A DNA stretch of 64,000 nt from Candidatus Altimarinota bacterium. GTDB lineage: Bacteria; Patescibacteriota; Gracilibacteria; UBA4473. A program made the position numbers and the translations under genes. The DNA lies in contig JAIPGI010000001.1 of the NCBI GenBank assembly GCA_021736215.1, positions 62,001 to 126,000 on the forward strand. Reading direction: 5' to 3'. Positions within the stretch are counted from its first letter, which is position 1; every line of letters starts with the position of its first letter. The notes beneath the pieces are model-generated. The model saw nothing but the letters and a program-made list of their open reading frames with translations, had not been told where the DNA came from and did no database searches. Shown piece by piece: positions 1-64,000 of this stretch.

Positions 1-189
1 ATCAAGCTCGATAATGATTCGTTTTTCAAAACAAACAAAATCAACAATGTATTTCTCGTCAATTGGAAACTGTCGGCGAAATTTGAGATTTTCAAAAGAT
101 TTTGCCTTCAGAAATTGCCACAACAGATTTTCGGCAGGAGTTTGTTTTTTCCTTAATACTTTTGCCAAAAAAGTAATCTTTGATTTCAT
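1..189 (-). CDS. DUF559 (Vsr-like) endonuclease-domain protein, partial
   Basis: This gene starts at 189 and runs off the left edge, so only its first 63 residues are visible. The segment TPAENLLWQFLKAK followed by FRRQFPIDEKYIVDFVCFE and then IIIELD is the signature of the DUF559 family. That family has a PD-(D/E)XK, very-short-patch-repair-like nuclease fold, and the IELD acidic residue should be catalytic. Family members are short, about 120 residues, often solitary, and are linked to DNA repair or mobile DNA; no substrate can be inferred here. The gene lies downstream of ileS on the same strand, separated by a 110-bp gap with inverted GC-rich repeats. The family call is solid; the function is not known. 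Confidence 0.8.
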   Translation of the reverse strand, partial: MKSKITFLAKVLRKKQTPAENLLWQFLKAKSFENLKFRRQFPIDEKYIVDFVCFEKRIIIELD

Positions 190-199
190 GATGCTATTT

Positions 200-297
200 T
201 TTTGCACCCTCTCCGCACCTCCCCCGTCAAGGGAGAGGAAATAAATTACAGAAATATTCTCTCTCCTCGGCTGAAGCGGGGGAATGAAACGACCCCC
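200..297. repeat. GC-rich inverted repeats between ileS and the DUF559 gene
   Basis: The stretch contains CCCTCTCC near 214 and its complement GGGAGAGG near 230, then a second C/G-rich pair near 268-285. It can fold as a hairpin on either strand and has no long T run directly after it, so it is not a clear terminator. Similar repeats next to DUF559 genes are common in bacterial genomes (from memory, not checked). Confidence 0.4.
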
Positions 298-299
298 AG

Positions 300-3200
300 T
301 TAATTCTTAGTAATATCTAATAGAATTTTTTCTCCATCAATGTCCAATGTATCTCCTTCCGCGTCATGAATCACATCACCTCTCACGAGTTCTGTTGCCA
401 AAACTTCGTCCGCAATCATATTTCCAAAAAAGTTGAAAGCCGATTGTAAGAGAGGAGTTGCTGTTGCGTAATAAATCGTTATTCGATCGGAAACGTGAAA
501 ATCTTTTTGTTTTCGCATCTCCTGAATTGCACGAATAATCTCTCGAGCGTATCCCTCTATTTTTAGGGTTTCGGTAATTTCCGTGTCGAGGAGCACGACA
601 ACGCGAGAAGTAGCTTCTGCTTGCATCCCCTCTTTGCAAATAAATCCGATTTCATATTCTCCTAATTCCAAAATTTCTCCGAGAACATCCATTCGTCCCT
701 CCGATAGTTCTTTAAATTTCCCTTCTTTCCCCGCACGAATGAGATCTTGTACTTTTGCTCCAAGACGTGGCCCAACGGCCTTGGCGTTGACGCGAACAAT
801 CTTCTCCGCAACCCCCTTTGTAGAAGTCAGTACTTCTACTTCTTTGACATTGGCTTCTTCGCGAAGGATATCCAAATCGAGATTTATTTTTTCAGTCGTC
901 AAAAAACGCAATTTTCCCAAAGGTTGTCTCAGTTTTATTTTGGTATGAGCCCGAATACTTGCCGCCAGACCAACAATTTCACGAGAAAGATGAACTTTTC
1001 TTTCAGATTCTGGGTCAATCCAGTGTTTAAGTGAGGAGGGGAAAATTTCTAGATGGACCGACTCACTTCCTCCTAGGTTTTTATAAAGTTGTTCTGCAAA
1101 GAATGGGCACACGGGAGCTAAAAGCTTCGAGAGTGTCATCAAAACAAAATGCAGAGTTTCATATCCAGACTGCTTTTCTTCGTTCATCCCTTCTGCCCAA
1201 AACCGTCGTCGAGATCGACGCAGATACCAGTTATTGAGCTGATCAACAAATTCTGGAACGAGTCTCAATGCCCCCTCTAAATCAAACGTATCAAAATTCT
1301 TTCGGAATTTCCCAATCAGGGTTTGGGTTTCAGAAAGAATCCATTGATCGAGTTCTGTTTTGGCATTTGGAAGAGCAAAAAATAATTTATACATTCCTGT
1401 CTGCACCATGGGAACGTGTAAATAATCCTCAATACTCTTCACCTCATGAAGACTGGCTTCTATGGCTCGAATTGGATCGCCATGCGAAACGACAACAACT
1501 GTTTCCCCCTGATGAGTTCGGCTTATCTCATCAAAAAAAGATCTCATTCTTTTTTTCACGAATGAAGCCGGTTCTGTTGTCTTGTCTTGAAGGCGATCAT
1601 GAACCGTTCTAAATGGCTGTTTTTCCAAATCCCCAAAATAGAGTTCTTTTAATCGATTATCCGTTTGAATTTCTCCTAAAAATTTGGTTTTTTCTTTTAT
1701 AATTTGAGCCGTTTCTTGTGTTCTATAAAAAGGAGAAGCATAAAGAGCGTCTATTTTCCCAAAATTCTGAGCAGCTTTTGCTGCTTGGCGTTTCCCCGTA
1801 AGCGTCAGATGGTGAGGATTTTTTACTTCGCCAGAATAAATTTTAGCAACATTGTGATCCGCCTCTCCGTGCCGAACAAAAATAAATTTCGTAGGAGACC
1901 ATCCATCAATGTTGGCATAGGTTGAAAAAAATTGGTAGGTCGAGCGAAGAGGCAAGAGGACTGATTTTAATACTTCATCCACTCCTTTTTCGGAAAACCG
2001 CAAATTTTCTCCCCGTGCAACTGGGGAATTTAATAAATAAAATCTCATCGCATCAGCTCCGTATTTTTCAAAAATCAAATTCGGATCAGGATAATTTTTC
2101 TTTGATTTAGACATTTTATTCCCGTCTTCTGCCAAAACGATTCCATTTGTAATGACATTTTGGAAAACATTTTTCCCAAAAAGAGCGACTCCCAAAACAT
2201 GCAAAGTGTAGAACCACCCTCGCGTCTGATCGAGTCCCTCCGCAATAAAGTCTGCTGGACGAAATTTTTTGTCTCCAAACGGGTGATGGATAGATGCGTA
2301 AGGCATTGACCCCGACTCAAACCAACAGTCCAACACTTCGGGAATCCTTTTCATTATCCCCTGAGGGTTGAGGCGAGGAATACACTTAGGACATTTCCAA
2401 GAAAGATCATCAACAAAATGCTTATGCAAATCTTCTACTTTTTCACCAGAAAATTTTTCCAGTTCTTTACGAGAAGTAATTACTTGAACCTCTCCACACT
2501 GTTCACACCTCCACACGGGAATAAGTGCTCCCCAGTAACGATTCCTGCTAATAGCCCAATCCGGTGCTTCTTCAAGCATTTTCCCAAATCGCCCATCTCG
2601 AAGGTGAGACGGAATCCAATTAATTTTTTTATTCTGAGAAATAATTTCTTTTTTTATTTTTTGAATATTCACAAACCAAGTACGGACTCCCCGATACATA
2701 AGCGCACAATCCGTTCTCCAACAATGCGGATAGGAGTGTCGAACCTGAGAACGATGAAAGAGTTTTTCTCCCAAATGTTCCAGTACCCATGTATTGGCAT
2801 TTTTTTTGTCAGATCCTTCTACTTCTGGATCGGATCGAAAATACAACCCATCAAGTTCTGAAATGGCAGCTGAAAAATATCCATTTTCATCAATGGGATT
2901 TTCGAGTGGAGAAATATCGTTTTCTGCACATATCCGAGCATCGTCTTCTCCAAAATTCGGTGCCATATGGACAATTCCCGTTCCATCTTCTGCTCCGACA
3001 AAATCCCCTCCAAGCATTTTAAATGCATTTTTATGGTCTGGAAAAAATGGGAAAAGTGGTTTGTATTTTTCGCCAACAAGACTTTTCCCGAAACAAGATT
3101 CTTCTTCAGTCCAAAATCCTGCATAATTTCCGTCTTCGATAATTCCATACTTTTCTAAAACCTCGCGTCCAAGCCAATAAGCTTCTCCTGATTCTTCATT

Positions 3201-3998
3201 TCTCACTTTCACATATTCCAACTTCGGATTCACACACAACGCCAAATTTGATGGAAGTGTCCACGGAGTCGTGGTCCAGGCGAGGAAATATGTTTTCGAA
3301 CCCGGGTTCTGAGAATCCTTGAACCCGGGTTCGTTAGTAAGTTCAAACTTCACTGTCACCGCAGGGTCATCAATGTCTTTATAATTCAAATTCGCTTCAA
3401 AATTCGAAAGAGGACTCCCGAGCTTCGGAGAATAAGAAACTATTTTTTCTCCTTCATAAATTAATCCCTTTTTCCAAAGTTCTCCAAAAACCCACCATAC
3501 CGACTCCATGAAATCCGGATCCATGGTTTTGTAATCATTTTTGAAATCCACAAACCGCCCCATTCGCTCGACCGTTTCCTCCCATTGATCAGCACATCGC
3601 ATCACCACTGATCGGCAAAGTTCATTGAATTTCCCAACTCCCATTTTTTCAATTTCTGGTTTCCCCCCGATGTGGTGTTCTTTTTCTACCTGAAACTCCA
3701 CAGGAACTCCATGACAGTCCCAGCCCCATTTACGCTCAACTCGATACCCCTTCATAGTATAGTATCGAGGAATCACATCTTTGATGGCTCCTGCCAAAAT
3801 ATGTCCATAATGTGGAGTCCCCGTCGCAAACGGAGGTCCATCAAAAAATACAAATTCATTATGAGGAGATCGCCATTCAATAGTTTTTTCGAAAATTTGT
3901 TCTTTTTTCCAAAATTTCAAAATCTCTTTTTCGTTTTCAGAAATTGATTTTTGAGGGTCGATAACGGGAAATCTTTTTTTCATCATTTTTAAAATCAT
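300..3998 (-). CDS. ileS: Isoleucyl-tRNA synthetase with an inserted histidine-phosphatase domain
   Basis: IleRS charges tRNA-Ile in the cytoplasm. The HIGH-type motif HYGH is near residue 65, the editing domain follows, zinc-ligand Cys pairs (CEQC, CPKC) are near residues 505-560, and KMSKS is near 628. The protein has 1232 residues, longer than usual because about 175 residues (roughly 700-873) lie between the YANIDGW end of the catalytic part and the ELDQWILSE start of the anticodon-binding part. This insert is a complete histidine-phosphatase domain: RHGE at 709-712, an SPFYRTQET arginine, LKELYFGDLE, and SHGD with His839. A 35-bp palindromic element also adds residues within the editing region (nt 3298-3332). 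The start at 3998 is chosen because it follows a structured T-box-like leader; ATGs at 3986 and 3983 are alternatives. Confidence 0.97.
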   Translation of the reverse strand: MILKMMKKRFPVIDPQKSISENEKEILKFWKKEQIFEKTIEWRSPHNEFVFFDGPPFATGTPHYGHILAGAIKDVIPRYYTMKGYRVERKWGWDCHGVPVEFQVEKEHHIGGKPEIEKMGVGKFNELCRSVVMRCADQWEETVERMGRFVDFKNDYKTMDPDFMESVWWVFGELWKKGLIYEGEKIVSYSPKLGSPLSNFEANLNYKDIDDPAVTVKFELTNEPGFKDSQNPGSKTYFLAWTTTPWTLPSNLALCVNPKLEYVKVRNEESGEAYWLGREVLEKYGIIEDGNYAGFWTEEESCFGKSLVGEKYKPLFPFFPDHKNAFKMLGGDFVGAEDGTGIVHMAPNFGEDDARICAENDISPLENPIDENGYFSAAISELDGLYFRSDPEVEGSDKKNANTWVLEHLGEKLFHRSQVRHSYPHCWRTDCALMYRGVRTWFVNIQKIKKEIISQNKKINWIPSHLRDGRFGKMLEEAPDWAISRNRYWGALIPVWRCEQCGEVQVITSRKELEKFSGEKVEDLHKHFVDDLSWKCPKCIPRLNPQGIMKRIPEVLDCWFESGSMPYASIHHPFGDKKFRPADFIAEGLDQTRGWFYTLHVLGVALFGKNVFQNVITNGIVLAEDGNKMSKSKKNYPDPNLIFEKYGADAMRFYLLNSPVARGENLRFSEKGVDEVLKSVLLPLRSTYQFFSTYANIDGWSPTKFIFVRHGEADHNVAKIYSGEVKNPHHLTLTGKRQAAKAAQNFGKIDALYASPFYRTQETAQIIKEKTKFLGEIQTDNRLKELYFGDLEKQPFRTVHDRLQDKTTEPASFVKKRMRSFFDEISRTHQGETVVVVSHGDPIRAIEASLHEVKSIEDYLHVPMVQTGMYKLFFALPNAKTELDQWILSETQTLIGKFRKNFDTFDLEGALRLVPEFVDQLNNWYLRRSRRRFWAEGMNEEKQSGYETLHFVLMTLSKLLAPVCPFFAEQLYKNLGGSESVHLEIFPSSLKHWIDPESERKVHLSREIVGLAASIRAHTKIKLRQPLGKLRFLTTEKINLDLDILREEANVKEVEVLTSTKGVAEKIVRVNAKAVGPRLGAKVQDLIRAGKEGKFKELSEGRMDVLGEILELGEYEIGFICKEGMQAEATSRVVVLLDTEITETLKIEGYAREIIRAIQEMRKQKDFHVSDRITIYYATATPLLQSAFNFFGNMIADEVLATELVRGDVIHDAEGDTLDIDGEKILLDITKN
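3298..3332. repeat. In-frame palindromic element, family A (copy in ileS)
   Basis: Two copies of the perfect 12-bp palindrome GAACCCGGGTTC flank an 11-nt spacer, 35 bp in all. It is read in frame on the minus strand and gives EPGFKDSQNPGS in IleRS. Matching elements are in the methyltransferase gene (54328-54362) and in valS (61544-61577). Confidence 0.85.
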
Positions 3999-4022
3999 AA
4001 CAGAAATTTGGTTTCTGCTCTA

Positions 4023-4064
4023 CGAGAGTCTATCTGCTTTCGGCAGACGGACGGTACCATCTCG
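4023..4064 (-). promoter_or_regulatory. Candidate T-box antiterminator-like structure in the ileS leader
   Basis: Read on the minus strand, CGAGA (4064-4060) pairs with UCUCG (4027-4023). The 7-nt bulge UGGUACC (4059-4053) follows on the 5' side only. The next helix, GUC/GAC plus UCUGC/GCAGA with a CGAAA loop (4052-4028), stacks directly on the first. This is the layout of the T-box antiterminator, whose UGGN bulge binds the tRNA NCCA end; U in the fourth position fits the A73 of tRNA-Ile. No U-run terminator follows and the start codon is 25 nt away, so a translational type is more likely. An AUC triplet followed by A (4197-4194), next to a possible GGCU/AGCC helix, could be the specifier, but stem I is not convincing. 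A weak promoter, TTGAGA-17-TATCCT (4309-4281), would give a leader of about 270 nt. The rest of the 367-bp gap shows no gene. Confidence 0.5.
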
Positions 4065-4365
4065 ATATTTTACTTATTTTCCTTGTTCACGGACAAGACA
4101 GGGGAAACCGGCGCGGTCTACTTCCTCGAAATTTTAAAAAAATCTACAAGGATTTCTTCGCACTTCCCTTTTGCAATCTGCAAAATGTATGGCTGATAAC
4201 CACTTGTGGGAATTTAAAAAACTCAAAAGAGCCGATTGAACCATACTGGAAAATAAACTTTTGTAAAATAATTAAAGGTTAGGATAGTGTTTGATTCTCC
4301 TCCTCTCAAACAAGTCTAGATAGATTTTCTTTAGCGAAATAAACACATCAAAAATATGTTCTATT

Positions 4366-5640
4366 TTATATCAAAAAAAGTACTACAGCCCCAGCAAGCG
4401 TTATAAAGACAACAGATATTGCCATTTTTTTCGCCAGCTCTTTGGTCCCCAAAATAGCGACATAAACAACCTTAATGAGGGTGTTCATAAAAATAGCAAA
4501 AGCAATTGCATTTCGAGCCACTTCAATGGAAAGTTCTCCTAATTTTACTGATTCCAGGGCCGAAAGCACGATTGCATCAACATCTATAACTCCAGAAAGA
4601 ATAGAGGTCACATACACCCCAGAATCACCAATGTATTTCTTTCCGAGAGCAAGTGCAAAAAGGATTACCACGAAGGCAATCCCAAATTTTAATGCTGGAC
4701 CAAGCTCAAATGGACTCGAAAGATTGAGAGCCTCTTTCTGGGAAGCGACTATATTGTTTGATTTGTCTCTTCGAAAGAAGAAATATCCTGCTAAAATAAA
4801 ACTCACAATGGACATCACCAAGGGAACAAGTAGAAATGTCCAAAATCCTTGTGGTCCCAAAAAATAAATCTCTCCAATGACCCGCAATTGCATAGTAGCA
4901 GAGGCAATCAATATCCCTCCCATTAAAATATTTAAAATTTTTGATTTTTTCGACTGAGATGCCATAGAGATAGTTACTGCTGTACTCGATACAATCGCTC
5001 CCAAGAAACCAATCAGCGGAATTCCCCCCCTCGCTCCTAAATATTTAATCAAAAAATACCCAACAAACCCAATCCCTGAGATTAGAATCACTAAAAACCA
5101 AACATTAAATGGAACGAATATTCCCCATGGATCTATGGGCGTTTTTGGTAGAAACGGAAGGACTGCTCCCGACAATGTAAAAAGTTCCAATGCTCCAATC
5201 CATTCTTGGGGAGAGAGTGTTTTTGCAAAACGATGGAGAGCGTCCTTGTATCCTTGAATAATCGCTAAAAAAATGGTTAAAATTATAGCCATTTTTTCTT
5301 GTCCCAATCCAATCAAAACCCCAATCCAAAAAGCGAGAAGTGCTGAAAGCTCGGTCGTCATTCCAATCCGTTGCATTTGAAAACTTCCGTGGACGTAAGC
5401 AATGAGGACAAAAAGCGTGATTATTCCAAAAAATACAAAGGGAAGATATTGCCACTGTGGAAAGTGTGTAGAAAAAGCACCAAAAAATGATAAAAGGGTC
5501 ATGGTACGAAGCCCCATAAAACTTGCCTCCTTATTGAGCTTCTGTGCATCCATCTCGCGACGCAGCCCCAAAAAAGCTCCCAGCGCCGCCGCAATAAAGA
5601 GTTGTACGAAAGGATTCCCTGTAGAAAAAATTTCACCCAT
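4366..5640 (-). CDS. MgtC/SapB-DUF4010 family integral membrane protein
   Basis: A 424-residue membrane protein with an N-terminal MgtC/SapB-type part (LGAFLGLRREMD, residues 17-30) and a C-terminal DUF4010-type part. About a dozen hydrophobic segments are visible, separated by short polar loops. The motif GFLGAIVSSTAVTISMASQSK (in part) near residue 220 and SGVIDVDAIVLSALE near 365 are typical of the DUF4010 half. The transport substrate of this family is unknown; MgtC itself is linked to Mg2+ limitation. A -10 box TATAAT at 5652-5647 lies only 6 nt upstream of the ATG, so the mRNA is probably leaderless. The gene is followed by a 367-bp gap before ileS, which carries its own leader, so the two may be transcribed separately. 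Confidence 0.85.
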   Translation of the reverse strand: MGEIFSTGNPFVQLFIAAALGAFLGLRREMDAQKLNKEASFMGLRTMTLLSFFGAFSTHFPQWQYLPFVFFGIITLFVLIAYVHGSFQMQRIGMTTELSALLAFWIGVLIGLGQEKMAIILTIFLAIIQGYKDALHRFAKTLSPQEWIGALELFTLSGAVLPFLPKTPIDPWGIFVPFNVWFLVILISGIGFVGYFLIKYLGARGGIPLIGFLGAIVSSTAVTISMASQSKKSKILNILMGGILIASATMQLRVIGEIYFLGPQGFWTFLLVPLVMSIVSFILAGYFFFRRDKSNNIVASQKEALNLSSPFELGPALKFGIAFVVILFALALGKKYIGDSGVYVTSILSGVIDVDAIVLSALESVKLGELSIEVARNAIAFAIFMNTLIKVVYVAILGTKELAKKMAISVVFITLAGAVVLFLI

Positions 5641-5685
5641 CAGGGAATTATATCACAAAAATGCACTGAAATAAAGGAATTCCCT

Positions 5686-6447
5686 TTATTTTTTCAGCTT
5701 ATCTGCAACCCCTTTAATCGCTTCCAATAACTCCATAGGAACCATCCATACCGTCGTATTGGACTGATCCGAAGAAAGATCATTAATCGTTTGAAGTGTT
5801 CTCAAGTGCATTGCTCCAGGAGCTTTATCGAGGATTGTTGCCGCCGCCGCAAGGTTTGTAGCCGCAATTCTATCCCCATCGGCCTTGATGATAACAGCCC
5901 TCTTCTCGCGTTCGGCTTCAGCTTCCTTGGAGATTGTCCGCTTGAGATCTTCGGGAATAACGATATCCTTGAGTTCGACTGATTCCACTTTGATTCCCCA
6001 TGGATCAGAAGCGATGTCTATGACCCGACTAATGCTCTTGGAAATGTCATCTCGATTCTGAAGAAGATTATCCAATGTTGTTTCTCCAACAGCATTCCGC
6101 ATGGTAGTCTGGGCCATCTGACTCATCGCCCAAAAGAAATTTTCCACTTCCAAAATGGCCTTTTGAGTATCACTAACACGGTAATAAATCACCGCATTGA
6201 TGCGAATTGGGATATTGTCTTTGGTAATAGCCTCTTGATCGGGAACATCAACTGCCTTGGTTCGGATATCTACTTTTCTCATGGACTGAAAAACAGGAAT
6301 TACGAGTCTCCATCCAGGTCCCTTGACCCCTGTAAATTTCCCAAGAGTAAACATAACCCCTCGTTCATATTCATTTACTTGCTTAATGACCGCAATGAGA
6401 ATGATGACTATAACAGGAAGGAAGCTTGCCGATTGAAAAACCCACAT
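5686..6447 (-). CDS. Slipin / stomatin-like SPFH-domain protein
   Basis: The protein has 253 residues: one N-terminal membrane segment (about residues 5-22), then an SPFH/band-7 domain (NEYERGVMFTLGKFTGVKGPGW, in part, through VELKDIVIPEDLKR), then an Ala/Glu-rich helix (EAEAEREKRAVIIKADGD) and a short C-terminal tail. This is the classical slipin architecture. Slipins oligomerise on the cytoplasmic membrane and scaffold membrane microdomains or proteases. The usual partner NfeD is not adjacent. A promoter TTGTAA-15-TATACT lies just upstream (6473 to 6498), giving a short leader with no clear ribosome binding site. Confidence 0.9.
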   Translation of the reverse strand: MWVFQSASFLPVIVIILIAVIKQVNEYERGVMFTLGKFTGVKGPGWRLVIPVFQSMRKVDIRTKAVDVPDQEAITKDNIPIRINAVIYYRVSDTQKAILEVENFFWAMSQMAQTTMRNAVGETTLDNLLQNRDDISKSISRVIDIASDPWGIKVESVELKDIVIPEDLKRTISKEAEAEREKRAVIIKADGDRIAATNLAAAATILDKAPGAMHLRTLQTINDLSSDQSNTTVWMVPMELLEAIKGVADKLKK

Positions 6448-6502
6448 AAGAAAAAGACTAAGATATTTTTAGTATAGATAAAAATAAGATTTTACAAAAA
6501 TT

Positions 6503-7207
6503 TTAAGAGAAACTCTTTAAAAACTCCAAATGCTCTAAAAAATCTTTCCAAGTAAAAAGTTCATATTTTTTCTCAAGAATATTTTTCACTTCTTCGTTCT
6601 CTGGAAATTCCAACACTCTTTTATATTTTTCTTCTTCAGAATCTCCAGAAAGATAGTACATTTGCGTTTCTAAATTATCTTTTATTTCCGATAATTCATA
6701 ATAATAAATTTTATTCCATTCAGAAAGAGTCTTGATCTCTTCTTGTTCCCCCTCCCGCACATCTAGCGCAACTTGGATCTCAGAAGGATGAAAAAGATTT
6801 GACTCCTCAGCAATTCGTTGGAGAATTGTTTTTTTCTTTTCTTCTTGTCTCCTTATGAGAGCCCTCAAATCCTCCATGTTCGATATACCCGAATCCGGAA
6901 ATGGAACATTAACTCTCCGCAAAATAGACGCCAATGCTATTGCCGCCGACGGATACTTGTCCATGGTTTCATCAAATTCTTCTTCAACTGTCTCAACTAA
7001 TTTTTCTAAAACAGCTATTTCCGCACAAACATCTTTAAATTGCTCTTCTAAAAAATTTGTTCCAGGAGTAATCACATTCTTTATTTCTTCTCGAACCCTT
7101 TTTTTACTCGAAACAATTGGTTCTTCTCTGTTATCCGGAAAAACCAAAAAAATTTGTTCTCCCAAGGAAAAATCTTTTCTTCGTTTTTTATTTCGATCGC
7201 TTTCCAT
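6503..7207 (-). CDS. Hypothetical acidic, helical protein
   Basis: I do not recognise this 234-residue protein. It is highly charged, has no signal peptide or membrane segment, and has long stretches likely to be coiled coil (VLEKLVETVEEEFDETMDKY near residue 70 and a KKK-rich helix near 118). The N-terminus is Lys/Arg-rich. It lies upstream of the slipin gene on the same strand with a 55-bp gap and downstream of a small unknown gene with a 37-bp gap, so a shared transcript is likely. Codon use and AT-rich composition resemble lineage-specific CPR genes. Confidence 0.6.
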   Translation of the reverse strand: MESDRNKKRRKDFSLGEQIFLVFPDNREEPIVSSKKRVREEIKNVITPGTNFLEEQFKDVCAEIAVLEKLVETVEEEFDETMDKYPSAAIALASILRRVNVPFPDSGISNMEDLRALIRRQEEKKKTILQRIAEESNLFHPSEIQVALDVREGEQEEIKTLSEWNKIYYYELSEIKDNLETQMYYLSGDSEEEKYKRVLEFPENEEVKNILEKKYELFTWKDFLEHLEFLKSFS

Positions 7208-7244
7208 GATTAATTACAACATAAATATTAAATTTTTACAATTT

Positions 7245-7484
7245 TCACTCCCGTTCTTTCATCGCTATCCCCACATTCTGCCTCAGTTTTTTTATAACCT
7301 CTTTCAACTTTTCCGGATTATCGACCCAATCCGAAAGAGCCACTCCAATATCTCCAATCTCTTTCCCAGAATTAATTTTATCTTGTAAATCTTCCAACTC
7401 TTGGAGATTCTTTGTCATGTTTTCGAGGTCTTTACCATCAAACCACATCCCCCTATTCATAAAACAAATCAAACACAAAGTCAA
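7245..7484 (-). CDS. Hypothetical small protein
   Basis: An unrecognised 79-residue protein. After a hydrophobic N-terminus (MTLCLICFMNRGMWF) it is charged and helical (EDLQDKINSGKEIGDIG, KLKEVIKKLRQN). It lies 5 bp downstream of lepA on the same strand and is probably read from the lepA transcript. The start could instead be the internal Met at residue 13, in which case the hydrophobic N-terminus would vanish. There is no evidence for a function. Confidence 0.5.
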   Translation of the reverse strand: MTLCLICFMNRGMWFDGKDLENMTKNLQELEDLQDKINSGKEIGDIGVALSDWVDNPEKLKEVIKKLRQNVGIAMKERE

Positions 7485-7489
7485 TGTTA

Positions 7490-9289
7490 TTACTTTTTCA
7501 TCATCGCAAAAAAAGCGTCTTGCGGAATTGTTATTTTTCCAAATTGTTTAAGTCGTTTTTTTCCTTTTTTTTGCTTTTGAAGCAATTTATTTTTTCGAGT
7601 GACATCTCCTCCATAAAGCTTAGCGGTAACATCCTTTCTGAGGGCCGAAATAGTACTTCTAGCAATAATACGAGCTCCCACCGCCGCCTGAATAGCGATG
7701 GCAAACTGGGCTTTTGGGATTATGTCCTTGAGTTTTTCACACCACGAATTTCCAATACGAAACGCATCGTCTTTGTGGACAATCTGACTTAATGCATCAA
7801 CTCGATCTCCCGCAACAAGGATGTCGAGCCGAACCAAACTCCCGGCACGTATCCCTATAGGCTCGTAGGACATAGAGGCATATCCTGATGTAATAGATTT
7901 CAAGTCATCATAAAAATCCGTAATGATTGAAGCTAGGGGAATTTCAAAAAAAAGCTCAACCCGTTTCTCTCCGACATATTGTAGATTTTTGGAGATCCCC
8001 CGTCGAGAAGTGCAAAGCTCCATCACTGATCCCACGAATTCAGCCGGACAAAGAATGGTAATCTTCATCCATGGTTCTAAAATTTCTTGATAGTTCCCAG
8101 CATCTGGAAGTTCCCCTGGATTGGAGATTTCGTGTGACTCTGTGGCATTATCGATAATGTGATACGAAACGGATGGCGCGGTAATCATAATATCTAAATC
8201 AAATTCCCGTTCCAATCGCTCTTGGATAATGTCCAAGTGTAAAAGCCCCAAGAAACCACATCGAAATCCATGTCCCAACGCTCCCGAATGTTCTGGCGAG
8301 AAAGTTAATGAAGCATCGTTAAGGGAGAGTTTTTCTAATGCTTTTCTCAAAAACGAAAAGTCTTCTCCGCTTGTCGGATAAACTCCGGCAAAAACAAATG
8401 GGGTTACTTCTTTGTAGCCTGGTAAGGATTTTGGAGTTATTGATTTTCCTTTCCAAACAGTTTCTCCAACTTTGGCATCAGTAACATTTTTGAGCCCAGT
8501 AACAACATACCCAACTTCTCCTGTTTTAATGATAGGAGTTGGTGAATAATCGGGATTTAAAAACCCCACTTCCAGTGCCTCTATTTGTCGGGAAGATTTC
8601 AGTAGTTTGAGCTTGTCTCCCTTGTGAATTTCCCCTTGAAATACCCGCACGCTACACACCACTCCTCTGTACGAGTCAAATGTGGAATCAAAAATAAGTG
8701 CTCGAGTTTCTCCTTCGGTAAATATCTCTGGAACTGTACGGAATAGTTCATTCCCTCCGGGGATTGGTACTTTTTGGATGATATGATCCAAAAGGTCTGG
8801 AACCCCCTTTCCTTCTTTTGCTGAAACCATCAAAATATCTTCGGCCGGAAACCCAAGTAGCTTTTCTATTTCTTCCGCTCGACGTTCTGGTTCTGCCGCT
8901 GGAAGATCTATCTTATTGAGAACTGGGATGATCTCGAGCCCATGTTCCAAGGCCATGTACACGTTAGCAAGTGTTTGCGCCTCAATCCCTTGCGTCGCAT
9001 CAACCACAAGGATCGCCCCCTCACAAGCGGCTAAACTGCGAGAAACCTCGTACGAAAAATCAACGTGTCCGGGAGTATCGATAAGATTCAACTGTACTCC
9101 TTTCCACTGCATTCTCACAGGCTGAAGTTTTATAGTAATTCCTCGCTCTCTTTCCAAATCCATCCGATCAAGAAGTTGCTCTTTCATTGCTCTCTTATCA
9201 ACAGTCCCTGTGATTTCGAGTAAACGGTCCGCAAGGGTTGATTTCCCGTGATCAATGTGAGCAATAATGCAGAAGTTCCTGATTTCCAT
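7490..9289 (-). CDS. lepA: Elongation factor 4 (LepA), ribosomal back-translocase GTPase
   Basis: LepA binds stalled ribosomes and helps elongation and ribosome assembly. The start MEIRNFCIIAHIDHGKST contains the P-loop [16 protein letters not shown] (G3) and NKIDLP (G4) follow, and the C-terminal LepA-specific domain ends in KLYGGDVTRKNKLLQKQKKGKKRLK, in part. With this start the protein has 599 residues, normal for the family. A longer reading frame opens at 9343. I rejected that extension because a good promoter (TTGCAA-16-TACAAT, 9326-9299) lies between the two starts and places transcription within a few bases of the ATG at 9289. The gene is divergent from the prepilin cluster. Confidence 0.97.
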   Translation of the reverse strand: MEIRNFCIIAHIDHGKSTLADRLLEITGTVDKRAMKEQLLDRMDLERERGITIKLQPVRMQWKGVQLNLIDTPGHVDFSYEVSRSLAACEGAILVVDATQGIEAQTLANVYMALEHGLEIIPVLNKIDLPAAEPERRAEEIEKLLGFPAEDILMVSAKEGKGVPDLLDHIIQKVPIPGGNELFRTVPEIFTEGETRALIFDSTFDSYRGVVCSVRVFQGEIHKGDKLKLLKSSRQIEALEVGFLNPDYSPTPIIKTGEVGYVVTGLKNVTDAKVGETVWKGKSITPKSLPGYKEVTPFVFAGVYPTSGEDFSFLRKALEKLSLNDASLTFSPEHSGALGHGFRCGFLGLLHLDIIQERLEREFDLDIMITAPSVSYHIIDNATESHEISNPGELPDAGNYQEILEPWMKITILCPAEFVGSVMELCTSRRGISKNLQYVGEKRVELFFEIPLASIITDFYDDLKSITSGYASMSYEPIGIRAGSLVRLDILVAGDRVDALSQIVHKDDAFRIGNSWCEKLKDIIPKAQFAIAIQAAVGARIIARSTISALRKDVTAKLYGGDVTRKNKLLQKQKKGKKRLKQFGKITIPQDAFFAMMKK

Positions 9290-9298
9290 TCGAACGGG

Positions 9299-9326
9299 AT
9301 TGTACCGTGGAAAAGGCAACTTGCAA
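9299..9326 (-). promoter_or_regulatory. lepA promoter, leaderless type
   Basis: The -35 TTGCAA (9326-9321), a 16-bp spacer and the -10 TACAAT (9304-9299) read on the minus strand. The -10 ends 9 nt before the lepA ATG, so the transcript should begin at or next to the start codon. Confidence 0.7.
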
Positions 9327-9334
9327 CTTGAAAC

Positions 9335-9363
9335 TTGCCCCAAACAGGGCCTCCTCCTACAAT
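9335..9363 (+). promoter_or_regulatory. Prepilin cluster promoter, leaderless type
   Basis: TTGCCC (9335-9340), a 17-bp spacer and TACAAT (9358-9363) end 7 nt before the ATG of the first prepilin gene. The -35 is weak, the -10 is good. Confidence 0.55.
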
Positions 9364-9370
9364 CTAAACG

Positions 9371-9922
9371 ATGGAAAATAAATACAAATTAAGTGGAGCG
9401 TCTATTATTGAATTAATGGTTGCTATCGCTATTATTGGAATTCTTACTGGAATCGTAGTTCCTAATTTTTCTCGATTGTTTAGTTACAATAATTTTCAGG
9501 AAGAAACTCGAGAAATTTTGAATTCAATAAGCGACGCTCGGGCAAATGCTCTCGCAAGCAAAGAATGTCGCAACCAGGAAGAGTTAATTTTTTGGTCATT
9601 TACGCTTACAACGCCTCCCGTTATTACAACTCTTTCTTGTAACAGTCTCCCCACTGGAACGCCTCTCATAAATAAAACAAAAAATATTTCTGCAAATACA
9701 GAAGTGAGTACCATTGAATTGGCAGACGGAACAGCTATTAATACTCTTACATTGCTTTTTGAGACCGAAACATCTCAATCAAAAATAAATAATGGGAATC
9801 AACAAAGTGCTCGGATTGTCTTTACTCATCCTTCTAGCGGAAAACAACGGACTTTGTGTTTCAATAGCATTGCCGGATTCCCTACTTTGTCAGAGGGAGA
9901 TACACCATTCCCTTGCCCTTAA
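9371..9922 (+). CDS. Type IV prepilin-like protein (GspH/FimT type)
   Basis: The 183-residue protein begins with a prepilin signal: short basic leader MENKYKLSG, cleavage after Gly, then ASIIELMVAIAIIGILTG with Glu at +5, giving the hydrophobic helix that packs in the pilus core. The rest is a small soluble head with several Cys that could form a disulfide, as in minor pilins. The gene opens a cluster of three prepilin-like genes spaced 3 bp apart or overlapping, so the products probably assemble in one pilus or pseudopilus tip. Prepilin peptidase and assembly ATPases are not in this window. Confidence 0.85.
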   Translation: MENKYKLSGASIIELMVAIAIIGILTGIVVPNFSRLFSYNNFQEETREILNSISDARANALASKECRNQEELIFWSFTLTTPPVITTLSCNSLPTGTPLINKTKNISANTEVSTIELADGTAINTLTLLFETETSQSKINNGNQQSARIVFTHPSSGKQRTLCFNSIAGFPTLSEGDTPFPCP

Positions 9923-9925
9923 AAA

Positions 9926-10603
9926 ATGATGACGAAAATAAAAATATCCGGAGAAAGTATTATTGAGGTTTTGGTCTCAACCATTATTCTTGTTATTATT
10001 TTAACAACAGTATTTGTCCTTATACACCGAGGAATTGCCACCGAAACAAATGTCAAAAAACGTATTCAAGCAATAAATATCGCCCGCGAGGGAATAGAGG
10101 CGGTTCGGAATATTCGAGACACAAACTGGCTCAAATATTCTGGGGATAGACGCGGTAAATGGCTTTGTTTAGATGAGTTAGCAAGTTGGGTGAGTCCTCA
10201 AATAATACAAGCTGATTGTGGAAGTGTTGGGGGAGCTGGAAATATTGCGGAAGGATTTTATATTGTTGATTTTTCAGAAGATTTTAAAAGATATTTTCTC
10301 CAAGAAATGAGTGCGGCAACCGAGCTTGATCTTTCGAATGAATTAGAAAATTTTGAAGATTTTCGAATTTTCTCAGATTCTATAAACAACCGACTTACTC
10401 ATCAATCCACAGGGAATATTTCAACTCCCTTTTATAGACAAATTTATATCAATCCGATTTCTCAAATCACCTGTGGAGTCGGGGGCTGCAAAGAAGAAAA
10501 AATAAATGTTGTTTCTCGTGTACAGTGGCGAGAAAATAATATTGTTCGAAAAGTAGTCCTCGAAGCATATTTATATGATTTTTTTGAACGCAATGAATAT
10601 TAA
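9926..10603 (+). CDS. Prepilin-like protein (PilV/GspI type)
   Basis: The leader MMTKIKISG is followed by ESIIEVLVSTIILVIILTTVFV, a prepilin N-methylation motif with Glu at +5. The segment NIAREGIEAVRNIRDTNW after the helix is typical of PilV-like minor pilins of CPR bacteria. The protein has 225 residues with a mostly polar C-terminal head. It lies 3 bp after the first prepilin gene and its end overlaps the start of the third, so the three are translated as one unit. It could prime the pilus tip; this is by analogy only. Confidence 0.85.
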   Translation: MMTKIKISGESIIEVLVSTIILVIILTTVFVLIHRGIATETNVKKRIQAINIAREGIEAVRNIRDTNWLKYSGDRRGKWLCLDELASWVSPQIIQADCGSVGGAGNIAEGFYIVDFSEDFKRYFLQEMSAATELDLSNELENFEDFRIFSDSINNRLTHQSTGNISTPFYRQIYINPISQITCGVGGCKEEKINVVSRVQWRENNIVRKVVLEAYLYDFFERNEY

Positions 10604-11453
10604 AAAGACATTAGCATTTACCCTTGTTGAAATTCTCATTGCAATAGGTATTGGGGGAGTAATTATTACTACAGCATTTGGAACTATTGGAAATATATAT
10701 CTTATGCAGAAAAGGGTTCGTATTTCTCAAGATTTTCATTCAGAATGTCGTTTTCTCATGGAGCGAATTGTTCAAATGATTCGCAACAATACTATCGATT
10801 ATGATCGTTTTTTTACAAATCCAGGAGGATGTGACGATGACTATGCCACGAATTTTTATCAAGATACAAATGGAGACGGTGTCCGTGATCGAAACCTTGG
10901 GGGACTTACTGCTTCTGGGGCGATAGATGTGTGCACAGAGGCTTGGACGGGATCACAAGGAACCCTTTATCTTATTAATGGAACTCGTACGCTTCAAACT
11001 GCTATTAGGGAAACATTAGATGGGAGTCATAAGGTTGAGGCTGAACGACGCCTCGGTGCCGACTTAGATAATGATGGGAAAGTAGATCTTTGGAGTAATT
11101 CTCCCATTTGGAATCGCAACGGCCTAGGTCTCTGCGAAATACAAAGTGGGGTTGATTTTTATCCTATTATAGGAGAAGCCTCCTCCCAAGATTTTTGTTC
11201 ACAAGCACATCCTTGGACGGTCCTTTCTCCAAATCAAATTGATATAGAAAATTTATTCTTTGAACCATCACCCACTCGGGATCCTTTTTTGAGCTTTGCC
11301 ATAAACGATGCGCAAATACACCCTCATGTATTTGTTGCCATCAAGGCAAGATTACGATCCCCAGAAAATTTTGGTTTGGAAATAAGTGCGGCCCCTGATA
11401 CATTATTACAGACTGTCGCTTCTTCACGAGTCTTTGGGAATACGCGAAAGTAA
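10593..11453 (+). CDS. Prepilin-like protein (PilW/GspJ type) with Ca-binding-like loops
   Basis: From the ATG at 10593 the protein begins MNIKKTLAFTLVEILIAIGIG, a prepilin motif with Glu at +5 and Ala rather than Gly before the cleavage site, which prepilin peptidases accept. The head has two acidic loops, DTNGDGVRDRN and DLDNDGKVDLW, that resemble Ca2+-binding EF-hand or thrombospondin-3 loops. The ATG at 10575 would add six residues and is less fitting for a prepilin leader. It overlaps the previous gene by 11 bp and ends 4 bp before gltX. Confidence 0.85.
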   Translation: MNIKKTLAFTLVEILIAIGIGGVIITTAFGTIGNIYLMQKRVRISQDFHSECRFLMERIVQMIRNNTIDYDRFFTNPGGCDDDYATNFYQDTNGDGVRDRNLGGLTASGAIDVCTEAWTGSQGTLYLINGTRTLQTAIRETLDGSHKVEAERRLGADLDNDGKVDLWSNSPIWNRNGLGLCEIQSGVDFYPIIGEASSQDFCSQAHPWTVLSPNQIDIENLFFEPSPTRDPFLSFAINDAQIHPHVFVAIKARLRSPENFGLEISAAPDTLLQTVASSRVFGNTRK

Positions 11454-11457
11454 TCTC

Positions 11458-12897
11458 ATGAAAAAAAAAGAAATTATTGTTCGAATGCCCCCCTCTCCCA
11501 CTGGTCCCCTTCACCTGGGGACAGCAAGAACTGCACTGTTTAATTATCTTTTTGCGAAAAAGAATAAAGGGAAGATTATTTTCCGATGGGAAGATACTGA
11601 CATCGAACGATCTCAAAAAAAATTCGAAACAGAAATTCTCGGGGGACTGAAATGGCTTGGATTAGATTTTGAAAAAGAGTCTGAGAAAATGTATAGACAG
11701 ACCGAAAACAATGAAATCCATAAACAGTTTCTCAAAAAATTGTGGGAGGATGAAAAGATATTCCCTTGTTTCGTAACACCAGAAGAAATTCAATCCTTAC
11801 GAGAGCGAGCAACAAAAAAGAAGTTCAATTTTGTTTTTTGGTCTCCCTTTCGAGAAGAATCTCGTACAACCCTCCAGAACAAAATGGATTCTGGAATTCC
11901 TTTTGTGTGGCGTATTAAGTGTCTAAAAAATAAAACCATTATTTTTAATGATCTCATTCGTGGGCACATCGAAGCCAACAGTAATACTTTAGGAGATTTT
12001 GCCATTGCACGATCCGATGGGTCGGTATTATATCTTTTGGCAAATGTAATCGACGATTTTACACAAGGGATAACTCATGTTCTTCGAGGGGAAGATCATA
12101 TATCAAATACTCCAAAACAAATTCTTCTTTATGAGGCACTTGGGGTCGATCCTCCTGCATTCGGACACATCCCGCTTGTTTTAGATCAACAGAAACGAAA
12201 GCTTTCTAAGAGAAATGTAGATCCAAACACCTGTGTTCTTGTCCCTGATTTTCAAGCAGCGGGATTTTTACCAGAGGCCGTTTTAAACGGGCTAGCTTTT
12301 TTGGGATGGAATCCAAAATCCACGCAAGAAATTTTTTCTATTCATGATTTAATCGAAGCATTTTATCTCCAAAAAGTAAACCCTGGTGCTGCTCAATATG
12401 ACTTTGAAAAAATGAAATGGTTTAATATGAAGTGGTTAAAGACCATTCCCATTGAAAAACTCATTGAACATTTTAATTTTTTCGCAAAAACACAATATTC
12501 ACTTTCCTATAAAAAAGCATTTGAAGTTGCTCGAGAAAAATCTCGAGACCTTATTGATATCCAAAACCAACTAGAATATCTCCTATCCGATCCTGGGATT
12601 GACGTGAATAAGTTTATAAACGAAAAATTTCGTATCGATATCCCTTTCGCCAAAAATGTTCTTACTGAAATTGAGCAGATGTTATTGAACATCCCTGAAT
12701 CTAAATTTAATAAAGAATTTCTTAGGGAAAAATCTATTCAAAAAATAGAAAAACTTGGGATTGCTAATGGGCAATTTCTTGGCCCATTCCGTATAGCCCT
12801 CTCTAATAGAGAAGTCTCTGCTGGACCATTTGAAATCGCAGATACTCTTGGGAAGCAAGAAACTCTCCGTCGCATCCAACGATCTCAAAAGGTCTAA
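11458..12897 (+). CDS. gltX: Glutamyl-tRNA synthetase
   Basis: The enzyme attaches Glu to tRNA-Glu and, in lineages lacking GlnRS, to tRNA-Gln. Visible motifs are the HIGH-like PLHLGTART near residue 17, FRWEDTDIERS, LRGEDHISNTPKQ, and the KMSKS-type KRKLSKRN near residue 245. With the ATG at 11458 the protein has 479 residues, normal for the family; upstream in-frame codons belong to the overlapping end of the prepilin gene. It lies 4 bp after the prepilin cluster, so it is probably cotranscribed with it, an unusual partnership. Its stop overlaps that of the convergent giant gene by 4 bp. Confidence 0.95.
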   Translation: MKKKEIIVRMPPSPTGPLHLGTARTALFNYLFAKKNKGKIIFRWEDTDIERSQKKFETEILGGLKWLGLDFEKESEKMYRQTENNEIHKQFLKKLWEDEKIFPCFVTPEEIQSLRERATKKKFNFVFWSPFREESRTTLQNKMDSGIPFVWRIKCLKNKTIIFNDLIRGHIEANSNTLGDFAIARSDGSVLYLLANVIDDFTQGITHVLRGEDHISNTPKQILLYEALGVDPPAFGHIPLVLDQQKRKLSKRNVDPNTCVLVPDFQAAGFLPEAVLNGLAFLGWNPKSTQEIFSIHDLIEAFYLQKVNPGAAQYDFEKMKWFNMKWLKTIPIEKLIEHFNFFAKTQYSLSYKKAFEVAREKSRDLIDIQNQLEYLLSDPGIDVNKFINEKFRIDIPFAKNVLTEIEQMLLNIPESKFNKEFLREKSIQKIEKLGIANGQFLGPFRIALSNREVSAGPFEIADTLGKQETLRRIQRSQKV

Positions 12898-15800
12898 TTT
12901 CCCTCTATCGTTTTTTTCTCAAATCCAACACTATTTTCTACTTTAGATTGACTTTCTGTTTGTTGTTTTTCAATAACTCTTTCCAATGCTTTTTGGACAT
13001 CTCTCAAAACCTTTTTCGTATCAGGAGGTCGAACATTTTCACTTTTATCTTTAATCCATAGCGGCTGTCTGGTTGTGCTTGGATCTATTGGATTCCAACT
13101 AGCACGTGTCGGTTGATAATATTGATTTTCTTGTGCAGCCTCCTCTCGTGCTTGTCTCCCGGTTAGATGCGACGCTGCCTCAGTCCTACTTGTTGTACGA
13201 ACTCCAGGACGAGCTTTTTGTTCTTCTTCTGCCCCTCCTCGAAGTTTTTCAATAAATTTTTGGAATGCTGATTTTTGGGTTGTGCTCGTTTTCTTATAAT
13301 CAAGCGCATTTACAAACCAATTCGCAAACTCTCCCCGAGTAAGCACTTGATCTTGTTTAAATTCCTTATCATTAAACCCGATGAACCAATTATTTTGTTT
13401 CGCAGCAACCAAAACAGGGGCAAGCGAATTCTCTCGAGAAACGTCAGGAAACGATGAATTTGTTGCCTTCTCATTTATATCTAATTGAAAGGCTATCGCA
13501 AGTGTCCATAAAACTTCTTGTCGAGTAGGAAGTGTTTTAATATTAAAATCTGCCCCCAAAACTCCTTCAAGTTTTGCCGTATATATTGCTAATGACTCTG
13601 GGGTATTTTGTAATTCGATCCCCTCTATGGCAGGGATTTCTGAACGTTTTAATTCCGCAAGACTCCTGGGAGAGATACAATTTACTGCAAAAATAAACTC
13701 CAAAACATTCTCCCAAGTAATATTTCTGTCGGGGTGGAATTTATTTTCTTCGTCAAGTTTCCATACACCATATTCATTGAGCTGATATATTTGATTTGAA
13801 TAAATATTTTCAGAAGCAACATCTTCAGGTTTTTTCATATCTGGATTTGAGCGTAAACAAAGTTCGCTTTGTGCTGTAGCATAAAATCCCTGTGCACCTT
13901 CTCCTTGTCTTCTTTCTGCTCCCAAGAGCCCTGTAATTTTTCGTGCAACTTCTGGTTGTACCTTATATTCATCAACGGCAATCCTCCCTGCTTGATATCC
14001 TCCGAAAAGCTCTCTCCCTTCTTCCGTTACATGTGTTAAAACTTCCCCACTTATCCCTTGTTGAAGTTGGATAACTTCCTGAAGGGATTCCTCATACGTC
14101 TTTGTTGGTTCTTGTATTACCTGTGAAACATCCGCTCGCTCCATTCCTGCTTGCCTCGTAATCTGCCCAGCTCCACTATCCGTATAAATAATCCCATCTT
14201 CGGTTTGTTCTGCGTTTGTAGCCTCAATTATTTTAAGAATAGGGGATATTTTTGGATTCTTATCCGAGATAAAGAGTGTTGTTTCGAATTTTTCATAAAC
14301 TCGATGATATATTTTGACAGTATATGTACGATTTCTCGGTATATTTATTGTGTAATTTCCATTTGAATTTGTTGTTGTCGTATATTGCGTATCCCCATCA
14401 ATAAACTTCACAATAACGTCGCCAATGGGAACGCTTTTTGTGTCTAAGATCTGACCACTTACGCTTACGCCCCTATATACTTGTAATATTTCCGATGTTA
14501 ATAAATTATCTTGATCAACCACGAAAATTTCTCCTCCTAAGAAGGTAACTGGGAGTCCCAATTCGGCGACTCCTTCGGCATTCGATGTTTCCTGATCAAG
14601 GGAAACAAGATTCCCTTCCTTTTTTTCAAAAAGTTCCATCCGTGCGCCCGCTTTTCCTTTTACCTGAAGATCAATAAACCCCTGAGAAAAAAATTCTCCA
14701 TCCTTAATATTCACAAATTTAGGATTCGTTCCGGTGGAACTTTGAACATTTATAAATATATCTTCTTCGCCTTCCTTCGCTTTCGTGGAAACTATTTTCC
14801 CATTATTGTGTAAAAATTCTGCCGTAATTTTTTGGCTACTCCCCGCTACAAGAGAAAGTTCTATTGACACTCTCCCCGAAGAATCAGCCGTCCCTGTCCC
14901 GATAACAAATCCTGATGAATTTTTAATTGAAATTGTTTTCCCAATAGGAGCTCTTGCAAGAAATGTAAATGGCGTATCTGTTGGTTGCACAACTGCCTTG
15001 GGAGCAATAATGATAATCCTATGGTCTGCCGAATTCTTGGGATCTGTCCCATCAGCAATTTCCGTCCCATCAATTATTGTATCTCCGTCTGTATCGGCAT
15101 TTATTGGGTTTGTATTATATTGGTATTCTTGCAAATTTGTCAGACCATCTCCATCTGTGTCATTGGAAGATTCCATTAGTGTCTCCGAAGATTCCTCCGA
15201 ATAGAGCGCCTCAAAAGAATCAGGAAGACCGTCTTCATCAACATCTGCTGGGCTATTGGAAATGATTTTCACCGTTTCCACATTTCCAATTTTATCTACG
15301 GAGAAGTATTTTATGACGAAATACCCATTTTCATCAATATCCTCCGGTGCAAGAACAACTCTTGTTCCTTGTGAACTTGCTGTCGTAGGAGTAACTCCGT
15401 CCTTCGTATAATATGTTTGCGCTATCCCAGAACTTACTGCTCGATCATTTGGAGAAAGTTTTACAATTATCGGAGCAACCGCAGGAACAATTCCCGGCGC
15501 GTTATCCGTCGTAGAAGGAGGGGTTCTATCAACATTTATTACGATAATATTACTTTCTGCATTATTTCCAGCATTATCGGTAGCAACGACTTTAAATTCA
15601 TAGTGTCCGTCTTTGCTAAAAACATAAGTTCCTGAATCCGAATCTGTAGTTGCATACGAAATCTTACTCTGAGGCAACTCCGAAAAACCAAAATCATTTG
15701 CTCCTGCCAAGGTTCCGTCCCCGTTCTCATCAAAACGAACATAGGTGGTAAGTGTTGCTATCCCTGAAGTGGCATCTGTTGCCGACACCGCAAAATCAAT

Positions 15801-18800
15801 TGCATTTTCTTTCGTGAACCCATTATTTATTACCGCTCCCGCCCCCGCAGAAAATGTAACTGTTGGAGGTTGCGAATCTATTTTTAAAGAAAGCGTGTGA
15901 TCCGATTCCTGATTCCCCGCCCAATCTAACGATGAAAACAACAATGTATTTGTCCCGTTTGCATTAATTGAGATTGCCCCAGTATAAGGGGTTACTCCTA
16001 CATCATTTTTATTGAAAAGTATTCGATCTACCCCAGCTACAAAACCAGTTCCAGTATGTGTGTATGAATCAAAGACAGTCCCAGTCCCATCGGAAGCCGT
16101 CAATGTAATAAAAAGAGGAGATGTATACCAACCATTTCCCCCAGAAACCCCAGAAATAACAGCTGTAGATGTGGGAGGCGTTTTGTCCACCAAGACTCTC
16201 AATTCTGGCGAAAGACCCCCTACTGTTTCGATATTTTTGGACTGGACTCGATATTGATATACTGTGCCATCGACCTTTGCCTCAGTGTCTTCATATTGAC
16301 GGGTTGTTGCATCAGAAGTTGTTTGTATAACCAATCCATTTCTTAAAATTTGATAAGCACTTACATTGGGAATATCTCCTGCCTGTATCCACTGAAGGGG
16401 AACTGAATCACTATGTGTATAATGATGTATATTTTGGAAGGCTGCTGGTTTTACTTTTGTTGAATTAACTTCAAATTGAATTGTTGGAGTTGTCACTGTA
16501 AGTCCCGATCCATTATAAGCTGTTATTTTGTACACATATATCCAGGTATCTTGAACGCTTTCGTCAACATAACTTCTCCCAGTCGTTGTCCCAATCGATC
16601 GCATAAAAACAGTAGGAACATCTTTTCCCGATTCTATATCTTCTCGGAATATTTCATATTTTCGTATTCCTGACTCTCCATCCGAAGAAGCATCCCAACT
16701 AAGCGTTTGTGCTCCAGGAGGACTGGGATTCGGTATCGTTCTAAGCGCAAAACTCGCAGGAGGAGTTGTGTCTATTATTGTCCCCGCACTATAAACATAA
16801 TTTGATTTATTTCCCACTAGATCCACCGCTCTCACACGAGCAAAATAACTTTTTCCCTGATCTCCAGTGAAAAGTTTATTCGTAGTTCCATAGTGTACGT
16901 CTTGAAAAAGAATGTTCGAAAAATCACTTTTCCCTGAAATAGTGATTTCAAAATGGTCTATTCCAGATCCCCCATTGTCTGTAAAATCAGTCCAACGAAA
17001 TTCTATTTCCCGCATCGGAGAATATGTTCCGCTGTTGGAAAGAATACTCCCTTCGGGAGCAAGCGTGTCTATAATTGTCTCCGTAGCTGTAGAGTATTCT
17101 GTTTCTTGTCCATTCGCATCTTTTGATTTCACTCTGAAAAAATATTTTTGTCCGTTTTGGAGATTTTGAAAATTATATGAAGTTTCAGGAATCCATCCTG
17201 ATTCTTGTGTTTCCACTAGGAAGCTTTTGTCTGTCGACACCTGCGCCTTAAACAACTCTCCTGTTTTATTTTTGTCCCAAGAAAAAGTAAGATTCCCCGT
17301 CCCCGTAAATTCTCCCAAAACATGAGGAGGAGGGGGACCCTCTTCTAGGGTTTGAACCTTTATCAATACTTGATCTGAAAAAACATTCGAAAGATGCTCT
17401 CCAATGTATGCCTTTGCAAACAATGCCCGATCCCCCGTATCTAAAGTAATAGGCTGTCCCTGCCATGCCCCCCCTGCTCCCACTTCTGCGAAAAAAAGTG
17501 GGGAAAGTATTCCCTGCTCAAAAATTCCAACCCGAGTTCGTAAATCCCCCGTCCCGGGATCACCTGTCCCAGAGAAGGTATAAATTTGTTGGTCTTCTAC
17601 TGACTGTTGGATAAGCGTTATTTCTGGCTTTTCTATGGGAACAAAAGGATTATTATCCTCCTCATTTGACAATCCGTCCCCATCTATGTCCGCTTCCCCT
17701 GGCCGATAGACATAAAATTGTCGATCATTCGTGAGCTTAGAAGAAGCATTTCCTGTAACAAACGCCCGAGCAAATACGGTATGGGCTCCTCTCGTGATAA
17801 TTTCTTGACAAGCCCAAGTTCCAATCCGTGTGGCAGCAATCTTGGTAATTCCACTTTGGGATGTGATTTCTGTTGTAAGTCCAGTACTTACGTCCAATTT
17901 TGTTATCCCCGTTGTCGTTGCTATATAGCATGTATTCCATTCTGGATGACAAGTAACATCCCTTACTTCCAAAGAGTCATTGCGGAGTGTCACCTTTGCT
18001 CCAGGATTTTTCCAGTTTTTTGTTAAATTATAAATCTCTTGAATTTGTTCTTGTGTATAGCTTGTCGCAGCAACAAATGGTAACAAAACGCTCCCGGAGA
18101 AATATTCATTCTGATACCCATACCCAATTCTCAGATCTTCTCCATTTGGAATAATATTCCCAGTTTGGGCAACTACGTCCTCCAATACACCATCCTTATA
18201 TATTTTAACATTCTGCCCATCATATGTTCCAACAACAAACTCCCAGACATCCGCTTGCGGAGAAGACTGGATGGACGCGGCCGCAAATCCATCTTCTGTT
18301 TTTACTCCGAAAAAATAGGGATCTTCTTGTATTGGATAATCAAAGAAACTATCTCCAGCTGAAATAAAATAATTCCTTGTTTGTGAGGATTCGCCATGAT
18401 TTAATACCTTCTGATAAGCTCCAGTCCCCCCTGTTTGCGAACGCTTTATCCACATCCCAACAGTAAGGTAATTCCCTGAAACATCAAAATCAATTCCATC
18501 CGAACTCAAATACTGAGAAGATCCATCAAATGAAAATTCTTGTACATCTGCATTTTCCGCAACAGGAGAAACTTCTACTTCATTGTGATCTATAAGATTA
18601 TTTCCTTTCCCACTCCGATCTAAAACCGAATTGAACCAATGCCCCCGAACATCTCCGATAAGGGGAATTGTCGCGAAGTCACGAGAAATGTTTCTAAACT
18701 TCTCATGAGATTGAATATGTGTTATTCCAACGGTATGCCCAATAAAATCCCCTTTTAATACTCGTCCTAATCCCACGTCAAAATTTGTTTTCGTGGAAAC

Positions 18801-19859
18801 ATTCTCAACTTCCCAATTTGCAGTAACCGCTAGAACTTCCGACGAAGAAAGAAATGTTCCATTTATAAGGGCATATGCGATTTTATTTTCCGCAGTAATC
18901 ATTACTCCTACAATGCTTCCCGAAGATTTGGAAAACGTTACTGAATCCGTTGCATTAAAAAGCGTGACCCCTCCCTGAGTCCCTATGACTACGAAATTTT
19001 TTCCTTCTATTTTTTGGGAAGCCACGTCCGTTATGGCCGCATTGATAATCGCCGGAGTCGATGTCGGAGTCAATAATTTCGATAGATCTCCATTGGTAAA
19101 ATCTAATATCCGGAGTCCTGATCCCGTCCCCACATAAAGAACCCCCTCCAGAGCTGTGATACTCGTAATCCCCGTAAGAGGGATCTTTTTCCAAAGCCCC
19201 CTAGTTTCTGCGTCAAATATAAAAAGTGCGTCCCCTGTCCCAACGAGAAGTGCCTTGAGAGGAAATGCCCTCTGTCCACACCGATCGTCCTCCCCCGATC
19301 GAGGATCTCCATCTCCATCCCCAATGCGATAATCACAAATCTTGTCTAGAACATCATCTCTTTCTTCTCCGTACCAAGGAAGGGTATCCGTAGATCGCCA
19401 CGCTGAGTTTTCTTCTGTATCATAAAAAAATTGTACCACTCCTCCCTCTCCCAATAAGACATTGCTATCGATTTTCGTTTCCCCATCTTGCATGACGGAT
19501 ATCCCATTCCCTACGATCTCTGCCGCACAAATCTCGTCCTGATTTTCAAAGATTTTTACTTGTGTCCCCACTTCACCACTTCCCCGAAACGAAGCTTGCA
19601 AATCTACATTCTCAACCCCAGTATTTTCTAACGGGTACACAATCCGCGGAGCCCAAAGTGGACTCGCATCGTTATTATCAACCGTCTCATCGAGCCCATC
19701 TTGGTCAATATCCGCTGCAAATACCAGTGGAAGAAACATTCCTAAGCACATGCTCCACAAAATAAAACCTGCTGTAAGCAGTCGCCCTTGTCGTTTCAAA
19801 ATATTGAGTACAACGTTCATTAGTTTTTGTGGGTTTTTCCTTTTTTTAGATTGTAGCAT
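12894..19859 (-). CDS. Giant secreted multidomain surface protein (LamG, FN3, thrombospondin-3, SLH-like)
   Basis: About 2320 residues. A signal peptide lies at the N-terminus (GFILWSMCLGMFLPLVFAA). Next come acidic DxDxDG repeats (DIDQDGLDETVDNNDAS), a stretch of beta-propeller-like repeats, and a LamG/concanavalin-type domain near residues 400-620 (RSGKGNNLIDH, FDGSSQYLS, VGTYDGQNVKIYKDG). Several fibronectin-III or Ig-like domains span about 845-1440 (PETSYNFQNLQNGQKYFFRVKS, in part; repeated DTTPP/DKTPP). Thrombospondin-3 loops are at 1540-1610, a carboxypeptidase-regulatory-like domain at 1795-1880, and SLH-like segments at 2010-2195. The likely role is a cell-surface adhesin anchored by its SLH end. 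The start is uncertain: ATG at 19859, ATG at 19820, or TTG at 19880. A hairpin CCTTGG/CCAAGG and a TACAAT lie around 19881-19848. Confidence 0.85.
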   Translation of the reverse strand: MLQSKKRKNPQKLMNVVLNILKRQGRLLTAGFILWSMCLGMFLPLVFAADIDQDGLDETVDNNDASPLWAPRIVYPLENTGVENVDLQASFRGSGEVGTQVKIFENQDEICAAEIVGNGISVMQDGETKIDSNVLLGEGGVVQFFYDTEENSAWRSTDTLPWYGEERDDVLDKICDYRIGDGDGDPRSGEDDRCGQRAFPLKALLVGTGDALFIFDAETRGLWKKIPLTGITSITALEGVLYVGTGSGLRILDFTNGDLSKLLTPTSTPAIINAAITDVASQKIEGKNFVVIGTQGGVTLFNATDSVTFSKSSGSIVGVMITAENKIAYALINGTFLSSSEVLAVTANWEVENVSTKTNFDVGLGRVLKGDFIGHTVGITHIQSHEKFRNISRDFATIPLIGDVRGHWFNSVLDRSGKGNNLIDHNEVEVSPVAENADVQEFSFDGSSQYLSSDGIDFDVSGNYLTVGMWIKRSQTGGTGAYQKVLNHGESSQTRNYFISAGDSFFDYPIQEDPYFFGVKTEDGFAAASIQSSPQADVWEFVVGTYDGQNVKIYKDGVLEDVVAQTGNIIPNGEDLRIGYGYQNEYFSGSVLLPFVAATSYTQEQIQEIYNLTKNWKNPGAKVTLRNDSLEVRDVTCHPEWNTCYIATTTGITKLDVSTGLTTEITSQSGITKIAATRIGTWACQEIITRGAHTVFARAFVTGNASSKLTNDRQFYVYRPGEADIDGDGLSNEEDNNPFVPIEKPEITLIQQSVEDQQIYTFSGTGDPGTGDLRTRVGIFEQGILSPLFFAEVGAGGAWQGQPITLDTGDRALFAKAYIGEHLSNVFSDQVLIKVQTLEEGPPPPHVLGEFTGTGNLTFSWDKNKTGELFKAQVSTDKSFLVETQESGWIPETSYNFQNLQNGQKYFFRVKSKDANGQETEYSTATETIIDTLAPEGSILSNSGTYSPMREIEFRWTDFTDNGGSGIDHFEITISGKSDFSNILFQDVHYGTTNKLFTGDQGKSYFARVRAVDLVGNKSNYVYSAGTIIDTTPPASFALRTIPNPSPPGAQTLSWDASSDGESGIRKYEIFREDIESGKDVPTVFMRSIGTTTGRSYVDESVQDTWIYVYKITAYNGSGLTVTTPTIQFEVNSTKVKPAAFQNIHHYTHSDSVPLQWIQAGDIPNVSAYQILRNGLVIQTTSDATTRQYEDTEAKVDGTVYQYRVQSKNIETVGGLSPELRVLVDKTPPTSTAVISGVSGGNGWYTSPLFITLTASDGTGTVFDSYTHTGTGFVAGVDRILFNKNDVGVTPYTGAISINANGTNTLLFSSLDWAGNQESDHTLSLKIDSQPPTVTFSAGAGAVINNGFTKENAIDFAVSATDATSGIATLTTYVRFDENGDGTLAGANDFGFSELPQSKISYATTDSDSGTYVFSKDGHYEFKVVATDNAGNNAESNIIVINVDRTPPSTTDNAPGIVPAVAPIIVKLSPNDRAVSSGIAQTYYTKDGVTPTTASSQGTRVVLAPEDIDENGYFVIKYFSVDKIGNVETVKIISNSPADVDEDGLPDSFEALYSEESSETLMESSNDTDGDGLTNLQEYQYNTNPINADTDGDTIIDGTEIADGTDPKNSADHRIIIIAPKAVVQPTDTPFTFLARAPIGKTISIKNSSGFVIGTGTADSSGRVSIELSLVAGSSQKITAEFLHNNGKIVSTKAKEGEEDIFINVQSSTGTNPKFVNIKDGEFFSQGFIDLQVKGKAGARMELFEKKEGNLVSLDQETSNAEGVAELGLPVTFLGGEIFVVDQDNLLTSEILQVYRGVSVSGQILDTKSVPIGDVIVKFIDGDTQYTTTTNSNGNYTINIPRNRTYTVKIYHRVYEKFETTLFISDKNPKISPILKIIEATNAEQTEDGIIYTDSGAGQITRQAGMERADVSQVIQEPTKTYEESLQEVIQLQQGISGEVLTHVTEEGRELFGGYQAGRIAVDEYKVQPEVARKITGLLGAERRQGEGAQGFYATAQSELCLRSNPDMKKPEDVASENIYSNQIYQLNEYGVWKLDEENKFHPDRNITWENVLEFIFAVNCISPRSLAELKRSEIPAIEGIELQNTPESLAIYTAKLEGVLGADFNIKTLPTRQEVLWTLAIAFQLDINEKATNSSFPDVSRENSLAPVLVAAKQNNWFIGFNDKEFKQDQVLTRGEFANWFVNALDYKKTSTTQKSAFQKFIEKLRGGAEEEQKARPGVRTTSRTEAASHLTGRQAREEAAQENQYYQPTRASWNPIDPSTTRQPLWIKDKSENVRPPDTKKVLRDVQKALERVIEKQQTESQSKVENSVGFEKKTIEGN

Positions 19860-19904
19860 AAACCTTGGCTTTTTTTCCAAGGAGAAAAGGCAAAAATTTA
19901 AGAT

Positions 19905-19933
19905 TTGACAATAATAAGTTAGAGCGGAATACT
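19905..19933 (+). promoter_or_regulatory. Possible promoter of the cyclophilin gene
   Basis: TTGACA (19905-19910), a 17-bp spacer and AATACT (19928-19933); TACTAT at 19930 is an alternative -10. The -35 is consensus, the -10 is weak. Confidence 0.45.
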
Positions 19934-19954
19934 ATGGATGCATAATAAAATTAC

Positions 19955-20530
19955 ATGAAAAAAGGTTTTTTGTATTTGATTCTAGCCCTTTTCTTGATTG
20001 GTGGATTTTGGTTTTTGGGTGGAAAAAGTGAATGGTTGACGGCAAGTATTTTAGAAATCCCCGAATCAACGGTAACACTCCAGACAAATTTGGGTGATAT
20101 AGAAATTAAGCTTCTTCGAGAAGAAGCCCCCTCTATCAGTAATAATTTTCTCTCTTTAGCAAAGAATGGGTTTTACAAGGATACTATTTTCCACCGGGTT
20201 ATTAATGGATTTATGATACAAGGGGGGGATTTTGAAAATTCTAATGGAACTGGCGGAACTGCTTATGGAGGAAGTCTTTTGGATGATGAATTTTCCCCAA
20301 AATTATCACACGTCCGCGGAGCGGTTTCTATGGCTAATCGAGGACCAAATACCAATGGGTCTCAATTTTTTATCGTTCAAGAAGATGCCCCATTTTTAGA
20401 TGGAAAACACTCGATTTTTGGGCAAGTAGTAAGCGGAATGAACGTTGTGGACAAGATTGCAAATGTTAAAACCGATTTGAATGACACTCCATTGGAACGA
20501 ATAACGGTGAAAAATGTAATTATTGAATAA
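19955..20530 (+). CDS. Membrane-anchored cyclophilin-type peptidyl-prolyl isomerase
   Basis: The protein has 191 residues. Residues 4-22 form one membrane anchor or uncleaved signal (FLYLILALFLIGGFWFL), and the rest is a cyclophilin domain. Active-site motifs FHRVINGFMIQGGDF and MANRGPNTNGSQFF are intact, including the catalytic Arg and the Gln/Phe of the proline pocket. It probably folds exported proteins at the outer face of the membrane. Its TAA stop overlaps the ATG of the next gene by one base, so the two are translationally coupled. Confidence 0.93.
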   Translation: MKKGFLYLILALFLIGGFWFLGGKSEWLTASILEIPESTVTLQTNLGDIEIKLLREEAPSISNNFLSLAKNGFYKDTIFHRVINGFMIQGGDFENSNGTGGTAYGGSLLDDEFSPKLSHVRGAVSMANRGPNTNGSQFFIVQEDAPFLDGKHSIFGQVVSGMNVVDKIANVKTDLNDTPLERITVKNVIIE

Positions 20531-21006
20531 TGTTCCCTCTTTTTCACAAGAAACACGAAGGATTCATCCGCCGAATGGCTCTCTCTAAGGGGTTGGGGAT
20601 TTTTCTAGGAATCATAGGAACTTTCTTTATTCCCGCCTCTGCTCTCACCGAAAGGTCGGGAGTTATATTTTATTGGGGAATTTTACTTTGGGGAATGACT
20701 TTGGGGTTTGTTATTGGACTCGCTGGACTTATCACTCAGAATCCCCTCTGGGATAAAAAATGGCTCCCATTCAAGCATCATTTATGGAGGCCTTTTTGGA
20801 GAGGGGGAATAGTAGGCGCTTGGCTTGAACTTTTATTCGTTATTCTCTCTTACGAAAAGGTAATTGCCTTACTTGGTTTTCTCAATATTTCATGGATCTC
20901 TACAGAAAATATTATTTGGTGGGCTATTCTGGCTGGATTTTTTTGGGGGGCAATCATAGATCTGCTCGCAACAAAATTCGGCGGAGAGGGAAAGAATATT
21001 TTGTAA
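20530..21006 (+). CDS. Hypothetical integral membrane protein
   Basis: An unrecognised protein of 158 residues with four predicted membrane helices: GLGIFLGIIGTFFIPASA, FYWGILLWGMTLGFVIGLAGL, WLELLFVILSYEKVIALLGF and IIWWAILAGFFWGAIIDLL (each in part). Basic residues cluster at the N-terminus (KKHEGFIRR). It starts on the stop codon of the cyclophilin gene (TAATG), so it should share its transcript. No catalytic motif is visible. Confidence 0.75.
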   Translation: MFPLFHKKHEGFIRRMALSKGLGIFLGIIGTFFIPASALTERSGVIFYWGILLWGMTLGFVIGLAGLITQNPLWDKKWLPFKHHLWRPFWRGGIVGAWLELLFVILSYEKVIALLGFLNISWISTENIIWWAILAGFFWGAIIDLLATKFGGEGKNIL

Positions 21007-21048
21007 CAAATTCTCTCATAAACCGTTTTACTAAGTGACCACGCTCTC

Positions 21049-22398
21049 ATGAGTTTTCAGGATTTAGAAAAATACATTCGTTGTTTCTTTCAAAAAGCGG
21101 TTTCTCAGCGAGCTTCCCATACTGTCCGCGAACGCATTTTTGAAAAAACAATGGAAAAGTTTTTAGAGCAAAAAGAGTCCCACAGAACTACTTTTTGGAA
21201 AAAGATATTAGTCCCTCGAACTTCCATCATGGCTTTTGCAGCCGTCTCTATGGTGGTTTTATTTAATCTTCTCCCAGGAAGTCAGAGTTTTCTTTCGGCG
21301 GGGAAGCTCCTTCCCAAATACGGTCCTGTCGAAATTTTAAGGGGAGACAATGTTATTTTGGTGGAAAAAGCAACTCATCTCCGGCAGGGAGATGTGATCC
21401 GAGTTGGAAACAAAGCTGAGGCAGAAATTATTTTCCCGAATCACCTCTCTTCTACGGCCAAGTCTCGATCACAACTTCGCGTAGTAGATCGAAACTCTCT
21501 TTTCCTGGAAAAAGGAGCTCTCCAAAATAAAACTTTCAATGCGCAAAGCGAGGTTTCTACGTCCCGAGGGTTTGTAAAGAGCTTCCCAGGCGCATCCTTT
21601 TCTGTTGCCGTCTCTGAAAGCGGGGAAACTGAGGTAATTTCCGAAAAAAGTGATATTTCCGTATTTGACTGGAAAGAGGGACAAACTCTCCTTTCCCCCG
21701 GAGATGTACTTAAGCTTCGAACAGATACAACCCTCAGTGATTCCAAAATTCCTCAAGATATTAGTCTATCTTTGTCTCAAATTCAGGCCATTCAGGCAAA
21801 AATGATTATCGCCCGAACAAAGGCTCTTACTGCTATAGAAAACGCGCTTCAGGGGAATAAAAAAGAATCGGGGGCAGACATCACTTCTGCCAAAAAGAGC
21901 TTCCTTTCTATAGTTCAAGTTCTTGATTCTTCTCGAAATCTCGAGATCACAAAACGAAAACAATTAGATACATTAACTCTTTCAGATGTTCCAATTGCTC
22001 TTTCGGGGAAAACAATGGATTCTTCCTTGATAAAAGAGGCTGAGTCCATTCAAGCACTCCTCTCTCTTTCTGAGTCAAACCTAAGCCAGTTAGGATTTGC
22101 GTTTCCTCCCTCCTCCGTACAAAGTTTTAACCGGTTTGTATTGCTCGATAGAATTTTTTCATTTGGGACATCTTCCCAACGAGATCTTGGCAAGATTTTA
22201 AAAGAAAAATATGTTGTCGCTTTTTTGCGTGATATTTTAAATGAGGAAGTGATGATTGACCAAGTCTCAAAGCTAAACCAGGAAATATCAAATCTTCCAA
22301 AATCTCCCCTCGCTAAGGAGTTTCTTGTTTCTCTTCGGGACCATTTTGCTCCCGACATCGCCGCACTCTTGGAAGTAAAAATCGAGAACGCATTTTAA
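21049..22398 (+). CDS. FecR-domain membrane protein
   Basis: 449 residues. A cytoplasmic N-terminal helical part with many Arg/Lys comes first, then one membrane segment (about residues 58-75, IMAFAAVSMVVLFNLLPG). An extracytoplasmic FecR-like beta domain follows (GPVEILRGDNVILVEKATHLRQGDVI, in part, to about residue 230), then a helical C-terminal region. FecR domains usually belong to anti-sigma or transmembrane sensors, but no sigma factor gene is next door, so signalling is not shown. The inside-anchor-outside layout resembles DUF5667-type CPR proteins. The gene follows the membrane protein by 42 bp. Confidence 0.7.
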   Translation: MSFQDLEKYIRCFFQKAVSQRASHTVRERIFEKTMEKFLEQKESHRTTFWKKILVPRTSIMAFAAVSMVVLFNLLPGSQSFLSAGKLLPKYGPVEILRGDNVILVEKATHLRQGDVIRVGNKAEAEIIFPNHLSSTAKSRSQLRVVDRNSLFLEKGALQNKTFNAQSEVSTSRGFVKSFPGASFSVAVSESGETEVISEKSDISVFDWKEGQTLLSPGDVLKLRTDTTLSDSKIPQDISLSLSQIQAIQAKMIIARTKALTAIENALQGNKKESGADITSAKKSFLSIVQVLDSSRNLEITKRKQLDTLTLSDVPIALSGKTMDSSLIKEAESIQALLSLSESNLSQLGFAFPPSSVQSFNRFVLLDRIFSFGTSSQRDLGKILKEKYVVAFLRDILNEEVMIDQVSKLNQEISNLPKSPLAKEFLVSLRDHFAPDIAALLEVKIENAF

Positions 22399-22407
22399 TA
22401 TTTCCTT

Positions 22408-23103
22408 TTATAATAACCCCGCGAAAGCTCTTTCTGGGGGGCAGTTTTTTTCGTCAAATAAAATTCTCCCTTTTTCTAAACGGATAATTCTTGGATTTGT
22501 TCTCATAACAAGGGTTGGATCGTGTGAAGCAAAAACGATGGTCAACCCTTGGTCTTTGTGTAAACGCGAAAAAAGCTCTGCTATTTCTCGTGAATTTTTT
22601 GGATCCAAATTCCCCGTAGCTTCGTCTGCAATGAGTATCTTAGGGGTATGTACTAACGCCCGTGCAATCGCTACTCGTTGTTTTTCTCCCCCAGAGAGAG
22701 AGTCTGGAAATTGATCTTTCTGTTGAGAAAGCCCCACTAATTTCAAAAGTTCTGGGACTTTTTTTGAAATTTTTGATTCCTCTCCACACACCTCAAGTGC
22801 AAAAGCAATATTTTCAAAGACTGTTTTTTTAGCAAGAAGTCGGAAATCCTGAAAAACTACCCCAATTTGGCGACGATATTTTTGTAAATTTTCAAGAGAA
22901 AGCTTTTCAAGAACTATTTCATCCAGTTTAATCGAACCAAGCGTCGGTTTCCATTCTCCCAAAAGGAGACGAAAAATTGAAGATTTCCCAGCCCCAGATT
23001 CCCCCAAGATGGCGACAATTTCTCCCGGAACGAGAGAAAAGGAAATGTTCTGCAAAACTTCTTTCCGCCCAACCGAAAGAGAAACATTTTGAAATTCCAA
23101 CAT
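22408..23103 (-). CDS. FtsE-like ABC transporter ATP-binding protein
   Basis: A 231-residue ABC ATPase with Walker A GESGAGKSS, Q-loop VVFQDFRLL, signature LSGGEKQR, Walker B ILIADEATGNLD and the H-loop His in ASHDP. The VFQDFRLL Q-loop and the small size match FtsE, which with FtsX controls peptidoglycan hydrolases at division, but the membrane partner FtsX is not adjacent. A LolD- or MacB-type exporter ATPase is therefore possible. It lies convergent to the FecR-like gene (9-bp gap) and divergent from the Fur-family gene. Confidence 0.85.
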   Translation of the reverse strand: MLEFQNVSLSVGRKEVLQNISFSLVPGEIVAILGESGAGKSSIFRLLLGEWKPTLGSIKLDEIVLEKLSLENLQKYRRQIGVVFQDFRLLAKKTVFENIAFALEVCGEESKISKKVPELLKLVGLSQQKDQFPDSLSGGEKQRVAIARALVHTPKILIADEATGNLDPKNSREIAELFSRLHKDQGLTIVFASHDPTLVMRTNPRIIRLEKGRILFDEKNCPPERAFAGLL

Positions 23104-23202
23104 TTATTATTTTTTCTTTATTGTTACATAATTTAGAGGGGAATAAAAAACGAAAGATGAATTTTTTGCAATATTCTTGCATTTTTGATAGTTTGCCTGA
23201 CG

Positions 23203-23628
23203 ATGAACGAGTTTGAACAGTTGGTTATCGCTTCTTTTGCTACTCGTGGGTGGCGCATCACTTCTGGAGTTCGAAATTTGGTAGATATTTTAGGAGAGGC
23301 GTCCTCCCCTCTGTCCGTTCAAGAACTCGACGTTCTCCTTGGGAAGGAGACACGTGATCTCGATGCGACGACCATTTATAGAATCTTAGACAAATTCATT
23401 GAGGCCGGGATCTTGCACAATTTAAGTGGCCGGTTTATTCGCTGTAAAGCTCCTCATGAAATAAAAAAACAGCATCATTTTTTGCTTTGTGAAAAATGCG
23501 GGAAAGCCGAAGAAATATTTCTCGACTATCAAGGATCTATAGAAAAACAACTTGCTCAAGAAAAAAACTTTGTTTTACGCGAGGTTGAAATGTATTTTTG
23601 GGGAACCTGCGGACATTGTTCTCGGTAA
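23203..23628 (+). CDS. Fur-family metal-dependent transcriptional regulator
   Basis: 141 residues from the ATG at 23203. A winged-helix domain (TTIYRILDKFIEAGILHNL) is followed by a dimerisation and metal-binding part (KQHHFLLCEKCGKAEEI, then CGHC near the end). The two CxxC pairs form the structural zinc site of Fur/Zur/PerR proteins. Which metal or peroxide signal it senses cannot be told from the sequence. A TTGCAA-15-GATAGT promoter ends 10 nt before the ATG, supporting this start over the upstream TTG at 23185. It is divergent from the FtsE-like gene and lies upstream of rny. Confidence 0.9.
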   Translation: MNEFEQLVIASFATRGWRITSGVRNLVDILGEASSPLSVQELDVLLGKETRDLDATTIYRILDKFIEAGILHNLSGRFIRCKAPHEIKKQHHFLLCEKCGKAEEIFLDYQGSIEKQLAQEKNFVLREVEMYFWGTCGHCSR

Positions 23629-23641
23629 AATATCCTCCCCA

Positions 23642-23669
23642 TTGACTTTATTGAATCCTTTTGTATAAT
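23642..23669 (+). promoter_or_regulatory. rny promoter
   Basis: TTGACT (23642-23647), a 16-bp spacer and a perfect TATAAT (23664-23669). It gives a leader of about 150 nt before rny. That leader contains a 16-codon open frame (23718-23768) with Pro-Pro codons, but I see no terminator or clear folded element in it. Confidence 0.75.
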
Positions 23670-23827
23670 GGATTCAGGAGATTTTTCCTCTTCTGGAAAT
23701 ACGACGCTAATAAAATGAAATCATTCAAAAATGTACAATATTCGCCCCCTGCGGGATCGACATGATTTTTGAGATTCCTCGTCATTAAAGGAGAGGGAAA
23801 AGAGCCATATTTTTTAACTCTTTTCTC

Positions 23828-25366
23828 ATGGAAACCCTTATACTCATTGGTATTACTGGAATTCTCATTGGTGGAGGTTCTGGGTTTCTTTTTTTTCGGC
23901 CAAATTCGAAACGTATTGAAGAGAAAGCACGTCATGATGCGGAAAAATTACGAAAAAGTGCAAGCGAAGAAGCAGAAAAACTTCTCAACGATGCCCGCCG
24001 CATTGCGAATCAGTTACGTCAACAAGCCGAACAAGAAGAAATTAAGTCTCGCCAAAGATTGGAACACCTCCAATCACAATTTGATGAACGAATATCCAAG
24101 CGTGAAGAACTCTTGGAACAAAAGATTCAAAAAAATGAAGAGGCTCGTGAAAAATACGAAAAGACTGTGGAACAATATAATGTGAAGCGTCGCGAAATAG
24201 AGACCGGTCTCGAAAAACAAAATGCGGAACTTGAGAGAATTTCGAAACTCTCGAAAGATGAAGCAAAGAAAGAGCTTTTTGATAGAATGGAACACGAGGT
24301 TTCTGATAAACTCACAGAAACTCTAAAACGGAAGGTAGATATGATGCGGCAGAGCGCTGAAGAAGAGGGGTCAAATATTGTTATTCAGTCTATTCAGAGA
24401 TTAGCCTCTTCCACAACGAGTGAGTCCACCACCACGGTAGTAAAAATAGACTCGGAAGATATCAAGGGGAAGATCATTGGTCGTGAAGGACGGAATATTA
24501 ATGCATTTGAAATGCTCACTGGAGTTGATTTAATCATAGATGATACCCCTGGTACCGTAACCATCGCGAGCTTTGACATGTTTCGTCGATATATCGCTAA
24601 AATAGCTTTGGAAAATTTAATAAAAGATGGCCGAATCCATCCCTCTCGTATTGAGGAATCTGTACAAAAGGCACAGGAAAGTGCTGATAAGCTCATCCTC
24701 GATATTGGAAAAAAGTCCTGCGAGGACCTCGGAATCCCCGTCTATCCGGAACCCATTTTGAAGCTTCTAGGAAGACTCCGATTCCGTACTTCTTATGGAC
24801 AAAATGTTTTGGCTCATTCTATGGAAGTGGCCTATATCGCGGAAGGGCTTGCCCACCAGCTCGGAGGAGCCGATCCCGAAATTTGCAAAAGAGCAGGTCT
24901 CTTGCACGATATTGGGAAGGCTGTTTCCCATGAAGTCGAAGGAGGTCATGCAGTCATTGGGAAAGAAATATTAGAAAAATTTGGGGTCGATAAGCGAGTC
25001 GTTATTGCTATGCAGTCCCATCACGAAGATTTCCCTTATGAATCCCTTGAAGCAAGAATTTTGCAGGCAGCAGACGCTATTTCGGCCTCTCGCCCAGGAG
25101 CACGAAGGGAAACTCTCGAAAAATATATTAAACGTCTCAAGGAGCTAGAAGCTATTGCGAGTTCTTTTTCCGGAGTAGAAAAAGTTTTTGCCATTCAGGC
25201 CGGACGAGAAGTCCGGGTATTTGTAAATGCCAAGGAGCTAGATGATCTAAAATCAGAAAAACTTTCTTTCGAAATTGCTCGGAAACTCGAAAAAGAATGT
25301 GAGTATCCGGGCGAGGTTCATGTTGCCGTCATCCGAGAATCGCGTTTTGAAGACGTTGCAAAGTAG
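23828..25366 (+). CDS. rny: Ribonuclease Y
   Basis: RNase Y is a membrane-bound endoribonuclease that starts mRNA decay. The 512-residue protein has the full family architecture: N-terminal membrane helix (residues 1-21), a long coiled coil (about 35-190), a KH domain with IIGREGRNINAF near 218-230, and an HD domain with LLHDIGKAVSHEVEGGHAVI (in part) near 358-377. Length and motifs match typical RNase Y. It has its own promoter about 150 bp upstream and is closed by a bidirectional terminator shared with the convergent trmB. Confidence 0.97.
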   Translation: METLILIGITGILIGGGSGFLFFRPNSKRIEEKARHDAEKLRKSASEEAEKLLNDARRIANQLRQQAEQEEIKSRQRLEHLQSQFDERISKREELLEQKIQKNEEAREKYEKTVEQYNVKRREIETGLEKQNAELERISKLSKDEAKKELFDRMEHEVSDKLTETLKRKVDMMRQSAEEEGSNIVIQSIQRLASSTTSESTTTVVKIDSEDIKGKIIGREGRNINAFEMLTGVDLIIDDTPGTVTIASFDMFRRYIAKIALENLIKDGRIHPSRIEESVQKAQESADKLILDIGKKSCEDLGIPVYPEPILKLLGRLRFRTSYGQNVLAHSMEVAYIAEGLAHQLGGADPEICKRAGLLHDIGKAVSHEVEGGHAVIGKEILEKFGVDKRVVIAMQSHHEDFPYESLEARILQAADAISASRPGARRETLEKYIKRLKELEAIASSFSGVEKVFAIQAGREVRVFVNAKELDDLKSEKLSFEIARKLEKECEYPGEVHVAVIRESRFEDVAK

Positions 25367-25390
25367 TTTTTGCAAGGTGCTTGCATTAAG

Positions 25391-25419
25391 AAAAACCGAC
25401 ACTAAGGGGTCGGTTTTTT
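25391..25419. terminator. Bidirectional terminator between rny and trmB
   Basis: ACCGAC (25395-25400) pairs with GTCGGT (25409-25414), flanked by an A run on the left and a T run on the right, so it can stop transcription on either strand. The trmB stop codon lies in the loop. Confidence 0.85.
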
Positions 25420-25998
25420 GAATTCCATTCTCCAAATTTTTTCTCCTTTCTTCCTTTTGACCTGTTCCCAATCCGTCATAATCCCAAATGGGGGAGTGTT
25501 GAATTTATGAATATCACAAAATGCTGATTTTTGGACAATCGCAAACGTTTCTTCAAACAGGAATTGTTGATCTGTTTGGAAGACGAACGTTGTTTTTTCA
25601 TGTATCCACTCAGCGCATTCTGACAAAAATTTTTCATGAAGGAATCTCCGTTTTTTGTGTTTATCCTTAAACCAAGGGTCTGGGAAATTTATATAAATGG
25701 TTTCTAGTACCCCAGCGGAGGAAACGAGGATTGACCGAAAATTCCTTCCCGCATCTCCATCAAAAACAATCACATTAGGAAATTTTGAAAACTGTTTGCG
25801 GAGTTTCTCTGCAAGAGGGATTCTTATTTCAAAAAGGATAAAATTTTTTTGAGGGAACTTCTGTACAAGCTCCAAAGCAAATTCCCCTCGGCACGCCCCA
25901 ACGTCAATAATGATGGGGTTTTTATTCCCGAATCCCCCAAATGAATACTCTTGGCGGACAGCAAGGGGGTTTACATGAGCACGAATCCGTGGAGACAT
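25402..25998 (-). CDS. trmB: tRNA (guanine-N7)-methyltransferase
   Basis: TrmB makes m7G46 in the variable loop of tRNAs. The SAM-binding motif IDVGACRGEFALEL is near residue 30, and the family signature INFPDPWFKDKHKKRRF lies near residue 103. The 198-residue length is normal. A TACACT -10 box ends 9 nt before the ATG, so the mRNA may be leaderless; this promoter region is back-to-back with that of the Trp leader. The gene converges on rny with a shared terminator. Confidence 0.93.
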   Translation of the reverse strand: MSPRIRAHVNPLAVRQEYSFGGFGNKNPIIIDVGACRGEFALELVQKFPQKNFILFEIRIPLAEKLRKQFSKFPNVIVFDGDAGRNFRSILVSSAGVLETIYINFPDPWFKDKHKKRRFLHEKFLSECAEWIHEKTTFVFQTDQQFLFEETFAIVQKSAFCDIHKFNTPPFGIMTDWEQVKRKKGEKIWRMEFKKPTP

Positions 25999-26019
25999 GA
26001 CGAAGGCAGTGTAATTTTT

Positions 26020-26047
26020 TTGACAAAAATAGGAAGTTCTTTAGACT
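26020..26047 (+). promoter_or_regulatory. Promoter of the Trp leader
   Basis: Consensus TTGACA (26020-26025), a 16-bp spacer and TAGACT (26042-26047). Transcription should begin near 26054, two bases before the leader ATG. Confidence 0.65.
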
Positions 26048-26055
26048 CTTGACAG

Positions 26056-26127
26056 ATGAATCGACTTCTCATGGCTTTCTCTTGGTGGTGGACACTGTCC
26101 GGCAGTGGGGTCGTTTTGAGTATTTAG
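26056..26127 (+). CDS. Trp-codon leader peptide (attenuator leader)
   Basis: A 23-codon frame begins MNRLLMAFSWWW, with three consecutive TGG Trp codons at positions 10-12 (26083-26091), and ends at TAG 26125-26127. CACTG (26093-26097) can pair with CAGTG (26103-26107) as a first hairpin. GGGGTCG (26107-26113) can pair with CGGCCCC (26161-26167), which would hide the left arm of the terminator at 26160. This is the three-hairpin logic of the enterobacterial trp leader: a ribosome stalled at the Trp codons leaves 26107-26113 free, so the terminator cannot form. The leader ATG is almost at the predicted 5' end of the RNA. Protein-level existence is not shown; the call rests on the codons plus the exclusive pairings. 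Confidence 0.7.
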   Translation: MNRLLMAFSWWWTLSGSGVVLSI

Positions 26128-26159
26128 TTTCATCCTTTCCGAAATCTAAGTATTCTCGT

Positions 26160-26181
26160 CCGGCCCCTTGGCCGGTTTTTT
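26160..26181 (+). terminator. Intrinsic terminator of the Trp attenuator
   Basis: CCGGCC (26160-26165), loop CCTT, GGCCGG (26170-26175), then six T. It ends 33 nt after the leader stop codon and about 190 bp before the next gene. Confidence 0.85.
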
Positions 26182-26183
26182 GT

Positions 26184-26340
26184 ATATTCTGATATCCTCG
26201 GATAATCAGAATGTTGTTCTTTGAGATTTCAATTTTTCGCCAAAATATACAAGGAGGTTTTTTTATGGGGAAACGTACACATTAAGAGGAGAGGCTCCCA
26301 AATGGGCATCCTTTGTCATGCCCCTTTCTGAAATCAATTA
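26184..26340 (+). other. Structured gap after the Trp attenuator: hairpins and tiny frames
   Basis: A near-perfect hairpin (ATTCTGAT with ATCAGAAT, 26187-26213) is followed by AAGGAGG and then an ATG (26265) opening a six-codon frame MGKRTH. AGAGGAGAGG then precedes another eight-codon frame MGILCHAPF-like near 26302. GGGCAT and ATGCCC (about 26304-26324) can form another stem. The strong ribosome sites on such short frames suggest further leader-type control, but no mechanism is proven. Confidence 0.35.
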
Positions 26341-26370
26341 TTTTATAAACAAACAAAAGGAAAACACCAA

Positions 26371-26619
26371 ATGAATGCTCCAAAAGGATTTTTAACACAA
26401 AAACAATTAGCTCAACTGAAATGTAAATTTTCAGTATCTGAAGCTGAACTTATTAACCTTTTCCAAGAAAATGTCGTTTCTGCTGAATTATTCTTCAAAA
26501 AATCAGAAAAGATTCGTACTTTCCATGACTTCACAACAAAAATACAAAATGTTTCAAGGCTTGTAAAAGCCTCCCAAAAAAATTCAGCATCAACTCCTTC
26601 TGGTGGGTGGCTTTGGTGA
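26371..26619 (+). CDS. Hypothetical 82-residue protein behind the Trp attenuator
   Basis: I do not recognise this protein. It is soluble, basic and mostly helical; FLTQKQLAQLKCKFSVSEAEL (in part, residues 7-27) could be a helix-turn-helix, and the C-terminus ends GGWLW with two Trp. AAAGGAAAAC is a ribosome site 8-9 nt before the ATG. It is the first sizeable gene after the Trp leader and is closed by its own terminator-like stem at 26642-26677, so it appears to be the sole gene of that unit. It might be a regulator or a Trp-linked protein; this is speculation. Confidence 0.6.
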   Translation: MNAPKGFLTQKQLAQLKCKFSVSEAELINLFQENVVSAELFFKKSEKIRTFHDFTTKIQNVSRLVKASQKNSASTPSGGWLW

Positions 26620-26641
26620 TCGATTGTTATTTCTCGTGAAC

Positions 26642-26682
26642 AAGGGGGTCTGTTATAAAACTCAAACAGGCTCCCTTTCTTT
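26642..26682 (+). terminator. Terminator-like stem after the 82-residue gene
   Basis: AAGGGGGTCTGTT (26642-26654) pairs along its full 13 bases, with two G-U wobbles, with AACAGGCTCCCTT (26665-26677); TCTTTATTT follows. The rest of the gap to 26850 shows no gene. Confidence 0.6.
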
Positions 26683-26850
26683 ATTTGACGATGTCAAAAA
26701 TTCCTCTTATTATCATTATGCAAATGATTTCTTGCGTCTCCCAATTTCTCGCCAAACGTCGACGTCCCGTCGGCAAGGGGCGCAAGGAAGTATAGTAATT
26801 AAAAATGAATAGTGAGTAATGAAGAATGAGGAATTCTTAAATTTTTTTAA

Positions 26851-27207
26851 ATGGAGAAAGATAATATTATCCGATCAAAAACATTTCAATTTTCCTTAAA
26901 TATCATCGAGCTTTATAAACAACTCATCTCAAAACAAGAATTTGTCATTTCTAAGCAACTCCTCAAAAGTGCCACAAGTATCGGAGCAAATATACGAGAA
27001 GCCCAAGCAGGACAATCTAAAAAAGATTTTTTAGCCAAGATTTATATCGCGTTTAAGGAGGCAAATGAAACTTCCTATTGGCTTGAACTTCTTGAAAAAA
27101 GCAATTTTGTTGGTACAAATATTTCTTCTTTTCTTGCAGAAATTGATGAAATTCTAAAAATATTAAATAAAATTATTCAGACGACAAAAATCAATATCGA
27201 AAAGTAA
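26851..27207 (+). CDS. Four-helix bundle protein (S23 / rRNA-intervening-sequence family)
   Basis: 118 residues with the family signature: SKTFQFSLNIIELYKQL, then LLKSATSIGANIREAQAGQSKKDFLAKI (in part) and KEANETSYWLELL. Members are often encoded inside 23S rRNA intervening sequences or as free-standing, possibly mobile, cassettes; their biochemical role is unclear. This copy is free-standing and is flanked by AT-rich, low-complexity tracts (26803-26850 and 27208-27240) rich in TTAAAA/TTTTAA and ATTCTTAA words, as often seen around the family. No ribosome binding site is evident. Confidence 0.9.
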   Translation: MEKDNIIRSKTFQFSLNIIELYKQLISKQEFVISKQLLKSATSIGANIREAQAGQSKKDFLAKIYIAFKEANETSYWLELLEKSNFVGTNISSFLAEIDEILKILNKIIQTTKINIEK

Positions 27208-27245
27208 TTTTTAACTTTTAACTTTTCATTCTTAATTCCCTTAAA

Positions 27246-28526
27246 ATGACCCAACAATCTATTCCATTCATCGAAATCCAAGATCCTCAAATCGCAAAAG
27301 CTATCCGTGGAGAAGAACTTCGCGAGGCTGAGGGATTGGAACTTATCCCCTCGGAAAACTACGTGTCTAGGGCTGTTTTAGAAGCCAACGGATCGGTTTT
27401 TACCAATAAATACTCTGAAGGGTATCCGCATCGCCGATATTATGGGGGACAAACCTACACCGATATTGTAGAAGAAATCGCTATTGAAAGGGCCTGTAAA
27501 CTCTTCGGCTGTAAGTATGCCAATGTTCAACCTCTTTCGGGCGCTCCGGCCAACGTGGCAACGTATTTTGCCCTCTGTAAACCGGGGGACACTATTCTAG
27601 GAATGGATCTCTCTCATGGAGGACACCTTACCCATGGACATCCCGTAACGCATCTTGCAAAAATATTTAATTTCATCCGATACAAGATGAAGAGCCCGGA
27701 AACGGGGGAAATTGATTATGATGCATTGCGAGAAACTGCTCTCAAAGAAAAACCAAAAGTTATTCTTGCTGGGTTTTCTGCCTATTCACGGGAACTGGAT
27801 TATGCCAAGTTTGTTGCGATAGCGAAAGAAGTTGGTGCTATAACCGTTGCAGACATGGCTCATATTGCTGGACTCATTGCTGGGAAGGTTGTCAAAAATC
27901 CTTTCGACTACGGGTTTGATGTTATTACCACCACGACCCACAAAACTCTCCGTGGCCCACGTGGGGGAATGATTTTGACACGGGAAAGCGAGGAAATCGC
28001 CAAAGCTATTGATAAATCTATTTTCCCGGGACTCCAAGGAGGTCCACATATGCACATTATCGCAGCCAAGGCAGTCGCTTTCGGAGAAGCATTAAAGCCA
28101 GAATTTCAAGAATATACTAAACAAATTCTCAAGAACGCAAAAGCCATGGAAAAGATCTTTCAGGCGCATAATATACGAATGATTGGTGGGGGAACGGACA
28201 ATCACTTGATCCTTGCTGATGTTTTTGGTTCTTTGGGTGTAACAGGAAAAGAAGCACAAACGGTTCTCGACGAAGTCGGAATCACTCTCAATATGAATTC
28301 TATCGCCGACGATGTACGCCCACCAATGGATCCTTCCGGCATCCGGTTTGGGACGCCTGCTATTACCACCCGCGGGTTTAAAGAGTCCGAATGCACAAAG
28401 GTTGCCGAACTTATGATTGAGGCCATGAAAAACCGGGAGAATGAAATGGTTAAGCGACGTATCCACGAGGAAATTCGAGAACTCTGTGCAATATTCCCAA
28501 TCCCAGAGGGGTTTGTGAAAGCTTAA
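27246..28526 (+). CDS. glyA: Serine hydroxymethyltransferase
   Basis: GlyA converts serine and tetrahydrofolate to glycine and methylene-tetrahydrofolate, the one-carbon donor for ThyA. The 426-residue protein shows NKYSEGYPHRRYYGG near residue 50, and the PLP-binding lysine lies in TTTTHKTLRGPRGG near residue 235. Length and motifs are normal. No ribosome binding site is seen before the ATG. With thyA, the DHFR-like gene, dcd and the dCMP deaminase about 8-12 kb away it completes a thymidylate pathway. The last codons of a different open frame without a start follow at 28527-28614; I do not call it a gene. Confidence 0.97.
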   Translation: MTQQSIPFIEIQDPQIAKAIRGEELREAEGLELIPSENYVSRAVLEANGSVFTNKYSEGYPHRRYYGGQTYTDIVEEIAIERACKLFGCKYANVQPLSGAPANVATYFALCKPGDTILGMDLSHGGHLTHGHPVTHLAKIFNFIRYKMKSPETGEIDYDALRETALKEKPKVILAGFSAYSRELDYAKFVAIAKEVGAITVADMAHIAGLIAGKVVKNPFDYGFDVITTTTHKTLRGPRGGMILTRESEEIAKAIDKSIFPGLQGGPHMHIIAAKAVAFGEALKPEFQEYTKQILKNAKAMEKIFQAHNIRMIGGGTDNHLILADVFGSLGVTGKEAQTVLDEVGITLNMNSIADDVRPPMDPSGIRFGTPAITTRGFKESECTKVAELMIEAMKNRENEMVKRRIHEEIRELCAIFPIPEGFVKA

Positions 28527-28611
28527 AAAGAGCCATACAAAAAGCCGAATCATCCTATAAACAAGAAACGCTTCCGTCTATTTCACAACTCGAATCAGCA
28601 ATTAGAGATCT

Positions 28612-29214
28612 TTAATACTTCGCCAAGTGTGCAAACGCTTTGTTGGACTGAGCCATTCGATGCGCTTCGTTTTTCTTATTTATTGCATATCCCGTTTCTT
28701 TTGCCGCATCAAGAAGCTCTTGGGCAAGGCGCTTGTGCATAGGACGCCCTTTGCGTGCACGAGCCCCGTCTAATATCCATCTGATCGCCAAGCTCTGCTG
28801 TCTTTTTTGAGGAACTTCCATAGGAATCTGATAAATAGCTCCCCCGATTCGTTTCGGACGAACATTCATACTTGGAGAAGCGTTTTGAAGTGCTGATTCA
28901 AATATTTTCATCGGATCACCATCTCCCAGGCGAGCTAATTCATCGAAACACTCCCGTAATATTTGTTGCGCGACGGTCTTTTTCCCTTTTTTCATAATCG
29001 AATTTACCAACCGCACCTGAAGCGGATCAGCATAAGAAAACGGATTTGGATACTTTGTTTTCTTTTCCGTCTTCCCCCCTCCTTTATTGTTCTCTAGAGA
29101 AGTGTTTTTTTCTGGTGATGAATTCTTCGAGGGAGTTGTTTTTTCTTCCCCTCCTTTCTTTTTCCCCGAATTTTGAGAGGCGGCTTCGGTGGCCGCTACA
29201 TTTGTTTTAGGCAT
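28612..29214 (-). CDS. rpsG: Ribosomal protein S7 with N-terminal low-complexity extension
   Basis: S7 nucleates assembly of the head of the 30S subunit. The conserved part begins near residue 55 (YADPLQVRLVNSIMKKGKKT) and ends NKAFAHLAKY. Before it lies a Lys/Ser/Glu-rich, presumably disordered extension of about 50 residues (EEKTTPSKNSSPEKNTS), so the protein has 200 residues instead of about 156. It is the last gene of rpoC-rpsL-rpsG, 17 bp after rpsL. In most bacteria fusA follows; here fusA is elsewhere, at 45.8-47.9 kb. Confidence 0.96.
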   Translation of the reverse strand: MPKTNVAATEAASQNSGKKKGGEEKTTPSKNSSPEKNTSLENNKGGGKTEKKTKYPNPFSYADPLQVRLVNSIMKKGKKTVAQQILRECFDELARLGDGDPMKIFESALQNASPSMNVRPKRIGGAIYQIPMEVPQKRQQSLAIRWILDGARARKGRPMHKRLAQELLDAAKETGYAINKKNEAHRMAQSNKAFAHLAKY

Positions 29215-29231
29215 TGTTATAAAAGATTAAT

Positions 29232-29645
29232 TTATTTTTTTGGCTTTTTTGTCCCATAACGAGAACGCGCTTGTTTTCTATCAGTAACTCCTTGGGTATC
29301 AAGCGTCCCCCGAACAATATGATAACGAACTCCAATCAAGTCCTTCACCCTCCCTCCCCGCAAAAGCACGACTGAATGCTCTTGTAAATTGTGCCCTTCC
29401 CCCATGATGTAGGCATTCACCTCATATCCATTTGTTAACCGAACGCGAGCAATTTTTCGGAGGGCTGAGTTTGGTTTTTTCGGCGTCATCGTTGTCACCT
29501 TGATACACACCCCTCTTTTCTGTGGGCAATGAAGTGGACTAAATTTATTTTTGATAGTGTTTCCAATAACCTGCAACGCTGGAGATTTGGATTTTCTTCC
29601 TTTGTCTTTTCGTGGGTTTCTAATGAGTTGGTTTATCGTTGACAT
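29232..29645 (-). CDS. rpsL: Ribosomal protein S12
   Basis: S12 sits at the decoding centre of the 30S subunit. The conserved stretch [20 protein letters not shown] includes the Lys where streptomycin-resistance mutations occur, and [22 protein letters not shown] and [12 protein letters not shown] follow (each in part). At 137 residues it is slightly longer than the E. coli protein. It lies 21 bp downstream of rpoC and 17 bp upstream of rpsG, on one transcript. The start ATG is at 29645. Confidence 0.97.
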
Positions 29646-29666
29646 GTGTGTTGTTGAGAATAGGTG

Positions 29667-32600
29667 TTACTTTTTTTTAGCTTTCTGAGCAGCTGCGAAG
29701 CCTGTCCCAGCCGGAATAAGCCGGCCGATGATAACGTTTTCTTTTAATCCGTCAAGAGTGTCGACTTTCCTTGTTGTTGCAGCCTCAACAAGCACTCGGG
29801 TTGTTTCTTGGAATGATGCTGCAGAGAGCCATGAATCCGTCCAAAGAGCCACTCGTGTAAGCCCCAAAAGGAGTCTTTCTACTTTAACAAGTATTTTTTT
29901 CTTTTTCTTAAGTTCTGCATTTTTCTTCTCAAATTCAACAAAATCTTTAATTTCCCCGGGAAGCCATCCACTATCTCCTGATTCCAGGATTCTCACTTTC
30001 GATACCATTTGTCGGGCAATAACTTCTATGTGTTTTTCGTTAATATCCTGCCCCTGAGAAGAGTAAATACTCTGTACTCCGAAAAGAATATAGGCCTGTA
30101 CTTTCTCGACAGATGTCAGCTCCATAAGCTGTCTCAAATCAAGGTGTCCCGCAGTGAGGGCCGCGCCCTTTTCTACATTTTGTCCATTTTTAATACGAAG
30201 CGTAAGACGAGGGGAGACCGTATATGTTTTTTCGACTGCTTCGTTTTGATGGATAACAATTTGATCACTCGAAACTTCTTTCGCCTTCCCTGAACAACGA
30301 GCCTTAATTGTTGCCTTCCCTTCTGTCGATCGAGCAATAATTTGTTTCTCTTTAATAGCCTCTCCTTTTTTCACACAGGGTTCATATTCTATCCCAAGAT
30401 GATGAACGTCGTCTTCAGCTTTCTCCGCAGAAATAACTATTTTGGTATCATTTTTTCCCTTGCGAACAGAAACTTTCCCAGTGATTTCTGCCAATATTCC
30501 TGCGTTTTTTGGCGTGCGAGCCTCGAAAAGCTCTTCTACTCGGGTCAACCCCTGGGTAATCGAATCCTCTTCCGTGGCAATTCCTCCCATATGGAAGGTT
30601 CTCATGGTCAATTGGGTTCCTGGTTCTCCGATAGACTGTGCCGCAATAATTCCAACTGGGGTCCCCATCTCTACGAGCTTATTGCGACCAAGGTCATACC
30701 CATAACAATACTGACACACTCCAGCACTCGTTTCACAGTACATCACTGAACGGACTCTGACTTCTTCTACTTGATAATCACGGATTATTTGCATCTTTTC
30801 CTCGTTGATCAAATCTCCTCTCTTGAGGATTACTTTTGATTTCGCTTTTACATCTTCCGCAACCACTCGGCCAAGAAGGCGTTCCTCAAAATCAATCCCG
30901 ATTTCTGCAGAATTTGTTCGTGAAACAGGCTTTGACTTTAGTGTCCCACAATCTTCTTCTTTTGTTACGACATCCTGCACGGAATCCACTAATCGTCGGG
31001 TAAGATATCCAGCTTCTGCTGTTTTCAATGCGGTATCTGATTTTCCTTTTCGTCCTCCATGCGTCGCGATAAAGTATTCAAGAATTGTAAATCCTTCCTT
31101 CAAGTTTGATTTAATAGGGAGTTCGATAGTTCGTCCAGACGGACTTGCTACTAATCCCTTCATCCCAGAAAGCTGTGTAATTTGTCCCCAGTTCCCTCGT
31201 GCACCCGAATCGATTTGGTAAAAAATATCATTCTCTTTGTGATACCCCCCAATCATTTCATTCATCACTTCTGTTTTTACACGAGACCAAATCTTAATTG
31301 TATGATTATATCTTTCTTCGTCGGTCAAAAGCCCGTGCCAAAACTCCTTATTTATTTTTTCCACAATGATATTCGCTTTTTCAATAATTTCGTTTTTATT
31401 TACTGGTTGCTTGAGGTCGAATACCGAGATAGAAATCCCTGATTTTGTAGCAAAACGGAACCCAAGATCTTTTATATCATCTGCTGCTTTTGCAGCAACC
31501 TCTGTCCCGAATTCTGCGTAAAGTCGTGCTAATAAATTACTAAGACCCTTTTTTCCAAAAACAGTATTTTGGTATTCAATTCCCTCTGGGAGAATTTCAT
31601 TAAAGATGATTCGTCCGATTGTTGTCTCTAACACTCCTTCTTCTGTTCTTAGTTTAATCTTCGCTTGCGGGTGTACAAACCCAGATTCATAAGCAAGTTC
31701 AGCTTCTTTCACAGACGAAAAGCCCATCCCTTCGCCCTTTTTCCCTTCAAATATTTGTGTCAAAAAATAACACCCCAATACCATATCTTGTGAGGGATTT
31801 ACGATAGGATCTCCGCTTGAAGGCTTTAGGAGGTTCTTTGATGAAAGCATAATTGTTTTTGCTTCATATTGTGCCTCTACAGAAAGGGGGAGGTGTACTG
31901 CCATCTGGTCTCCATCAAAGTCCGCATTAAATGCTGCACATACAAGTGGGTGAACTTGGATAGCCTTCCCTTCAACTAGTCGTGGTTGAAAAGCCTGGAT
32001 TCCTAATCTATGAAGAGTCGGAGCACGATTTAGAAGAACATATTTATCTTGAATAATTTCTTCCAAGATATCCCAAACTATTTTTTCTCCTGACTTAATA
32101 ATCTTCTCTGCGCTTTTTACATTATAAGCGAGCTCATATTGGATAAGTTTTGAAATAACAAACGGTTTGAAAAGTTCAAGCGTGATATATTTAGGGAGAC
32201 CGCACTCATGAAGTTTGAGTTGTGGGCCCACGACTATAACTGAACGCCCAGAGTAATCGACTCGTTTTCCCAAAAGATTCTGCCTAAACCGTCCCTGTTT
32301 CCCCTTAAGCATATCAGAGAGTGATTTAAGCTTTCTTTTTTGAACATAATTCATTCCCGCACGAGAATTTCGTACTTGATTAGAAATCAAAATATCAACT
32401 GCCTCTTGGAGCATTCTTTTTTCATTTCGACAAATAATTTCAGGAGCCCCAAGTTGAATTAATTTTTTTAGTCGCTGATTTCTATTAATAACACGACGAT
32501 ATAAATCATTTAAATCTGATGTTGCAAAACGACCACCATCAAGTTGTACCATCGGACGTAAATCTGGTGGAATAACGGGGATGACTGTTAAAATCATCCA

Positions 32601-33548
32601 TTCTGGCTTAATATCACTTCGTAAAAGCGATCCCGCAAGCTTCATCCGTTTTACAATTTTTTTCTGCTTCTGTCCGGTAGAATTCTTATACTCCTCTTGC
32701 ATAATTTCTAAAAATTTCTCCAAATCAATCTGTTGGATAATTTCTCGAATAGCATCAGCCCCAATCCCTGCACGAAAAACATGACCAAATTTCATCGAAA
32801 TCGATCTATATTCTGTTTCTGTTAGGACATTAGAAACTTCCAAGCCTCGTAATTCTTCTTTTGCTATACGAAAATTTTCATTTGTTTGTTCTATTTTTTC
32901 AATTAATTCTTGTTCTAATTTTATCAAATCCTTTTCTTTCATATCACCGCTTTTTATAGCCTTTTTTGCAGCCTTTAGGCTTTCTATATTCTCTTCTTTT
33001 ACTTGGTCAACCACTTTTTTATATTCATCCTCTAATTTTTTCAATTCCTCTTGTTTTGCTTTCTGATCAACCTCAACGGTGATATAAGAAGCAAAATAAA
33101 CCACTTGCTCTAACTTCTTTACAGGTAAATCAAGTAAAAGCCCTATTTTAGAAGGGGTTGATCGTAAAAACCATGTATGGGCTACTGGGACGGCCAATTT
33201 AATATGTCCCATTCGTTCTCTACGAACAATAGATCGTGTAACTTCTACACCACATTTTTCACACACAATTCCCCGATATCGGATTCTTTTATATTTTCCA
33301 CAAGCGCATTCCCAATTTTTAACGGGACCAAAAATACGCTCACAAAAAAGACCATCTCGCTCTGGTTTTTGAGTTCTATAATTAATTGTTTCTGGCTTTG
33401 TTATTTCGCCATGAGACCAACTCAAAATATCCTCTGGTGAGGCAATAGAAAGAGAGATGGCATTAAAATCCTTGAGTTTTTGAATATTTTTCGGATCTGC
33501 CATGAATGGAAGATAAAGAGATAGAACGCGTTTTTCTCTACCGGTCAA
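29667..33548 (-). CDS. rpoC: RNA polymerase beta-prime subunit
   Basis: The catalytic large subunit, 1293 residues. Zinc-finger cysteines lie in [22 protein letters not shown] (in part) near residue 75, the catalytic Mg site [12 protein letters not shown] near residue 535, the bridge helix and trigger loop around 860-1010, and a second Cys cluster in [13 protein letters not shown]. The start is unsure: TTG at 33548 adds [15 protein letters not shown] before the ATG at 33503, whose product [10 protein letters not shown] looks more like other RpoC starts. rpoB, nearly always immediately upstream, is absent: a 352-bp gap and an unrelated sugar-nucleotide gene lie there. Confidence 0.97.
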
Positions 33549-33576
33549 AAGACTCTTCTGACCGAAAAGCTGGGCG

Positions 33577-33604
33577 AGTGTATAAAAAAATCAACTCTCG
33601 TCAA
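33577..33604 (-). promoter_or_regulatory. rpoC promoter and short leader hairpin
   Basis: TTGACG (33604-33599), a 16-bp spacer and TACACT (33582-33577). The predicted RNA begins near 33570; its first bases, CGGTCA and TGACCG (about 33565-33541), pair around the TTG start codon. The rest of the gap up to 33900 is AT-rich and holds no gene that I can see. Confidence 0.6.
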
Positions 33605-33900
33605 GTCATTTTTCCTTTTCTTTATTGTTTTTTATTTATTATTTAAAAATACAGAATTCGTAGTCTTTAGTGTGGAAATGTTAAAAAAGGTGAAAAGCCC
33701 TTTAAAAAGCGAAATGCAAAAGGGTTGTGTTTTTGTTTAGAAAAGGGGGAAGGTGTTTTTTTTAAAAAATGTATTCAAATTTCTCTTGAGAAAAATGGGA
33801 GTTTTTGTGAGTGGGAAAAATATTCAGTCTTTTTAAGAAAAATAGTGCAAAACTTTTTTATAAAAAGGGTATTTTGGAAGAATAAAAAAGTGTACACGCT

Positions 33901-35100
33901 TTATTTTCTTATTTCCCCAGGATTAATAAATTCTTGTTTTTGCACTTTTGCACCAGGCATAATACTCGCATGGATGCCAATTTGTGCACCACTCCCAACA
34001 ATAGCCCCTAATTTTTCATGATGAGAATCTATACGCTGATCTTGAATGTTCATTTTTACTGTTTTTTTGTCGAGACGGAGATTCGCGGTGCAAGAATACG
34101 CACCGAAATTAACACCTTCATCGACAATGGAATCCCCGATATAAGCGATATGTGTTGTAATATTCCGAGAGAGAAAACTTCGGGCAATTTCGGTATTATA
34201 ACCAACAACCGAATTTTCTCCAATAATAGATCCACGAACCAAGGCATTATTCCCAATAACCACATTCCTCCCAATGTAACAAGGACCCTGAACAACAGCA
34301 TTTTCGAATATTCGAGCACCCTCTTCGATAACAACGTGTCCACCCTTTATTACCGCACTTTCAGCAATTTCTGCCTTTGGAGAAATATTTTTTTTGAGCT
34401 GGGATAAAAGCGTTTCCATTACTTCTAGGACATGCCAAGGATATTTTATTGCTTGCCAAACCCCACCATATTCAATGGCAAGAAAGGAATGTGTTTTGAA
34501 TAGTTTTTCCAAAGCCCGCTCGTAAGCGTCCCCAAAAGAGAGTGGAACAGATTTTAAAACATTTTTCAGATCGCCAGCCCGAGAAAAAAGATGTGCCACG
34601 ATGTTTACCAAATCCGAGGGCTCTTCCCCCTTCCTAGGTTTCTCTACGATTGAGAGTATTTTGTTTTTGCAACCTACTTGCAAATACCCACCAGGGAAGT
34701 AAGAATCTACTTTTTTCGCCAAAATGCAACCATCTTGCATTTCTAATTCCTGAATCATTGTTTGGTAGATAGCGGCATCAATTAAATCGTTTCCGCCAAG
34801 AATAAAAACCTCCTCGTCGTCTTTTACAAAATCGAGTCCTGCCAAAACACCGCCCGCCTGTCCCTCGTCCAAATTTTTCTGTATAGCAATTTGAGCGAGA
34901 AATTTTTCTTTCTTGAGAATTTCAGAAATAGCTTGTGTGTTTTCGCCATTTGTTACCACAACAAAATTTTTAAGCCCCCCCTTTTGGGCATTTCGCAAAA
35001 GATAAAGAAACAATGGTTTTCCGCAAAATTCTAATAAATTTTTATCTCCCAAGGGTTCCATACGAGAAGATCTTCCGGAAGCGAGAAAAAGAGTCTTCAT
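33901..35100 (-). CDS. Sugar-1-phosphate nucleotidyltransferase fused to a left-handed beta-helix domain
   Basis: 399 residues in two domains. The N-terminal nucleotidyltransferase domain has LASGRSSRMEPLGDKNLLEFCGKPL (in part), with the GxGxR-type loop and catalytic Lys. The C-terminal hexapeptide repeats begin near residue 245 (ISPKAEIAESAVIKGG, VVIGNNALVRGSIIG). The layout is that of GlmU or of archaeal-type bifunctional UDP-GlcNAc synthases, so it probably feeds cell-wall or surface glycans. The exact sugar cannot be read from the sequence. Its start overlaps the end of the DUF1858 gene by 4 bp, so the two are coupled. Confidence 0.85.
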   Translation of the reverse strand: MKTLFLASGRSSRMEPLGDKNLLEFCGKPLFLYLLRNAQKGGLKNFVVVTNGENTQAISEILKKEKFLAQIAIQKNLDEGQAGGVLAGLDFVKDDEEVFILGGNDLIDAAIYQTMIQELEMQDGCILAKKVDSYFPGGYLQVGCKNKILSIVEKPRKGEEPSDLVNIVAHLFSRAGDLKNVLKSVPLSFGDAYERALEKLFKTHSFLAIEYGGVWQAIKYPWHVLEVMETLLSQLKKNISPKAEIAESAVIKGGHVVIEEGARIFENAVVQGPCYIGRNVVIGNNALVRGSIIGENSVVGYNTEIARSFLSRNITTHIAYIGDSIVDEGVNFGAYSCTANLRLDKKTVKMNIQDQRIDSHHEKLGAIVGSGAQIGIHASIMPGAKVQKQEFINPGEIRK

Positions 35101-35342
35101 GCAATTAAACCTAAATCTTCGGCTGCCTCATTTAGATCTTGAAGGACGCGTTCAACATCATCTTCGTCAAATCCATGAGAAGCCATCCCCTGCTTGAGGG
35201 TCTCCATATGGGAGAAAGAACATCCCACACATCCAATCCCATGAGAATACAAAATCTCTGCCGCCTCGGGGTGGCAGGCAAGGATATCAATGATTTTTTC
35301 CTCACCGGTAAATACTAAAATATCGCCTTCTTTGATTGTCAT
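35097..35342 (-). CDS. DUF1858-domain small redox-type protein
   Basis: 81 residues. The motif HPEAAEILYSHGIGCVGCSFSHMETL (in part) with a CxxC pair is the DUF1858 / hybrid-cluster-associated redox-disulfide signature. The function of such proteins is unclear; the CxxC could carry a disulfide or an iron-sulfur ligand. It overlaps the downstream nucleotidyltransferase by 4 bp. A TACTAA box 10 nt before the ATG suggests a leaderless mRNA, divergent from thyA. Confidence 0.85.
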   Translation of the reverse strand: MTIKEGDILVFTGEEKIIDILACHPEAAEILYSHGIGCVGCSFSHMETLKQGMASHGFDEDDVERVLQDLNEAAEDLGLIA

Positions 35343-35371
35343 CGCGGCGAGTTTAGTACAAAATAGCCTTG

Positions 35372-36208
35372 ATGAAAAACGAATTTGATATTCAGTATCA
35401 GGTGATTTTAAAGGAAATTCTTGAGAAAGGCGTTGAAGAAAAAAACATTCGCACCGGACATGTTTGTAAAAGCCTGCCTGGGATGACGATGAAATTTGAT
35501 CTTAGGAAAGGATTTCCACTTCTTTCTCTCCGGAAAATCCCGCTCAAGGTTTTTATTGCCGAACAGATTTGGTTTCTCATGGGGAACAAGAATTTGGCGT
35601 TTTTACAACGATTTACCAAGATCTGGGACGACTTTGCGGAAGCCAATAATTGCGTGGAGTCAGCATATGGGTACAGGTGGCGTAAGCACTTCGGTCGAGA
35701 TCAGATTGGAGGGTTGGTGCAACTTTTGAAAGAAGACCCCTCCTCTCGGCACGGAGTTATCTTGATGTGGGATCCAGGAGACGATGGCTTGGCAAACGGA
35801 ATTAAGAAAAAAAATGTCCCCTGCCCCTACACCTTCACCGTCCAAATTATGGGGGAAAAGCTCTGTCTCCATCTCGTTATTCGTTCCAATGACATGATGT
35901 TGGGAAATCCCCACGATGTAGCAGGGTTTGCCTTGTTGGCGCACGTCTTGGCACAGAAATTAAATGTCGGAGTGGGCACGCTCACGATTTCTATCTCCAA
36001 TGCGCATATCTACGATATTCATTTTGCGCAGGCACAGGAAATTCTGGATCGAAAGGTTTCCCAAAAATCCATCAAATTTATCTGTCCTTCCAAGGCTTTT
36101 GATCGGGCGGAGGAAGGAGATGAAAGTTTGGTTGAAGAGGTTTACAAGGCCCTTACCAAAGACTACGAACCCCAAGCCAACCTTGAGAAGATGGCCATTG
36201 TGTTATAA
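35372..36208 (+). CDS. thyA: Thymidylate synthase
   Basis: ThyA methylates dUMP to dTMP with methylene-tetrahydrofolate. The catalytic Cys is in NVPCPYTFTVQ, the phosphate-binding Arg in SSRHGVILMW, and the dUMP-binding RSNDMMLGNPHDVAGFALL (in part) and HIYDIHFAQ follow. From the ATG at 35372 it has 278 residues, normal for the classical enzyme. TTGTCA-15-TACAAA ends 9 nt before this ATG. Dcd, the dCMP deaminase, the DHFR-like reductase and GlyA nearby supply dUMP and recycle the folate. Confidence 0.97.
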   Translation: MKNEFDIQYQVILKEILEKGVEEKNIRTGHVCKSLPGMTMKFDLRKGFPLLSLRKIPLKVFIAEQIWFLMGNKNLAFLQRFTKIWDDFAEANNCVESAYGYRWRKHFGRDQIGGLVQLLKEDPSSRHGVILMWDPGDDGLANGIKKKNVPCPYTFTVQIMGEKLCLHLVIRSNDMMLGNPHDVAGFALLAHVLAQKLNVGVGTLTISISNAHIYDIHFAQAQEILDRKVSQKSIKFICPSKAFDRAEEGDESLVEEVYKALTKDYEPQANLEKMAIVL

Positions 36209-36218
36209 AATTTCTACA

Positions 36219-36650
36219 ATGGATAAAAAAACAGACAGCAATCTCTTATTCCAAGTAGGAGACAGGTTTTTTGAGCAGGGGGTTATCCAAGGGATGGATT
36301 CCTTTAAACAGATAATAACTATATCAACCTATGCCTTGGGGTTTCTAATTTTACTAAAGACAGAGTTCTTGGACCACATAACAAATTGCCAAAAAAATAT
36401 ACTTATCGCCACAGCAATATTTTTTTTGGTAGCATTGCTTTCTGCGACAACAAGAAATTATTTTTCAGGGAATGGGTTGTGCGAGAGGGGACTCTTTTAT
36501 ATAGAGCTTTCTGACGGGAACGAAAATCCAAAGAAGCCGTTTCAGGAAACGGATAAAAAAAGAAAAATCCTTTCTAAAATATCAAGAGGAGCTTTTGGAC
36601 TAGGGTTTGTTGGAATAGTTCTAATTTTTATTTTAGAACTTTTGAAATAA
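36219..36650 (+). CDS. Hypothetical membrane protein
   Basis: An unrecognised 143-residue protein with three hydrophobic segments: IITISTYALGFLILLKT, ILIATAIFFLVALLSATT and FGLGFVGIVLIFILELL. The ATG at 36219, 10 bp after thyA, is chosen; the open frame extends further upstream but there it overlaps thyA. It is probably cotranscribed with thyA. Nothing in it suggests an enzymatic role. Confidence 0.6.
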   Translation: MDKKTDSNLLFQVGDRFFEQGVIQGMDSFKQIITISTYALGFLILLKTEFLDHITNCQKNILIATAIFFLVALLSATTRNYFSGNGLCERGLFYIELSDGNENPKKPFQETDKKRKILSKISRGAFGLGFVGIVLIFILELLK

Positions 36651-36661
36651 TCGCAACGAGG

Positions 36662-36790
36662 GGATCCCTCCCCAAGAGAGGATGACAAAATAAAAAATCA
36701 TGAGCGAGCTTTGGCTCCCTTGGGTGGTGCCAAAGCGAACGAGTTCCTTTTACAAAGGGGTATCCCCGCTGCACAGCGGGGTATCTAGGG
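36662..36790. repeat. Intergenic hairpins including a GGATGAC-type repeat
   Basis: ATCCCTC...GAGGATGAC (36664-36686), a CTTTGGC/GCCAAAG stem (about 36709-36735) and CCCCGCT/AGCGGGG (about 36765-36782) fill the gap between two convergent genes. The first resembles the GTCATCC/GGATGAC repeats at 50821, 59876 and 60639. Confidence 0.5.
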
Positions 36791-36815
36791 GAAAAGAATT
36801 TTCCCATGGACATTG

Positions 36816-37694
36816 TTAAACCTCAATCCCAAACCATGTTCTCGCCACAACTCCAATCCCGAAACTCAGTGCCGCCACGCCCATACTAAGGAAGGCCATT
36901 TCCCAGAATCTTTTGGCGAAGTTGTAATCTTTGGCAACAGAAATATAGAAATTGAAACAGAAAATAATTGAAAGGGCTATAATAAGGGTCGCAACGAGGC
37001 AATAGATGTAATTATGGAAGAAAAAATAAGGAGAAATAAGAAGGAGGACTGTGATAATATAGGCGATCCCTGTATAAATAGATGATGTCAAAGCGTCCTT
37101 GTCTCCATCGGCCCTGGACGAGAGATATTCGCTTGCCGCCATCGAAAACGATGCCGCGACACCCGTAATAAATCCAGCCAGAGCGATAAGTCGTGTGTTT
37201 TGTAACGCAAAAGTAAGTCCCGCCAAAGCCCCAGTGAGTTCGACGAGCGCATCATTGAGCCCGAGAACAATAGATCCCACATAATTTAATTTTTCTTCCT
37301 CAATCATATTAAGAAGCTGGTTTTCGTGTCGTTCTTCGTCCGCTTTAATCCCTCCGGCTTCGGGGATCGTGTCGATAATGGTATCGTAATTTAATTGTGC
37401 ATCGTTCTCCCCCTGTTCCATGAGTTTCACCCCAAAAGTCAGTCCGAAAATTCTTGCAACCCAAAAAAATTTAAAAAGCTTCCAACGATTTGGTTTTACA
37501 GTTTTTCCCGTGTACCGAGCCCAAAAATCATAATGCCCTCGTTCTTCATTGGCGATACGTTCAAGAATTTTTTTATTATTAGGATCTTTGGTGATACGAG
37601 CCAAGCGATGGTAGACAAAATATTCAGTGATTTCGCTTTGTTGTGCGGAGAGAAGAAATCTTCGAGTTTCGGAATCGAGAGTTTTGGTGATCAT
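36816..37694 (-). CDS. Ferritin-like / VIT1-CCC1 membrane protein
   Basis: 292 residues. A rubrerythrin-like four-helix domain comes first, with iron-ligand Glu/His (QSEITEYFVYHRLA near residue 20, ANEERGHYDFW near 48, ADEERHENQLL near 120). A VIT1/CCC1-type membrane domain follows (GLNDALVELTGALAGLTFAL, in part, and four more hydrophobic segments). Proteins of this layout export or store iron or manganese; MbfA is the known analogue. Both sets of ligand residues are intact, so it is likely active. It is divergent from an unknown small gene. Confidence 0.88.
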   Translation of the reverse strand: MITKTLDSETRRFLLSAQQSEITEYFVYHRLARITKDPNNKKILERIANEERGHYDFWARYTGKTVKPNRWKLFKFFWVARIFGLTFGVKLMEQGENDAQLNYDTIIDTIPEAGGIKADEERHENQLLNMIEEEKLNYVGSIVLGLNDALVELTGALAGLTFALQNTRLIALAGFITGVAASFSMAASEYLSSRADGDKDALTSSIYTGIAYIITVLLLISPYFFFHNYIYCLVATLIIALSIIFCFNFYISVAKDYNFAKRFWEMAFLSMGVAALSFGIGVVARTWFGIEV

Positions 37695-37893
37695 GTGTGC
37701 AAAAAGACGTTCGTATTGTTACTTGAGAAAGAGAAGAAAAGCAAGCTTCGATATATTGACTTTTGCTTCGAAATCAGTATGGGGGCAGTATTCAAATGTC
37801 GGTTTGAAGACCGGTCTTTTTTCTATAAAAAGAAAGATCTTCCTCACACATTTGATGGCGGATCTTTCACAAAAACTAGGAGGAATTACCCTT

Positions 37894-38238
37894 ATGCAGC
37901 AGGCACATATTGAAAAACAGCAAGCTATTTATTTTATTCTTGAAGAAGGTATTCCAATATCCATAGAGATAAAACCAAATATGGATTTCGAAGGGTTTTT
38001 ATGGGGAAATAAAATCAATCCAAGGAATGAAATACTTCTCTTGGTTTACACCAATTCCCCACTTGCCCAAAAACACACACTTGATACGGTAATTATGGCT
38101 GTATCCATGTTTGGAAGCTTGTGCGAGGTATGGATAAATGCCCTTGAAAAACAGATACAAATCTTTGGATTCTACAAAATTTCTAGAGAGAAATACGAGG
38201 AACTCAATAAAAAGTATCCGATGGTTTTTACTTTCTAG
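37894..38238 (+). CDS. Hypothetical 114-residue protein
   Basis: Not recognised. It is a soluble alpha/beta-looking protein with no signal peptide. The ATG at 37894 is chosen because a consensus AGGAGG lies 10 nt upstream (37878-37883); earlier in-frame starts, such as 37855, lack one. This is one of the few genes here with a clear Shine-Dalgarno site. It is closed by a strong terminator at 38254. Composition is AT-rich like its neighbours. Confidence 0.6.
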   Translation: MQQAHIEKQQAIYFILEEGIPISIEIKPNMDFEGFLWGNKINPRNEILLLVYTNSPLAQKHTLDTVIMAVSMFGSLCEVWINALEKQIQIFGFYKISREKYEELNKKYPMVFTF

Positions 38239-38253
38239 AAGATCCGCCTTTTT

Positions 38254-38297
38254 CCCGCAGAATCAACAAGTTCGGTTGGACTGCGGGAATTTTTTTA
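38254..38297 (+). terminator. Intrinsic terminator after the 114-residue gene
   Basis: CCCGCAG (38254-38260) pairs with CTGCGGG (38281-38287), CAAC pairs with GTTG inside, and a T run begins at 38290. Its right arm overlaps the promoter of the next gene. Confidence 0.85.
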
Positions 38298-38304
38298 TTA
38301 TGAT
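38276..38304 (+). promoter_or_regulatory. Promoter of the DHFR-like gene, leaderless type
   Basis: TTGGAC (38276-38281), a 17-bp spacer and TATGAT (38299-38304), 9 nt before the ATG. It lies inside the preceding terminator. Confidence 0.5.
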
Positions 38305-38313
38305 GCAATTCCG

Positions 38314-38823
38314 ATGAAAGTAACTCTTCTTATGGCGCTCACGCTCGACGGGAAAATCGCTCAATCGGGCGATCATTTAGCCGACTGGTCTGAGCCCGCA
38401 GACAAGAAACTTTTTGTTGAGCTCACGAAACGCGCAGGGTGTCTTATTATGGGATCGAAAACCTATGATACTATTGGGAAACCACTCCCCGGGCGAAAAA
38501 ATATCATTATCACGCGAAACACCAATAGACAGTCTGCCCCTCCAGACTTAATTTTTACGAGTCAAAAACCACGACAAATTTTGCAAATGTTAGAAAGCGA
38601 AGGAAGAGAAGAGGTTATTTTGGCGGGCGGGCAGGTGATTAACACGCTTTTTGCCAAAGAAAATCTAATTGATGAAATTGTTGTTACTATTTCTCCGCTT
38701 ATCTTTGGGAAAGGGCTTTCTCTTTTTGATGAGAGTATTTCCATGCAACTAGAACTTCAAAAATCAGAAAAAATTGGGAAAAACTCAATTGTTGCATACT
38801 ACAAAGTGTTAAAAAATTCGTAA
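38314..38823 (+). CDS. Dihydrofolate reductase-like / RibD C-terminal reductase
   Basis: 169 residues: MKVTLLMALTLDGKIA at the N-terminus, the NADPH-binding IMGSKTYDTIGKPLPGRKNI (in part), and VILAGGQVINTLFAKENLIDEI (in part). The fold is shared by DHFR and by the riboflavin reductase RibD-C. Because ThyA, which oxidises methylene-THF to dihydrofolate, is 2 kb away and no riboflavin genes are seen, a DHFR role is the more likely. It is followed by dcd with a 31-bp gap. Confidence 0.85.
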   Translation: MKVTLLMALTLDGKIAQSGDHLADWSEPADKKLFVELTKRAGCLIMGSKTYDTIGKPLPGRKNIIITRNTNRQSAPPDLIFTSQKPRQILQMLESEGREEVILAGGQVINTLFAKENLIDEIVVTISPLIFGKGLSLFDESISMQLELQKSEKIGKNSIVAYYKVLKNS

Positions 38824-38854
38824 TTCGTAACAGAATAATTAATAATCCGACTCC

Positions 38855-39505
38855 ATGATTCTTACTCGTCACGAAATCGCAAAACTTATCGAGACAAAAA
38901 AGCTCGTATTTGAACCAGAACTTGATGAATTTCAAAATCAACCACACGCAGTAGATCTTCGGCTGGGGACAGTTTTTTATGTACCCAAAATATGGGAACT
39001 AACCCCTGAAGGGAGGAAAGTGCTTAATGTTGACGTAACAGAATCCGCGGGGAATAATTTTGAAAAACTAGAGCTTAAACCGGGACAATTTTTTGAACTC
39101 GCTCCAGGGGAATCGATTATTGCCTCAACTTTGGAAAAAATTTCCATGAAAGAGCTAGATATTATGGGGATTTTATATCCTCGAAGTTCTATTAATCGAC
39201 GAGGGTTAACGGTTGATTTGACAGGGATTGTAGATGTTCACTACTGTGGACACCTTATGATTCCTATTTTGAACAGAACTTCTTCTCAAATAATTCGTAT
39301 TTACCCAGGGGAAAGAATATGTCAGATTGTTTTTGAAAGATTGCAAAGTGCTATCAGTGAAGAAGAGGCAAGTATCCATGGAAAAATGAAAGCAAAATAT
39401 AATGGCGCAGAAGCGGGAGGGCTTTGTTCCAAAAAAGACGCAGAAGAAGAAATAAACTTTGTACGGAAAGGAGATTTTTCTGGTCTTAAAAAAATAAAAT
39501 ACTGA
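38855..39505 (+). CDS. dcd: dCTP deaminase family protein
   Basis: Dcd converts dCTP to dUTP, or in bifunctional forms to dUMP. The 216-residue protein has the family trimer motifs QPHAVDLRLGTVFYVP and LYPRSSINRRGLTVDLTG, with the Ser-Arg pair and the catalytic Glu region near VDVHYCGHLMIPILN. It is slightly longer than E. coli Dcd, with a charged C-terminal tail. Its TGA stop overlaps the next ATG (TGATG), which is direct evidence that UGA is a stop codon in this organism. Confidence 0.88.
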   Translation: MILTRHEIAKLIETKKLVFEPELDEFQNQPHAVDLRLGTVFYVPKIWELTPEGRKVLNVDVTESAGNNFEKLELKPGQFFELAPGESIIASTLEKISMKELDIMGILYPRSSINRRGLTVDLTGIVDVHYCGHLMIPILNRTSSQIIRIYPGERICQIVFERLQSAISEEEASIHGKMKAKYNGAEAGGLCSKKDAEEEINFVRKGDFSGLKKIKY

Positions 39506-39957
39506 TGGAATTACCCTATCTTCCAAAAGGACGAATTATTTTATATGTTCCCGAAAACAACGAATTTATGATGGCTGCCAAAAAAGCAGCACAAGAGCTT
39601 TCTCTTGACCCAGAACATCCAACAGGAGCTGTACTTGTTCAGAATGGAGAAGTTCTTGGGCGAGGAGCCAACGGGTCAGAATACCATCAGAAGCATGGCT
39701 GTGAGAGGAAGAGGAGGAATATCCCCACGGGACAACAATACGCCCTCTGTCCAGGATGTGATCCAGTAAATCATGCGGAGCGGAGAGTTATTGCAAGTAT
39801 ATTGCAAAAAGGGAATAAGTGTCCTACTGATACAGATATGTATCTCTGGGGACACTGGTGGTGTTGTCAGTGGTGTTGGGAAGCGATAATCGAAGCTGGA
39901 ATTCGAAATGTGTACCTACTTGAGGGAGCGCGAGAGAGGTTTGAAACTAGGCGATAG
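39505..39957 (+). CDS. Deoxycytidylate (dCMP) deaminase-like zinc enzyme
   Basis: 150 residues with the cytidine-deaminase zinc motif: HAE in [10 protein letters not shown] and the paired cysteines in [12 protein letters not shown] third zinc site typical of dCMP deaminases may be formed by HGCERK and CPGCD. Probable reaction: dCMP to dUMP for ThyA. It starts on the dcd stop codon and is therefore coupled with dcd, and it overlaps the convergent sodA by 11 bp. A tRNA- or base-modifying deaminase is less likely given the partners. Confidence 0.88.
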
Positions 39958-40561
39958 CTTTTTTATAATTCTCTTCGGCTCGATCCCAGCGAACAACATT
40001 CCAAAAGGCATTGATATAATCAGCACGGCGGTTTTGGTATTTGAGATAATAGGCGTGCTCCCAAACATCAAGGCCGATAATGCGTGTGTCTTTCCCAATA
40101 AGTGTAATAACTGAATCTTGATTGGCAGTAGAGACAATTTCTAATTTTCCATTTTTGACCACGAGCCAGGCCCAACCAGAACCAAATTGCCCGAGAGAGG
40201 CTTTCTCAAACTCGGTTTTAAATTTTTCAAAACTTCCAAATTGTTTTTGGATGACTATTCCGAGCTTTCCCATAGGGAACCCTCCTCCATCAGGACCAAC
40301 AATTGTCCAAAAAAAAGAATGATTACAATAACCACCAACATTATTGCGTGCAGCAGAACGGATGGAGACGGGCAAAGAATCGAGATTTGTCAGAATTTCG
40401 AAAACAGATTTATCGGCCCACGGTGTTCCCGCAACAGACTTGTTTGCATTATCAGTATATGCCTGATGGTGTTTAGTGTAATGGACTCTCATTGTTTGTT
40501 CATCGATGTGTGGTTCGAGAGCATCATAAGCATATTCGAGAGCAGGAAGTTGGAATGACAT
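39947..40561 (-). CDS. sodA: Superoxide dismutase, Fe/Mn type
   Basis: 204 residues with all four metal ligands: His27 in [12 protein letters not shown], His in YCNHSFFW, and Asp and His in [15 protein letters not shown]. Sequence alone does not decide between Fe and Mn. It removes superoxide in the cytoplasm, unexpected for a strict fermenter but consistent with oxygen exposure. It converges on the dCMP-deaminase gene with a small overlap. The ATG at 40561 directly gives the standard [10 protein letters not shown] start. Confidence 0.97.
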
Positions 40562-40619
40562 GAAAGAATTTTTTTAGGGGGAAGAATAAAGGGAGAATAT
40601 CTTTTCTTCGGTATCAATA

Positions 40620-40646
40620 TTAAATTGTCCCCCATTAGAGGACAAT
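40620..40646 (-). terminator. Probable terminator after recA
   Basis: ATTGTCC (40646-40640) pairs with GGACAAT (40630-40624), followed on the minus strand by TTTAAT. The T run is short, so termination may be partial. Confidence 0.5.
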
Positions 40647-40671
40647 GAAACCCTGTAACACACATTACAAG

Positions 40672-41676
40672 CTATTTTTTGAGACCAGCTTTTTCACGGA
40701 CCAATCCTTCGATTTCTTTCGCTAAATCGGGATTCGCCTTTAGGAAATCAACCGCTTTTAACTTCCCTTGCCCGAGCTTGGTTCCTGTATAGGAGAAAAA
40801 AGCCCCAGCTTTCTGAATAATTTCTAATCTTACTGCTGTTTCAAGAAGGTCCCCCATGCGTGAAATTCCTTCATTAAACATAATATCAACTTCGGTTGTT
40901 TTAAAAGGAGGCGCTACTTTGTTTTTTACTATTTTTATACGAGCAACGTTCCCATTGGCTTCTTTTGAATCTCCGGTTCCAGATTCTATTTTCTCCCCTT
41001 TCCGAACTTCAATTCGGACAGAAGAATAAAATTTTAAAGCATTCCCACCAGTCGTTGTCTCGGGGTTCCCAAACATCACTCCGATTTTCATACGAATTTG
41101 GTTCACAAAAATAATAGTGGTTTCCATTTTTGAAGAAATGGCAGTCAACTTTCGAAGAGCTTGACTCATGAGACGCGCCTGGAGGCCCATTTGGGAATCT
41201 CCCATCGCTCCATCGATTTCTGCCCGTGGTGTGAGGGCGGCGACAGAATCAATAACAATTAAATCAATCCCTCCAGAGCGCACCAATGCCTCTGTAATTT
41301 CGAGTGCTTGTTCGCCAGAATCGGGTTGTGAAAGAAGGAGATTGTCAACATCTACCCCAAGTTTTCGAGCATATTCAGGATCGAGAGCATGTTCCGCATC
41401 AATGAAAGCTACAGTTCCTCCGGCCTTTTGGAATTCGGCCACGGCGTGTAGACAAAGGGTTGTTTTCCCAGAACTCTCTGGTCCATAAACCTCAATAATT
41501 CTACCCTTTGGAATTCCTCCACCGAGAGCAATATCAACAGAAATAGACCCAGAAGTAATGGTTTCTATTTTTGCATGAGTGTGTTCTCCCATCTTCATAA
41601 TAGAACCCTTCCCAAAGTTTTTTTCAATCTGGGCAAGAGCTGCTGCGAGAGCCGATTGTTTTGCGTCTGTAGACAT
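40672..41676 (-). CDS. recA: Recombinase RecA
   Basis: RecA drives homologous recombination and triggers LexA self-cleavage. The 334-residue protein has Walker [10 protein letters not shown] near residue 66, the VIDSVAAL Walker B near 140, and the DNA-binding loops around [15 protein letters not shown]. The acidic C-terminal tail seen in proteobacteria is missing: it ends VREKAGLKK. It lies 39 bp downstream of lexA with no promoter between, so lexA-recA is one SOS operon under the LexA operator at 42352. Confidence 0.98.
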
Positions 41677-41715
41677 TTTGTAAAAAAGTAAAAAATAAAA
41701 ATGAAGAATAAATAA

Positions 41716-42339
41716 TTAAAAAACAGGAAGAGATTTCACAACGATCCCCTGTATTTGGAAATCCCCAGTAAGGATAATGGGTTTGTGAATAGGGTTGGAA
41801 GACCGTGGGCAGAGGAATACCACGTCATTCCTTTTTTGAAATTCTTTAATAGTGGCCTCATTGTCGATAAGAGCGACAACGATATCTCCAGTATTTGCAG
41901 TTTCCTGTTGGCGAATCAAAACCAAATCTCCATTATAAATTCCTTTTTGGTCCATAGAGTCCCCTTGGGCACGGAGAAGAAAATGTTTTTTTGTGGGATG
42001 AGCAATTCGAGTGCTGATTTTATAGTAAGCCTCTATATTCTCTTCGGCGAAAATGGGCATTCCGCAAGAAGCTTTTCCGACAAGGGGGACATCAATGGTG
42101 TCTTCGTTTGGGGTAGAAGCTTCGGCATTTTCATTTAGAATATATTTTCCTTCACGATGGATAAGGACTCCCTTCTCAGTGAGTTGTTGGAAAAGAACGG
42201 AAACCGATCGAGGAGAACGATATTCCATTTTTTCCATCAATGTTCGCACTGAGGGGAATTTCCCGTTCAGTATAAATTCATTGCGGATGTGGCGCAGAGC
42301 CAACATTTCTCGGTCAGAAAACGATGCCTTTGTTTCCAT
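41716..42339 (-). CDS. lexA: LexA-like SOS repressor
   Basis: The N-terminal winged helix (FPSVRTLMEKMEYRSPRSVS, residues 28-47) binds DNA. The C-terminal S24 protease part has the cleavage site SCGMP (Cys-Gly instead of the common Ala-Gly), the nucleophile in GDSM and the general-base Lys in NEATIKEF. All catalytic parts are present, so RecA-stimulated self-cleavage is expected. The ATG at 42339 gives 207 residues and is favoured over the GTG at 42357, because the latter lies within the promoter. The mRNA is probably leaderless. It heads the lexA-recA operon and probably represses itself. Confidence 0.93.
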   Translation of the reverse strand: METKASFSDREMLALRHIRNEFILNGKFPSVRTLMEKMEYRSPRSVSVLFQQLTEKGVLIHREGKYILNENAEASTPNEDTIDVPLVGKASCGMPIFAEENIEAYYKISTRIAHPTKKHFLLRAQGDSMDQKGIYNGDLVLIRQQETANTGDIVVALIDNEATIKEFQKRNDVVFLCPRSSNPIHKPIILTGDFQIQGIVVKSLPVF

Positions 42340-42348
42340 GCATACAGA

Positions 42349-42376
42349 AGTATACACATCGTATGTATCTGGTCAA
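42349..42376 (-). promoter_or_regulatory. lexA-recA promoter with LexA operator candidate in the spacer
   Basis: TTGACC (42376-42371), a 16-bp spacer and TATACT (42354-42349). An imperfect inverted repeat, ATACA...TGTAT (42352-42368), fills the spacer and overlaps the -10. The -10 ends 9 nt before the lexA ATG. Confidence 0.65.
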
Positions 42377-42437
42377 AAAAATTCTTCTCAAAAAAAGAGA
42401 AAAGGCTTCATTAAAAGGAAAAAACAAATTGACAGGG

Positions 42438-42782
42438 CTACTGCTTTTTGTCCAAATGATAAAATTTTCGAAGAGCGCCCTCTTGTCCCATGGAAATTTT
42501 CTTTGATTTACAATTACCGCAAATGGTTCGCGTTTTCCCGCGAAGCGTTTTCCCAAGTCCCGCAGGGACAAGTTCATGGCAGTCATGACAAAAAACCACC
42601 ATTTTGACGGTAGGAAGATCTTCTTCTTTTGTGGTACGTAGAAAGTTTACTTTTTCTGGCTCAAGAATAATGTGAACGGCGGCAATGGCCTTATCTAAGT
42701 CAGTGATGGCAACTTTCCCCGAAGCTTTCCCTTCGCGTTGGGTTTCGGCTAAAAAAGATGGTTCTTGTTTCTTATTGGTCAT
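42438..42782 (-). CDS. Hypothetical zinc-ribbon protein
   Basis: From the ATG at 42782 the protein has 114 residues. The C-terminal half contains a treble-clef-like zinc ribbon: CHDCHELVPAG, then CGNCKSKKIS, 17 residues apart. The N-terminal half is charged and contains PEKVNFLRTTKEEDLPTVKM. No known family is recognised; a nucleic-acid or ribosome-linked role is common for such ribbons, but unproven here. It overlaps the end of the upstream membrane-protein gene by 11 bp and is followed by lexA after about 98 bp containing the lexA promoter. Confidence 0.65.
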   Translation of the reverse strand: MTNKKQEPSFLAETQREGKASGKVAITDLDKAIAAVHIILEPEKVNFLRTTKEEDLPTVKMVVFCHDCHELVPAGLGKTLRGKTRTICGNCKSKKISMGQEGALRKFYHLDKKQ

Positions 42783-43353
42783 GATGGATGAGGTTGGAAG
42801 CATCTGATTCAAAAAGCCCCCCCAATTTTTCATCCTTCTTTGATAGGAGATCTTTTTCTCCTCGAGGAGATTCGGGATGATGAAAGAATTCGCGAGCCTT
42901 TTTTTGTTGGTTATTTTGTGCTAACAAATATGTTGCAGAGAGACCAGCTATCTGAACCAAAAAACAGGCAAAAATTCCGAAACGAATTTCAGAACTTTCG
43001 AAATCTCGAGTAACAGAAATAAGTACCGACCAAGAAAGAATTAAAAATATTAACTGTTCAATTCCTGTTGCATAAAAAATATAAGTTTCGGGAAAAGAAA
43101 TCAAAATTCGTTTTGTTTCGAGAATTTTGTCGACGAAGAAAAGAGCCACCAAGAGTGATGTAAGAAAAATAAAAGCTCCGATAAGGGCCCCTGCCCCGGA
43201 AAAAGCAGAATTCCAATACGGATCATCATAAAGGGGCTCGATAGAAATCCAAGGGAAAAAACAAAATAAAATAGTTGCCGCATGAGACAAAAAAATTACA
43301 CGCTCTTCAAACGAAAGCTTTTTAAAGTTTCGGAGGAGGTAGGCATACTTCAT
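42772..43353 (-). CDS. Hypothetical integral membrane protein
   Basis: 193 residues from MKYAYLLRNFKKLSFEERV, with five hydrophobic segments (for example ATILFCFFPWISI, ALIGAFIFLTSLLVALFFV, QLIFLILSWSVLISV, FGIFACFLVQIAGLSATYLL) and a charged cytoplasmic tail (ESPRGEKDLLSKKDEK). The family is not recognised. The start at 43353 is favoured because TACAAT (43369-43364) lies 10 nt upstream; the longer frame from 43407 would begin upstream of that promoter. It is divergent from the metG leader. Confidence 0.65.
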   Translation of the reverse strand: MKYAYLLRNFKKLSFEERVIFLSHAATILFCFFPWISIEPLYDDPYWNSAFSGAGALIGAFIFLTSLLVALFFVDKILETKRILISFPETYIFYATGIEQLIFLILSWSVLISVTRDFESSEIRFGIFACFLVQIAGLSATYLLAQNNQQKKAREFFHHPESPRGEKDLLSKKDEKLGGLFESDASNLIHHDQ

Positions 43354-43400
43354 AGCAGGGCGCATTGTAGAACTTTTCATCCCCTTTGGCGAAATATTTT

Positions 43401-43429
43401 TTGACACTTTTGAGAAAAATCAATACAAC
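43401..43429 (+). promoter_or_regulatory. Promoter of the metG leader
   Basis: Consensus TTGACA (43401-43406), a 17-bp spacer and TACAAC (43424-43429). Transcription should begin near 43436, about six bases before the leader ATG. Confidence 0.65.
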
Positions 43430-43441
43430 AAGCATCGAACA

Positions 43442-43495
43442 ATGCAAAAAAGAATGGTAACAATGCAAATAATGATGGACGCTTCCGCGGCTTGA
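43442..43495 (+). CDS. Met-rich leader peptide of the metG attenuator
   Basis: The 17-codon frame encodes MQKRMVTMQIMMDASAA: five Met codons including an adjacent pair at 11-12 (43472-43477), then TGA at 43493-43495. The segment 43488-43498, which covers the last codons and the stop, can pair with 43520-43530 (10 of 11 positions, two G-U), occupying the whole left arm of the terminator that starts at 43524. A ribosome waiting for Met-tRNA at the Met pair would leave that segment free, block the terminator and let metG be transcribed. A ribosome that reaches the stop codon would cover it and allow termination. This is a complete attenuator in layout; it was read by eye and not folded by program. 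Confidence 0.75.
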   Translation: MQKRMVTMQIMMDASAA

Positions 43496-43523
43496 GGGAT
43501 GTATTGCGAAATTTAACCACCCT

Positions 43524-43550
43524 CCGGTCGCACTCGACCGGATTTTTTTT
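43524..43550 (+). terminator. Intrinsic terminator of the metG attenuator
   Basis: CCGGTCG (43524-43530), loop CACT, CGACCGG (43535-43541), then A and eight T. It lies 20 bp before the metG ATG, so metG depends on read-through. Confidence 0.9.
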
Positions 43551-43570
43551 ATCAATTACACTTCTCTTGA

Positions 43571-44998
43571 ATGAAAAAATATTTCACCACTCCTATCTAC
43601 TATGTGAATGATATTCCCCACATAGGACACGCTTATTGCACGTTGGCTACGGATACACTTGTCCGTTACTGGCGGAAGAAAGTAGGAAAAGAAAATGTAT
43701 TCTTTTTAACGGGGACTGATGAGAATTCCCAAAAAACAGTTGATGCCGCAAAATTGGCCCAAAAGCCTATTGACCAATATCTTAATGAAATGGCGAAAAA
43801 TTGGCGTACCACATGGGAACAGATTGGAATTGAGTTTGATGATTTTGTTCGCACCACGGAAAAGAGACACGTGAAAAAAGTTCAAGAAATTTTTCAAAAA
43901 ATTTATAAAAAAGGAGATATCTACAAAGGGAAATACACAGGACTTTATTGTACGGGGTGTGAGACTTTCCTAAAAGAGTCAGATTTAGATCTAAATGGAC
44001 ATTGTCCACAGCACAAGAAACCACCACAAAAAATAGAAGAAGAGAATTATTTTTTCAGATTAAGTCACTACGGAGATCGGCTTTTGGAAATTTATGAAAA
44101 AAATAGGGGATTTCTTCAGCCCGAATCTCGACGGAACGAAATTGTCAGTTTTATCAAATCGGGGCTTGAAGATATATCTATTTCTCGAGAAACATCGGAG
44201 TTTGGGATTACGCTCCCTATCGATGGAAAACACAAAGTATATGTGTGGTTTGATGCTTTGATTAACTATCTTTCGGGGCTCCCTCAAGGAGAAAAAAATG
44301 AATTTTGGGATCATTCTTGCCACATCATTGGCAAAGACATTACTCGATTCCACTGCGTTATTTGGCCAGCGATGCTCCTTTCTGCGGAAATATCTCCCGT
44401 GACAGAAGTTTTTGCGCATGGATTTTTTACGATCGACGGGCAAAAAATGTCGAAATCCCTTGGAAATGTCGTATCTCCGCTTACACTTTCTGAGAAATAT
44501 GGGAACGATGCCCTTCGTATAGGACTTTTATCAAGTTTTGAATTCGGAAATGATGGAGATTTTTCAGCAGCAAATTTTGACAATTTTTATCGTTCGCGTC
44601 TTGCTGGTGGGGTCGGGAATCTTTTTAATCGAGTAATTGTTCTCGTGAATAAATTTTTGGAGGGAAAAAAGCCGAAGAAATTATCCATTGAGAATGATGA
44701 ATTACGAAACTTTGAACAACTTTTCGAAGAAAAGAAAATAAAATCGGCGATCGACTACTTCTTTTCCGTGGTCGACTCAGCCAATGAACTCTTGAATAAA
44801 GAAGAGCCTTGGAAACTAGCAAAAGTAGATATTGAAGCGGCTAAAAATGTTTTTGCAATATTGTTGCAAAAACTAGAATTCCTCACACAAATGGCAGAAA
44901 TTCTTCTCCCAGAAACATATCCAGAAATGAGGATCATGTTGGGGGATGAGGAATGCACAGGAGAGGCACATATTCTTTTTCAGAAAACGGATGAATAA
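43571..44998 (+). CDS. metG: Methionyl-tRNA synthetase
   Basis: MetRS charges initiator and elongator tRNA-Met. The HIGH motif is in PHIGHAYCTLATD near residue 17, and KMSKS is in GQKMSKSLGN near residue 298. Zinc-type residues CTGCETF and CPQHKKP lie near 128-150. The 475-residue protein lacks the C-terminal tRNA-binding/dimerisation domain found in longer forms. It carries no phosphatase insertion, unlike the IleRS and ValRS here. It is preceded by a Met-codon leader and terminator, so its level should rise when charged Met-tRNA is scarce. Confidence 0.97.
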   Translation: MKKYFTTPIYYVNDIPHIGHAYCTLATDTLVRYWRKKVGKENVFFLTGTDENSQKTVDAAKLAQKPIDQYLNEMAKNWRTTWEQIGIEFDDFVRTTEKRHVKKVQEIFQKIYKKGDIYKGKYTGLYCTGCETFLKESDLDLNGHCPQHKKPPQKIEEENYFFRLSHYGDRLLEIYEKNRGFLQPESRRNEIVSFIKSGLEDISISRETSEFGITLPIDGKHKVYVWFDALINYLSGLPQGEKNEFWDHSCHIIGKDITRFHCVIWPAMLLSAEISPVTEVFAHGFFTIDGQKMSKSLGNVVSPLTLSEKYGNDALRIGLLSSFEFGNDGDFSAANFDNFYRSRLAGGVGNLFNRVIVLVNKFLEGKKPKKLSIENDELRNFEQLFEEKKIKSAIDYFFSVVDSANELLNKEEPWKLAKVDIEAAKNVFAILLQKLEFLTQMAEILLPETYPEMRIMLGDEECTGEAHILFQKTDE

Positions 44999-45027
44999 AA
45001 TTTTGTAATACGGATTACGGAACGCCC

Positions 45028-45055
45028 TTGACGAGAGAAAAGGCTTCATTACAAT
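45028..45055 (+). promoter_or_regulatory. Promoter of the secreted-protein gene at 45069
   Basis: TTGACG (45028-45033), a 16-bp spacer and TACAAT (45050-45055), 13 nt before the ATG at 45069. Confidence 0.65.
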
Positions 45056-45068
45056 TCTGGCGTCTTTA

Positions 45069-45593
45069 ATGTTGAGACTTTTAACCCATTTTCTCATGAA
45101 AACAAAACATCTTATTTCCATGCTTTTGGTGGCAGGAACCATTGTTCCAACCATTGGATTTGCGCAATCCGAAATGGCGGCTACGTTTGATCTGCTTTTC
45201 CCAGATCGAACCATTGAACGTTCTCCTGATTTGGCGGGGAATCGCAAACATTCTTCTCCGGCGACATTGAGTCGAGGACAGGAAATTTTTGCAAATCGAA
45301 CAATAAGCGAAGGAACAAGTGCTTCCGATAATAAGCTTCAATCACAAGCAGATCGTTCTCCTGAGTCCTATGAAGTCGTGCAGCCCGGTCTTCAGCCATG
45401 GGTTGCGATGCACTACAAAAATCGTATTAGAAAAGCTTTTGAAATGACAAAGTTCGAAGAGGTAAATAAAAAGCCAATTATTGAAGTAAAACAAGAACAG
45501 ATTCGTTATGATCGAAAATATCGTTCCGCCAAAAACACTCTCGACGGAGAACGTGGAGGGAAAAATAAGCTCTACCGACAGTTCTTTCAGTAA
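45069..45593 (+). CDS. Hypothetical secreted protein
   Basis: 174 residues from the ATG at 45069, or 165 from the ATG at 45096. An N-terminal signal peptide is clear: MKTKHLISMLLVAGTIVPTIGFAQ, in part, with AQS as the probable cleavage region. The mature part is polar, has no cysteines and ends in a basic, Lys/Arg-rich tail (YDRKYRSAKNTLDGERGG). No family is recognised. A promoter TTGACG-16-TACAAT lies just upstream, and a strong terminator at 45624 closes the unit, so it is a single-gene transcript. Confidence 0.7.
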   Translation: MLRLLTHFLMKTKHLISMLLVAGTIVPTIGFAQSEMAATFDLLFPDRTIERSPDLAGNRKHSSPATLSRGQEIFANRTISEGTSASDNKLQSQADRSPESYEVVQPGLQPWVAMHYKNRIRKAFEMTKFEEVNKKPIIEVKQEQIRYDRKYRSAKNTLDGERGGKNKLYRQFFQ

Positions 45594-45623
45594 GAGACAC
45601 TTTTTATTCTAGAATTTCAAAAG

Positions 45624-45648
45624 GGTGCGACATGTCGCACCTTTTTTT
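45624..45648 (+). terminator. Terminator of the secreted-protein gene
   Basis: A perfect palindrome GGTGCGACATGTCGCACC (45624-45641) followed by seven T. Confidence 0.88.
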
Positions 45649-45715
45649 ATACAAAGAAAAGAATACTCCAATGTGAATAGTTTTGTTTTGGGATTACTTT
45701 CTTCCATTAATTTTT

Positions 45716-45742
45716 TTAAAAAAGACGGACAAGATTTGTCCG
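45716..45742 (-). terminator. fusA terminator
   Basis: Minus-strand CGGACAA (45742-45736), loop ATC, TTGTCCG (45732-45726), then a T-rich run down to 45716. Confidence 0.85.
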
Positions 45743-45775
45743 CCTTTAGAAATACGAAGGGAAAAATAAAAGAAA

Positions 45776-47854
45776 TTACCCTTTTCGTTCAGTGATAATT
45801 TTTTCTGCGACACTTTTGGGAACTTTGTCATAGTGAGAAAACTCCATAGTGTAACTCGCTCGTCCCTGGGTCATTGAACGCAAATCGGTAGCATATCCGA
45901 ACATTGATGCCAATGGAATTTTTGCTTTAACAAACTTTGCAAGACCTCGATTACCAGTTTCTTGAATGATCCCACGTCGAGAAGATACATCTCCCATAAC
46001 ATCTCCTAAATAGTCTTCTGGACTTACGATTTCCACTCCCATAATCGGCTCCAAAATAACAGGATCCGCTTTCATAGCACCTTCCTTAAATGCTTGGGCA
46101 GCAGCGATTTTGAATGCGAGTTCTGAAGAGTCTACATCGTGGTATGATCCATCATAGAGTTCAATCTCCACATCCACCACAGGATATCCCGCCAAAATCC
46201 CTCGGGTAACAGCCTCTTTAAATCCTTTTTCACAGCCAGGGATGTATTCATTTGGGATAGAGGCGCCTTTAATCGCATTGATAAATTTGAATCCACTTCC
46301 CAATTTTCCTGGACGAATACGGCACAAAACGTGTCCGAATTGTCCTCGACCACCGGTTTGCTTCTTGTGTTGGTATTCCGCAGAAACTTCTTTTTGAATG
46401 GTTTCTCGATAAGCGACCTGTGGAGCCCCGATATTTGCCTCAACTTTAAATTCTCGTCGCATTCGATCAACTAAAACATCCAGATGTAATTCTCCCATCC
46501 CAGAAATGATGGTTTGATTGGTTTCCTCATTGGTATGAACTCGAAAGGTAGGATCTTCTTCTGCTAATTTTTGAAGAGCCAAAGCCATTTTTTCTTGATC
46601 AGATTTTGTTTTAGGCTCAATAGAAATAGAGATGACTGGCTCAGGAAAATTGATAGATTCAAGAAGAATCGGTTTTGCCTCGTCACACAATGTTTCTCCC
46701 GTTTTGGTGCTTTTGAGACCGACAACGGCTCCAATGTGTCCAGCAGGAATTTCCTTAATTTCTTCTCGGGAATTTGCATGCATCTGTAACAGTCGTCCGA
46801 TACGTTCTTTTTGTTCGCTTGCAGAATTGTAAACATAACTCCCCGATAGAAGTGTTCCAGAATACACACGAACAAAGGTGATTCGTCCAACAAATGGATC
46901 TGTGGCAATTTTAAATGCGAGGGCGGATAAAGGCTCTGTTTTATCAGCGTGTCGTTCCTCAACCGCTCCGGTGTTTGGGTTAATTCCCGGAATAGAAGGT
47001 ACGTCTAGCGGACAAGGAAGATAATAAGTGACAGCATCAAGCATGGCTTGGACGCCTTTGTTTTTGAGAGCAGTTCCGGTAAGAACGGGAACAAATTCAT
47101 TTGCAATAGTGGTTCGGCGAATTGCTGCACGGATCTCGCTTGGAGTGAGAGTTTCTCCAGAAAGGTACTTATCCATGAGTTTTTCATCACTAGTGGCAAC
47201 GGCCTCGAGCAATTTTTCTCGCCACTCTTTTGCCAAAGCAAGTTCTTCATTTGGAATATCAACTATTTCAATTTCTTTCCCTAAATCGTCCTTATAAAGG
47301 ACGGCGTTCATTTCAATGAGATCAATCACTCCCTTGAATCCCTGTTCCATCCCGATAGGAATTTGGAGAGGGAAGGCACTTTTGGTTAAACGTTGAATAA
47401 TAGATTCATAAGACTTCCAGAAACTGGCGCCAGTTCGGTCCAACTTATTAATAAAACACATTCTCGGGACCTTGTATTCATCAGCTTGTCTCCAAACGGT
47501 TTCTGACTGTGGCTCGACTCCTGCGACTCCATCAAAAACACAAACCGCTCCGTCCAAAACGCGCAAAGATCGTTGTACTTCAACCGTGAAATCCACGTGT
47601 CCTGGGGTGTCGATAATATTGATCTGGCAGTCTTTCCAAAAACAAGTTGTTGCCGCAGAGGTAATAGTAATTCCTCGTTCACGCTCTTGTTCCATCCAGT
47701 CCATAACAGCCTCCCCTTCGTGAACCTCTCCAATCTTGTGAGACTTTCCTGTATAAAAAAGCACACGCTCAGTAACGGTGGTTTTTCCAGCATCGATATG
47801 CGCGATAATTCCGATATTTCGGACTTTGTCGAGGGAGAAATGAGTAACAGCCAT
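45776..47854 (-). CDS. fusA: Elongation factor G
   Basis: EF-G translocates the ribosome after peptide-bond formation. The P-loop AHIDAGKTT is near residue 20, DTPGHVDF near 84, and NKLDRTGA near 138; the C-terminal domains follow with [15 protein letters not shown] and [16 protein letters not shown]. The length of 692 residues is typical. It stands alone, away from rpsL and rpsG, with its own promoter (TTGACA-16-TACAAT at 47963-47936) and terminator. The 75-nt leader contains GGAGGAT (47882-47876), which can pair with ATCCTCC (47903-47897). Confidence 0.98.
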
Positions 47855-47935
47855 ATGTATAAAATTAAGGATTTAATCCTCCTCTACGAAATCATTGGAG
47901 GATAAAAAGAAAGAATTTCTTTTCAGAACGCGGCG

Positions 47936-47963
47936 ATTGTATGAAGGCAGAAGAAAATGTCAA
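47936..47963 (-). promoter_or_regulatory. fusA promoter
   Basis: Consensus TTGACA (47963-47958), a 16-bp spacer and TACAAT (47941-47936), read on the minus strand. Confidence 0.8.
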
Positions 47964-48045
47964 TTTTAAGAACAATTTTTAGTGGCTCGATTTTGTGGCT
48001 TCAGGAGAGAGCGAAATTTCTCAATAACAGAATTGAGAGAGTCAA

Positions 48046-48073
48046 TTGCAACTCCCCTCAAAATCGCGATAAT
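48046..48073 (+). promoter_or_regulatory. Promoter of the T4SS-type ATPase gene, near-leaderless
   Basis: TTGCAA (48046-48051), a 16-bp spacer and GATAAT (48068-48073), 11 nt before the ATG at 48085. Confidence 0.6.
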
Positions 48074-48084
48074 GAGAAAGTATT

Positions 48085-50541
48085 ATGATATTTGGAATAT
48101 GGGATGCGGTAATTGCTGGAAGTGCGACCATTTTGGTGGCGGGGTTTTTTGTTTTATGGTGGAGAAGGAGAATTGATTTCCAAAGGTCTCTCGATTTTAT
48201 TTTTTTACAAATACTTGTCCCCAAAAAAGAATCTAAAGAAGAATATGAAAAAGAACGAGACCTAACAAATGAAATAAGGAAAGTTATAGGGATTGGGGAA
48301 CATTTTTTTGCAACGCTACACGGGATTTATTCTCGGGATGTGCGGAATATTTTTACGAATCAAGACTTCCTTTCTCTCGAATATATTGCAACCGATGGAG
48401 AAATAAAATTTTTTATGGGATGTCCACGACATCTAAAATCTATTATTGAAAAACAAATCACGAGTTTTTATCCAGAAGCAGTTATTGAAGAGTGTCCTGC
48501 TCCGAGTATTTTTCGAGAAAAAACATTACAAAAAACAGCCTACCTTATAACAGAAAAAAAACATTGGTTTCCGATAAAAACATATACAAGATTTGAATCC
48601 GCAGATCCTATAAACAATATTCTTAATGCACTCTCTAATGCCTCTGATGAAAAAGGGAATTCTGCGGCAGTGCAAATTATGATTCGCCCGATGAAAGACG
48701 GATGGCAACGAAAGGTGCGACATCAAGCAAAAAAAATGTCTTCAGGGAAGAAAGATGTTTCTTGGTGGAACCCCTTTGCCCTTTTGGGAAATTTGTTTGG
48801 GATTTTAGTAAGGGGGGCAGAAGAAAAGCCGTCGGATGGAGGGCAAGTGGACTCAGAAGAATCTCAAGAAGCCATAAAAGCCATGGAAGAGAAATCGGAA
48901 AAAGTAGGATTTCATACAATTCTTCGGTGTGTAGCCTCTTCCCCCGATAAAAAAATAGCCGAAATGAATATAAATTCGATTGTGAATTCTTTTGCTCAGT
49001 ATGGAGCTCCAAGCATTAATTCGTTTGTGAGTCGGAAATGGCATTCTCAACGGAGTCTTATCCGAAATTTTTTATTTCGGTGTTTTCGAACAAGCTGGCA
49101 TTTCCAAAAGAAAATAGTGCTTTCACCAGAAGAACTTACCTCGCTCTTTCACTTCCCCCACATTAAATTCAATCAAGTTCCTGCTGTAAAATGGCAGAAT
49201 TATAAAATAGTAAAAGCCCCTTCAAATATCCCCAAAGAAGGACTTCTCCTGGGACACAATGTCTATCGAGGAGAGATATTGCCTATTTACATAAGGCGTG
49301 ATGACAGATTCCGTCATTTTTATGTCATTGGACAAACGGGGACAGGAAAGACCTCTATTTTTAAATCCATGATTCGGCAAGACCTCCTTAATGGAGAAGG
49401 ATTTTGTGTGGTAGATCCGCACGGGAGTCTTATTGATGACATTTTGCCATTTGTCCCACGTAATAGAATAGACGATGTCATTATTTTTGATCCCTCTGAC
49501 TTGGAGCGGCCCATGGGGCTCAATCTACTGGAGGCCGGAACCGATGAAGAACGTGATATGGTGGCACTTGATGCTATGAATATCATGCTCAAGCTTTTCG
49601 ATGAAGAGGTTTTCGGTCCACGAATTCAGGATTATTTCCGCAATGGATGTCTCACTCTTATGGCAGATCCTAATGGAGGAGCACTGACCGATATCGTGCG
49701 ACTTTTTACGGATGACGCTTTTCAACGAGCGCGCGTTCAGCACGTCAAAAATCCAGTAGTGAAATCGTTTTGGACGAAGCAAATGGCGCAGACTGGAACG
49801 CGAGAAAAACAAGAAATGATTCCCTACTTTGCCGCCAAATTCGGAGCATTTGTAACGAATTCCATGATGAGAAATATTATTGGGCAGACAAAATCTGCTT
49901 TTGATTTTTCCAAAGTTATGGAAGAGGGAAAAATTCTTCTTATGAATCTTTCCAAGGGAGCGACGGGAGAGATTAATTCCAAAATGCTCGGACTTATTAT
50001 TGTGTCCAAGTTGCAGATGGCGACGATGCGTCGCCAAAAAATGTTGTCAGGAGGGCAAAAACCGAGAGACTTTTTTCTCTATATCGATGAGTTTCAAAAT
50101 TATGTGACAGAATCACTGGAGTCGATTTTATCTGAAGCTCGAAAGTACCGATTGGGACTCAATATCGCCCATCAGTATATTGGACAAATTGATCAAAAAG
50201 ACCACAAAGGACGTTCTGTAAACCTCAAAGATGCAGTCTTTGGAAATGTCGGGACGATGATGTGCTACAAAATTGGCGCACAGGATGCGGAATACATGGC
50301 CAAAGAAATGAACCCTGCGTTTTCTGATCAAGATCTTATTAATATTGATAAATACAAAGCGGTCATGAAGCTTTCTATCGATACACAACCATCGAAACCC
50401 TTTTCGATCGTTCCACTGAATCCCTACCTCGAAAAAGGAGACGATGAAATTGCAACAGCACTCAAGCAAATATCTCGACTGACTTTTGGGCGAAGCAAGA
50501 AGTTTGTTGAGAAGGAAATATTTGCGAGATTGGATGTGTAG
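48085..50541 (+). CDS. Type IV secretion / conjugation-type ATPase (VirD4/TraG-like)
   Basis: 818 residues. An N-terminal membrane helix (residues 8-27, VIAGSATILVAGFFVLWW) is followed by a long family-specific region and a P-loop ATPase domain: Walker A GQTGTGKTS near residue 417, and Walker B FFLYIDEFQNYV near residue 663. A RecA-like motor of this type couples DNA or protein substrates to a T4SS or pilus channel; in CPR bacteria such genes are common and often associated with DNA uptake. No relaxase or other T4SS gene is near, so conjugation is not implied. A membrane protein of 67 residues follows. Confidence 0.88.
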   Translation: MIFGIWDAVIAGSATILVAGFFVLWWRRRIDFQRSLDFIFLQILVPKKESKEEYEKERDLTNEIRKVIGIGEHFFATLHGIYSRDVRNIFTNQDFLSLEYIATDGEIKFFMGCPRHLKSIIEKQITSFYPEAVIEECPAPSIFREKTLQKTAYLITEKKHWFPIKTYTRFESADPINNILNALSNASDEKGNSAAVQIMIRPMKDGWQRKVRHQAKKMSSGKKDVSWWNPFALLGNLFGILVRGAEEKPSDGGQVDSEESQEAIKAMEEKSEKVGFHTILRCVASSPDKKIAEMNINSIVNSFAQYGAPSINSFVSRKWHSQRSLIRNFLFRCFRTSWHFQKKIVLSPEELTSLFHFPHIKFNQVPAVKWQNYKIVKAPSNIPKEGLLLGHNVYRGEILPIYIRRDDRFRHFYVIGQTGTGKTSIFKSMIRQDLLNGEGFCVVDPHGSLIDDILPFVPRNRIDDVIIFDPSDLERPMGLNLLEAGTDEERDMVALDAMNIMLKLFDEEVFGPRIQDYFRNGCLTLMADPNGGALTDIVRLFTDDAFQRARVQHVKNPVVKSFWTKQMAQTGTREKQEMIPYFAAKFGAFVTNSMMRNIIGQTKSAFDFSKVMEEGKILLMNLSKGATGEINSKMLGLIIVSKLQMATMRRQKMLSGGQKPRDFFLYIDEFQNYVTESLESILSEARKYRLGLNIAHQYIGQIDQKDHKGRSVNLKDAVFGNVGTMMCYKIGAQDAEYMAKEMNPAFSDQDLINIDKYKAVMKLSIDTQPSKPFSIVPLNPYLEKGDDEIATALKQISRLTFGRSKKFVEKEIFARLDV

Positions 50542-50604
50542 ATATAATATTTCAACAGAAAAGAAATTTCTTTTTGGATGAAGAATAGTTAAACTCTCAA
50601 GCAA

Positions 50605-50808
50605 ATGGAAGAAAAATTTGATTTGGGGATGTTTTTAATAAGTGTTGTTTGCTGGCTTATGTTGAGTATTGCGTGGATGGGAATCGTTGGGGTCGTATTG
50701 TTTTTGTTAACACTTGTCATAAAAGCCATCACATTTAATTGGATTTTTGTCTTTTTGGGCGGATTGATTGGTGGAACAATTCAAATGTGGAAAGAAAGCA
50801 GAGAATAA
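50605..50808 (+). CDS. Hypothetical small membrane protein
   Basis: 67 residues, two membrane helices (MFLISVVCWLMLSIAWMGIV, in part, and FNWIFVFLGGLIGGTIQMW) and a charged C-terminus. It follows the ATPase gene by 63 bp on the same strand and could be a membrane partner of it. No family is recognised. Confidence 0.5.
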   Translation: MEEKFDLGMFLISVVCWLMLSIAWMGIVGVVLFLLTLVIKAITFNWIFVFLGGLIGGTIQMWKESRE

Positions 50809-50820
50809 CCATGTTTTAAT

Positions 50821-50928
50821 GTCATCCTCGCTTGTCGAGGATCCTGTGAAGAAAGAAATCCCTCGCAAGCGCTAAGCGCGCGACACACGTTTGCTGTATT
50901 CTTAGGATTCCGGACAAGCCGGAATGAC
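50821..50928. repeat. Intergenic GTCAT-ended repeat with terminal hairpins
   Basis: The 108-bp unit begins GTCATCC with hairpin CCTCG/CGAGG (50826-50840) and ends with hairpin ATTCCGG/CCGGAAT (50907-50925) and GAC. The same plan (GTCATCC ... GGAATGAC or GGATGAC) recurs at 59876 and 60639. It lies between two convergent genes. Confidence 0.6.
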
Positions 50929-50934
50929 AGACAA

Positions 50935-52329
50935 CTACAAATATTTCTTCAGTGGTCCCACAATCATTTCTTTTTTCTTTTCCAAGCTTTCCTTGTTTTG
51001 CGCTTCAATGCGCACAGATATTTTGGGTGAAGTGTTCGAGCATCGGATGATTGCCCATTCGCCTTTCCCGAAGTCAATTCGTACTCCATCAAGAGTACTA
51101 ATTTTGAGAGACATATCCCCTGTTAGAGACGCGATTAATCGCGTCTCTACTTTCTCCAAAATTTGAAATTTCTTTTCATCGGCAACGGGGAATTTTTCAG
51201 AATATTCAAGAAGTGATGGCCATCGCTTGGTTACATCAAGAATGAGGGATGGAGCAGATTGTATCGCAGAAATAAATCGGAGACTCGCGAGCATTGCATC
51301 ATCATGACCATAGAAATTTTCTCCAAAAAATTCATGTCCCGATTGCTCTCCCCCCAAAAGAGCGCCCGCTTCACGCATCTTGTTCATAATGTGAGAATGG
51401 CCCGTGGGGGAGATGATGACGTCGCCACTCAGTTTTTGTAATTTTTCAATCAAAGTAGCAGAAGTCATGGCATCAACGACAATTTTTTCTTTGGGATTTC
51501 TTTTTAAAAAATCTGCAGCCAAGATATACAAAATCTTATCTGCAGAAAGAATATCTCCGTTGTGTAAAATAATCCCAACCCGGTCTCCATCTCCGTCAAA
51601 AGCAAATCCAAAGTCAGCCCTTTCTTCTTGTACTTTTAGAATCAAATCCTGAAGATTTTTCTTCTCTTCGGGATCTGGTTGATGATTGGGAAATGATGTG
51701 TCTAAATCACAAAAAAGTTCAATCAATTGATGCCCAAATTTTCGAAAAATGTTTGGATAAAGAATTCCTGCAACTCCGTTTCCGCAGTCCACTACGATCT
51801 CGAGGGGGGTTTGCGGAGACGTAATACTTCTTAGTTTTTTTTCATACCTTGCTTCAAAAGAATTTGTTTTACATTTATCTCCGCATTCTCCGAAGTCGGA
51901 AGTTTTTCGACAGGTTGTACACTCGGCCATTTTGCGAATGGTTTGGATTTGTTCTCCGCACACAGCGCCTTCTTTGTCGGTCAACTTTAGACCATTATCC
52001 GAAGAAGGATTATGAGAGGCGGAAATCTGCATGGCTCCATCAAAGTTCCCTTCATGGAAAGCAAAGGAATTTACAGGGGTCGGGACTATCCCTCCCCAAA
52101 TCGAGTCACATCCTGCCGCCTGAAGCCCCGCAATTGTGGCTGGCCAAAGTTCTTCCATAGAAAGCCTCCCGTCACCAGAAACAAAAATTTTTGGTTTTTT
52201 AATTTTATATTTTTGTTTAATGTATTCGCCAAAAGCTGCCGCAATAGCAAAAAATCCGTCTTCGTCAAAATCCACAAAGGCTTCCCCACGGATATCATAT
52301 GCTCGGAAAATCTTATTTTTCAGAATCAT
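50935..52329 (-). CDS. Phosphomannomutase / phosphoglucomutase
   Basis: The enzyme moves phosphate between C1 and C6 of hexose phosphates. The phosphoserine loop is ISASHNPSSDNGLK near residue 103, the Mg site is DGDGDRVG near 250, and the sugar loop is GGEQSGHEFF near 325. The protein has 464 residues. Two odd features are seen: a cysteine cluster C-x2-C-x8-C-x3-C (CTTCRKTSDFGECGDKC) between the Ser loop and domain 2 that looks like a zinc knuckle, and ETRLIASL near residue 397 encoded by an in-frame palindrome. The ATG at 52329 is chosen over the TTG at 52347. Confidence 0.93.
   Translation of the reverse strand: MILKNKIFRAYDIRGEAFVDFDEDGFFAIAAAFGEYIKQKYKIKKPKIFVSGDGRLSMEELWPATIAGLQAAGCDSIWGGIVPTPVNSFAFHEGNFDGAMQISASHNPSSDNGLKLTDKEGAVCGEQIQTIRKMAECTTCRKTSDFGECGDKCKTNSFEARYEKKLRSITSPQTPLEIVVDCGNGVAGILYPNIFRKFGHQLIELFCDLDTSFPNHQPDPEEKKNLQDLILKVQEERADFGFAFDGDGDRVGIILHNGDILSADKILYILAADFLKRNPKEKIVVDAMTSATLIEKLQKLSGDVIISPTGHSHIMNKMREAGALLGGEQSGHEFFGENFYGHDDAMLASLRFISAIQSAPSLILDVTKRWPSLLEYSEKFPVADEKKFQILEKVETRLIASLTGDMSLKISTLDGVRIDFGKGEWAIIRCSNTSPKISVRIEAQNKESLEKKKEMIVGPLKKYL
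51124..51149. repeat. In-frame palindromic element, family B (copy in phosphohexomutase)
   Basis: A perfect 26-bp palindrome whose left half is TAGAGACGCGATT. It encodes ETRLIASL in the phosphohexomutase. The same 26 bases occur in radA (58904-58929). Confidence 0.85.
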
Positions 52330-52408
52330 CCTCTCTATTGTAAACAATAAGGCAGAGATTCACGAAAAACTTTTGATAATTCTTGGAAAAGGTACAATGG
52401 GAAGAGAC

Positions 52409-52681
52409 ATGAAACATTTACAAATTCGTGTTTTGGGAAAAGTTCAGGGCGTATGGTTTCGAAAAAATGCGCTTCAACAAGCACAACAGCTCAAAATTAC
52501 AGGATTTGTAAAAAATCAAACGGATGGATCAGTTCTTATCGAAGCAGAGGGAAAGGATGAGAATTTAAAAAAATTTCTTGATTGGTGTGAAAAGGGTCCC
52601 CCGCAGGCGGAGGTAGAACAACTTTTTATTCGAGAGGGAGATATTGAGTGTTATGATTCCTTTGACATTCGGGAAGGCTGA
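52409..52681 (+). CDS. Acylphosphatase
   Basis: 90 residues. The active-site segment GKVQGVWFRKNALQQAQ has the Arg that binds the acyl-phosphate, and GFVKNQTDGSVLIEAEG has the catalytic Asn. The Gly usually found before Phe-Arg is replaced by Trp (GVWFR). The enzyme hydrolyses acyl phosphates such as carbamoyl phosphate; its physiological role is unclear. An ATG at 52397 would add MGRD. The 3' end overlaps the convergent thpR-like gene by 31 bp. Confidence 0.88.
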   Translation: MKHLQIRVLGKVQGVWFRKNALQQAQQLKITGFVKNQTDGSVLIEAEGKDENLKKFLDWCEKGPPQAEVEQLFIREGDIECYDSFDIREG

Positions 52682-53229
52682 GGGAGGAGGAGCTTCTCTA
52701 GACAGGTATATTGTACTCCATGTGGGAATCGCTGAGATTGCCAGAGCTCAATGTGTGGGACATCTATTTGGTTTGGAGTCAGTGGGAATGAGGTAATTTT
52801 TAATAAAGGGGATACATCTCTCAGCCGTGCAAGTGTGATATGGGGGATTTGTCTTTTTTGAGGGAATTTTTCTTCCATAAATTTCCGACAAAGATGAAAA
52901 ACTTTTTGTGACAACTGTGCAAAAACTTCGCAATCTTTCATCTGTGCCCAAATCATTCGAGGGTCTTGCGGAGATTGAATTACAAATTTCTCAAATTCAA
53001 GATAAAAAGAAGGGAAATCGCTGAATGTCATCTTGAGAAGTTGTGTAAGTGGGGTGATATTTTGGGGAAGAATATCTCCCAAGAAAAAAAGCGTCACATG
53101 AAGATTTTTTTCCGGAGTCCAACGAACACTCAATTTTTCCAAGTGATTATTTTTTATCTGAAATTGTAATAGAGAACGTTTTATGCTCTCTGGTACAGGG
53201 ATAGCTAAAAAAAGTCTCAAGGGGGTCAT
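52651..53229 (-). CDS. RNA 2',3'-cyclic phosphodiesterase (2H family, ThpR/LigT)
   Basis: 192 residues from MTPLRLFLAIPV. Both catalytic motifs are present: HVTLFFLG near residue 45 and HITLARLR near residue 130. 2H enzymes open cyclic phosphates on tRNA or other RNA ends. The start at 53229 fits family alignments; the open frame extends to 53256. It overlaps the convergent acylphosphatase gene by 31 bp. Confidence 0.9.
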   Translation of the reverse strand: MTPLRLFLAIPVPESIKRSLLQFQIKNNHLEKLSVRWTPEKNLHVTLFFLGDILPQNITPLTQLLKMTFSDFPSFYLEFEKFVIQSPQDPRMIWAQMKDCEVFAQLSQKVFHLCRKFMEEKFPQKRQIPHITLARLRDVSPLLKITSFPLTPNQIDVPHIELWQSQRFPHGVQYTCLEKLLLPQPSRMSKES

Positions 53230-53375
53230 GACGATGATAAAAATAGCATAAAGCATATATTTCGCAAGAGAAAGGATGCATGCGGGAGTCAGGAGGCACT
53301 CAATTTTCTTTTGCGCTGAGTACCTATTGATACATATCTAAAAAACATGAACTATAAAGGTTCATTGTTTTTAGA

Positions 53376-53391
53376 TGGCTCCCGGGGTCGG
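53376..53391. repeat. 16-bp copy of the tRNA-Asn 3' end
   Basis: TGGCTCCCGGGGTCGG repeats exactly 53552-53567, the 3' end of tRNA-Asn including CCA. The two lie 176 bp apart and could be the scar of a small insertion at the tRNA gene. Confidence 0.6.
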
Positions 53392-53407
53392 AAATTCTCT
53401 CATTCTC

Positions 53408-53552
53408 GTCCCACCAAGGCGGGACTGTGAAGTCAAAAACTCTTCACGAATTTTTGCTTTGCAAAAATGGTTCAGAGCGAACCTTCGGTTCAAAACACGC
53501 TTCGCGTGCATAGAAAAAAATAATCGAACACGGGGCTCAATTATTTTTTTCT
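53408..53552. repeat. Tandem array of small hairpins next to tRNA-Asn
   Basis: Six inverted repeats follow each other. They are GTCCC/GGGAC (53408-53425), GTGAAG/CTTCAC (53427-53447), ATTTTTGC/GCAAAAAT (53450-53468), GAACC/GGTTC with a TTC loop (53479-53491), CACGC/GCGTG with a TTC loop (53496-53508), and AGAAAAAAATAAT/ATTATTTTTTTCT (53512-53552). On the minus strand they lie directly behind tRNA-Asn. No gene is visible in 53257-53551. Confidence 0.7.
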
Positions 53553-53626
53553 GGCTCCCGGGGTCGGGATCGAACCGACGACCCAGTGGTTAACAGCCAC
53601 TTGCTCTACCGCTGAGCTACCCGGGA
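53552..53626 (-). tRNA. tRNA-Asn(GTT)
   Basis: A 75-nt cloverleaf on the minus strand: acceptor TCCCGGG/CCCGGGA, U8-A9, D arm GCTC...GAGC, anticodon loop CTGTTAA with anticodon GTT, T arm with GGTTCGATC. Discriminator G and CCA are encoded. It lies just before the methyltransferase 3' end. Confidence 0.95.
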
Positions 53627-53639
53627 GCGACGAAGTCGC

Positions 53640-54848
53640 TCATTTCCGTTGGAGCACACAAATCTCTCTTTGGACGAAGCTATCTGGGCGAGCGTACAAA
53701 AAGGTGTATTTTCCTTCAAAAAGAGCGGACGGAATATAAGAACTTTGTCCTATTTTGGCAAATAATTTTTCAGAGATATAGAAATCGCGTCCACGATATT
53801 TCCAAATAGGCAGACAAAAACAGATCGTTCGAACAGTTGATTTCTCGAAGTGAGAAATGATTTTTTCCCAAAGACGAACAATTAAATCTCCCTCTTGTTC
53901 AATCTTTTGGGGAGTTGCATATTTTTCGAAGACGTTCCCCAAAAATCCCTCTGTGACAATGACCCCAGAAGCTTTTTCGAGAGGGAATTTCGTTGCATCG
54001 CATCCAAAAAATTCTCCAGACATTTTTTCGTATCGGAATTTTTCCGACATTTGTTCGAAGTTTTGTCTCGCTTCGAATACATGCTTTTCTTCCAAATCAG
54101 AACCAATCGTTTGAAATCCTGTGATGGCAGCTTCAATATTGAGGGTTCCGCTCCCACAAAAAGGATCTATAACCACTTCATCCCAGCGGGGATTGGCAAG
54201 ATTCATCATTATTTGTGCCAGTTTTGGGGGCATCATCCCCATGCGAGCATCTCGAAAATCTTTTTCTCGATCACGAAGAGTGTAATTTCTCAGATTTTGG
54301 TTAGCGACAGTTTTTGCGAGAAGGTATGAACCCGGGTTCGGGACATCTTTGAACCCAGGTTCTGATCGACGCCACACCAAAAATTCAAACCCATTTCTCA
54401 AAAGTTTTTCTCCAAAAATCTTCCCAGAATCTAGATTTTCTCCTGGAGCGTTCACGATGCGACAATTCCGATTGAGTTGGTCTCGAAAGGCATTTTTAGT
54501 TTCGGGAAGAAAATGTTTCAAAAAATCTCGCCCGCACCCCCATGCAGATATTCCCAAGTTCACCTTCCCTTCTGGCTTATCTTCTTGGACTTTTTGCAAC
54601 ATACTTGCAATAAGCTCATTTTCACTTCGATACTCCCCAATTACTTCGCCAAATCGAATCGTTCCTCCCAATCTGTCGAGAAATAATTGTTCGGGAGTTT
54701 TGGGAAGGTTGCGCGGATTTTCAAACTTTAGGTTCTCGGCGAGAAGAAGAGATTTGTTCTCATCATAAAGAATCTCATCACAAAAGTTTTTCAACTCTGT
54801 TCGAGAAAGAATTGGGTTGCGACCAAGGACAAAAAGATAGGATTTCAC
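53640..54848 (-). CDS. THUMP/UPF0020-type nucleic-acid methyltransferase (Trm11-like)
   Basis: About 400 residues. The C-terminal Rossmann domain has the SAM motif VVIDPFCGSGTLNIEAA and ARMGMMPPKLAQIMMNLA; the N-terminal part is of the kind found with THUMP-fold tRNA (m2G) methyltransferases. In place of the usual NPPY/DPPY motif it reads VIVTEGFLGN, so the methylated base may differ from that of Trm11. A palindromic element (54328-54362) adds EPGFKDVPNPGS before the catalytic domain. The open frame continues upstream through the tRNA-Gly gene to 54965; that part must be false. GTG at 54848 (VKSYLFVLGRNP) is my best start but lacks a ribosome site. Confidence 0.78.
   Translation of the reverse strand: MKSYLFVLGRNPILSRTELKNFCDEILYDENKSLLLAENLKFENPRNLPKTPEQLFLDRLGGTIRFGEVIGEYRSENELIASMLQKVQEDKPEGKVNLGISAWGCGRDFLKHFLPETKNAFRDQLNRNCRIVNAPGENLDSGKIFGEKLLRNGFEFLVWRRSEPGFKDVPNPGSYLLAKTVANQNLRNYTLRDREKDFRDARMGMMPPKLAQIMMNLANPRWDEVVIDPFCGSGTLNIEAAITGFQTIGSDLEEKHVFEARQNFEQMSEKFRYEKMSGEFFGCDATKFPLEKASGVIVTEGFLGNVFEKYATPQKIEQEGDLIVRLWEKIISHFEKSTVRTICFCLPIWKYRGRDFYISEKLFAKIGQSSYIPSALFEGKYTFLYARPDSFVQREICVLQRK
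54328..54362. repeat. In-frame palindromic element, family A (copy in the methyltransferase gene)
   Basis: GAACCCGGGTTC, an 11-nt spacer, then GAACCCAGGTTC with one base changed; 35 bp as in ileS. Confidence 0.85.
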
Positions 54849-54915
54849 GAAGGGGTTTGTAGAGGAAAAGTCTCCTAAAAGCAATTCTTCCCGAAAAAAA
54901 AATCCTTCTAAATAC

Positions 54916-54989
54916 TGGAGCGCGCGACGGGAATCGAACCCGCTTTTCAGCCTTGGGAAGGCCACGTAATACCATTATACGACGCACGC
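54916..54989 (-). tRNA. tRNA-Gly(CCC)
   Basis: A 74-nt cloverleaf on the minus strand: acceptor GCGTGCG/CGCGCGC with one G-U, anticodon loop TTCCCAA (anticodon CCC, reads GGG), T arm GGGTTCGATTCCC, discriminator T and encoded CCA. A promoter TTGTGA-16-TATAGA lies at 55047-55020. Confidence 0.93.
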
Positions 54990-55019
54990 GATGCGAAAAT
55001 TATTCAGTGTTTCAATTAT

Positions 55020-55047
55020 TCTATAATCTCTTTTTTTAAAATCACAA
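55020..55047 (-). promoter_or_regulatory. tRNA-Gly promoter
   Basis: TTGTGA (55047-55042), a 16-bp spacer and TATAGA (55025-55020), about 30 nt before the tRNA. Confidence 0.55.
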
Positions 55048-55097
55048 AAATTCCTTTTGTAATTTTATATATAAAAACAAAACTGCGTTCCTTGGAA

Positions 55098-55175
55098 CAA
55101 TTTAACTTCGGGAATTGAACCCCAGTGCCCCAATCCGCGCCATGCGAATGAGCTCTATCGCGAAAGATAAAGTAT
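55098..55175 (-). pseudogene. Decayed tRNA-like copy resembling tRNA-Thr
   Basis: The T-arm half matches the neighbouring tRNA-Thr for 15 straight bases (TTCAATTCCCGA region), and further blocks match (TAGAGC, CATGG, GGAT, GGGGC). Acceptor and anticodon arms no longer pair well, U33 is missing and no CCA follows, so it is probably not functional. Confidence 0.6.
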
Positions 55176-55186
55176 CAAGGGGAAAC

Positions 55187-55261
55187 TGGAGCCGCCTTCG
55201 GGAATTGAACCCGAGGCCCCATCCTTACCATGGATGTGCTCTACCTCTGAGCTAAGGCGGC
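55187..55261 (-). tRNA. tRNA-Thr(GGT)
   Basis: A 75-nt cloverleaf on the minus strand: acceptor GCCGCCT/AGGCGGC, D arm GCTC...GAGC, anticodon stem CATCC/GGATG with loop ATGGTAA (anticodon GGT), T arm CGGGTTCAATTCCCG, discriminator T and encoded CCA. Confidence 0.95.
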
Positions 55262-55450
55262 TTCGTCGTCGATGATTTCGTTGGCTTTGTCCTTCGCTAA
55301 GCGTAGGACTTCACTGATTTCATCATCTCCTCTTCTCCCCAAAAAATATAGAATTTTTCGGAGGCACCAAAAGAGACCATGAGAAGAGCCCGAAACTTAT
55401 ACGCAAATTTTCAAAAATTTCAAAGATTTTTTGTTATTTCTCTTAATTTT

Positions 55451-55478
55451 TTAACAAGGGAGCACGCTCCCTTGTTAA
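55451..55478. repeat. 28-bp palindrome upstream of rfbB
   Basis: TTAACAAGGGAGC, two bases, then the exact complement. No T run follows on either strand, so it is not a terminator. Its right end supplies TTGTTA, the possible -35 of rfbB; GATAAT lies 9 nt before the ATG. Confidence 0.65.
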
Positions 55479-55507
55479 CTCTTGGGGGATATGATAATTT
55501 TCAGCCG

Positions 55508-56488
55508 ATGAAAAAAATATTAATAACAGGTGGAGCGGGCTTCATCGGATCCAACTTCATCCATCATGTACTTGAGAACCGTGATTATCACATTGTGAAT
55601 CTCGACAAACTGACTTACGCGGGAAATTTAGAAAATCTACGAGATATTCAGTCTCACCCTAAGTATCGGTTCATTCAGGGAGATATTGCCGATGGAAAAT
55701 TTATCAATGCTCTTTTCGAAACAGAAAAGTTTGATGGAGTGATCAATTTCGCTGCGGAAACTCATGTAGACCGGTCTATCGAAGATTCAAACCCTTTTAT
55801 TCAAACCAATATTATTGGAACGCATACGCTCCTCGAAGCCACGAGAAATCATGAAGTCGCTCGCTACCATCAGGTTTCTACGGATGAAGTTTATGGAGAT
55901 TTGGGGGATGGGTCACGAGACTTTTTTACAGAATCAACTCCTATTGCCCCTAATTGTCCTTACGCTGCGGCAAAGGCCTCTGCAGACCTGCTGGTGCTCT
56001 CTTGGGCAGAGACTTATGGACTAGACGCTATTATCACTCGCTGTTCCAATAATTATGGTCCCTATCAATTTCCGGAAAAACTCATTCCGTTTTTCCTCTT
56101 TCGAGCGATGGGGAATGAGAATTTGCCACTCTATGGAGATGGTCAAAATATCCGTGACTGGCTCTATGTGAGAGATCACTGTGAAGCAATTTTATTGGCT
56201 TTTGAAAAATCTCCTGCTGGGGAAGTTTGGAATATCGGCGGACATAATGAAAAAACGAATATCGAAATTGCGAATCTCATTATCAAAAACGTTCCAAATT
56301 CATCTTCTCAAATACAGTTTGTTGCGGATCGCAAAGCCCATGATAGACGCTATGCCATGGATGCGAGTAAAATCGAAGCGAGGTTGGGATGGGAACCTCG
56401 CCACACCTTCGAAGAAGCCCTTCCCAAGACTATTGAATGGTATTTGGCTCACAAAGACTGGGTTGCGGGCTGTCGGAAGAAGGTTTAA
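55508..56488 (+). CDS. rfbB: dTDP-glucose 4,6-dehydratase
   Basis: RfbB makes dTDP-4-keto-6-deoxyglucose for rhamnose and other surface sugars. The NAD motif GGAGFIGSNF is near residue 8, FAAETHVDRSI near 77, and the catalytic YAAAK near 155, all typical. The ATG at 55508 gives 326 residues and starts MKKILITGG; the longer frame from 55379 includes the palindrome and lacks homology. The rest of the rhamnose pathway is not in this window. The 3' end overlaps a convergent small gene by 4 bp. Confidence 0.94.
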   Translation: MKKILITGGAGFIGSNFIHHVLENRDYHIVNLDKLTYAGNLENLRDIQSHPKYRFIQGDIADGKFINALFETEKFDGVINFAAETHVDRSIEDSNPFIQTNIIGTHTLLEATRNHEVARYHQVSTDEVYGDLGDGSRDFFTESTPIAPNCPYAAAKASADLLVLSWAETYGLDAIITRCSNNYGPYQFPEKLIPFFLFRAMGNENLPLYGDGQNIRDWLYVRDHCEAILLAFEKSPAGEVWNIGGHNEKTNIEIANLIIKNVPNSSSQIQFVADRKAHDRRYAMDASKIEARLGWEPRHTFEEALPKTIEWYLAHKDWVAGCRKKV

Positions 56489-56763
56489 TTCCCTCGTGAA
56501 GCGATGGCTGTTTTTTGGGAAACAATAAATGACCATAGTTCATAAGGTTCCTTTGCGGAGGCCTCTTCTAGATTCATTCCTAAGCCGATAGCCTGATTCA
56601 TCAAATCGTTACGAAGATTTTCTTTTTTCTCTGGAGAATCATCCATTTTTTCAATGAAAGTCGTCCATTCGTCTTCCCATGAACAACTTTGTGAAATCTC
56701 TGCGGAATTTTGGAACACGAAACAGGAGAGAGGAGAATTTGAAAAATGAAAAATTGATTTCAT
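56485..56763 (-). CDS. Hypothetical 92-residue protein
   Basis: Not recognised. It is acidic and helical (MDDSPEKKENLRNDLMNQAI, residues 40-59) with a hydrophobic Cys-containing N-terminal part (SNSPLSCFVFQNSAE). The ATG at 56763 is chosen because AAAGGAGAT lies five bases upstream, one of the clear ribosome sites in the window. The longer frame from 56937 overlaps the divergent surface-protein gene and is rejected. It is convergent with rfbB. Confidence 0.6.
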   Translation of the reverse strand: MKSIFHFSNSPLSCFVFQNSAEISQSCSWEDEWTTFIEKMDDSPEKKENLRNDLMNQAIGLGMNLEEASAKEPYELWSFIVSQKTAIASRGN

Positions 56764-56800
56764 GTATCTCCTTTTATTACAAATAATATTTTTTGTCAAA

Positions 56801-56828
56801 TTGCTTTTTTCCTCCAAAAGTGAACAAT
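56801..56828 (+). promoter_or_regulatory. Promoter of the Kazal/SLH gene, leaderless type
   Basis: TTGCTT (56801-56806), a 16-bp spacer and AACAAT (56823-56828), 8 nt before the ATG. Confidence 0.5.
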
Positions 56829-56836
56829 AGAATTTG

Positions 56837-58504
56837 ATGAAAAAATGGCTTTTTGGTCTCGGTCTTTTGTTTCTCCCGATGGTCGTTTTTGCCGAAGATG
56901 TGCGACCAGAAATAGAAGTACAAATAAGCTCTGCCAATAAACCTACTCAAAGAGTGAATCCAGGAGCAAAAGGCATAGACCTTTTGCGCATTTGGTTGAC
57001 GGCTCGAAATCATGGTGACGCAGAAGGAATTGCTCTCAAGAAAATAACATTTCATTACGATGGAGCAGATCGAGATCAATTTTTGCGATATTATCTTATG
57101 CAAGAAAATAAAACATTAGGAAAATTGTCATTAGTAGATACAGACTATTTGGAGTTTGCAAACCTCAATATTTGGCTCACGGATGGAAATACAGAAGAGC
57201 TTCGATTGGTGGCAGATATTTCAGATGGAGATATTTTTGGAGAACATCGATTTGAACTGGCTCATCCAGATTTTATCGAAATAAAGAAAAATGATATTCG
57301 AGATGCTAACACATACATTTATGGGGATTTCCCCATCCAAGCAAATAAAGTTCTTATTGGGGAGAGTTTCGAAGCTCCATCATCAGAATGTAATTTGAGA
57401 GAGGAACCCGTGTGTGGAACTGATGCCAAAACCTATTACAATCTGTGCATCCCCTTCCAGAAAGGAATAAAAATTCTTCACGATGGAGCTTGTCAGAGTT
57501 GGAGCTTTCCAAAACCAGAAATTTGTACAGAAGACTATCAACCAGTATGTGGAGACGATGGGAAAACCTACTCCAATATGTGTTTTTTAAATAACAAAGA
57601 AGGGGTATACAGAAAACACGATGGTTCCTGTTTCCCAAAAAATTTCGAAAGGCCCGTTACTTTTGCGCAAGCAGTGGAGCTTTTTGATCTCAAAAACAAC
57701 GAACTTCAGGAGCTCCGTCCTCGAATTTCTGATGCAGGAATTGATCGATTAAATGATGTTTCTTTTGTATTGCACCAATATAATTTTTTATTTGATCCGA
57801 GACAAAAGCTCATTTCTCAAATTGCAGACTTTTTGGATTTCACTCAAAATCTTTCAGATCGTATTCGACTGGAACAAGAGGTGGAATTATTGAATGTTTC
57901 GGTTGTGGATGCGAGAAGGTCTTCGGCTCGGGAAAAATACGAAAGAGGCAAAATACCTTTCGCAGATGTAGATGAAGAATCTTGGTTCTTTGTTCCTGTG
58001 AAATTTCTTCAACAAAAAGGATGGGCAACGGGCTATGTTGATGAAAACGGAGAACAAACAGGTCTTTTTCATCCAGATGAATTTGTTACAAAAGCAGAAA
58101 TAACAAAACTTATTTTTGATATGGCGGAAGTTGATTATGGGACAAGCGAAGGCGCTGGAAATTCATATGCAGAAAATCACTGGGCAAAAAATATTATTGC
58201 TAAAGCAGAAGAAATGGGGTTTTCTCTGTGGTCGGATTTTCCAAATCCCGATAAAAAAGCGGGAAGGGAAGAGGTTTTGCGCTTTATTTTTGAAGTCTTT
58301 CACGAGGAAATCCCAACCAATTATACAAAAAGTTCATTCTCGGATGTATCGGATACGTCCCCTTCACTTAACCTTATACAGAAAGCAAGGAATATTGGAC
58401 TCATTTCTGGATATCCAGATGGAACATTCCGCCCCAAGGATCCCATTCGTCGAGCGGAGGCCGCAAAGATTGTGAAAACAGCTTTTGATATCCTTAAAAA
58501 ATAA
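56837..58504 (+). CDS. Secreted surface protein with two Kazal-like domains and SLH domains
   Basis: 555 residues. The signal peptide is MKKWLFGLGLLFLPMVVFAE. A beta-rich N-terminal domain precedes two Kazal-type motifs: CNLREEPVCGTDAKTYYNLC near residue 188 and CTEDYQPVCGDDGKTYSNMC near 232, each with the PVCG-D-x-KTY-x-N-x-C pattern. Three SLH-type segments fill about 370-555 (IPFADVDEESWF, YAENHWAKNII, SFSDVSDTSPS and GYPDGTFRPKDPIRRAEAAKI, in part). SLH domains bind cell-wall polymers, so the Kazal part should face outward, where such domains inhibit serine proteases. Its TAA overlaps the ATG of radA. Confidence 0.88.
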   Translation: MKKWLFGLGLLFLPMVVFAEDVRPEIEVQISSANKPTQRVNPGAKGIDLLRIWLTARNHGDAEGIALKKITFHYDGADRDQFLRYYLMQENKTLGKLSLVDTDYLEFANLNIWLTDGNTEELRLVADISDGDIFGEHRFELAHPDFIEIKKNDIRDANTYIYGDFPIQANKVLIGESFEAPSSECNLREEPVCGTDAKTYYNLCIPFQKGIKILHDGACQSWSFPKPEICTEDYQPVCGDDGKTYSNMCFLNNKEGVYRKHDGSCFPKNFERPVTFAQAVELFDLKNNELQELRPRISDAGIDRLNDVSFVLHQYNFLFDPRQKLISQIADFLDFTQNLSDRIRLEQEVELLNVSVVDARRSSAREKYERGKIPFADVDEESWFFVPVKFLQQKGWATGYVDENGEQTGLFHPDEFVTKAEITKLIFDMAEVDYGTSEGAGNSYAENHWAKNIIAKAEEMGFSLWSDFPNPDKKAGREEVLRFIFEVFHEEIPTNYTKSSFSDVSDTSPSLNLIQKARNIGLISGYPDGTFRPKDPIRRAEAAKIVKTAFDILKK

Positions 58505-59862
58505 TGGGAAAGTCCGCAGAAAATTTTTTATGTACTGAATGTGGGGATACATTTTCTAAATGGGTTGGGAAGTGTCCGAGTTGTAATGAATGGAATACGC
58601 TCAAAGAGTTTCGCGAGAGCAAGGCCGTTGGGGGGAAATCAAAAACAAAGGGAAAGAATCTTACACAAGTCGAGGCATTGAAACCTCCAAAACAAACCGA
58701 GTTGGTCGAAAGATTCTCATCAGGAATTGAGGAATTTGATCGCGTCACAGGGAAAATTTTTCCAGGAAGTTTTATCCTCTTTGGAGGAAGTCCGGGGGTA
58801 GGGAAATCAACGCTCGCCTTACAAATTTTTCTCAATATAAAAGGGGCGATGTACTTCTCTGGAGAAGAGAGTGCTGAACAAGTATTTCATAGGGCAAGTC
58901 GGCTAGAGACGCGATTAATCGCGTCTCTACAAAATAACATTTTTTCTACCAATTCCCTTGAAGATATCGTTGAAACCATTGAACGAAATAGCCCTCCTTT
59001 TGCCATCGTAGATTCTATTCAAATGGTCGGATTAGAAAATTCTTCTCTGGGGCAGATTTCGCAGATCAAAGAAAACGCGGAGATTCTCTTGCGCCTTGCG
59101 AAATCAACCGGAACCACAATTCTCATTATCGGACACGTGACCAAAAATGAAGAAATCGCTGGGCCCAAGATTCTTGAACACATTGTCGACACGGTACTAC
59201 AGCTTGAGGGAGAAGAAAATTCAGGCATCAGGATTTTGCGTTCCCCCAAGAATCGATTCGGATCAACTCTTGAGGTCGGCGTTTTTGAAATGACATCAAC
59301 AGGGCTTCGAGAACTGGCGAATCCTTCAGAATTCTTTTTGGCGGAACGGGCAGAAAATTCCTTTGGTTCAGCGATTACCGTGGTTCGCGAAGGTTCGAGA
59401 AACTTTCTCATGGAGATTCAGGTGCTTACCGTCCAGACAAATTTCGGACTTCCCCGTCGCACTTCTCATGGGATGGATTTATCCAAGTTCCATTTAATGC
59501 TCGCGGTGATTTCCAAATTCACTCCCTTCAAATGCGAAACCTTTGATGCGTATCTTAATATCATCGGAGGGCTCAGAATCAAAGAACCTTCGGCAGATTT
59601 GGCGGTTGTAGCAGCGATTTTGAGTTCTCGTGCCGAGAAAGAAATCCCCGCTCACACGATTATTTTGGGAGAAGTGGGGTTATCAGGAGAAATCCGTTCG
59701 GTTGCCTACCTTGAATCTCGTCTTCTCGAAGCAGAAAAACTTGGATTCAAGCGTGCGATAGTTCCGCGTATCCGAGAGAAATTTGAAAAACCAAAAAGAA
59801 TGCAGGTCGTAGAAGTGAAGTCCGTGTTGGAATTGATGAAGGAGATATTACGAGAAAACTAA
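58504..59862 (+). CDS. radA: DNA repair protein RadA
   Basis: RadA is a RecA-like helicase for branch migration. Its zinc finger is CTECGDTFSKWVGKCPSC at residues 11-28, Walker A is GGSPGVGKST near 95, the KNRFG motif is in SPKNRFGSTLEVG near 255, and a Lon-like C-terminal domain follows. The 452-residue length is normal. The palindromic element at 58904-58929 writes ETRLIASL after HRASR, where other RadA proteins have a variable stretch. It starts on the stop codon of the Kazal/SLH gene, so the two are cotranscribed. Confidence 0.96.
   Translation: MGKSAENFLCTECGDTFSKWVGKCPSCNEWNTLKEFRESKAVGGKSKTKGKNLTQVEALKPPKQTELVERFSSGIEEFDRVTGKIFPGSFILFGGSPGVGKSTLALQIFLNIKGAMYFSGEESAEQVFHRASRLETRLIASLQNNIFSTNSLEDIVETIERNSPPFAIVDSIQMVGLENSSLGQISQIKENAEILLRLAKSTGTTILIIGHVTKNEEIAGPKILEHIVDTVLQLEGEENSGIRILRSPKNRFGSTLEVGVFEMTSTGLRELANPSEFFLAERAENSFGSAITVVREGSRNFLMEIQVLTVQTNFGLPRRTSHGMDLSKFHLMLAVISKFTPFKCETFDAYLNIIGGLRIKEPSADLAVVAAILSSRAEKEIPAHTIILGEVGLSGEIRSVAYLESRLLEAEKLGFKRAIVPRIREKFEKPKRMQVVEVKSVLELMKEILREN
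58904..58929. repeat. In-frame palindromic element, family B (copy in radA)
   Basis: The same perfect 26-bp palindrome as at 51124-51149, here on the opposite gene strand but reading the same peptide, ETRLIASL, because it is its own complement. Confidence 0.85.
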
Positions 59863-59875
59863 ATTATTCCTTCTT

Positions 59876-59994
59876 GTCCCCCCCGTGAAGACGGGGGTCC
59901 AAAGCTAATAGCATAAAAGAATGAGTGCTAACACTTGTTAATCTCTGTGCTTACGGAATAGAAGTTTTAGATCCCCAGCCTACGCGGGGATGAC
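59876..59994. repeat. Intergenic repeat with terminal hairpins
   Basis: It begins GTCC with CCCCCGT/ACGGGGG (about 59880-59897) and ends ATCCCC/GGGGAT plus GAC (59971-59994). The plan matches the units at 50821 and 60639. It lies between convergent radA and the HD-protein gene. Confidence 0.55.
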
Positions 59995-60005
59995 GATGAT
60001 TGCGT

Positions 60006-60542
60006 CTACTTTCCTCCCCCAAGTAAATCATAAATCTCATTTTCGATCCTTAAGAGTCGGAATTCTGCCATTTTGAGAGCAAGAACTCGGTCAATGTCAT
60101 GTTTTTTTCGATGCTGAATTTCAAGAATTCGCTCTTTGATATCGGTGATTTCTTGGTTGTGATCACAGACAAGGTCCGCAAAAATAACAATCTTATTTTC
60201 AAGAGTTGTGGGGAGATAGGCTTTTTCATCGATTCCCTCAAGAAGATGAATTTCGTATACATATCCGTGCAAAACGATATCGGCAATGTCTGACATCCCT
60301 TCTTTTTGCAAAATTTCAACAGAGTTAATTTCATGATGTCCGGTAGGAATGCCATATCCTATATCATGGAGGAGTCCAGCGAGACGGACTTTTTCGGGAT
60401 TTACTTTCTGCTTGGGATACTTCGTTTTAATTTTCGTCGCCGTACGAAAGGCAATCTCAGCCACTCCTTCGGAATGACGAATCCTTTTTTCATCAGAGAT
60501 ATATTTTTTGAGAAGGGCTAGCCCTTGAGCATAGGGAATCAT
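60006..60542 (-). CDS. HD-domain protein, probable metal-dependent phosphohydrolase
   Basis: 178 residues. The HD signature is complete: His in RIRHSEGVAEIAFR, the HD pair in LAGLLHDIGYG, His in HHEINSVEIL, and the distal Asp in FADLVCDHNQ. HD enzymes of this size cleave nucleotides or cyclic dinucleotides, or remove phosphates from nucleosides; the substrate is unknown. It stands alone between two repeat elements, convergent with radA and upstream of the valS 3' end. Confidence 0.85.
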   Translation of the reverse strand: MIPYAQGLALLKKYISDEKRIRHSEGVAEIAFRTATKIKTKYPKQKVNPEKVRLAGLLHDIGYGIPTGHHEINSVEILQKEGMSDIADIVLHGYVYEIHLLEGIDEKAYLPTTLENKIVIFADLVCDHNQEITDIKERILEIQHRKKHDIDRVLALKMAEFRLLRIENEIYDLLGGGK

Positions 60543-60638
60543 GGCAGAAGGTATGCTACATTTTCGTTTTTTAAAAGAAAAGAATGTTTCATTTGGGAGT
60601 TGATGGAAAAAGTGTTACGAGAAAATGAAAGACCTCCC

Positions 60639-60816
60639 GTCATCCTGGCTCTCGCCGCTGCGTAGCTATGGCGTAGCATGGTGTCCAGGATCTGATGAGT
60701 GGTTATCGTTCTTGTTGAGCGAAGAGAATTATTTTTGCATGAGTATTCTGTCCCACCAAAGCGAAATTTTGCATAGTATTTCTAAAGTCACAAGATTCCG
60801 GACGAGCCGGAATGAC
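60639..60816. repeat. Intergenic GTCAT-ended repeat with terminal hairpins
   Basis: The 178-bp unit begins GTCATCC, with ATCCTGG/CCAGGAT (60642-60691) as its first stem, and ends ATTCCGG/CCGGAAT and GAC (to 60816). It lies directly beyond the valS stop. No gene is visible in 60543-60822. Confidence 0.6.
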
Positions 60817-60822
60817 CAAAGG

Positions 60823-63800
60823 TTAAGAGAGTTTTTTCAGTTTTTCTTTCGCATCGGATAGCTCTTTTTTTGTTTGATCAACGAGAGATCTTGGTGCTTT
60901 TTCGATATAAGCTTTATTTTTGAGACGGGCATCAAGTCCTTTTATATGGGCTTCTAGAGCAGTTTTTTCTTTCTCGATTCGCCCTTCGTCCACAGGAACA
61001 TCGATAAAAATCTCAAAACCCCCAACAACAATTTTTACAGCTTTTTTCGTATCAACTGAGCCTTGTTTTCCCCCTGCCAAAGTCTCAATAAGGGCAATCA
61101 TTGGGGAATCGGGTTTTCCCGCAATCTGAATAGATAATTTTTCTTTGGGATTTAATTTTTTTTCGGAGCGAACGCGGCGAATTTCTGTAACAATATTCTG
61201 AATTTCTTCAAAAACCTTCTCAGCTTTTTTATCTTCGAAATCGATTTTTGGAACCGTTTGTTCAATAAGAAATCCCTCGCTTCCGAGCTCTTTCCACAGA
61301 GTTTCCGTGACAAAAGGACACAAGGGATGCACGAGTTTCAGAATCTCCAAAAACACATATTTCAAAAATTCAGGGTTCGGTTCCACCTTACTCGCTTCAA
61401 TATACCAGTCACAGAATTCATCCCACACAAAGTGATAAATTTTGTCTCCAGCGGCGGATATTTCGTATTTTTGCAAGTATGTTGCAATTTCTCCAGAAAC
61501 CCGCGCTAGGCGCGATAAAATCCATTTATCAGCCAAGCTTTTACAACCCGGGTTCTTGGATTTTTGAACCCGGGTTGAGAGAGTGGAAGTTTGCATCTTC
61601 ACAAACCTCCCCGCATTCCAGAGTTTATTGACGAAATTTCTATATCCAGAAATTTTTCCTTTTCCGATGGGAATGGGGTTCTCAGGGCTCGTTCCGACCA
61701 CAAGACTTAGTCTTACCGCATCGGCGCCAAACTCATCAATCATATCGATGGGATCGATCCCATTGCCTTTGGATTTCGACATTTTTTGTCCTTTCTCATC
61801 GCAGACCAAGCCATGTAAATATACCGTATGAAAAGGATATTTTCCCGTGGCATATCGACCAAACATAATCATTCTCGCGACCCAGAAAAATAAAATATCC
61901 CATCCCGTCTCCAAGACATCCGTTGGATAAAACTTCTGATAATCAGGAGATTCTGTGTCAGGCCAGCCCAAAGTTGAGAATGGCCATAGAGCCGAAGAAA
62001 ACCAGGTATCTAAGGTATCAGGATCTTGATGCAATTTCTTCCCTTCTGGGAACTTGAGGAATCGCATGGTGCGAAGGTGCGCATTCCCAATACTCCATCC
62101 TTGGCAAAATTCATCAAACCCTTCGCCAGACTTTTCCTCATGCAGGGCAAATAAAACCCCTAACATCGCTCCATGAGAAATAACAAGAACATTTTTTTCT
62201 TTCGCGAGTTTTTCAAGGACACCTTTTCCTCGGGAAATTAAATGATCAAAGCTTTCTCGACTTGTTCCTTCTTTTACCTTGGTGATTTTATCCATCAGGG
62301 TTACATGAGTTCTCCCAAATGTTTTTTCGATAGACTTTCCTTCCAAGTGTCCAAAGTCTATTTCATGAAGTTCTGGCCAGATTTCTAAATTTTTAATCCC
62401 TAATTCTTTTTGTATGATTTCGGCGGTTTCTCGTGCTCGATCAAGATTGGAACAAATAATTTTCTTAATTTTTTTATGCTTCGCTTCGTGAGCGAGTTTC
62501 AGAGCTTGAGCGCGTCCCTTTTCTGTCAGGGAGACCTCTTTGGTTGATCCCTGCATGATGCCCTTGGCATTCCATTCACTCTCTCCGTGCCGAGCGAGAA
62601 AAACAATATTTTCCTCAGGAATATGAATCGTTCCTTTTTCGTCATACCAGACGGGAATCCGATGTCCCCACCAAATCTGACGAGAGATACACCAATCTCT
62701 CAAGTTATCAATCCATTGGAAATAAGTTTTTTCGAATCGTTCAGGAATGATTTTGACATCGCCCTTGCGAACAGCGTCTTGCGTCAATTTTTTGAGAGTT
62801 GTTTTTTCCCCCGTCCATTTGTCTGTAAATTCTTTCTCGACGCTCACAAACCACTGGGGAGAAAGCATGGGTTCGACCACCGTTTCTGATCGATAACAAA
62901 ACCCGATGTTGTGGGTATGGGGAACTTTTTTTACAAACCACTGGCTCGGCTTCGTGAGTTCTACGCGACAATGTTCTCGCGTTTTTCCGTGAAATTCTTT
63001 GGGTACTTCGGTAATAGGGAGCATTGTTCCATCAAACCCAATCACCTGAAGTTTTGGGAGATTATGTCTCTCTCCAATCTCAAAATCGTTTGGATCATGA
63101 GCAGGGGTGACCTTGAGAGTGGCTGTTCCAAAACTTAAGTCTACATGCTCATCAGCAATAACTGGAATTTCTCGTCCAGAAAAAGGAACAAGAACTTTCT
63201 TTCCCACAAATTTTTTCGCTCGTTTATCTTTTGGATGGAGAGCAACGGCCGTATCGCCAAAAATAGTTTCAGGACGAGTTGTAGCGACTTCCAAATACTC
63301 CTTTGGGCTATCAGTGAAGAAATATTTATAGTGATAGAGACCTCCTTCTACTTCTCGATACTCCACTTCATCATCCGATAACACTGATTGAGCTCCTACA
63401 GACCAATTAATCATCCTGTGTCCACGAACGATGAGACCATCCTCATAGAGCATCTTGAAGATAGTATTGACCGCATAATTTCTCTCATCATCAAAGGTAT
63501 ACGCTTCTCTCGACCAATCGAGCCATGACCCCATTTTTTTGATCTGATGGACGATTCGATCGTGTTTTTCTTGGGCGAATTTTTTACACTCTTCTAAAAA
63601 TTTCTCACGACTCATTTCTTCTCGATTCTGCATACCGAGGTGCTTGAGCACGACATTTTCGGTGGCGATAGCGGCATGATCGGTTCCGGGGACCCAGAGA
63701 ACTTCATGCCCTGTCATTTTTTTATACCGGATCATGGTGTCCTCAATCGCCAGCATCGCGGCGTGTCCGAGGTGGAGTTGTCCTGTAACATTTGGCGGGG

Positions 63801-63918
63801 GAAGGGGAATGGTAAATTGTTTTTTCTGTGACGTATTGTTTGCATTCATAAGTTTCGCGTCTTCCCAAGATTGATAAATCTTGTCTTCGGTTGATTTGTG
63901 ATCATAGGCTTTATCCAT
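60823..63918 (-). CDS. valS: Valyl-tRNA synthetase with an inserted histidine-phosphatase domain
   Basis: ValRS charges tRNA-Val and edits threonine. The HIGH motif is HLGHAAM near residue 46, and KMSKS is in GQKMSKSKGNG near residue 707. A coiled C-terminal arm ends the 1031-residue protein. A complete histidine-phosphatase domain of about 185 residues (roughly 435-622) sits between HRIPVWYDEKGT and HQDPDTLDTWFSSALWPFS, within the catalytic domain. It carries RHGE at 443-446, SNLDRARETA, LHEIDFGHLEG and SHGA with His582. Other ValRS have only a short loop or zinc ribbon there. A palindromic element adds residues after the KMSKS region (61544-61577). A terminator/antiterminator leader lies upstream. 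Confidence 0.97.
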   Translation of the reverse strand: MDKAYDHKSTEDKIYQSWEDAKLMNANNTSQKKQFTIPLPPPNVTGQLHLGHAAMLAIEDTMIRYKKMTGHEVLWVPGTDHAAIATENVVLKHLGMQNREEMSREKFLEECKKFAQEKHDRIVHQIKKMGSWLDWSREAYTFDDERNYAVNTIFKMLYEDGLIVRGHRMINWSVGAQSVLSDDEVEYREVEGGLYHYKYFFTDSPKEYLEVATTRPETIFGDTAVALHPKDKRAKKFVGKKVLVPFSGREIPVIADEHVDLSFGTATLKVTPAHDPNDFEIGERHNLPKLQVIGFDGTMLPITEVPKEFHGKTREHCRVELTKPSQWFVKKVPHTHNIGFCYRSETVVEPMLSPQWFVSVEKEFTDKWTGEKTTLKKLTQDAVRKGDVKIIPERFEKTYFQWIDNLRDWCISRQIWWGHRIPVWYDEKGTIHIPEENIVFLARHGESEWNAKGIMQGSTKEVSLTEKGRAQALKLAHEAKHKKIKKIICSNLDRARETAEIIQKELGIKNLEIWPELHEIDFGHLEGKSIEKTFGRTHVTLMDKITKVKEGTSRESFDHLISRGKGVLEKLAKEKNVLVISHGAMLGVLFALHEEKSGEGFDEFCQGWSIGNAHLRTMRFLKFPEGKKLHQDPDTLDTWFSSALWPFSTLGWPDTESPDYQKFYPTDVLETGWDILFFWVARMIMFGRYATGKYPFHTVYLHGLVCDEKGQKMSKSKGNGIDPIDMIDEFGADAVRLSLVVGTSPENPIPIGKGKISGYRNFVNKLWNAGRFVKMQTSTLSTRVQKSKNPGCKSLADKWILSRLARVSGEIATYLQKYEISAAGDKIYHFVWDEFCDWYIEASKVEPNPEFLKYVFLEILKLVHPLCPFVTETLWKELGSEGFLIEQTVPKIDFEDKKAEKVFEEIQNIVTEIRRVRSEKKLNPKEKLSIQIAGKPDSPMIALIETLAGGKQGSVDTKKAVKIVVGGFEIFIDVPVDEGRIEKEKTALEAHIKGLDARLKNKAYIEKAPRSLVDQTKKELSDAKEKLKKLS
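61544..61577. repeat. In-frame palindromic element, family A (copy in valS)
   Basis: AACCCGGGTT cores 10 nt apart, with one end base changed on each outer side. It encodes STRVQKSKNPGC, so its first half is read in a different frame from the ileS copy. Confidence 0.8.
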
Positions 63919-63933
63919 TTTCGCAGAGAGTAT

Positions 63934-63984
63934 AAAAAAAACCTCGCGGTTATGCGAGGCGGTTTCAAAAATTTCAAGCCTCGC
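63934..63984 (-). promoter_or_regulatory. valS leader: terminator and competing antiterminator
   Basis: On the minus strand, CCTCGC (63959-63954) and GCGAGG (63947-63942) form a stem followed by eight T (63941-63934), 15 bp before valS. Upstream GCGAGGC (63984-63978) pairs perfectly with GCCTCGC (63960-63954), the terminator's left arm, so the two folds exclude each other. An open frame entering from the window edge ends ...GYLENSEA at TGA 63976-63974, directly behind the upstream arm, as in the metG leader. A TATACT at 63935-63930 could also act as a -10 box. Confidence 0.65.
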
Positions 63985-64000
63985 TGTTTTCTAAATAACC

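Follow-up and report, generated by a model that had tools for sequence, protein, structure and literature searches.

What does a tryptophan attenuator control when the gene that follows it is neither a trp biosynthesis gene nor trpS? Leader-peptide attenuation is a textbook mechanism in Proteobacteria. The window analyzed here, a stretch of 64,000 nucleotides (C13:62001-126000) from a genome of 1.01 Mb in 17 contigs (G000), was the subject of an original prediction that placed a consensus promoter, a leader frame with three Trp codons, alternative stems and a T-run terminator in front of an unknown 82-residue protein. The attenuator is real, and its leader, stems and terminator are present at the coordinates given below. 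We consider it very likely that the locus is a ribosome-mediated, Trp-specific transcription attenuator driving an 82-amino-acid ORF, whose product most likely takes part in the response to Trp shortage, and that such switches are used more widely in this bacterial group.

Anatomy of the leader

All features of the locus are on the + strand. The promoter (26020..26047) consists of a −35 element TTGACA (26020-26025) and a −10-like TAGACT (26042-26047) separated by a 16-nt spacer; it is a consensus match only, without transcript data. The leader ORF MNRLLMAFSWWWTLSGSGVVLSI (26056..26127), as translated from the sequence, has 23 residues between an ATG at 26056 and a TAG at 26125-26127, with three consecutive TGG codons at 26083-26091. 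Because this ATG lies only 8 nt past the −10-like hexamer and no Shine-Dalgarno motif was seen before it in the window sequence, the leader mRNA is likely leaderless, an inference from sequence alone.

The alternative structures are a 1:2 stem CACTG/CAGTG (RNA CACUG/CAGUG; 26093-26097/26103-26107), a 2:3 antiterminator GGGGUCG/CGGCCCC (26107-26113/26161-26167) that encloses an inner hairpin (26118-26127/26146-26155), and a 3:4 intrinsic terminator, CCGGCCCCTTGGCCGG at 26160-26175 followed by six T residues at 26176-26181. The 1:2 stem and the terminator were read from the sequence; the antiterminator and its inner hairpin are supported by the minimum free energy fold, by covariation and by folding as a function of ribosome position. 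The same three lines of evidence show that antiterminator and terminator are mutually exclusive. Without a ribosome, the RNA of 26050-26181 folds with lowest energy into the antiterminator (z = −3.05; 3 of 200 shuffled sequences were as good). The original prediction thus held for the promoter, the leader frame, the stems, whose coordinates it gave correctly, and the T-run terminator.

Between the terminator and the regulated ORF lie two further elements. A second hairpin just 3' of the terminator (26186..26212), identified by eye, has a counterpart in the related genome G012 that is changed in both arms, and by eye a third genome, G013, has a hairpin of different sequence in the same place; protection of a 5' end or an operator are possible roles. 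A micro-ORF, MGKRTH (26265..26285), has a strong Shine-Dalgarno motif and, by sequence and alignment, is inside an insert missing from G012. The regulated ORF itself occupies 26371..26619. The original prediction had it closed by its own terminator; what we found by eye is a terminator-like hairpin (26642..26677) with a 13-bp stem and a weak T-run that the terminator finder missed. Farther downstream, a gene for a protein of the 23S rRNA-intervening-sequence type (PF05635; 26851-27207) is inserted between the ORF and glyA, and a tiny basic peptide ending in ...RRPVGKGRKEV is encoded at 26724-26795 (start maybe at 26691 or 26718), just before glyA. Among the 20 genomes of the family, 11 encode a peptide with the ending GKGRKE(V/I) upstream of glyA.

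Conservation and covariation

The leader, its structures, their conservation and covariation, and the co-location with the ORF are shown by sequence. The family set comprised 20 genomes, and class searches used 277, 288 or 353 genomes depending on the search. Within the family, direct search recovered the 82-amino-acid ORF in G000 and G012 only, and blastn likewise recovered the leader DNA, at 73% identity, in these two genomes, other matches being short; a blastn match in G007 proved on reading to contain no leader. A covariance model built from these two leaders gave a third, weak match (E 0.1) in G013, which belongs to another genus, for a total of three leaders in two genera. The order in G013 is that of the window: a divergent trmB, TTGACA, the leader MQNTSKTSWWRLNKLDLKVAVSIL, a terminator, the ORF, a terminator-like hairpin and glyA. 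The G012 leader is MNYSLATLNWWWTPSGGEVAVSI. The aligned TTGACA is kept in all three leaders, as is a U-rich tail, and the terminator stem is identical in G012. The leader frames, whose translation is itself inferred, carry WWW in G000 and G012 and WWR in G013. Loss of the leader frame in relatives would have refuted the original prediction; the frame is conserved in three genomes.

The arrangement of divergent trmB, leader, ORF and glyA is shared by 3 of the 20 family genomes. trmB was found in all 20, and in the remaining 17 no leader is present at the trmB locus, including G014, of the same genus as G013, where none was found on the trmB 5' side. On that side of trmB in G011 (L135), a 58-amino-acid frame contains TGGTGG and was not counted as a leader. 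Beyond the family, the strict leader pattern matched 2 of 288 class genomes. A covariance model search (R2) of 353 class genomes gave matches in 10 genomes at E<=1, 7 of them new. The five of these that were read comprise two Met leaders and three places without a leader, one of them in L195, whose CCC leader lies at another position; the other two, in L194 and L197, are short matches.

Substitutions among the three leaders largely preserve pairing. Relative to G000, the 1:2 stem of G012 is swapped to CUCCG/CGGAG through two compensatory changes; a further one is found in the 2:3 stem. In the three-sequence alignment, 8 of 29 antiterminator pairs change on both sides, matched in 1 of 500 shuffles, and 89.7% of cells are paired, equalled in none of 500. 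Controls in which the structure was slid along the alignment scored far lower, although this control favors the tested structure because that structure was derived from the same alignment. These counts depend on only three sequences, two of them from one genus, and the fold of the G013 leader is weak compared to shuffles (z −1.42).

The end of the leader peptide (V-A/V-V/L-S-I) is kept even in G013 despite other codon changes. One explanation is that the peptide, or the terminated leader RNA, acts in trans like peTrpL and rnTrpL of Sinorhizobium meliloti, attenuation of the ORF being secondary. The conserved end and the probably leaderless start, as in S. meliloti (PMC7298713), fit this view. 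However, the conserved codons coincide in part with strand 2 and with the inner hairpin, which means that RNA structure alone can explain why they are kept, and the ORF is always downstream of the leader. We consider a trans-acting product unlikely as the main function and retain attenuation of the ORF as the preferred reading.

Dependence of the switch on ribosome position

We modeled the switch by setting the ribosome codon by codon and folding only the RNA ahead of it. With the ribosome on the Trp codons and its edge at A-site +9 or +12, the terminator probability is 0.00-0.04 in G000, G012 and G013; past the Trp codons it exceeds 0.95 within one to five codons and stays at ~1.00 through the stop codon in all three. 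With the edge at A-site +15, the probability is 0.54 at the third and last Trp codon of G012. When the 3' part of the leader was shuffled, the switch survived in 7, 2 and 2 of 1000 sequences for the three genomes. In silico, then, the position of the ribosome on the sensing codons picks the antiterminator in each genome.

A translation-independent switch, such as a T-box, a riboswitch or a protein-bound leader that merely contains Trp codons, would be consistent with the antiterminator being the free-RNA minimum. Against this, the modeled switch depends on ribosome position, and no Rfam family matched the leader at the gathering score, nor was any match at E<=10 credible. At the gathering score the window has three matches, all tRNAs, with Trp_leader and T-box absent; at E<=10, the region 26000-26400 has five, none of them Trp_leader, and T-box is again absent. 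We regard this alternative as very unlikely.

Chance juxtaposition of a short Trp-rich frame and an ordinary terminator is a further possibility. Short WWW frames do arise by chance: 774 kb of G012 contain five, with a known switch only in the one already described, and a pattern scan of contigs returned 96 stretches. Of the 80 loci analyzed from these, 11 had a short in-frame ORF, accompanied by a terminator in just one case, L055, which is the G012 leader itself. In 462 kb of its own genome, TGGTGGTGG occurs in a single short in-frame ORF, which is this leader. Conservation in two genera, covariation, the codon-exact switch and the cognate leader and gene pairs found in the same lineage (described below) all but exclude chance. 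The ribosome-dependent attenuator therefore remains the reading that we adopt.

The downstream ORF

The ORF after the Trp leader is of unknown function in all three genomes and is never a trp biosynthetic gene, as the original prediction had stated for the window. It is short and poorly conserved, and the existence of its product is inferred from sequence alone. The window protein (P0001) and its G012 orthologue share 36-39% identity. The G013 orthologue is shorter, and because 4 and 1 of 500 shuffles score as high in its comparisons, its homology leans also on position. No match was found in Pfam, and the best E values elsewhere were not significant (NCBIfam, 0.019 to YlxM, in one member; PHROGs, 0.016; PDB sequences, 0.98). 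No relatives were confirmed in viral contigs, and none were found in plasmids and phages. When 277 class genomes were searched with a profile, 10 had matches at E<=0.01, with clear ones (E<1e-28) restricted to the three genomes already known; the other seven were 7e-4 or weaker, and several contained stops. A relationship to the ORF behind the Met leader of G016 was unsupported, with 359, 68 and 97 of 500 shuffles scoring equally high.

AlphaFold2, given the three sequences, predicts four helices followed by a loose tail at the C terminus (pLDDT 76 and 80). Foldseek returned no match at E<=0.001 for either model, and a weak helical match to a RECQL5 segment (Z 5-6.6) was not used, as this range is common for helical models. 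The product is thus predicted to be a fast-evolving four-helix protein without detected relatives. Transport, one role suggested by the original prediction, is unsupported given a short helical protein, while regulation or a starvation response is still compatible. All three proteins carry a Trp close to the C terminus (...GGWLW, ...GGAW, ...GLWNHD), and in P0001 the only Trp residues are 80 and 82 of 82, from which we infer that the protein is perhaps completed only once Trp returns.

One alternative is that the ORF is a mere passenger and that the real target is farther on, either the micro-peptide before glyA or glyA itself, which encodes serine hydroxymethyltransferase. The presence of glyA downstream in all three genomes fits this view. 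Against it, terminator-like hairpins are found in the sequence behind the ORF in G000, G012 and G013, and all three genomes retain the ORF together with the leader. At the ORF end, no further ribosome-dependent switch was detected. The finder recognized only one of the three terminators there, in G012, and that one is constitutive; a tandem switch is rejected only where it could be tested. We therefore consider the passenger explanation unlikely, and take the 82-amino-acid ORF to be the target.

Tryptophan physiology of the leader genomes

TrpC (PF00218) scored above its family cut-off in 11 of the 20 family genomes; the three Trp-leader genomes all lacked such a match. If three genomes were drawn at random, the probability that each would be one of the nine without TrpC is 84/1140 = 0.07 (calculated by hand). 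This statistic is only a hint, because the genomes cannot be treated as independent and because G012 (80%) and G013 (89%) are incomplete, which could account for part of the absence. No attenuator was found around trpC in a scan of the 11 genomes that have it (164 kb). trpS is present in 19 of the 20 family genomes, and none of 18 trpS sites examined had a Trp leader. G000 has a second trpS at C17:96974-97978 and is the sole family genome with two full-length matches.

Because TrpC was undetected in all three switch genomes, the switch likely serves Trp salvage or a starvation response rather than synthesis. The Trp-linked function proposed in the original prediction is an inference only, resting on the regulation and on the missing TrpC in three genomes. 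Our best guess is that the product is a small soluble protein through which auxotrophs respond to Trp shortage by salvage or adaptation, and not a biosynthetic enzyme.

Leaders for other amino acids in relatives

A general scan of 1.85 Mb of stretches from four genomes required a terminator, a short ORF and a ribosome-dependent switch. It gave 20 matches compared to 10 in reversed sequence; when at least three identical residues were required in the seven codons leading up to the switch, the counts were nine and one. These counts are incomplete, as the G012 Trp leader was missed. Some of the nine are likely noise, namely the Leu or Phe runs that begin with TTG in L243 and L207 and an alternative frame in L276. 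Matches without amino-acid logic (e.g. L240, L219, L293, L301, L244, L243, L207) were regarded as probable noise and excluded.

Several leaders precede genes that match the amino acid they encode. The Thr-run leaders VRNITTTTTTTHP and VKTIATTTTTYTD lie in G012 and G013, of two genera, on the − strand at L205 ~3141-3182 and L267 ~6529-6570, each followed by a switchable terminator and directly by thrS (TIGR00418, 665 and 644 bits; cut-off, 384). The CCC leaders MMNSALRNTICCCTSLS and MIYSQLISNCCCLSKEAPLES, from G013 and G159 in two different families of the class, precede a cysteine synthase-family gene at L276 ~9018-9071 (− strand) and a cysteine synthase/cystathionine beta-synthase-type gene at L195:1807-1872. 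In G012, the leader MKIFLFCFWYWKAPVLPVRICA (FLFCFWYW; L214:9327-9395) precedes an unknown 290-amino-acid ORF together with the gene for a radical SAM protein resembling ThiH. Both the ThiH match and those to cysteine synthase score strongly, yet under curated cut-offs. The cognate pairs, Thr with thrS and Cys with cysteine synthase, are the best argument for attenuation in this lineage and, by extension, for a functional Trp leader.

Phe and Met runs precede genes without an obvious amino-acid match. A Phe leader with a switch, MIQNVFFFFFFFGLALSPVRSGV (FFFFFFF; L235 ~10668-10739, − strand), lies in G000 itself before an unknown 108-amino-acid ORF. A Trp_repressor-family gene (PF01371) is found farther downstream. 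In the Met leaders MQYIYTMMMSMMTLLRGSS of G019 and MQKSTTIMQTMMIPVRGWSW of G016, the switch sits on the Met codons; they lie at L199:2406-2515, before an operon with Pyr_redox_2 and GAF genes, and at L200:4687-4804, before an 83-amino-acid unknown ORF. That the GAF protein of the G019 operon is a free-Met-sulfoxide reductase is no more than a guess; Pfam gives GAF only for it and NCBIfam nothing. Positional folding reproduced the switch at the Thr, Cys, Phe and FLFCFWYW leaders. Judging by sequence, leader-peptide attenuation seems to be a general device of this bacterial group.

Proposed mechanism

In the proposed mechanism, RNA polymerase would start near 26054 and a ribosome would translate the leader from its first codon. 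When charged tRNA-Trp is scarce, the ribosome would stall on the Trp codons (26083-26091) and mask strand 1; strand 2 (26107-26113) would then pair with strand 3 (26161-26167), the terminator would be blocked, and transcription would go on into the 82-amino-acid ORF. When Trp is plentiful, the ribosome would reach the stop codon and cover strand 2, the 3:4 terminator would form, and the leader RNA would end at ~126 nt. The leaderless start, the stalling, the read-through and the role of the protein are inferred, without RNA, protein or expression data.

A bolder reading is that this class of candidate-phyla bacteria, related to Gracilibacteria, runs a set of amino-acid-specific attenuators (Thr with thrS, Cys with cysteine synthase, aromatic residues with a ThiH-like gene, Phe, Met and Trp), several of them apparently leaderless, and that the Trp member in auxotrophs drives an unknown small starvation-response protein that replaces trp genes as the target, a protein maybe transcribed in Trp shortage and finished only on Trp return. 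Taken jointly, we judge these statements slightly more prone to fail in some part than to hold throughout.

The matching of amino acid and gene in reduced genomes suggests that these host-dependent bacteria sense individual charged tRNAs. Where the downstream gene is unknown, the amino-acid run of the leader names the nutrient to which that gene responds; for uncultivated bacteria, this offers a sequence-only route from an unknown protein to one that responds to Trp. The 82-amino-acid protein is a candidate for the means by which a Trp auxotroph gets through a failure of its supplier.

Comparison with known systems

In enterobacterial trpL, a short frame contains consecutive Trp codons, the RNA can form 1:2, 2:3 and 3:4 structures, and a terminator lies before the first gene. 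The window leader shares each of these features. In contrast to enterobacterial trpL, which targets trpE, it acts on an unknown ORF, has no Rfam match, is probably leaderless, and belongs to a candidate-phyla bacterium in which TrpC was not detected. The trpL of S. meliloti is leaderless, precedes trpE(G), and encodes a peptide reported to act in trans (PMC7298713). The window leader resembles it in a predicted leader mRNA start at or next to the AUG, in consecutive Trp codons and in attenuation, but differs in its unknown target; a function in trans could here be inferred by analogy only.

As of 2010, Proteobacteria and Actinobacteria were the groups with known leader-peptide systems, to which His leaders in Firmicutes were added, some preceding hisS paralogues in bacilli (PMC2965389). 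Those His leaders likewise place an amino-acid run in a short frame ahead of a terminator, and they parallel the thrS leaders of the relatives described here; unlike them, the present switch is in a different phylum, and its Trp codons are away from trpS. Mycobacterial polycysteine leaders reportedly tie a Cys run to attenuation (PMC13236596), and the CCC leaders of L276 and L195 before cysteine synthase-type genes, a side finding of this analysis, resemble them in a different phylum. In the open-licence literature searched, we found no report of leader-peptide attenuation in the candidate phyla radiation, Patescibacteria or Gracilibacteria. The mechanism at this locus is a known one, while its target and its host group are apparently new.

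Follow-up and report, generated by a model that had tools for sequence, protein, structure and literature searches.

Histidine phosphatase domains inserted in the valyl- and isoleucyl-tRNA synthetases of a Gracilibacteria genome and its relatives

Introduction

Few proteins are as strongly conserved across life as the aminoacyl-tRNA synthetases, and an additional domain in one of them is usually the sign of a new connection between translation and another process, such as editing, signalling, or immunity. The Patescibacteria, the phylum considered here, have very small genomes and live on other microbes. Enzyme domains within the synthetase fold are not new in themselves. The CP1 editing domain, which acts on aminoacyl-tRNA, is universal in the isoleucyl, valyl, and leucyl enzymes (IleRS, ValRS, and LeuRS), and lineage-specific insert domains are treated in the part of PMC13114784 considered here, which deals with insertion-only domains and in which histidine phosphatases are not mentioned. 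One architecture in which IleRS has an extra enzyme domain is already recognised by NCBI (NF040702, ileS_w_GNAT). Described members of branch 1 of the histidine phosphatase (HP) superfamily (PF00300; PhoE, PspA, CobC, F26BPase, 9mmh) are free proteins, and in the mycobacterial bifunctional RNase HI/acid phosphatase (PRK07238) an HP is fused to an RNA-acting enzyme. Searches of the open-access literature turned up no paper that describes an HP within a synthetase.

The interrupted synthetases and their genome

The window analysed here is a stretch of 64,000 nt from a Candidatus Altimarinota genome (contig JAIPGI010000001.1, positions 62,001 to 126,000). The bacterium is a Patescibacterium of the class Gracilibacteria, and among relatives with a name the closest is JALVIB, a Candidatus Gracilibacteria MAG. 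The window includes a valS and an ileS gene, each with an inserted HP (Table 1), and the fused enzymes are the sole ValRS and IleRS of the genome. The ValRS scores well above the cut-off of its equivalog PRK05729 (988.7 vs. 704 bits), and in a structure match of the model its body resembles Thermus thermophilus ValRS (1gax) over 775 residues (Z 42.7, 40% identity). The editing motif TTRPET (residue 213) is intact, as are the HIGH-type and KMSKS motifs, found by a regex check that was used for the window protein alone.

The ValRS insert matches PF00300 (His_Phos_1) at residues 439–606 (window 62101–62604; E = 2.1e-36) with 125.8 bits, above the gathering cut-off of 21.7. It is bordered by WWGHRIPVWY on one side and LDTWFSS on the other, and flanked by IWWGHRIPVWYDEKG and QDPDTLDTWFSSALWPFS. 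The initial annotation had placed an HP insertion at 62045–62616, just ahead of DPDTLDTWFSSALWPFS; these limits are correct to within a few residues of the fold, and the position is as it had been given. Directly downstream of valS, at 60006–60542 on the minus strand, is an ORF for an HD-domain protein, no homologue of which was found beside ValRS in the relatives fetched.

In IleRS the HP lies past the KMSKS part and ahead of the anticodon-binding domain, in agreement with its earlier placement after the catalytic domain. The two window HPs share about 33% identity over 166 aligned positions. A PF00300 search of the whole 1.01-Mb genome found these two domains and a free, ordinary dPGM of 245 aa, and nothing in MetRS or GluRS, from which the domain had been reported missing, in LeuRS (839 aa, uninterrupted), in the other synthetases, or in the remaining genes.

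Table 1. Positions in the window of the two interrupted synthetase genes, their inserted domains, and the main motifs
Feature	Position	Strand	Remarks
ileS, isoleucyl-tRNA synthetase interrupted by an HP domain	300..3998	minus	1232 aa
Inserted HP domain of IleRS, site D	1368..1892	minus	residues 703–877; PF00300 E = 9.8e-31
valS, valyl-tRNA synthetase interrupted by an HP domain	60823..63918	minus	1031 aa; single uninterrupted ORF
Inserted HP domain of ValRS	62053..62610	minus	residues 437–622; zinc-ribbon hairpin tip; from Pfam, alignment with insert-free ValRS, fold, and PDB match
RHG motif with nucleophilic His	62584..62592	minus	residue 444; ValRS insert
SHG motif with second catalytic His	62170..62178	minus	residue 582; ValRS insert
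HIGH-type motif HLGH of ValRS	63763..63774	minus	residue 49; intact
KMSKS motif of ValRS	61771..61785	minus	residue 712, past the insert; intact

Catalytic residues, fold, and selection

Inserted HPs from across the phylum were aligned (95 domains, median column identity 35%). The residues R-H-R-H do not vary among the 95, and R-H-R-E-H is complete in 91, the acidic E being lost in the other four, two of which, in ValRS, have G or T instead. Conservation within the insert is highest at the catalytic residues, and both window HPs hold all five (R-H(G), R, E/D, H). This conservation rules out a decayed insert, which the initial annotation had named as a possible objection.

Modelled alone, the ValRS HP has a pLDDT of 94.4; within the full ValRS model its core is mostly at 83–95, with the cap and the C-terminal part weaker. 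The best PDB match of the HP model is 9mmh, a riboflavin biosynthesis phosphatase (Z 23.1 over 175 residues), followed by PspA 4ij5, PhoE 1h2e, and CobC 6e4b; these four are at Z 20–23, and the solved HPs matched span Z 19–23 overall. By sequence, PDB matches are spread over F26BPase, PhoE, PspA, and CobC and include no synthetase. No NCBIfam HP equivalog or profile of a characterised subfamily reached its cut-off with the window HPs: alpha-ribazole phosphatase CobC (TIGR03162) gave 82.4 bits, below 162.9; phosphoserine phosphatase PspA (NF045917) 56.7, below 350; and the archaeal-type 2,3-bisphosphoglycerate-dependent phosphoglycerate mutase (NF038349) 80.3, below 225. Because none does, the substrate is not one that can be read from homology. 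NF040702 matched the window IleRS at 312.5 bits vs. the 1999 needed, through its synthetase part alone. The motifs and the model identify the insert as a branch 1 histidine (RHG) phosphatase domain that is active-site-complete and predicted to be catalytically competent.

For a close pair in which dS is unsaturated (0.50), dN/dS is 0.06 for the HP and 0.08 for the synthetase body; for the window IleRS HP and that of a congener it is 0.16, a value to be read with dS saturated. It is concluded that purifying selection maintains both insertions as enzymes and that they are not inert loops. The initial annotation had proposed a shared selective reason for the two. The recurrence of the insertions, the 91 complete catalytic sets, and the low dN/dS all support such a shared reason, whatever the selected property may be.

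Insertion sites

When the window ValRS is aligned with ValRS of Bacillota and Adiutrix that have no insert, its HP falls at the position of their zinc-ribbon hairpin (WYCxxCG...CPKCG). The Cys knuckles that flank this site in other ValRS are lost in the window protein, and in a relative (L067) both are retained, one on either side of the HP; from this pattern, entry at the hairpin tip is concluded. Loss of the knuckles would also fit a non-catalytic structural spacer that replaced the zinc ribbon at the ValRS site. This reading is very improbable: the conservation of the catalytic residues above all others largely refutes it, L067 keeps its knuckles, and the IleRS insert at site D replaces nothing.

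Four sites were distinguished in IleRS. Site A, at the zinc-ribbon tip, is the equivalent of the ValRS site and the commonest in relatives; site B is directly ahead of LDCWFES; site C is between HYPF and FPADFIAEG; and site D, that of the window IleRS, is at the junction of the catalytic and anticodon-binding domains. Some IleRS have two HPs (A+B, A+D, or C+D), and that of G243, a member of the window's family, has three, at B, C, and D. Across the phylum there are at least 95 inserted HPs, at these four IleRS sites, at one ValRS site, and once in UvrB. The contrast drawn initially between different sites in the two synthetases therefore describes the window genome and does not carry over to most relatives, where the IleRS HP is at the ValRS-equivalent position and may be one of two or three.

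Distribution in the phylum and beyond

Samples of 287 genomes from the phylum and 145 from the class were searched, the counts of HPs in frames of >700 aa being lower bounds. Those of these HPs that were fetched and typed belong to IleRS or ValRS, with UvrB the single exception. The window's family comprises 20 genomes from 15 genera. All 20 have an HP within a synthetase-sized frame, and fetching and typing of the loci verified it for IleRS in 19 and for ValRS in 16. The four genomes in which a ValRS HP was not seen are JALVIB (G333), where it has been lost, two assemblies that are 70–74% complete, and G361, where none was found. The majority of Patescibacteria ValRS are uninterrupted, so that the ValRS insert, frequent within the window's family, has a patchy distribution in the rest of the phylum.

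Outside the phylum, no interrupted IleRS was found among 138 Desulfobacterota genomes (a few of them partly assembled) and 29 mostly Bacillota genomes, and no ValRS insert in 79 loci of other phyla, with lengths of 2.6–2.7 kb. These insert-free enzymes, about 160 IleRS and the 79 ValRS, rule out a ubiquitous bacterial domain, the other objection that had been foreseen.

Sequencing artefact is likewise ruled out, because the same architecture, free of stops, recurs in dozens of independent assemblies. An intein, a mobile element, or an assembly artefact could also give an in-frame interruption of an essential gene, but the insert is a compact HP in which Pfam recognises no splicing domain, dozens of genera have it in assemblies made independently, and its retention in the family is vertical, so that an origin of this kind is scarcely credible.

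Phylogeny of the inserted domains

A tree of 140 inserted and free HP domains sorts largely by insertion site, with 17 changes (minimum 7, shuffled mean 82). The site-V clade that includes the window ValRS HP has 14 members (98/94), and the site-D clade that includes the IleRS HP has 11 (98/89); each clade is in its own half of the tree, and free HPs separate the two. The different sites and separate clades lend good support to two separate insertions, as had been suggested at the outset. A single origin of the two domains is unfavoured by the trees, and a single clade of site-V and site-D domains is not rejected by the AU test (p = 0.276), so that the HP may have been copied from one synthetase to the other; two insertion events are needed in any case.

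On the tree of ValRS bodies the HP is ancestral to the window's family and was lost once, in JALVIB and its lineage. The ValRS and IleRS insertions are both old in this family. The window ValRS HP (62053–62610) and its counterpart in G371, of the same genus (L154), are just 36% identical, with bodies at 71%. This probably reflects differential loss of two old tandem copies, since several relatives hold tandem HPs at this site.

Other inserted enzymes

Other small hydrolases and transferases are inserted at similar places in relatives, where they are found in all three of the class Ia synthetases that edit (IleRS, ValRS, and LeuRS). There are HAD and serine hydrolase inserts in the ValRS of G229, a serine hydrolase in the IleRS of G394, GNAT inserts in the IleRS of G046, G383, and G361, a NUDIX insert in that of G291, and DUF559 inserts in the IleRS of G338 and the ValRS of JALVIB. 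Some assemblages are larger. The G361 IleRS (L230, 1805 aa; also of the window's family) has two MuF_C-like (BECR-nuclease-like) domains besides its GNAT and a site-D HP, and an Absconditabacteria-like, TGA-recoded IleRS (L245:3-5000, minus strand, code 25) of at least 1666 aa has NUDIX, serine hydrolase, DUF559, and HP domains. In LeuRS, at least seven genomes of the class (L237, L238, L239, L240, L241, L242, L244) have an in-frame serine hydrolase (PF06821, GHSLG motif); it is located just ahead of the editing domain, between YAERLLxDL and WPxKIKxMQRNWIG, and G243 is among the genomes with it.

Interruptions are also found in other proteins of G291, where UvrB (L170, 1125 aa) has an HP and a serine hydrolase and UvrC (L243:2359-4899) a serine hydrolase. 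The DUF559 nuclease-like inserts in synthetases (L073:4001-7291, plus strand; L231) are flanked by short repeat peptides (SPLAPLIEGG..., SPPDKGDLGG), a sequence feature that suggests mobile DNA. Further HP fusions in the phylum (L060, L061, L063) are with a VTT membrane domain, with NUDIX, and with a 2-hydroxyacid dehydrogenase resembling D-3-phosphoglycerate dehydrogenase.

Possible roles

The reading favoured here, to which a probability of roughly 55% is given, is that the HP is an active phosphatase module tethered to the synthetase, inserted separately in ValRS and IleRS and kept by selection; its activity, the advantage of tethering, and the class of substrate are the parts that we infer. 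The HP's own pocket would form a phosphohistidine and dephosphorylate something that is produced, bound, or encountered at ValRS or IleRS. Candidates are a by-product that bears phosphate, the 3' end of a damaged tRNA, or an inhibitor resembling an aminoacyl-nucleotide, and the synthetase would keep charging tRNA while the tethered domain works. The exact geometry of the HP seems unimportant, because five different attachment sites are in use. The otherwise complete synthetases, the specificity for IleRS and ValRS as hosts, the clades by site, the family-wide retention, and the other small hydrolases and transferases inserted in IleRS, ValRS, and LeuRS all argue for a tethered enzyme; that one lineage survives without the ValRS HP, and that four of the 95 inserts lack the acidic E, argue against it.

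The multiplicity of sites (four in IleRS, one in ValRS) and the other types of inserted domain also fit cargo in permissive loops. Whole small enzymes (HP, serine hydrolase, NUDIX, GNAT, HAD, DUF559) would then have been captured by gene-in-gene fusion where these large class Ia enzymes tolerate insertion, at hairpin tips and at the junctions between domains, keeping metabolic jobs of their own, with the synthetase as a carrier that guarantees their expression. The inserted families are very unlike one another, with up to four per IleRS; the borders of the DUF559 inserts resemble those of mobile DNA; and the UvrB and UvrC inserts of G291 mean that synthetases are not the sole hosts, a point against the tethered enzyme as well. 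However, HPs are almost exclusively in IleRS and ValRS despite the existence of larger proteins, they recur across many families of the phylum and are doubled or tripled within one enzyme, and several genomes also keep free HPs. Simple carriage is possible, if on balance unlikely.

A replacement for a missing pyrophosphatase was also considered, in which the HP would pull aminoacylation forward in cells that have no normal pyrophosphatase. The window genome indeed has no soluble Ppa, and in the class 97 of 140 genomes lack this enzyme. Among the 20 genomes of the family, however, each has one known type (Ppa in five; membrane H+-PPase in eight, the window's own included; DHHA2 in seven), in a complementary pattern, and HP-synthetases coexist with all three. 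Since no genome of the family lacks a standard enzyme, the idea was rejected as very unlikely. That three unrelated pyrophosphatases substitute for one another among the genomes of a single family is an observation in its own right.

A broader and rather doubtful proposal takes IleRS, ValRS, and LeuRS of Gracilibacteria and other Patescibacteria as platforms that repeatedly gain small clean-up enzymes in their surface loops, forming a tethered system that would destroy aminoacyl-nucleotide inhibitors, misactivated intermediates, or the ends of damaged tRNAs on site. The self-immunity enzymes of microcin C producers are an acetyltransferase, a serine peptidase, and a phosphoramidase. By analogy, and just as tentatively, the set of HP, HAD and NUDIX hydrolases, serine hydrolases, and acetyltransferases might perform similar chemistry, but within the target enzyme.

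Comparison with known systems

The window ValRS keeps the body and the catalytic and editing motifs of bacterial ValRS (1gax) and differs from it in a phosphatase of about 190 residues that replaces the zinc-ribbon tip. The inserted HP is like members of branch 1 in fold, in the arrangement RHG...R...E...H, and in size, with 24–30% identity to its best PDB matches (Z 20–23), but it is embedded in a tRNA synthetase and fits no characterised subfamily. In PRK07238 the partner is different and the fusion terminal, and the window proteins score below its cut-off; they are also far below that of NF040702, where the extra domain is GNAT and not a phosphatase. CP1 and the lineage-specific inserts (PMC13114784, as far as considered here) are likewise enzyme domains within a synthetase, whereas the HP insert is restricted in distribution and phosphatase-like.

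As an accessory domain inserted in a synthetase, the HP is of a known kind. A phosphatase that looks active has been inserted again and again in one pair of paralogues, at five sites in all, and a large part of the phylum keeps it with an undamaged catalytic set. Either some local, as yet undescribed dephosphorylation is required for translation in these cells, or their synthetases serve to carry whole enzymes.
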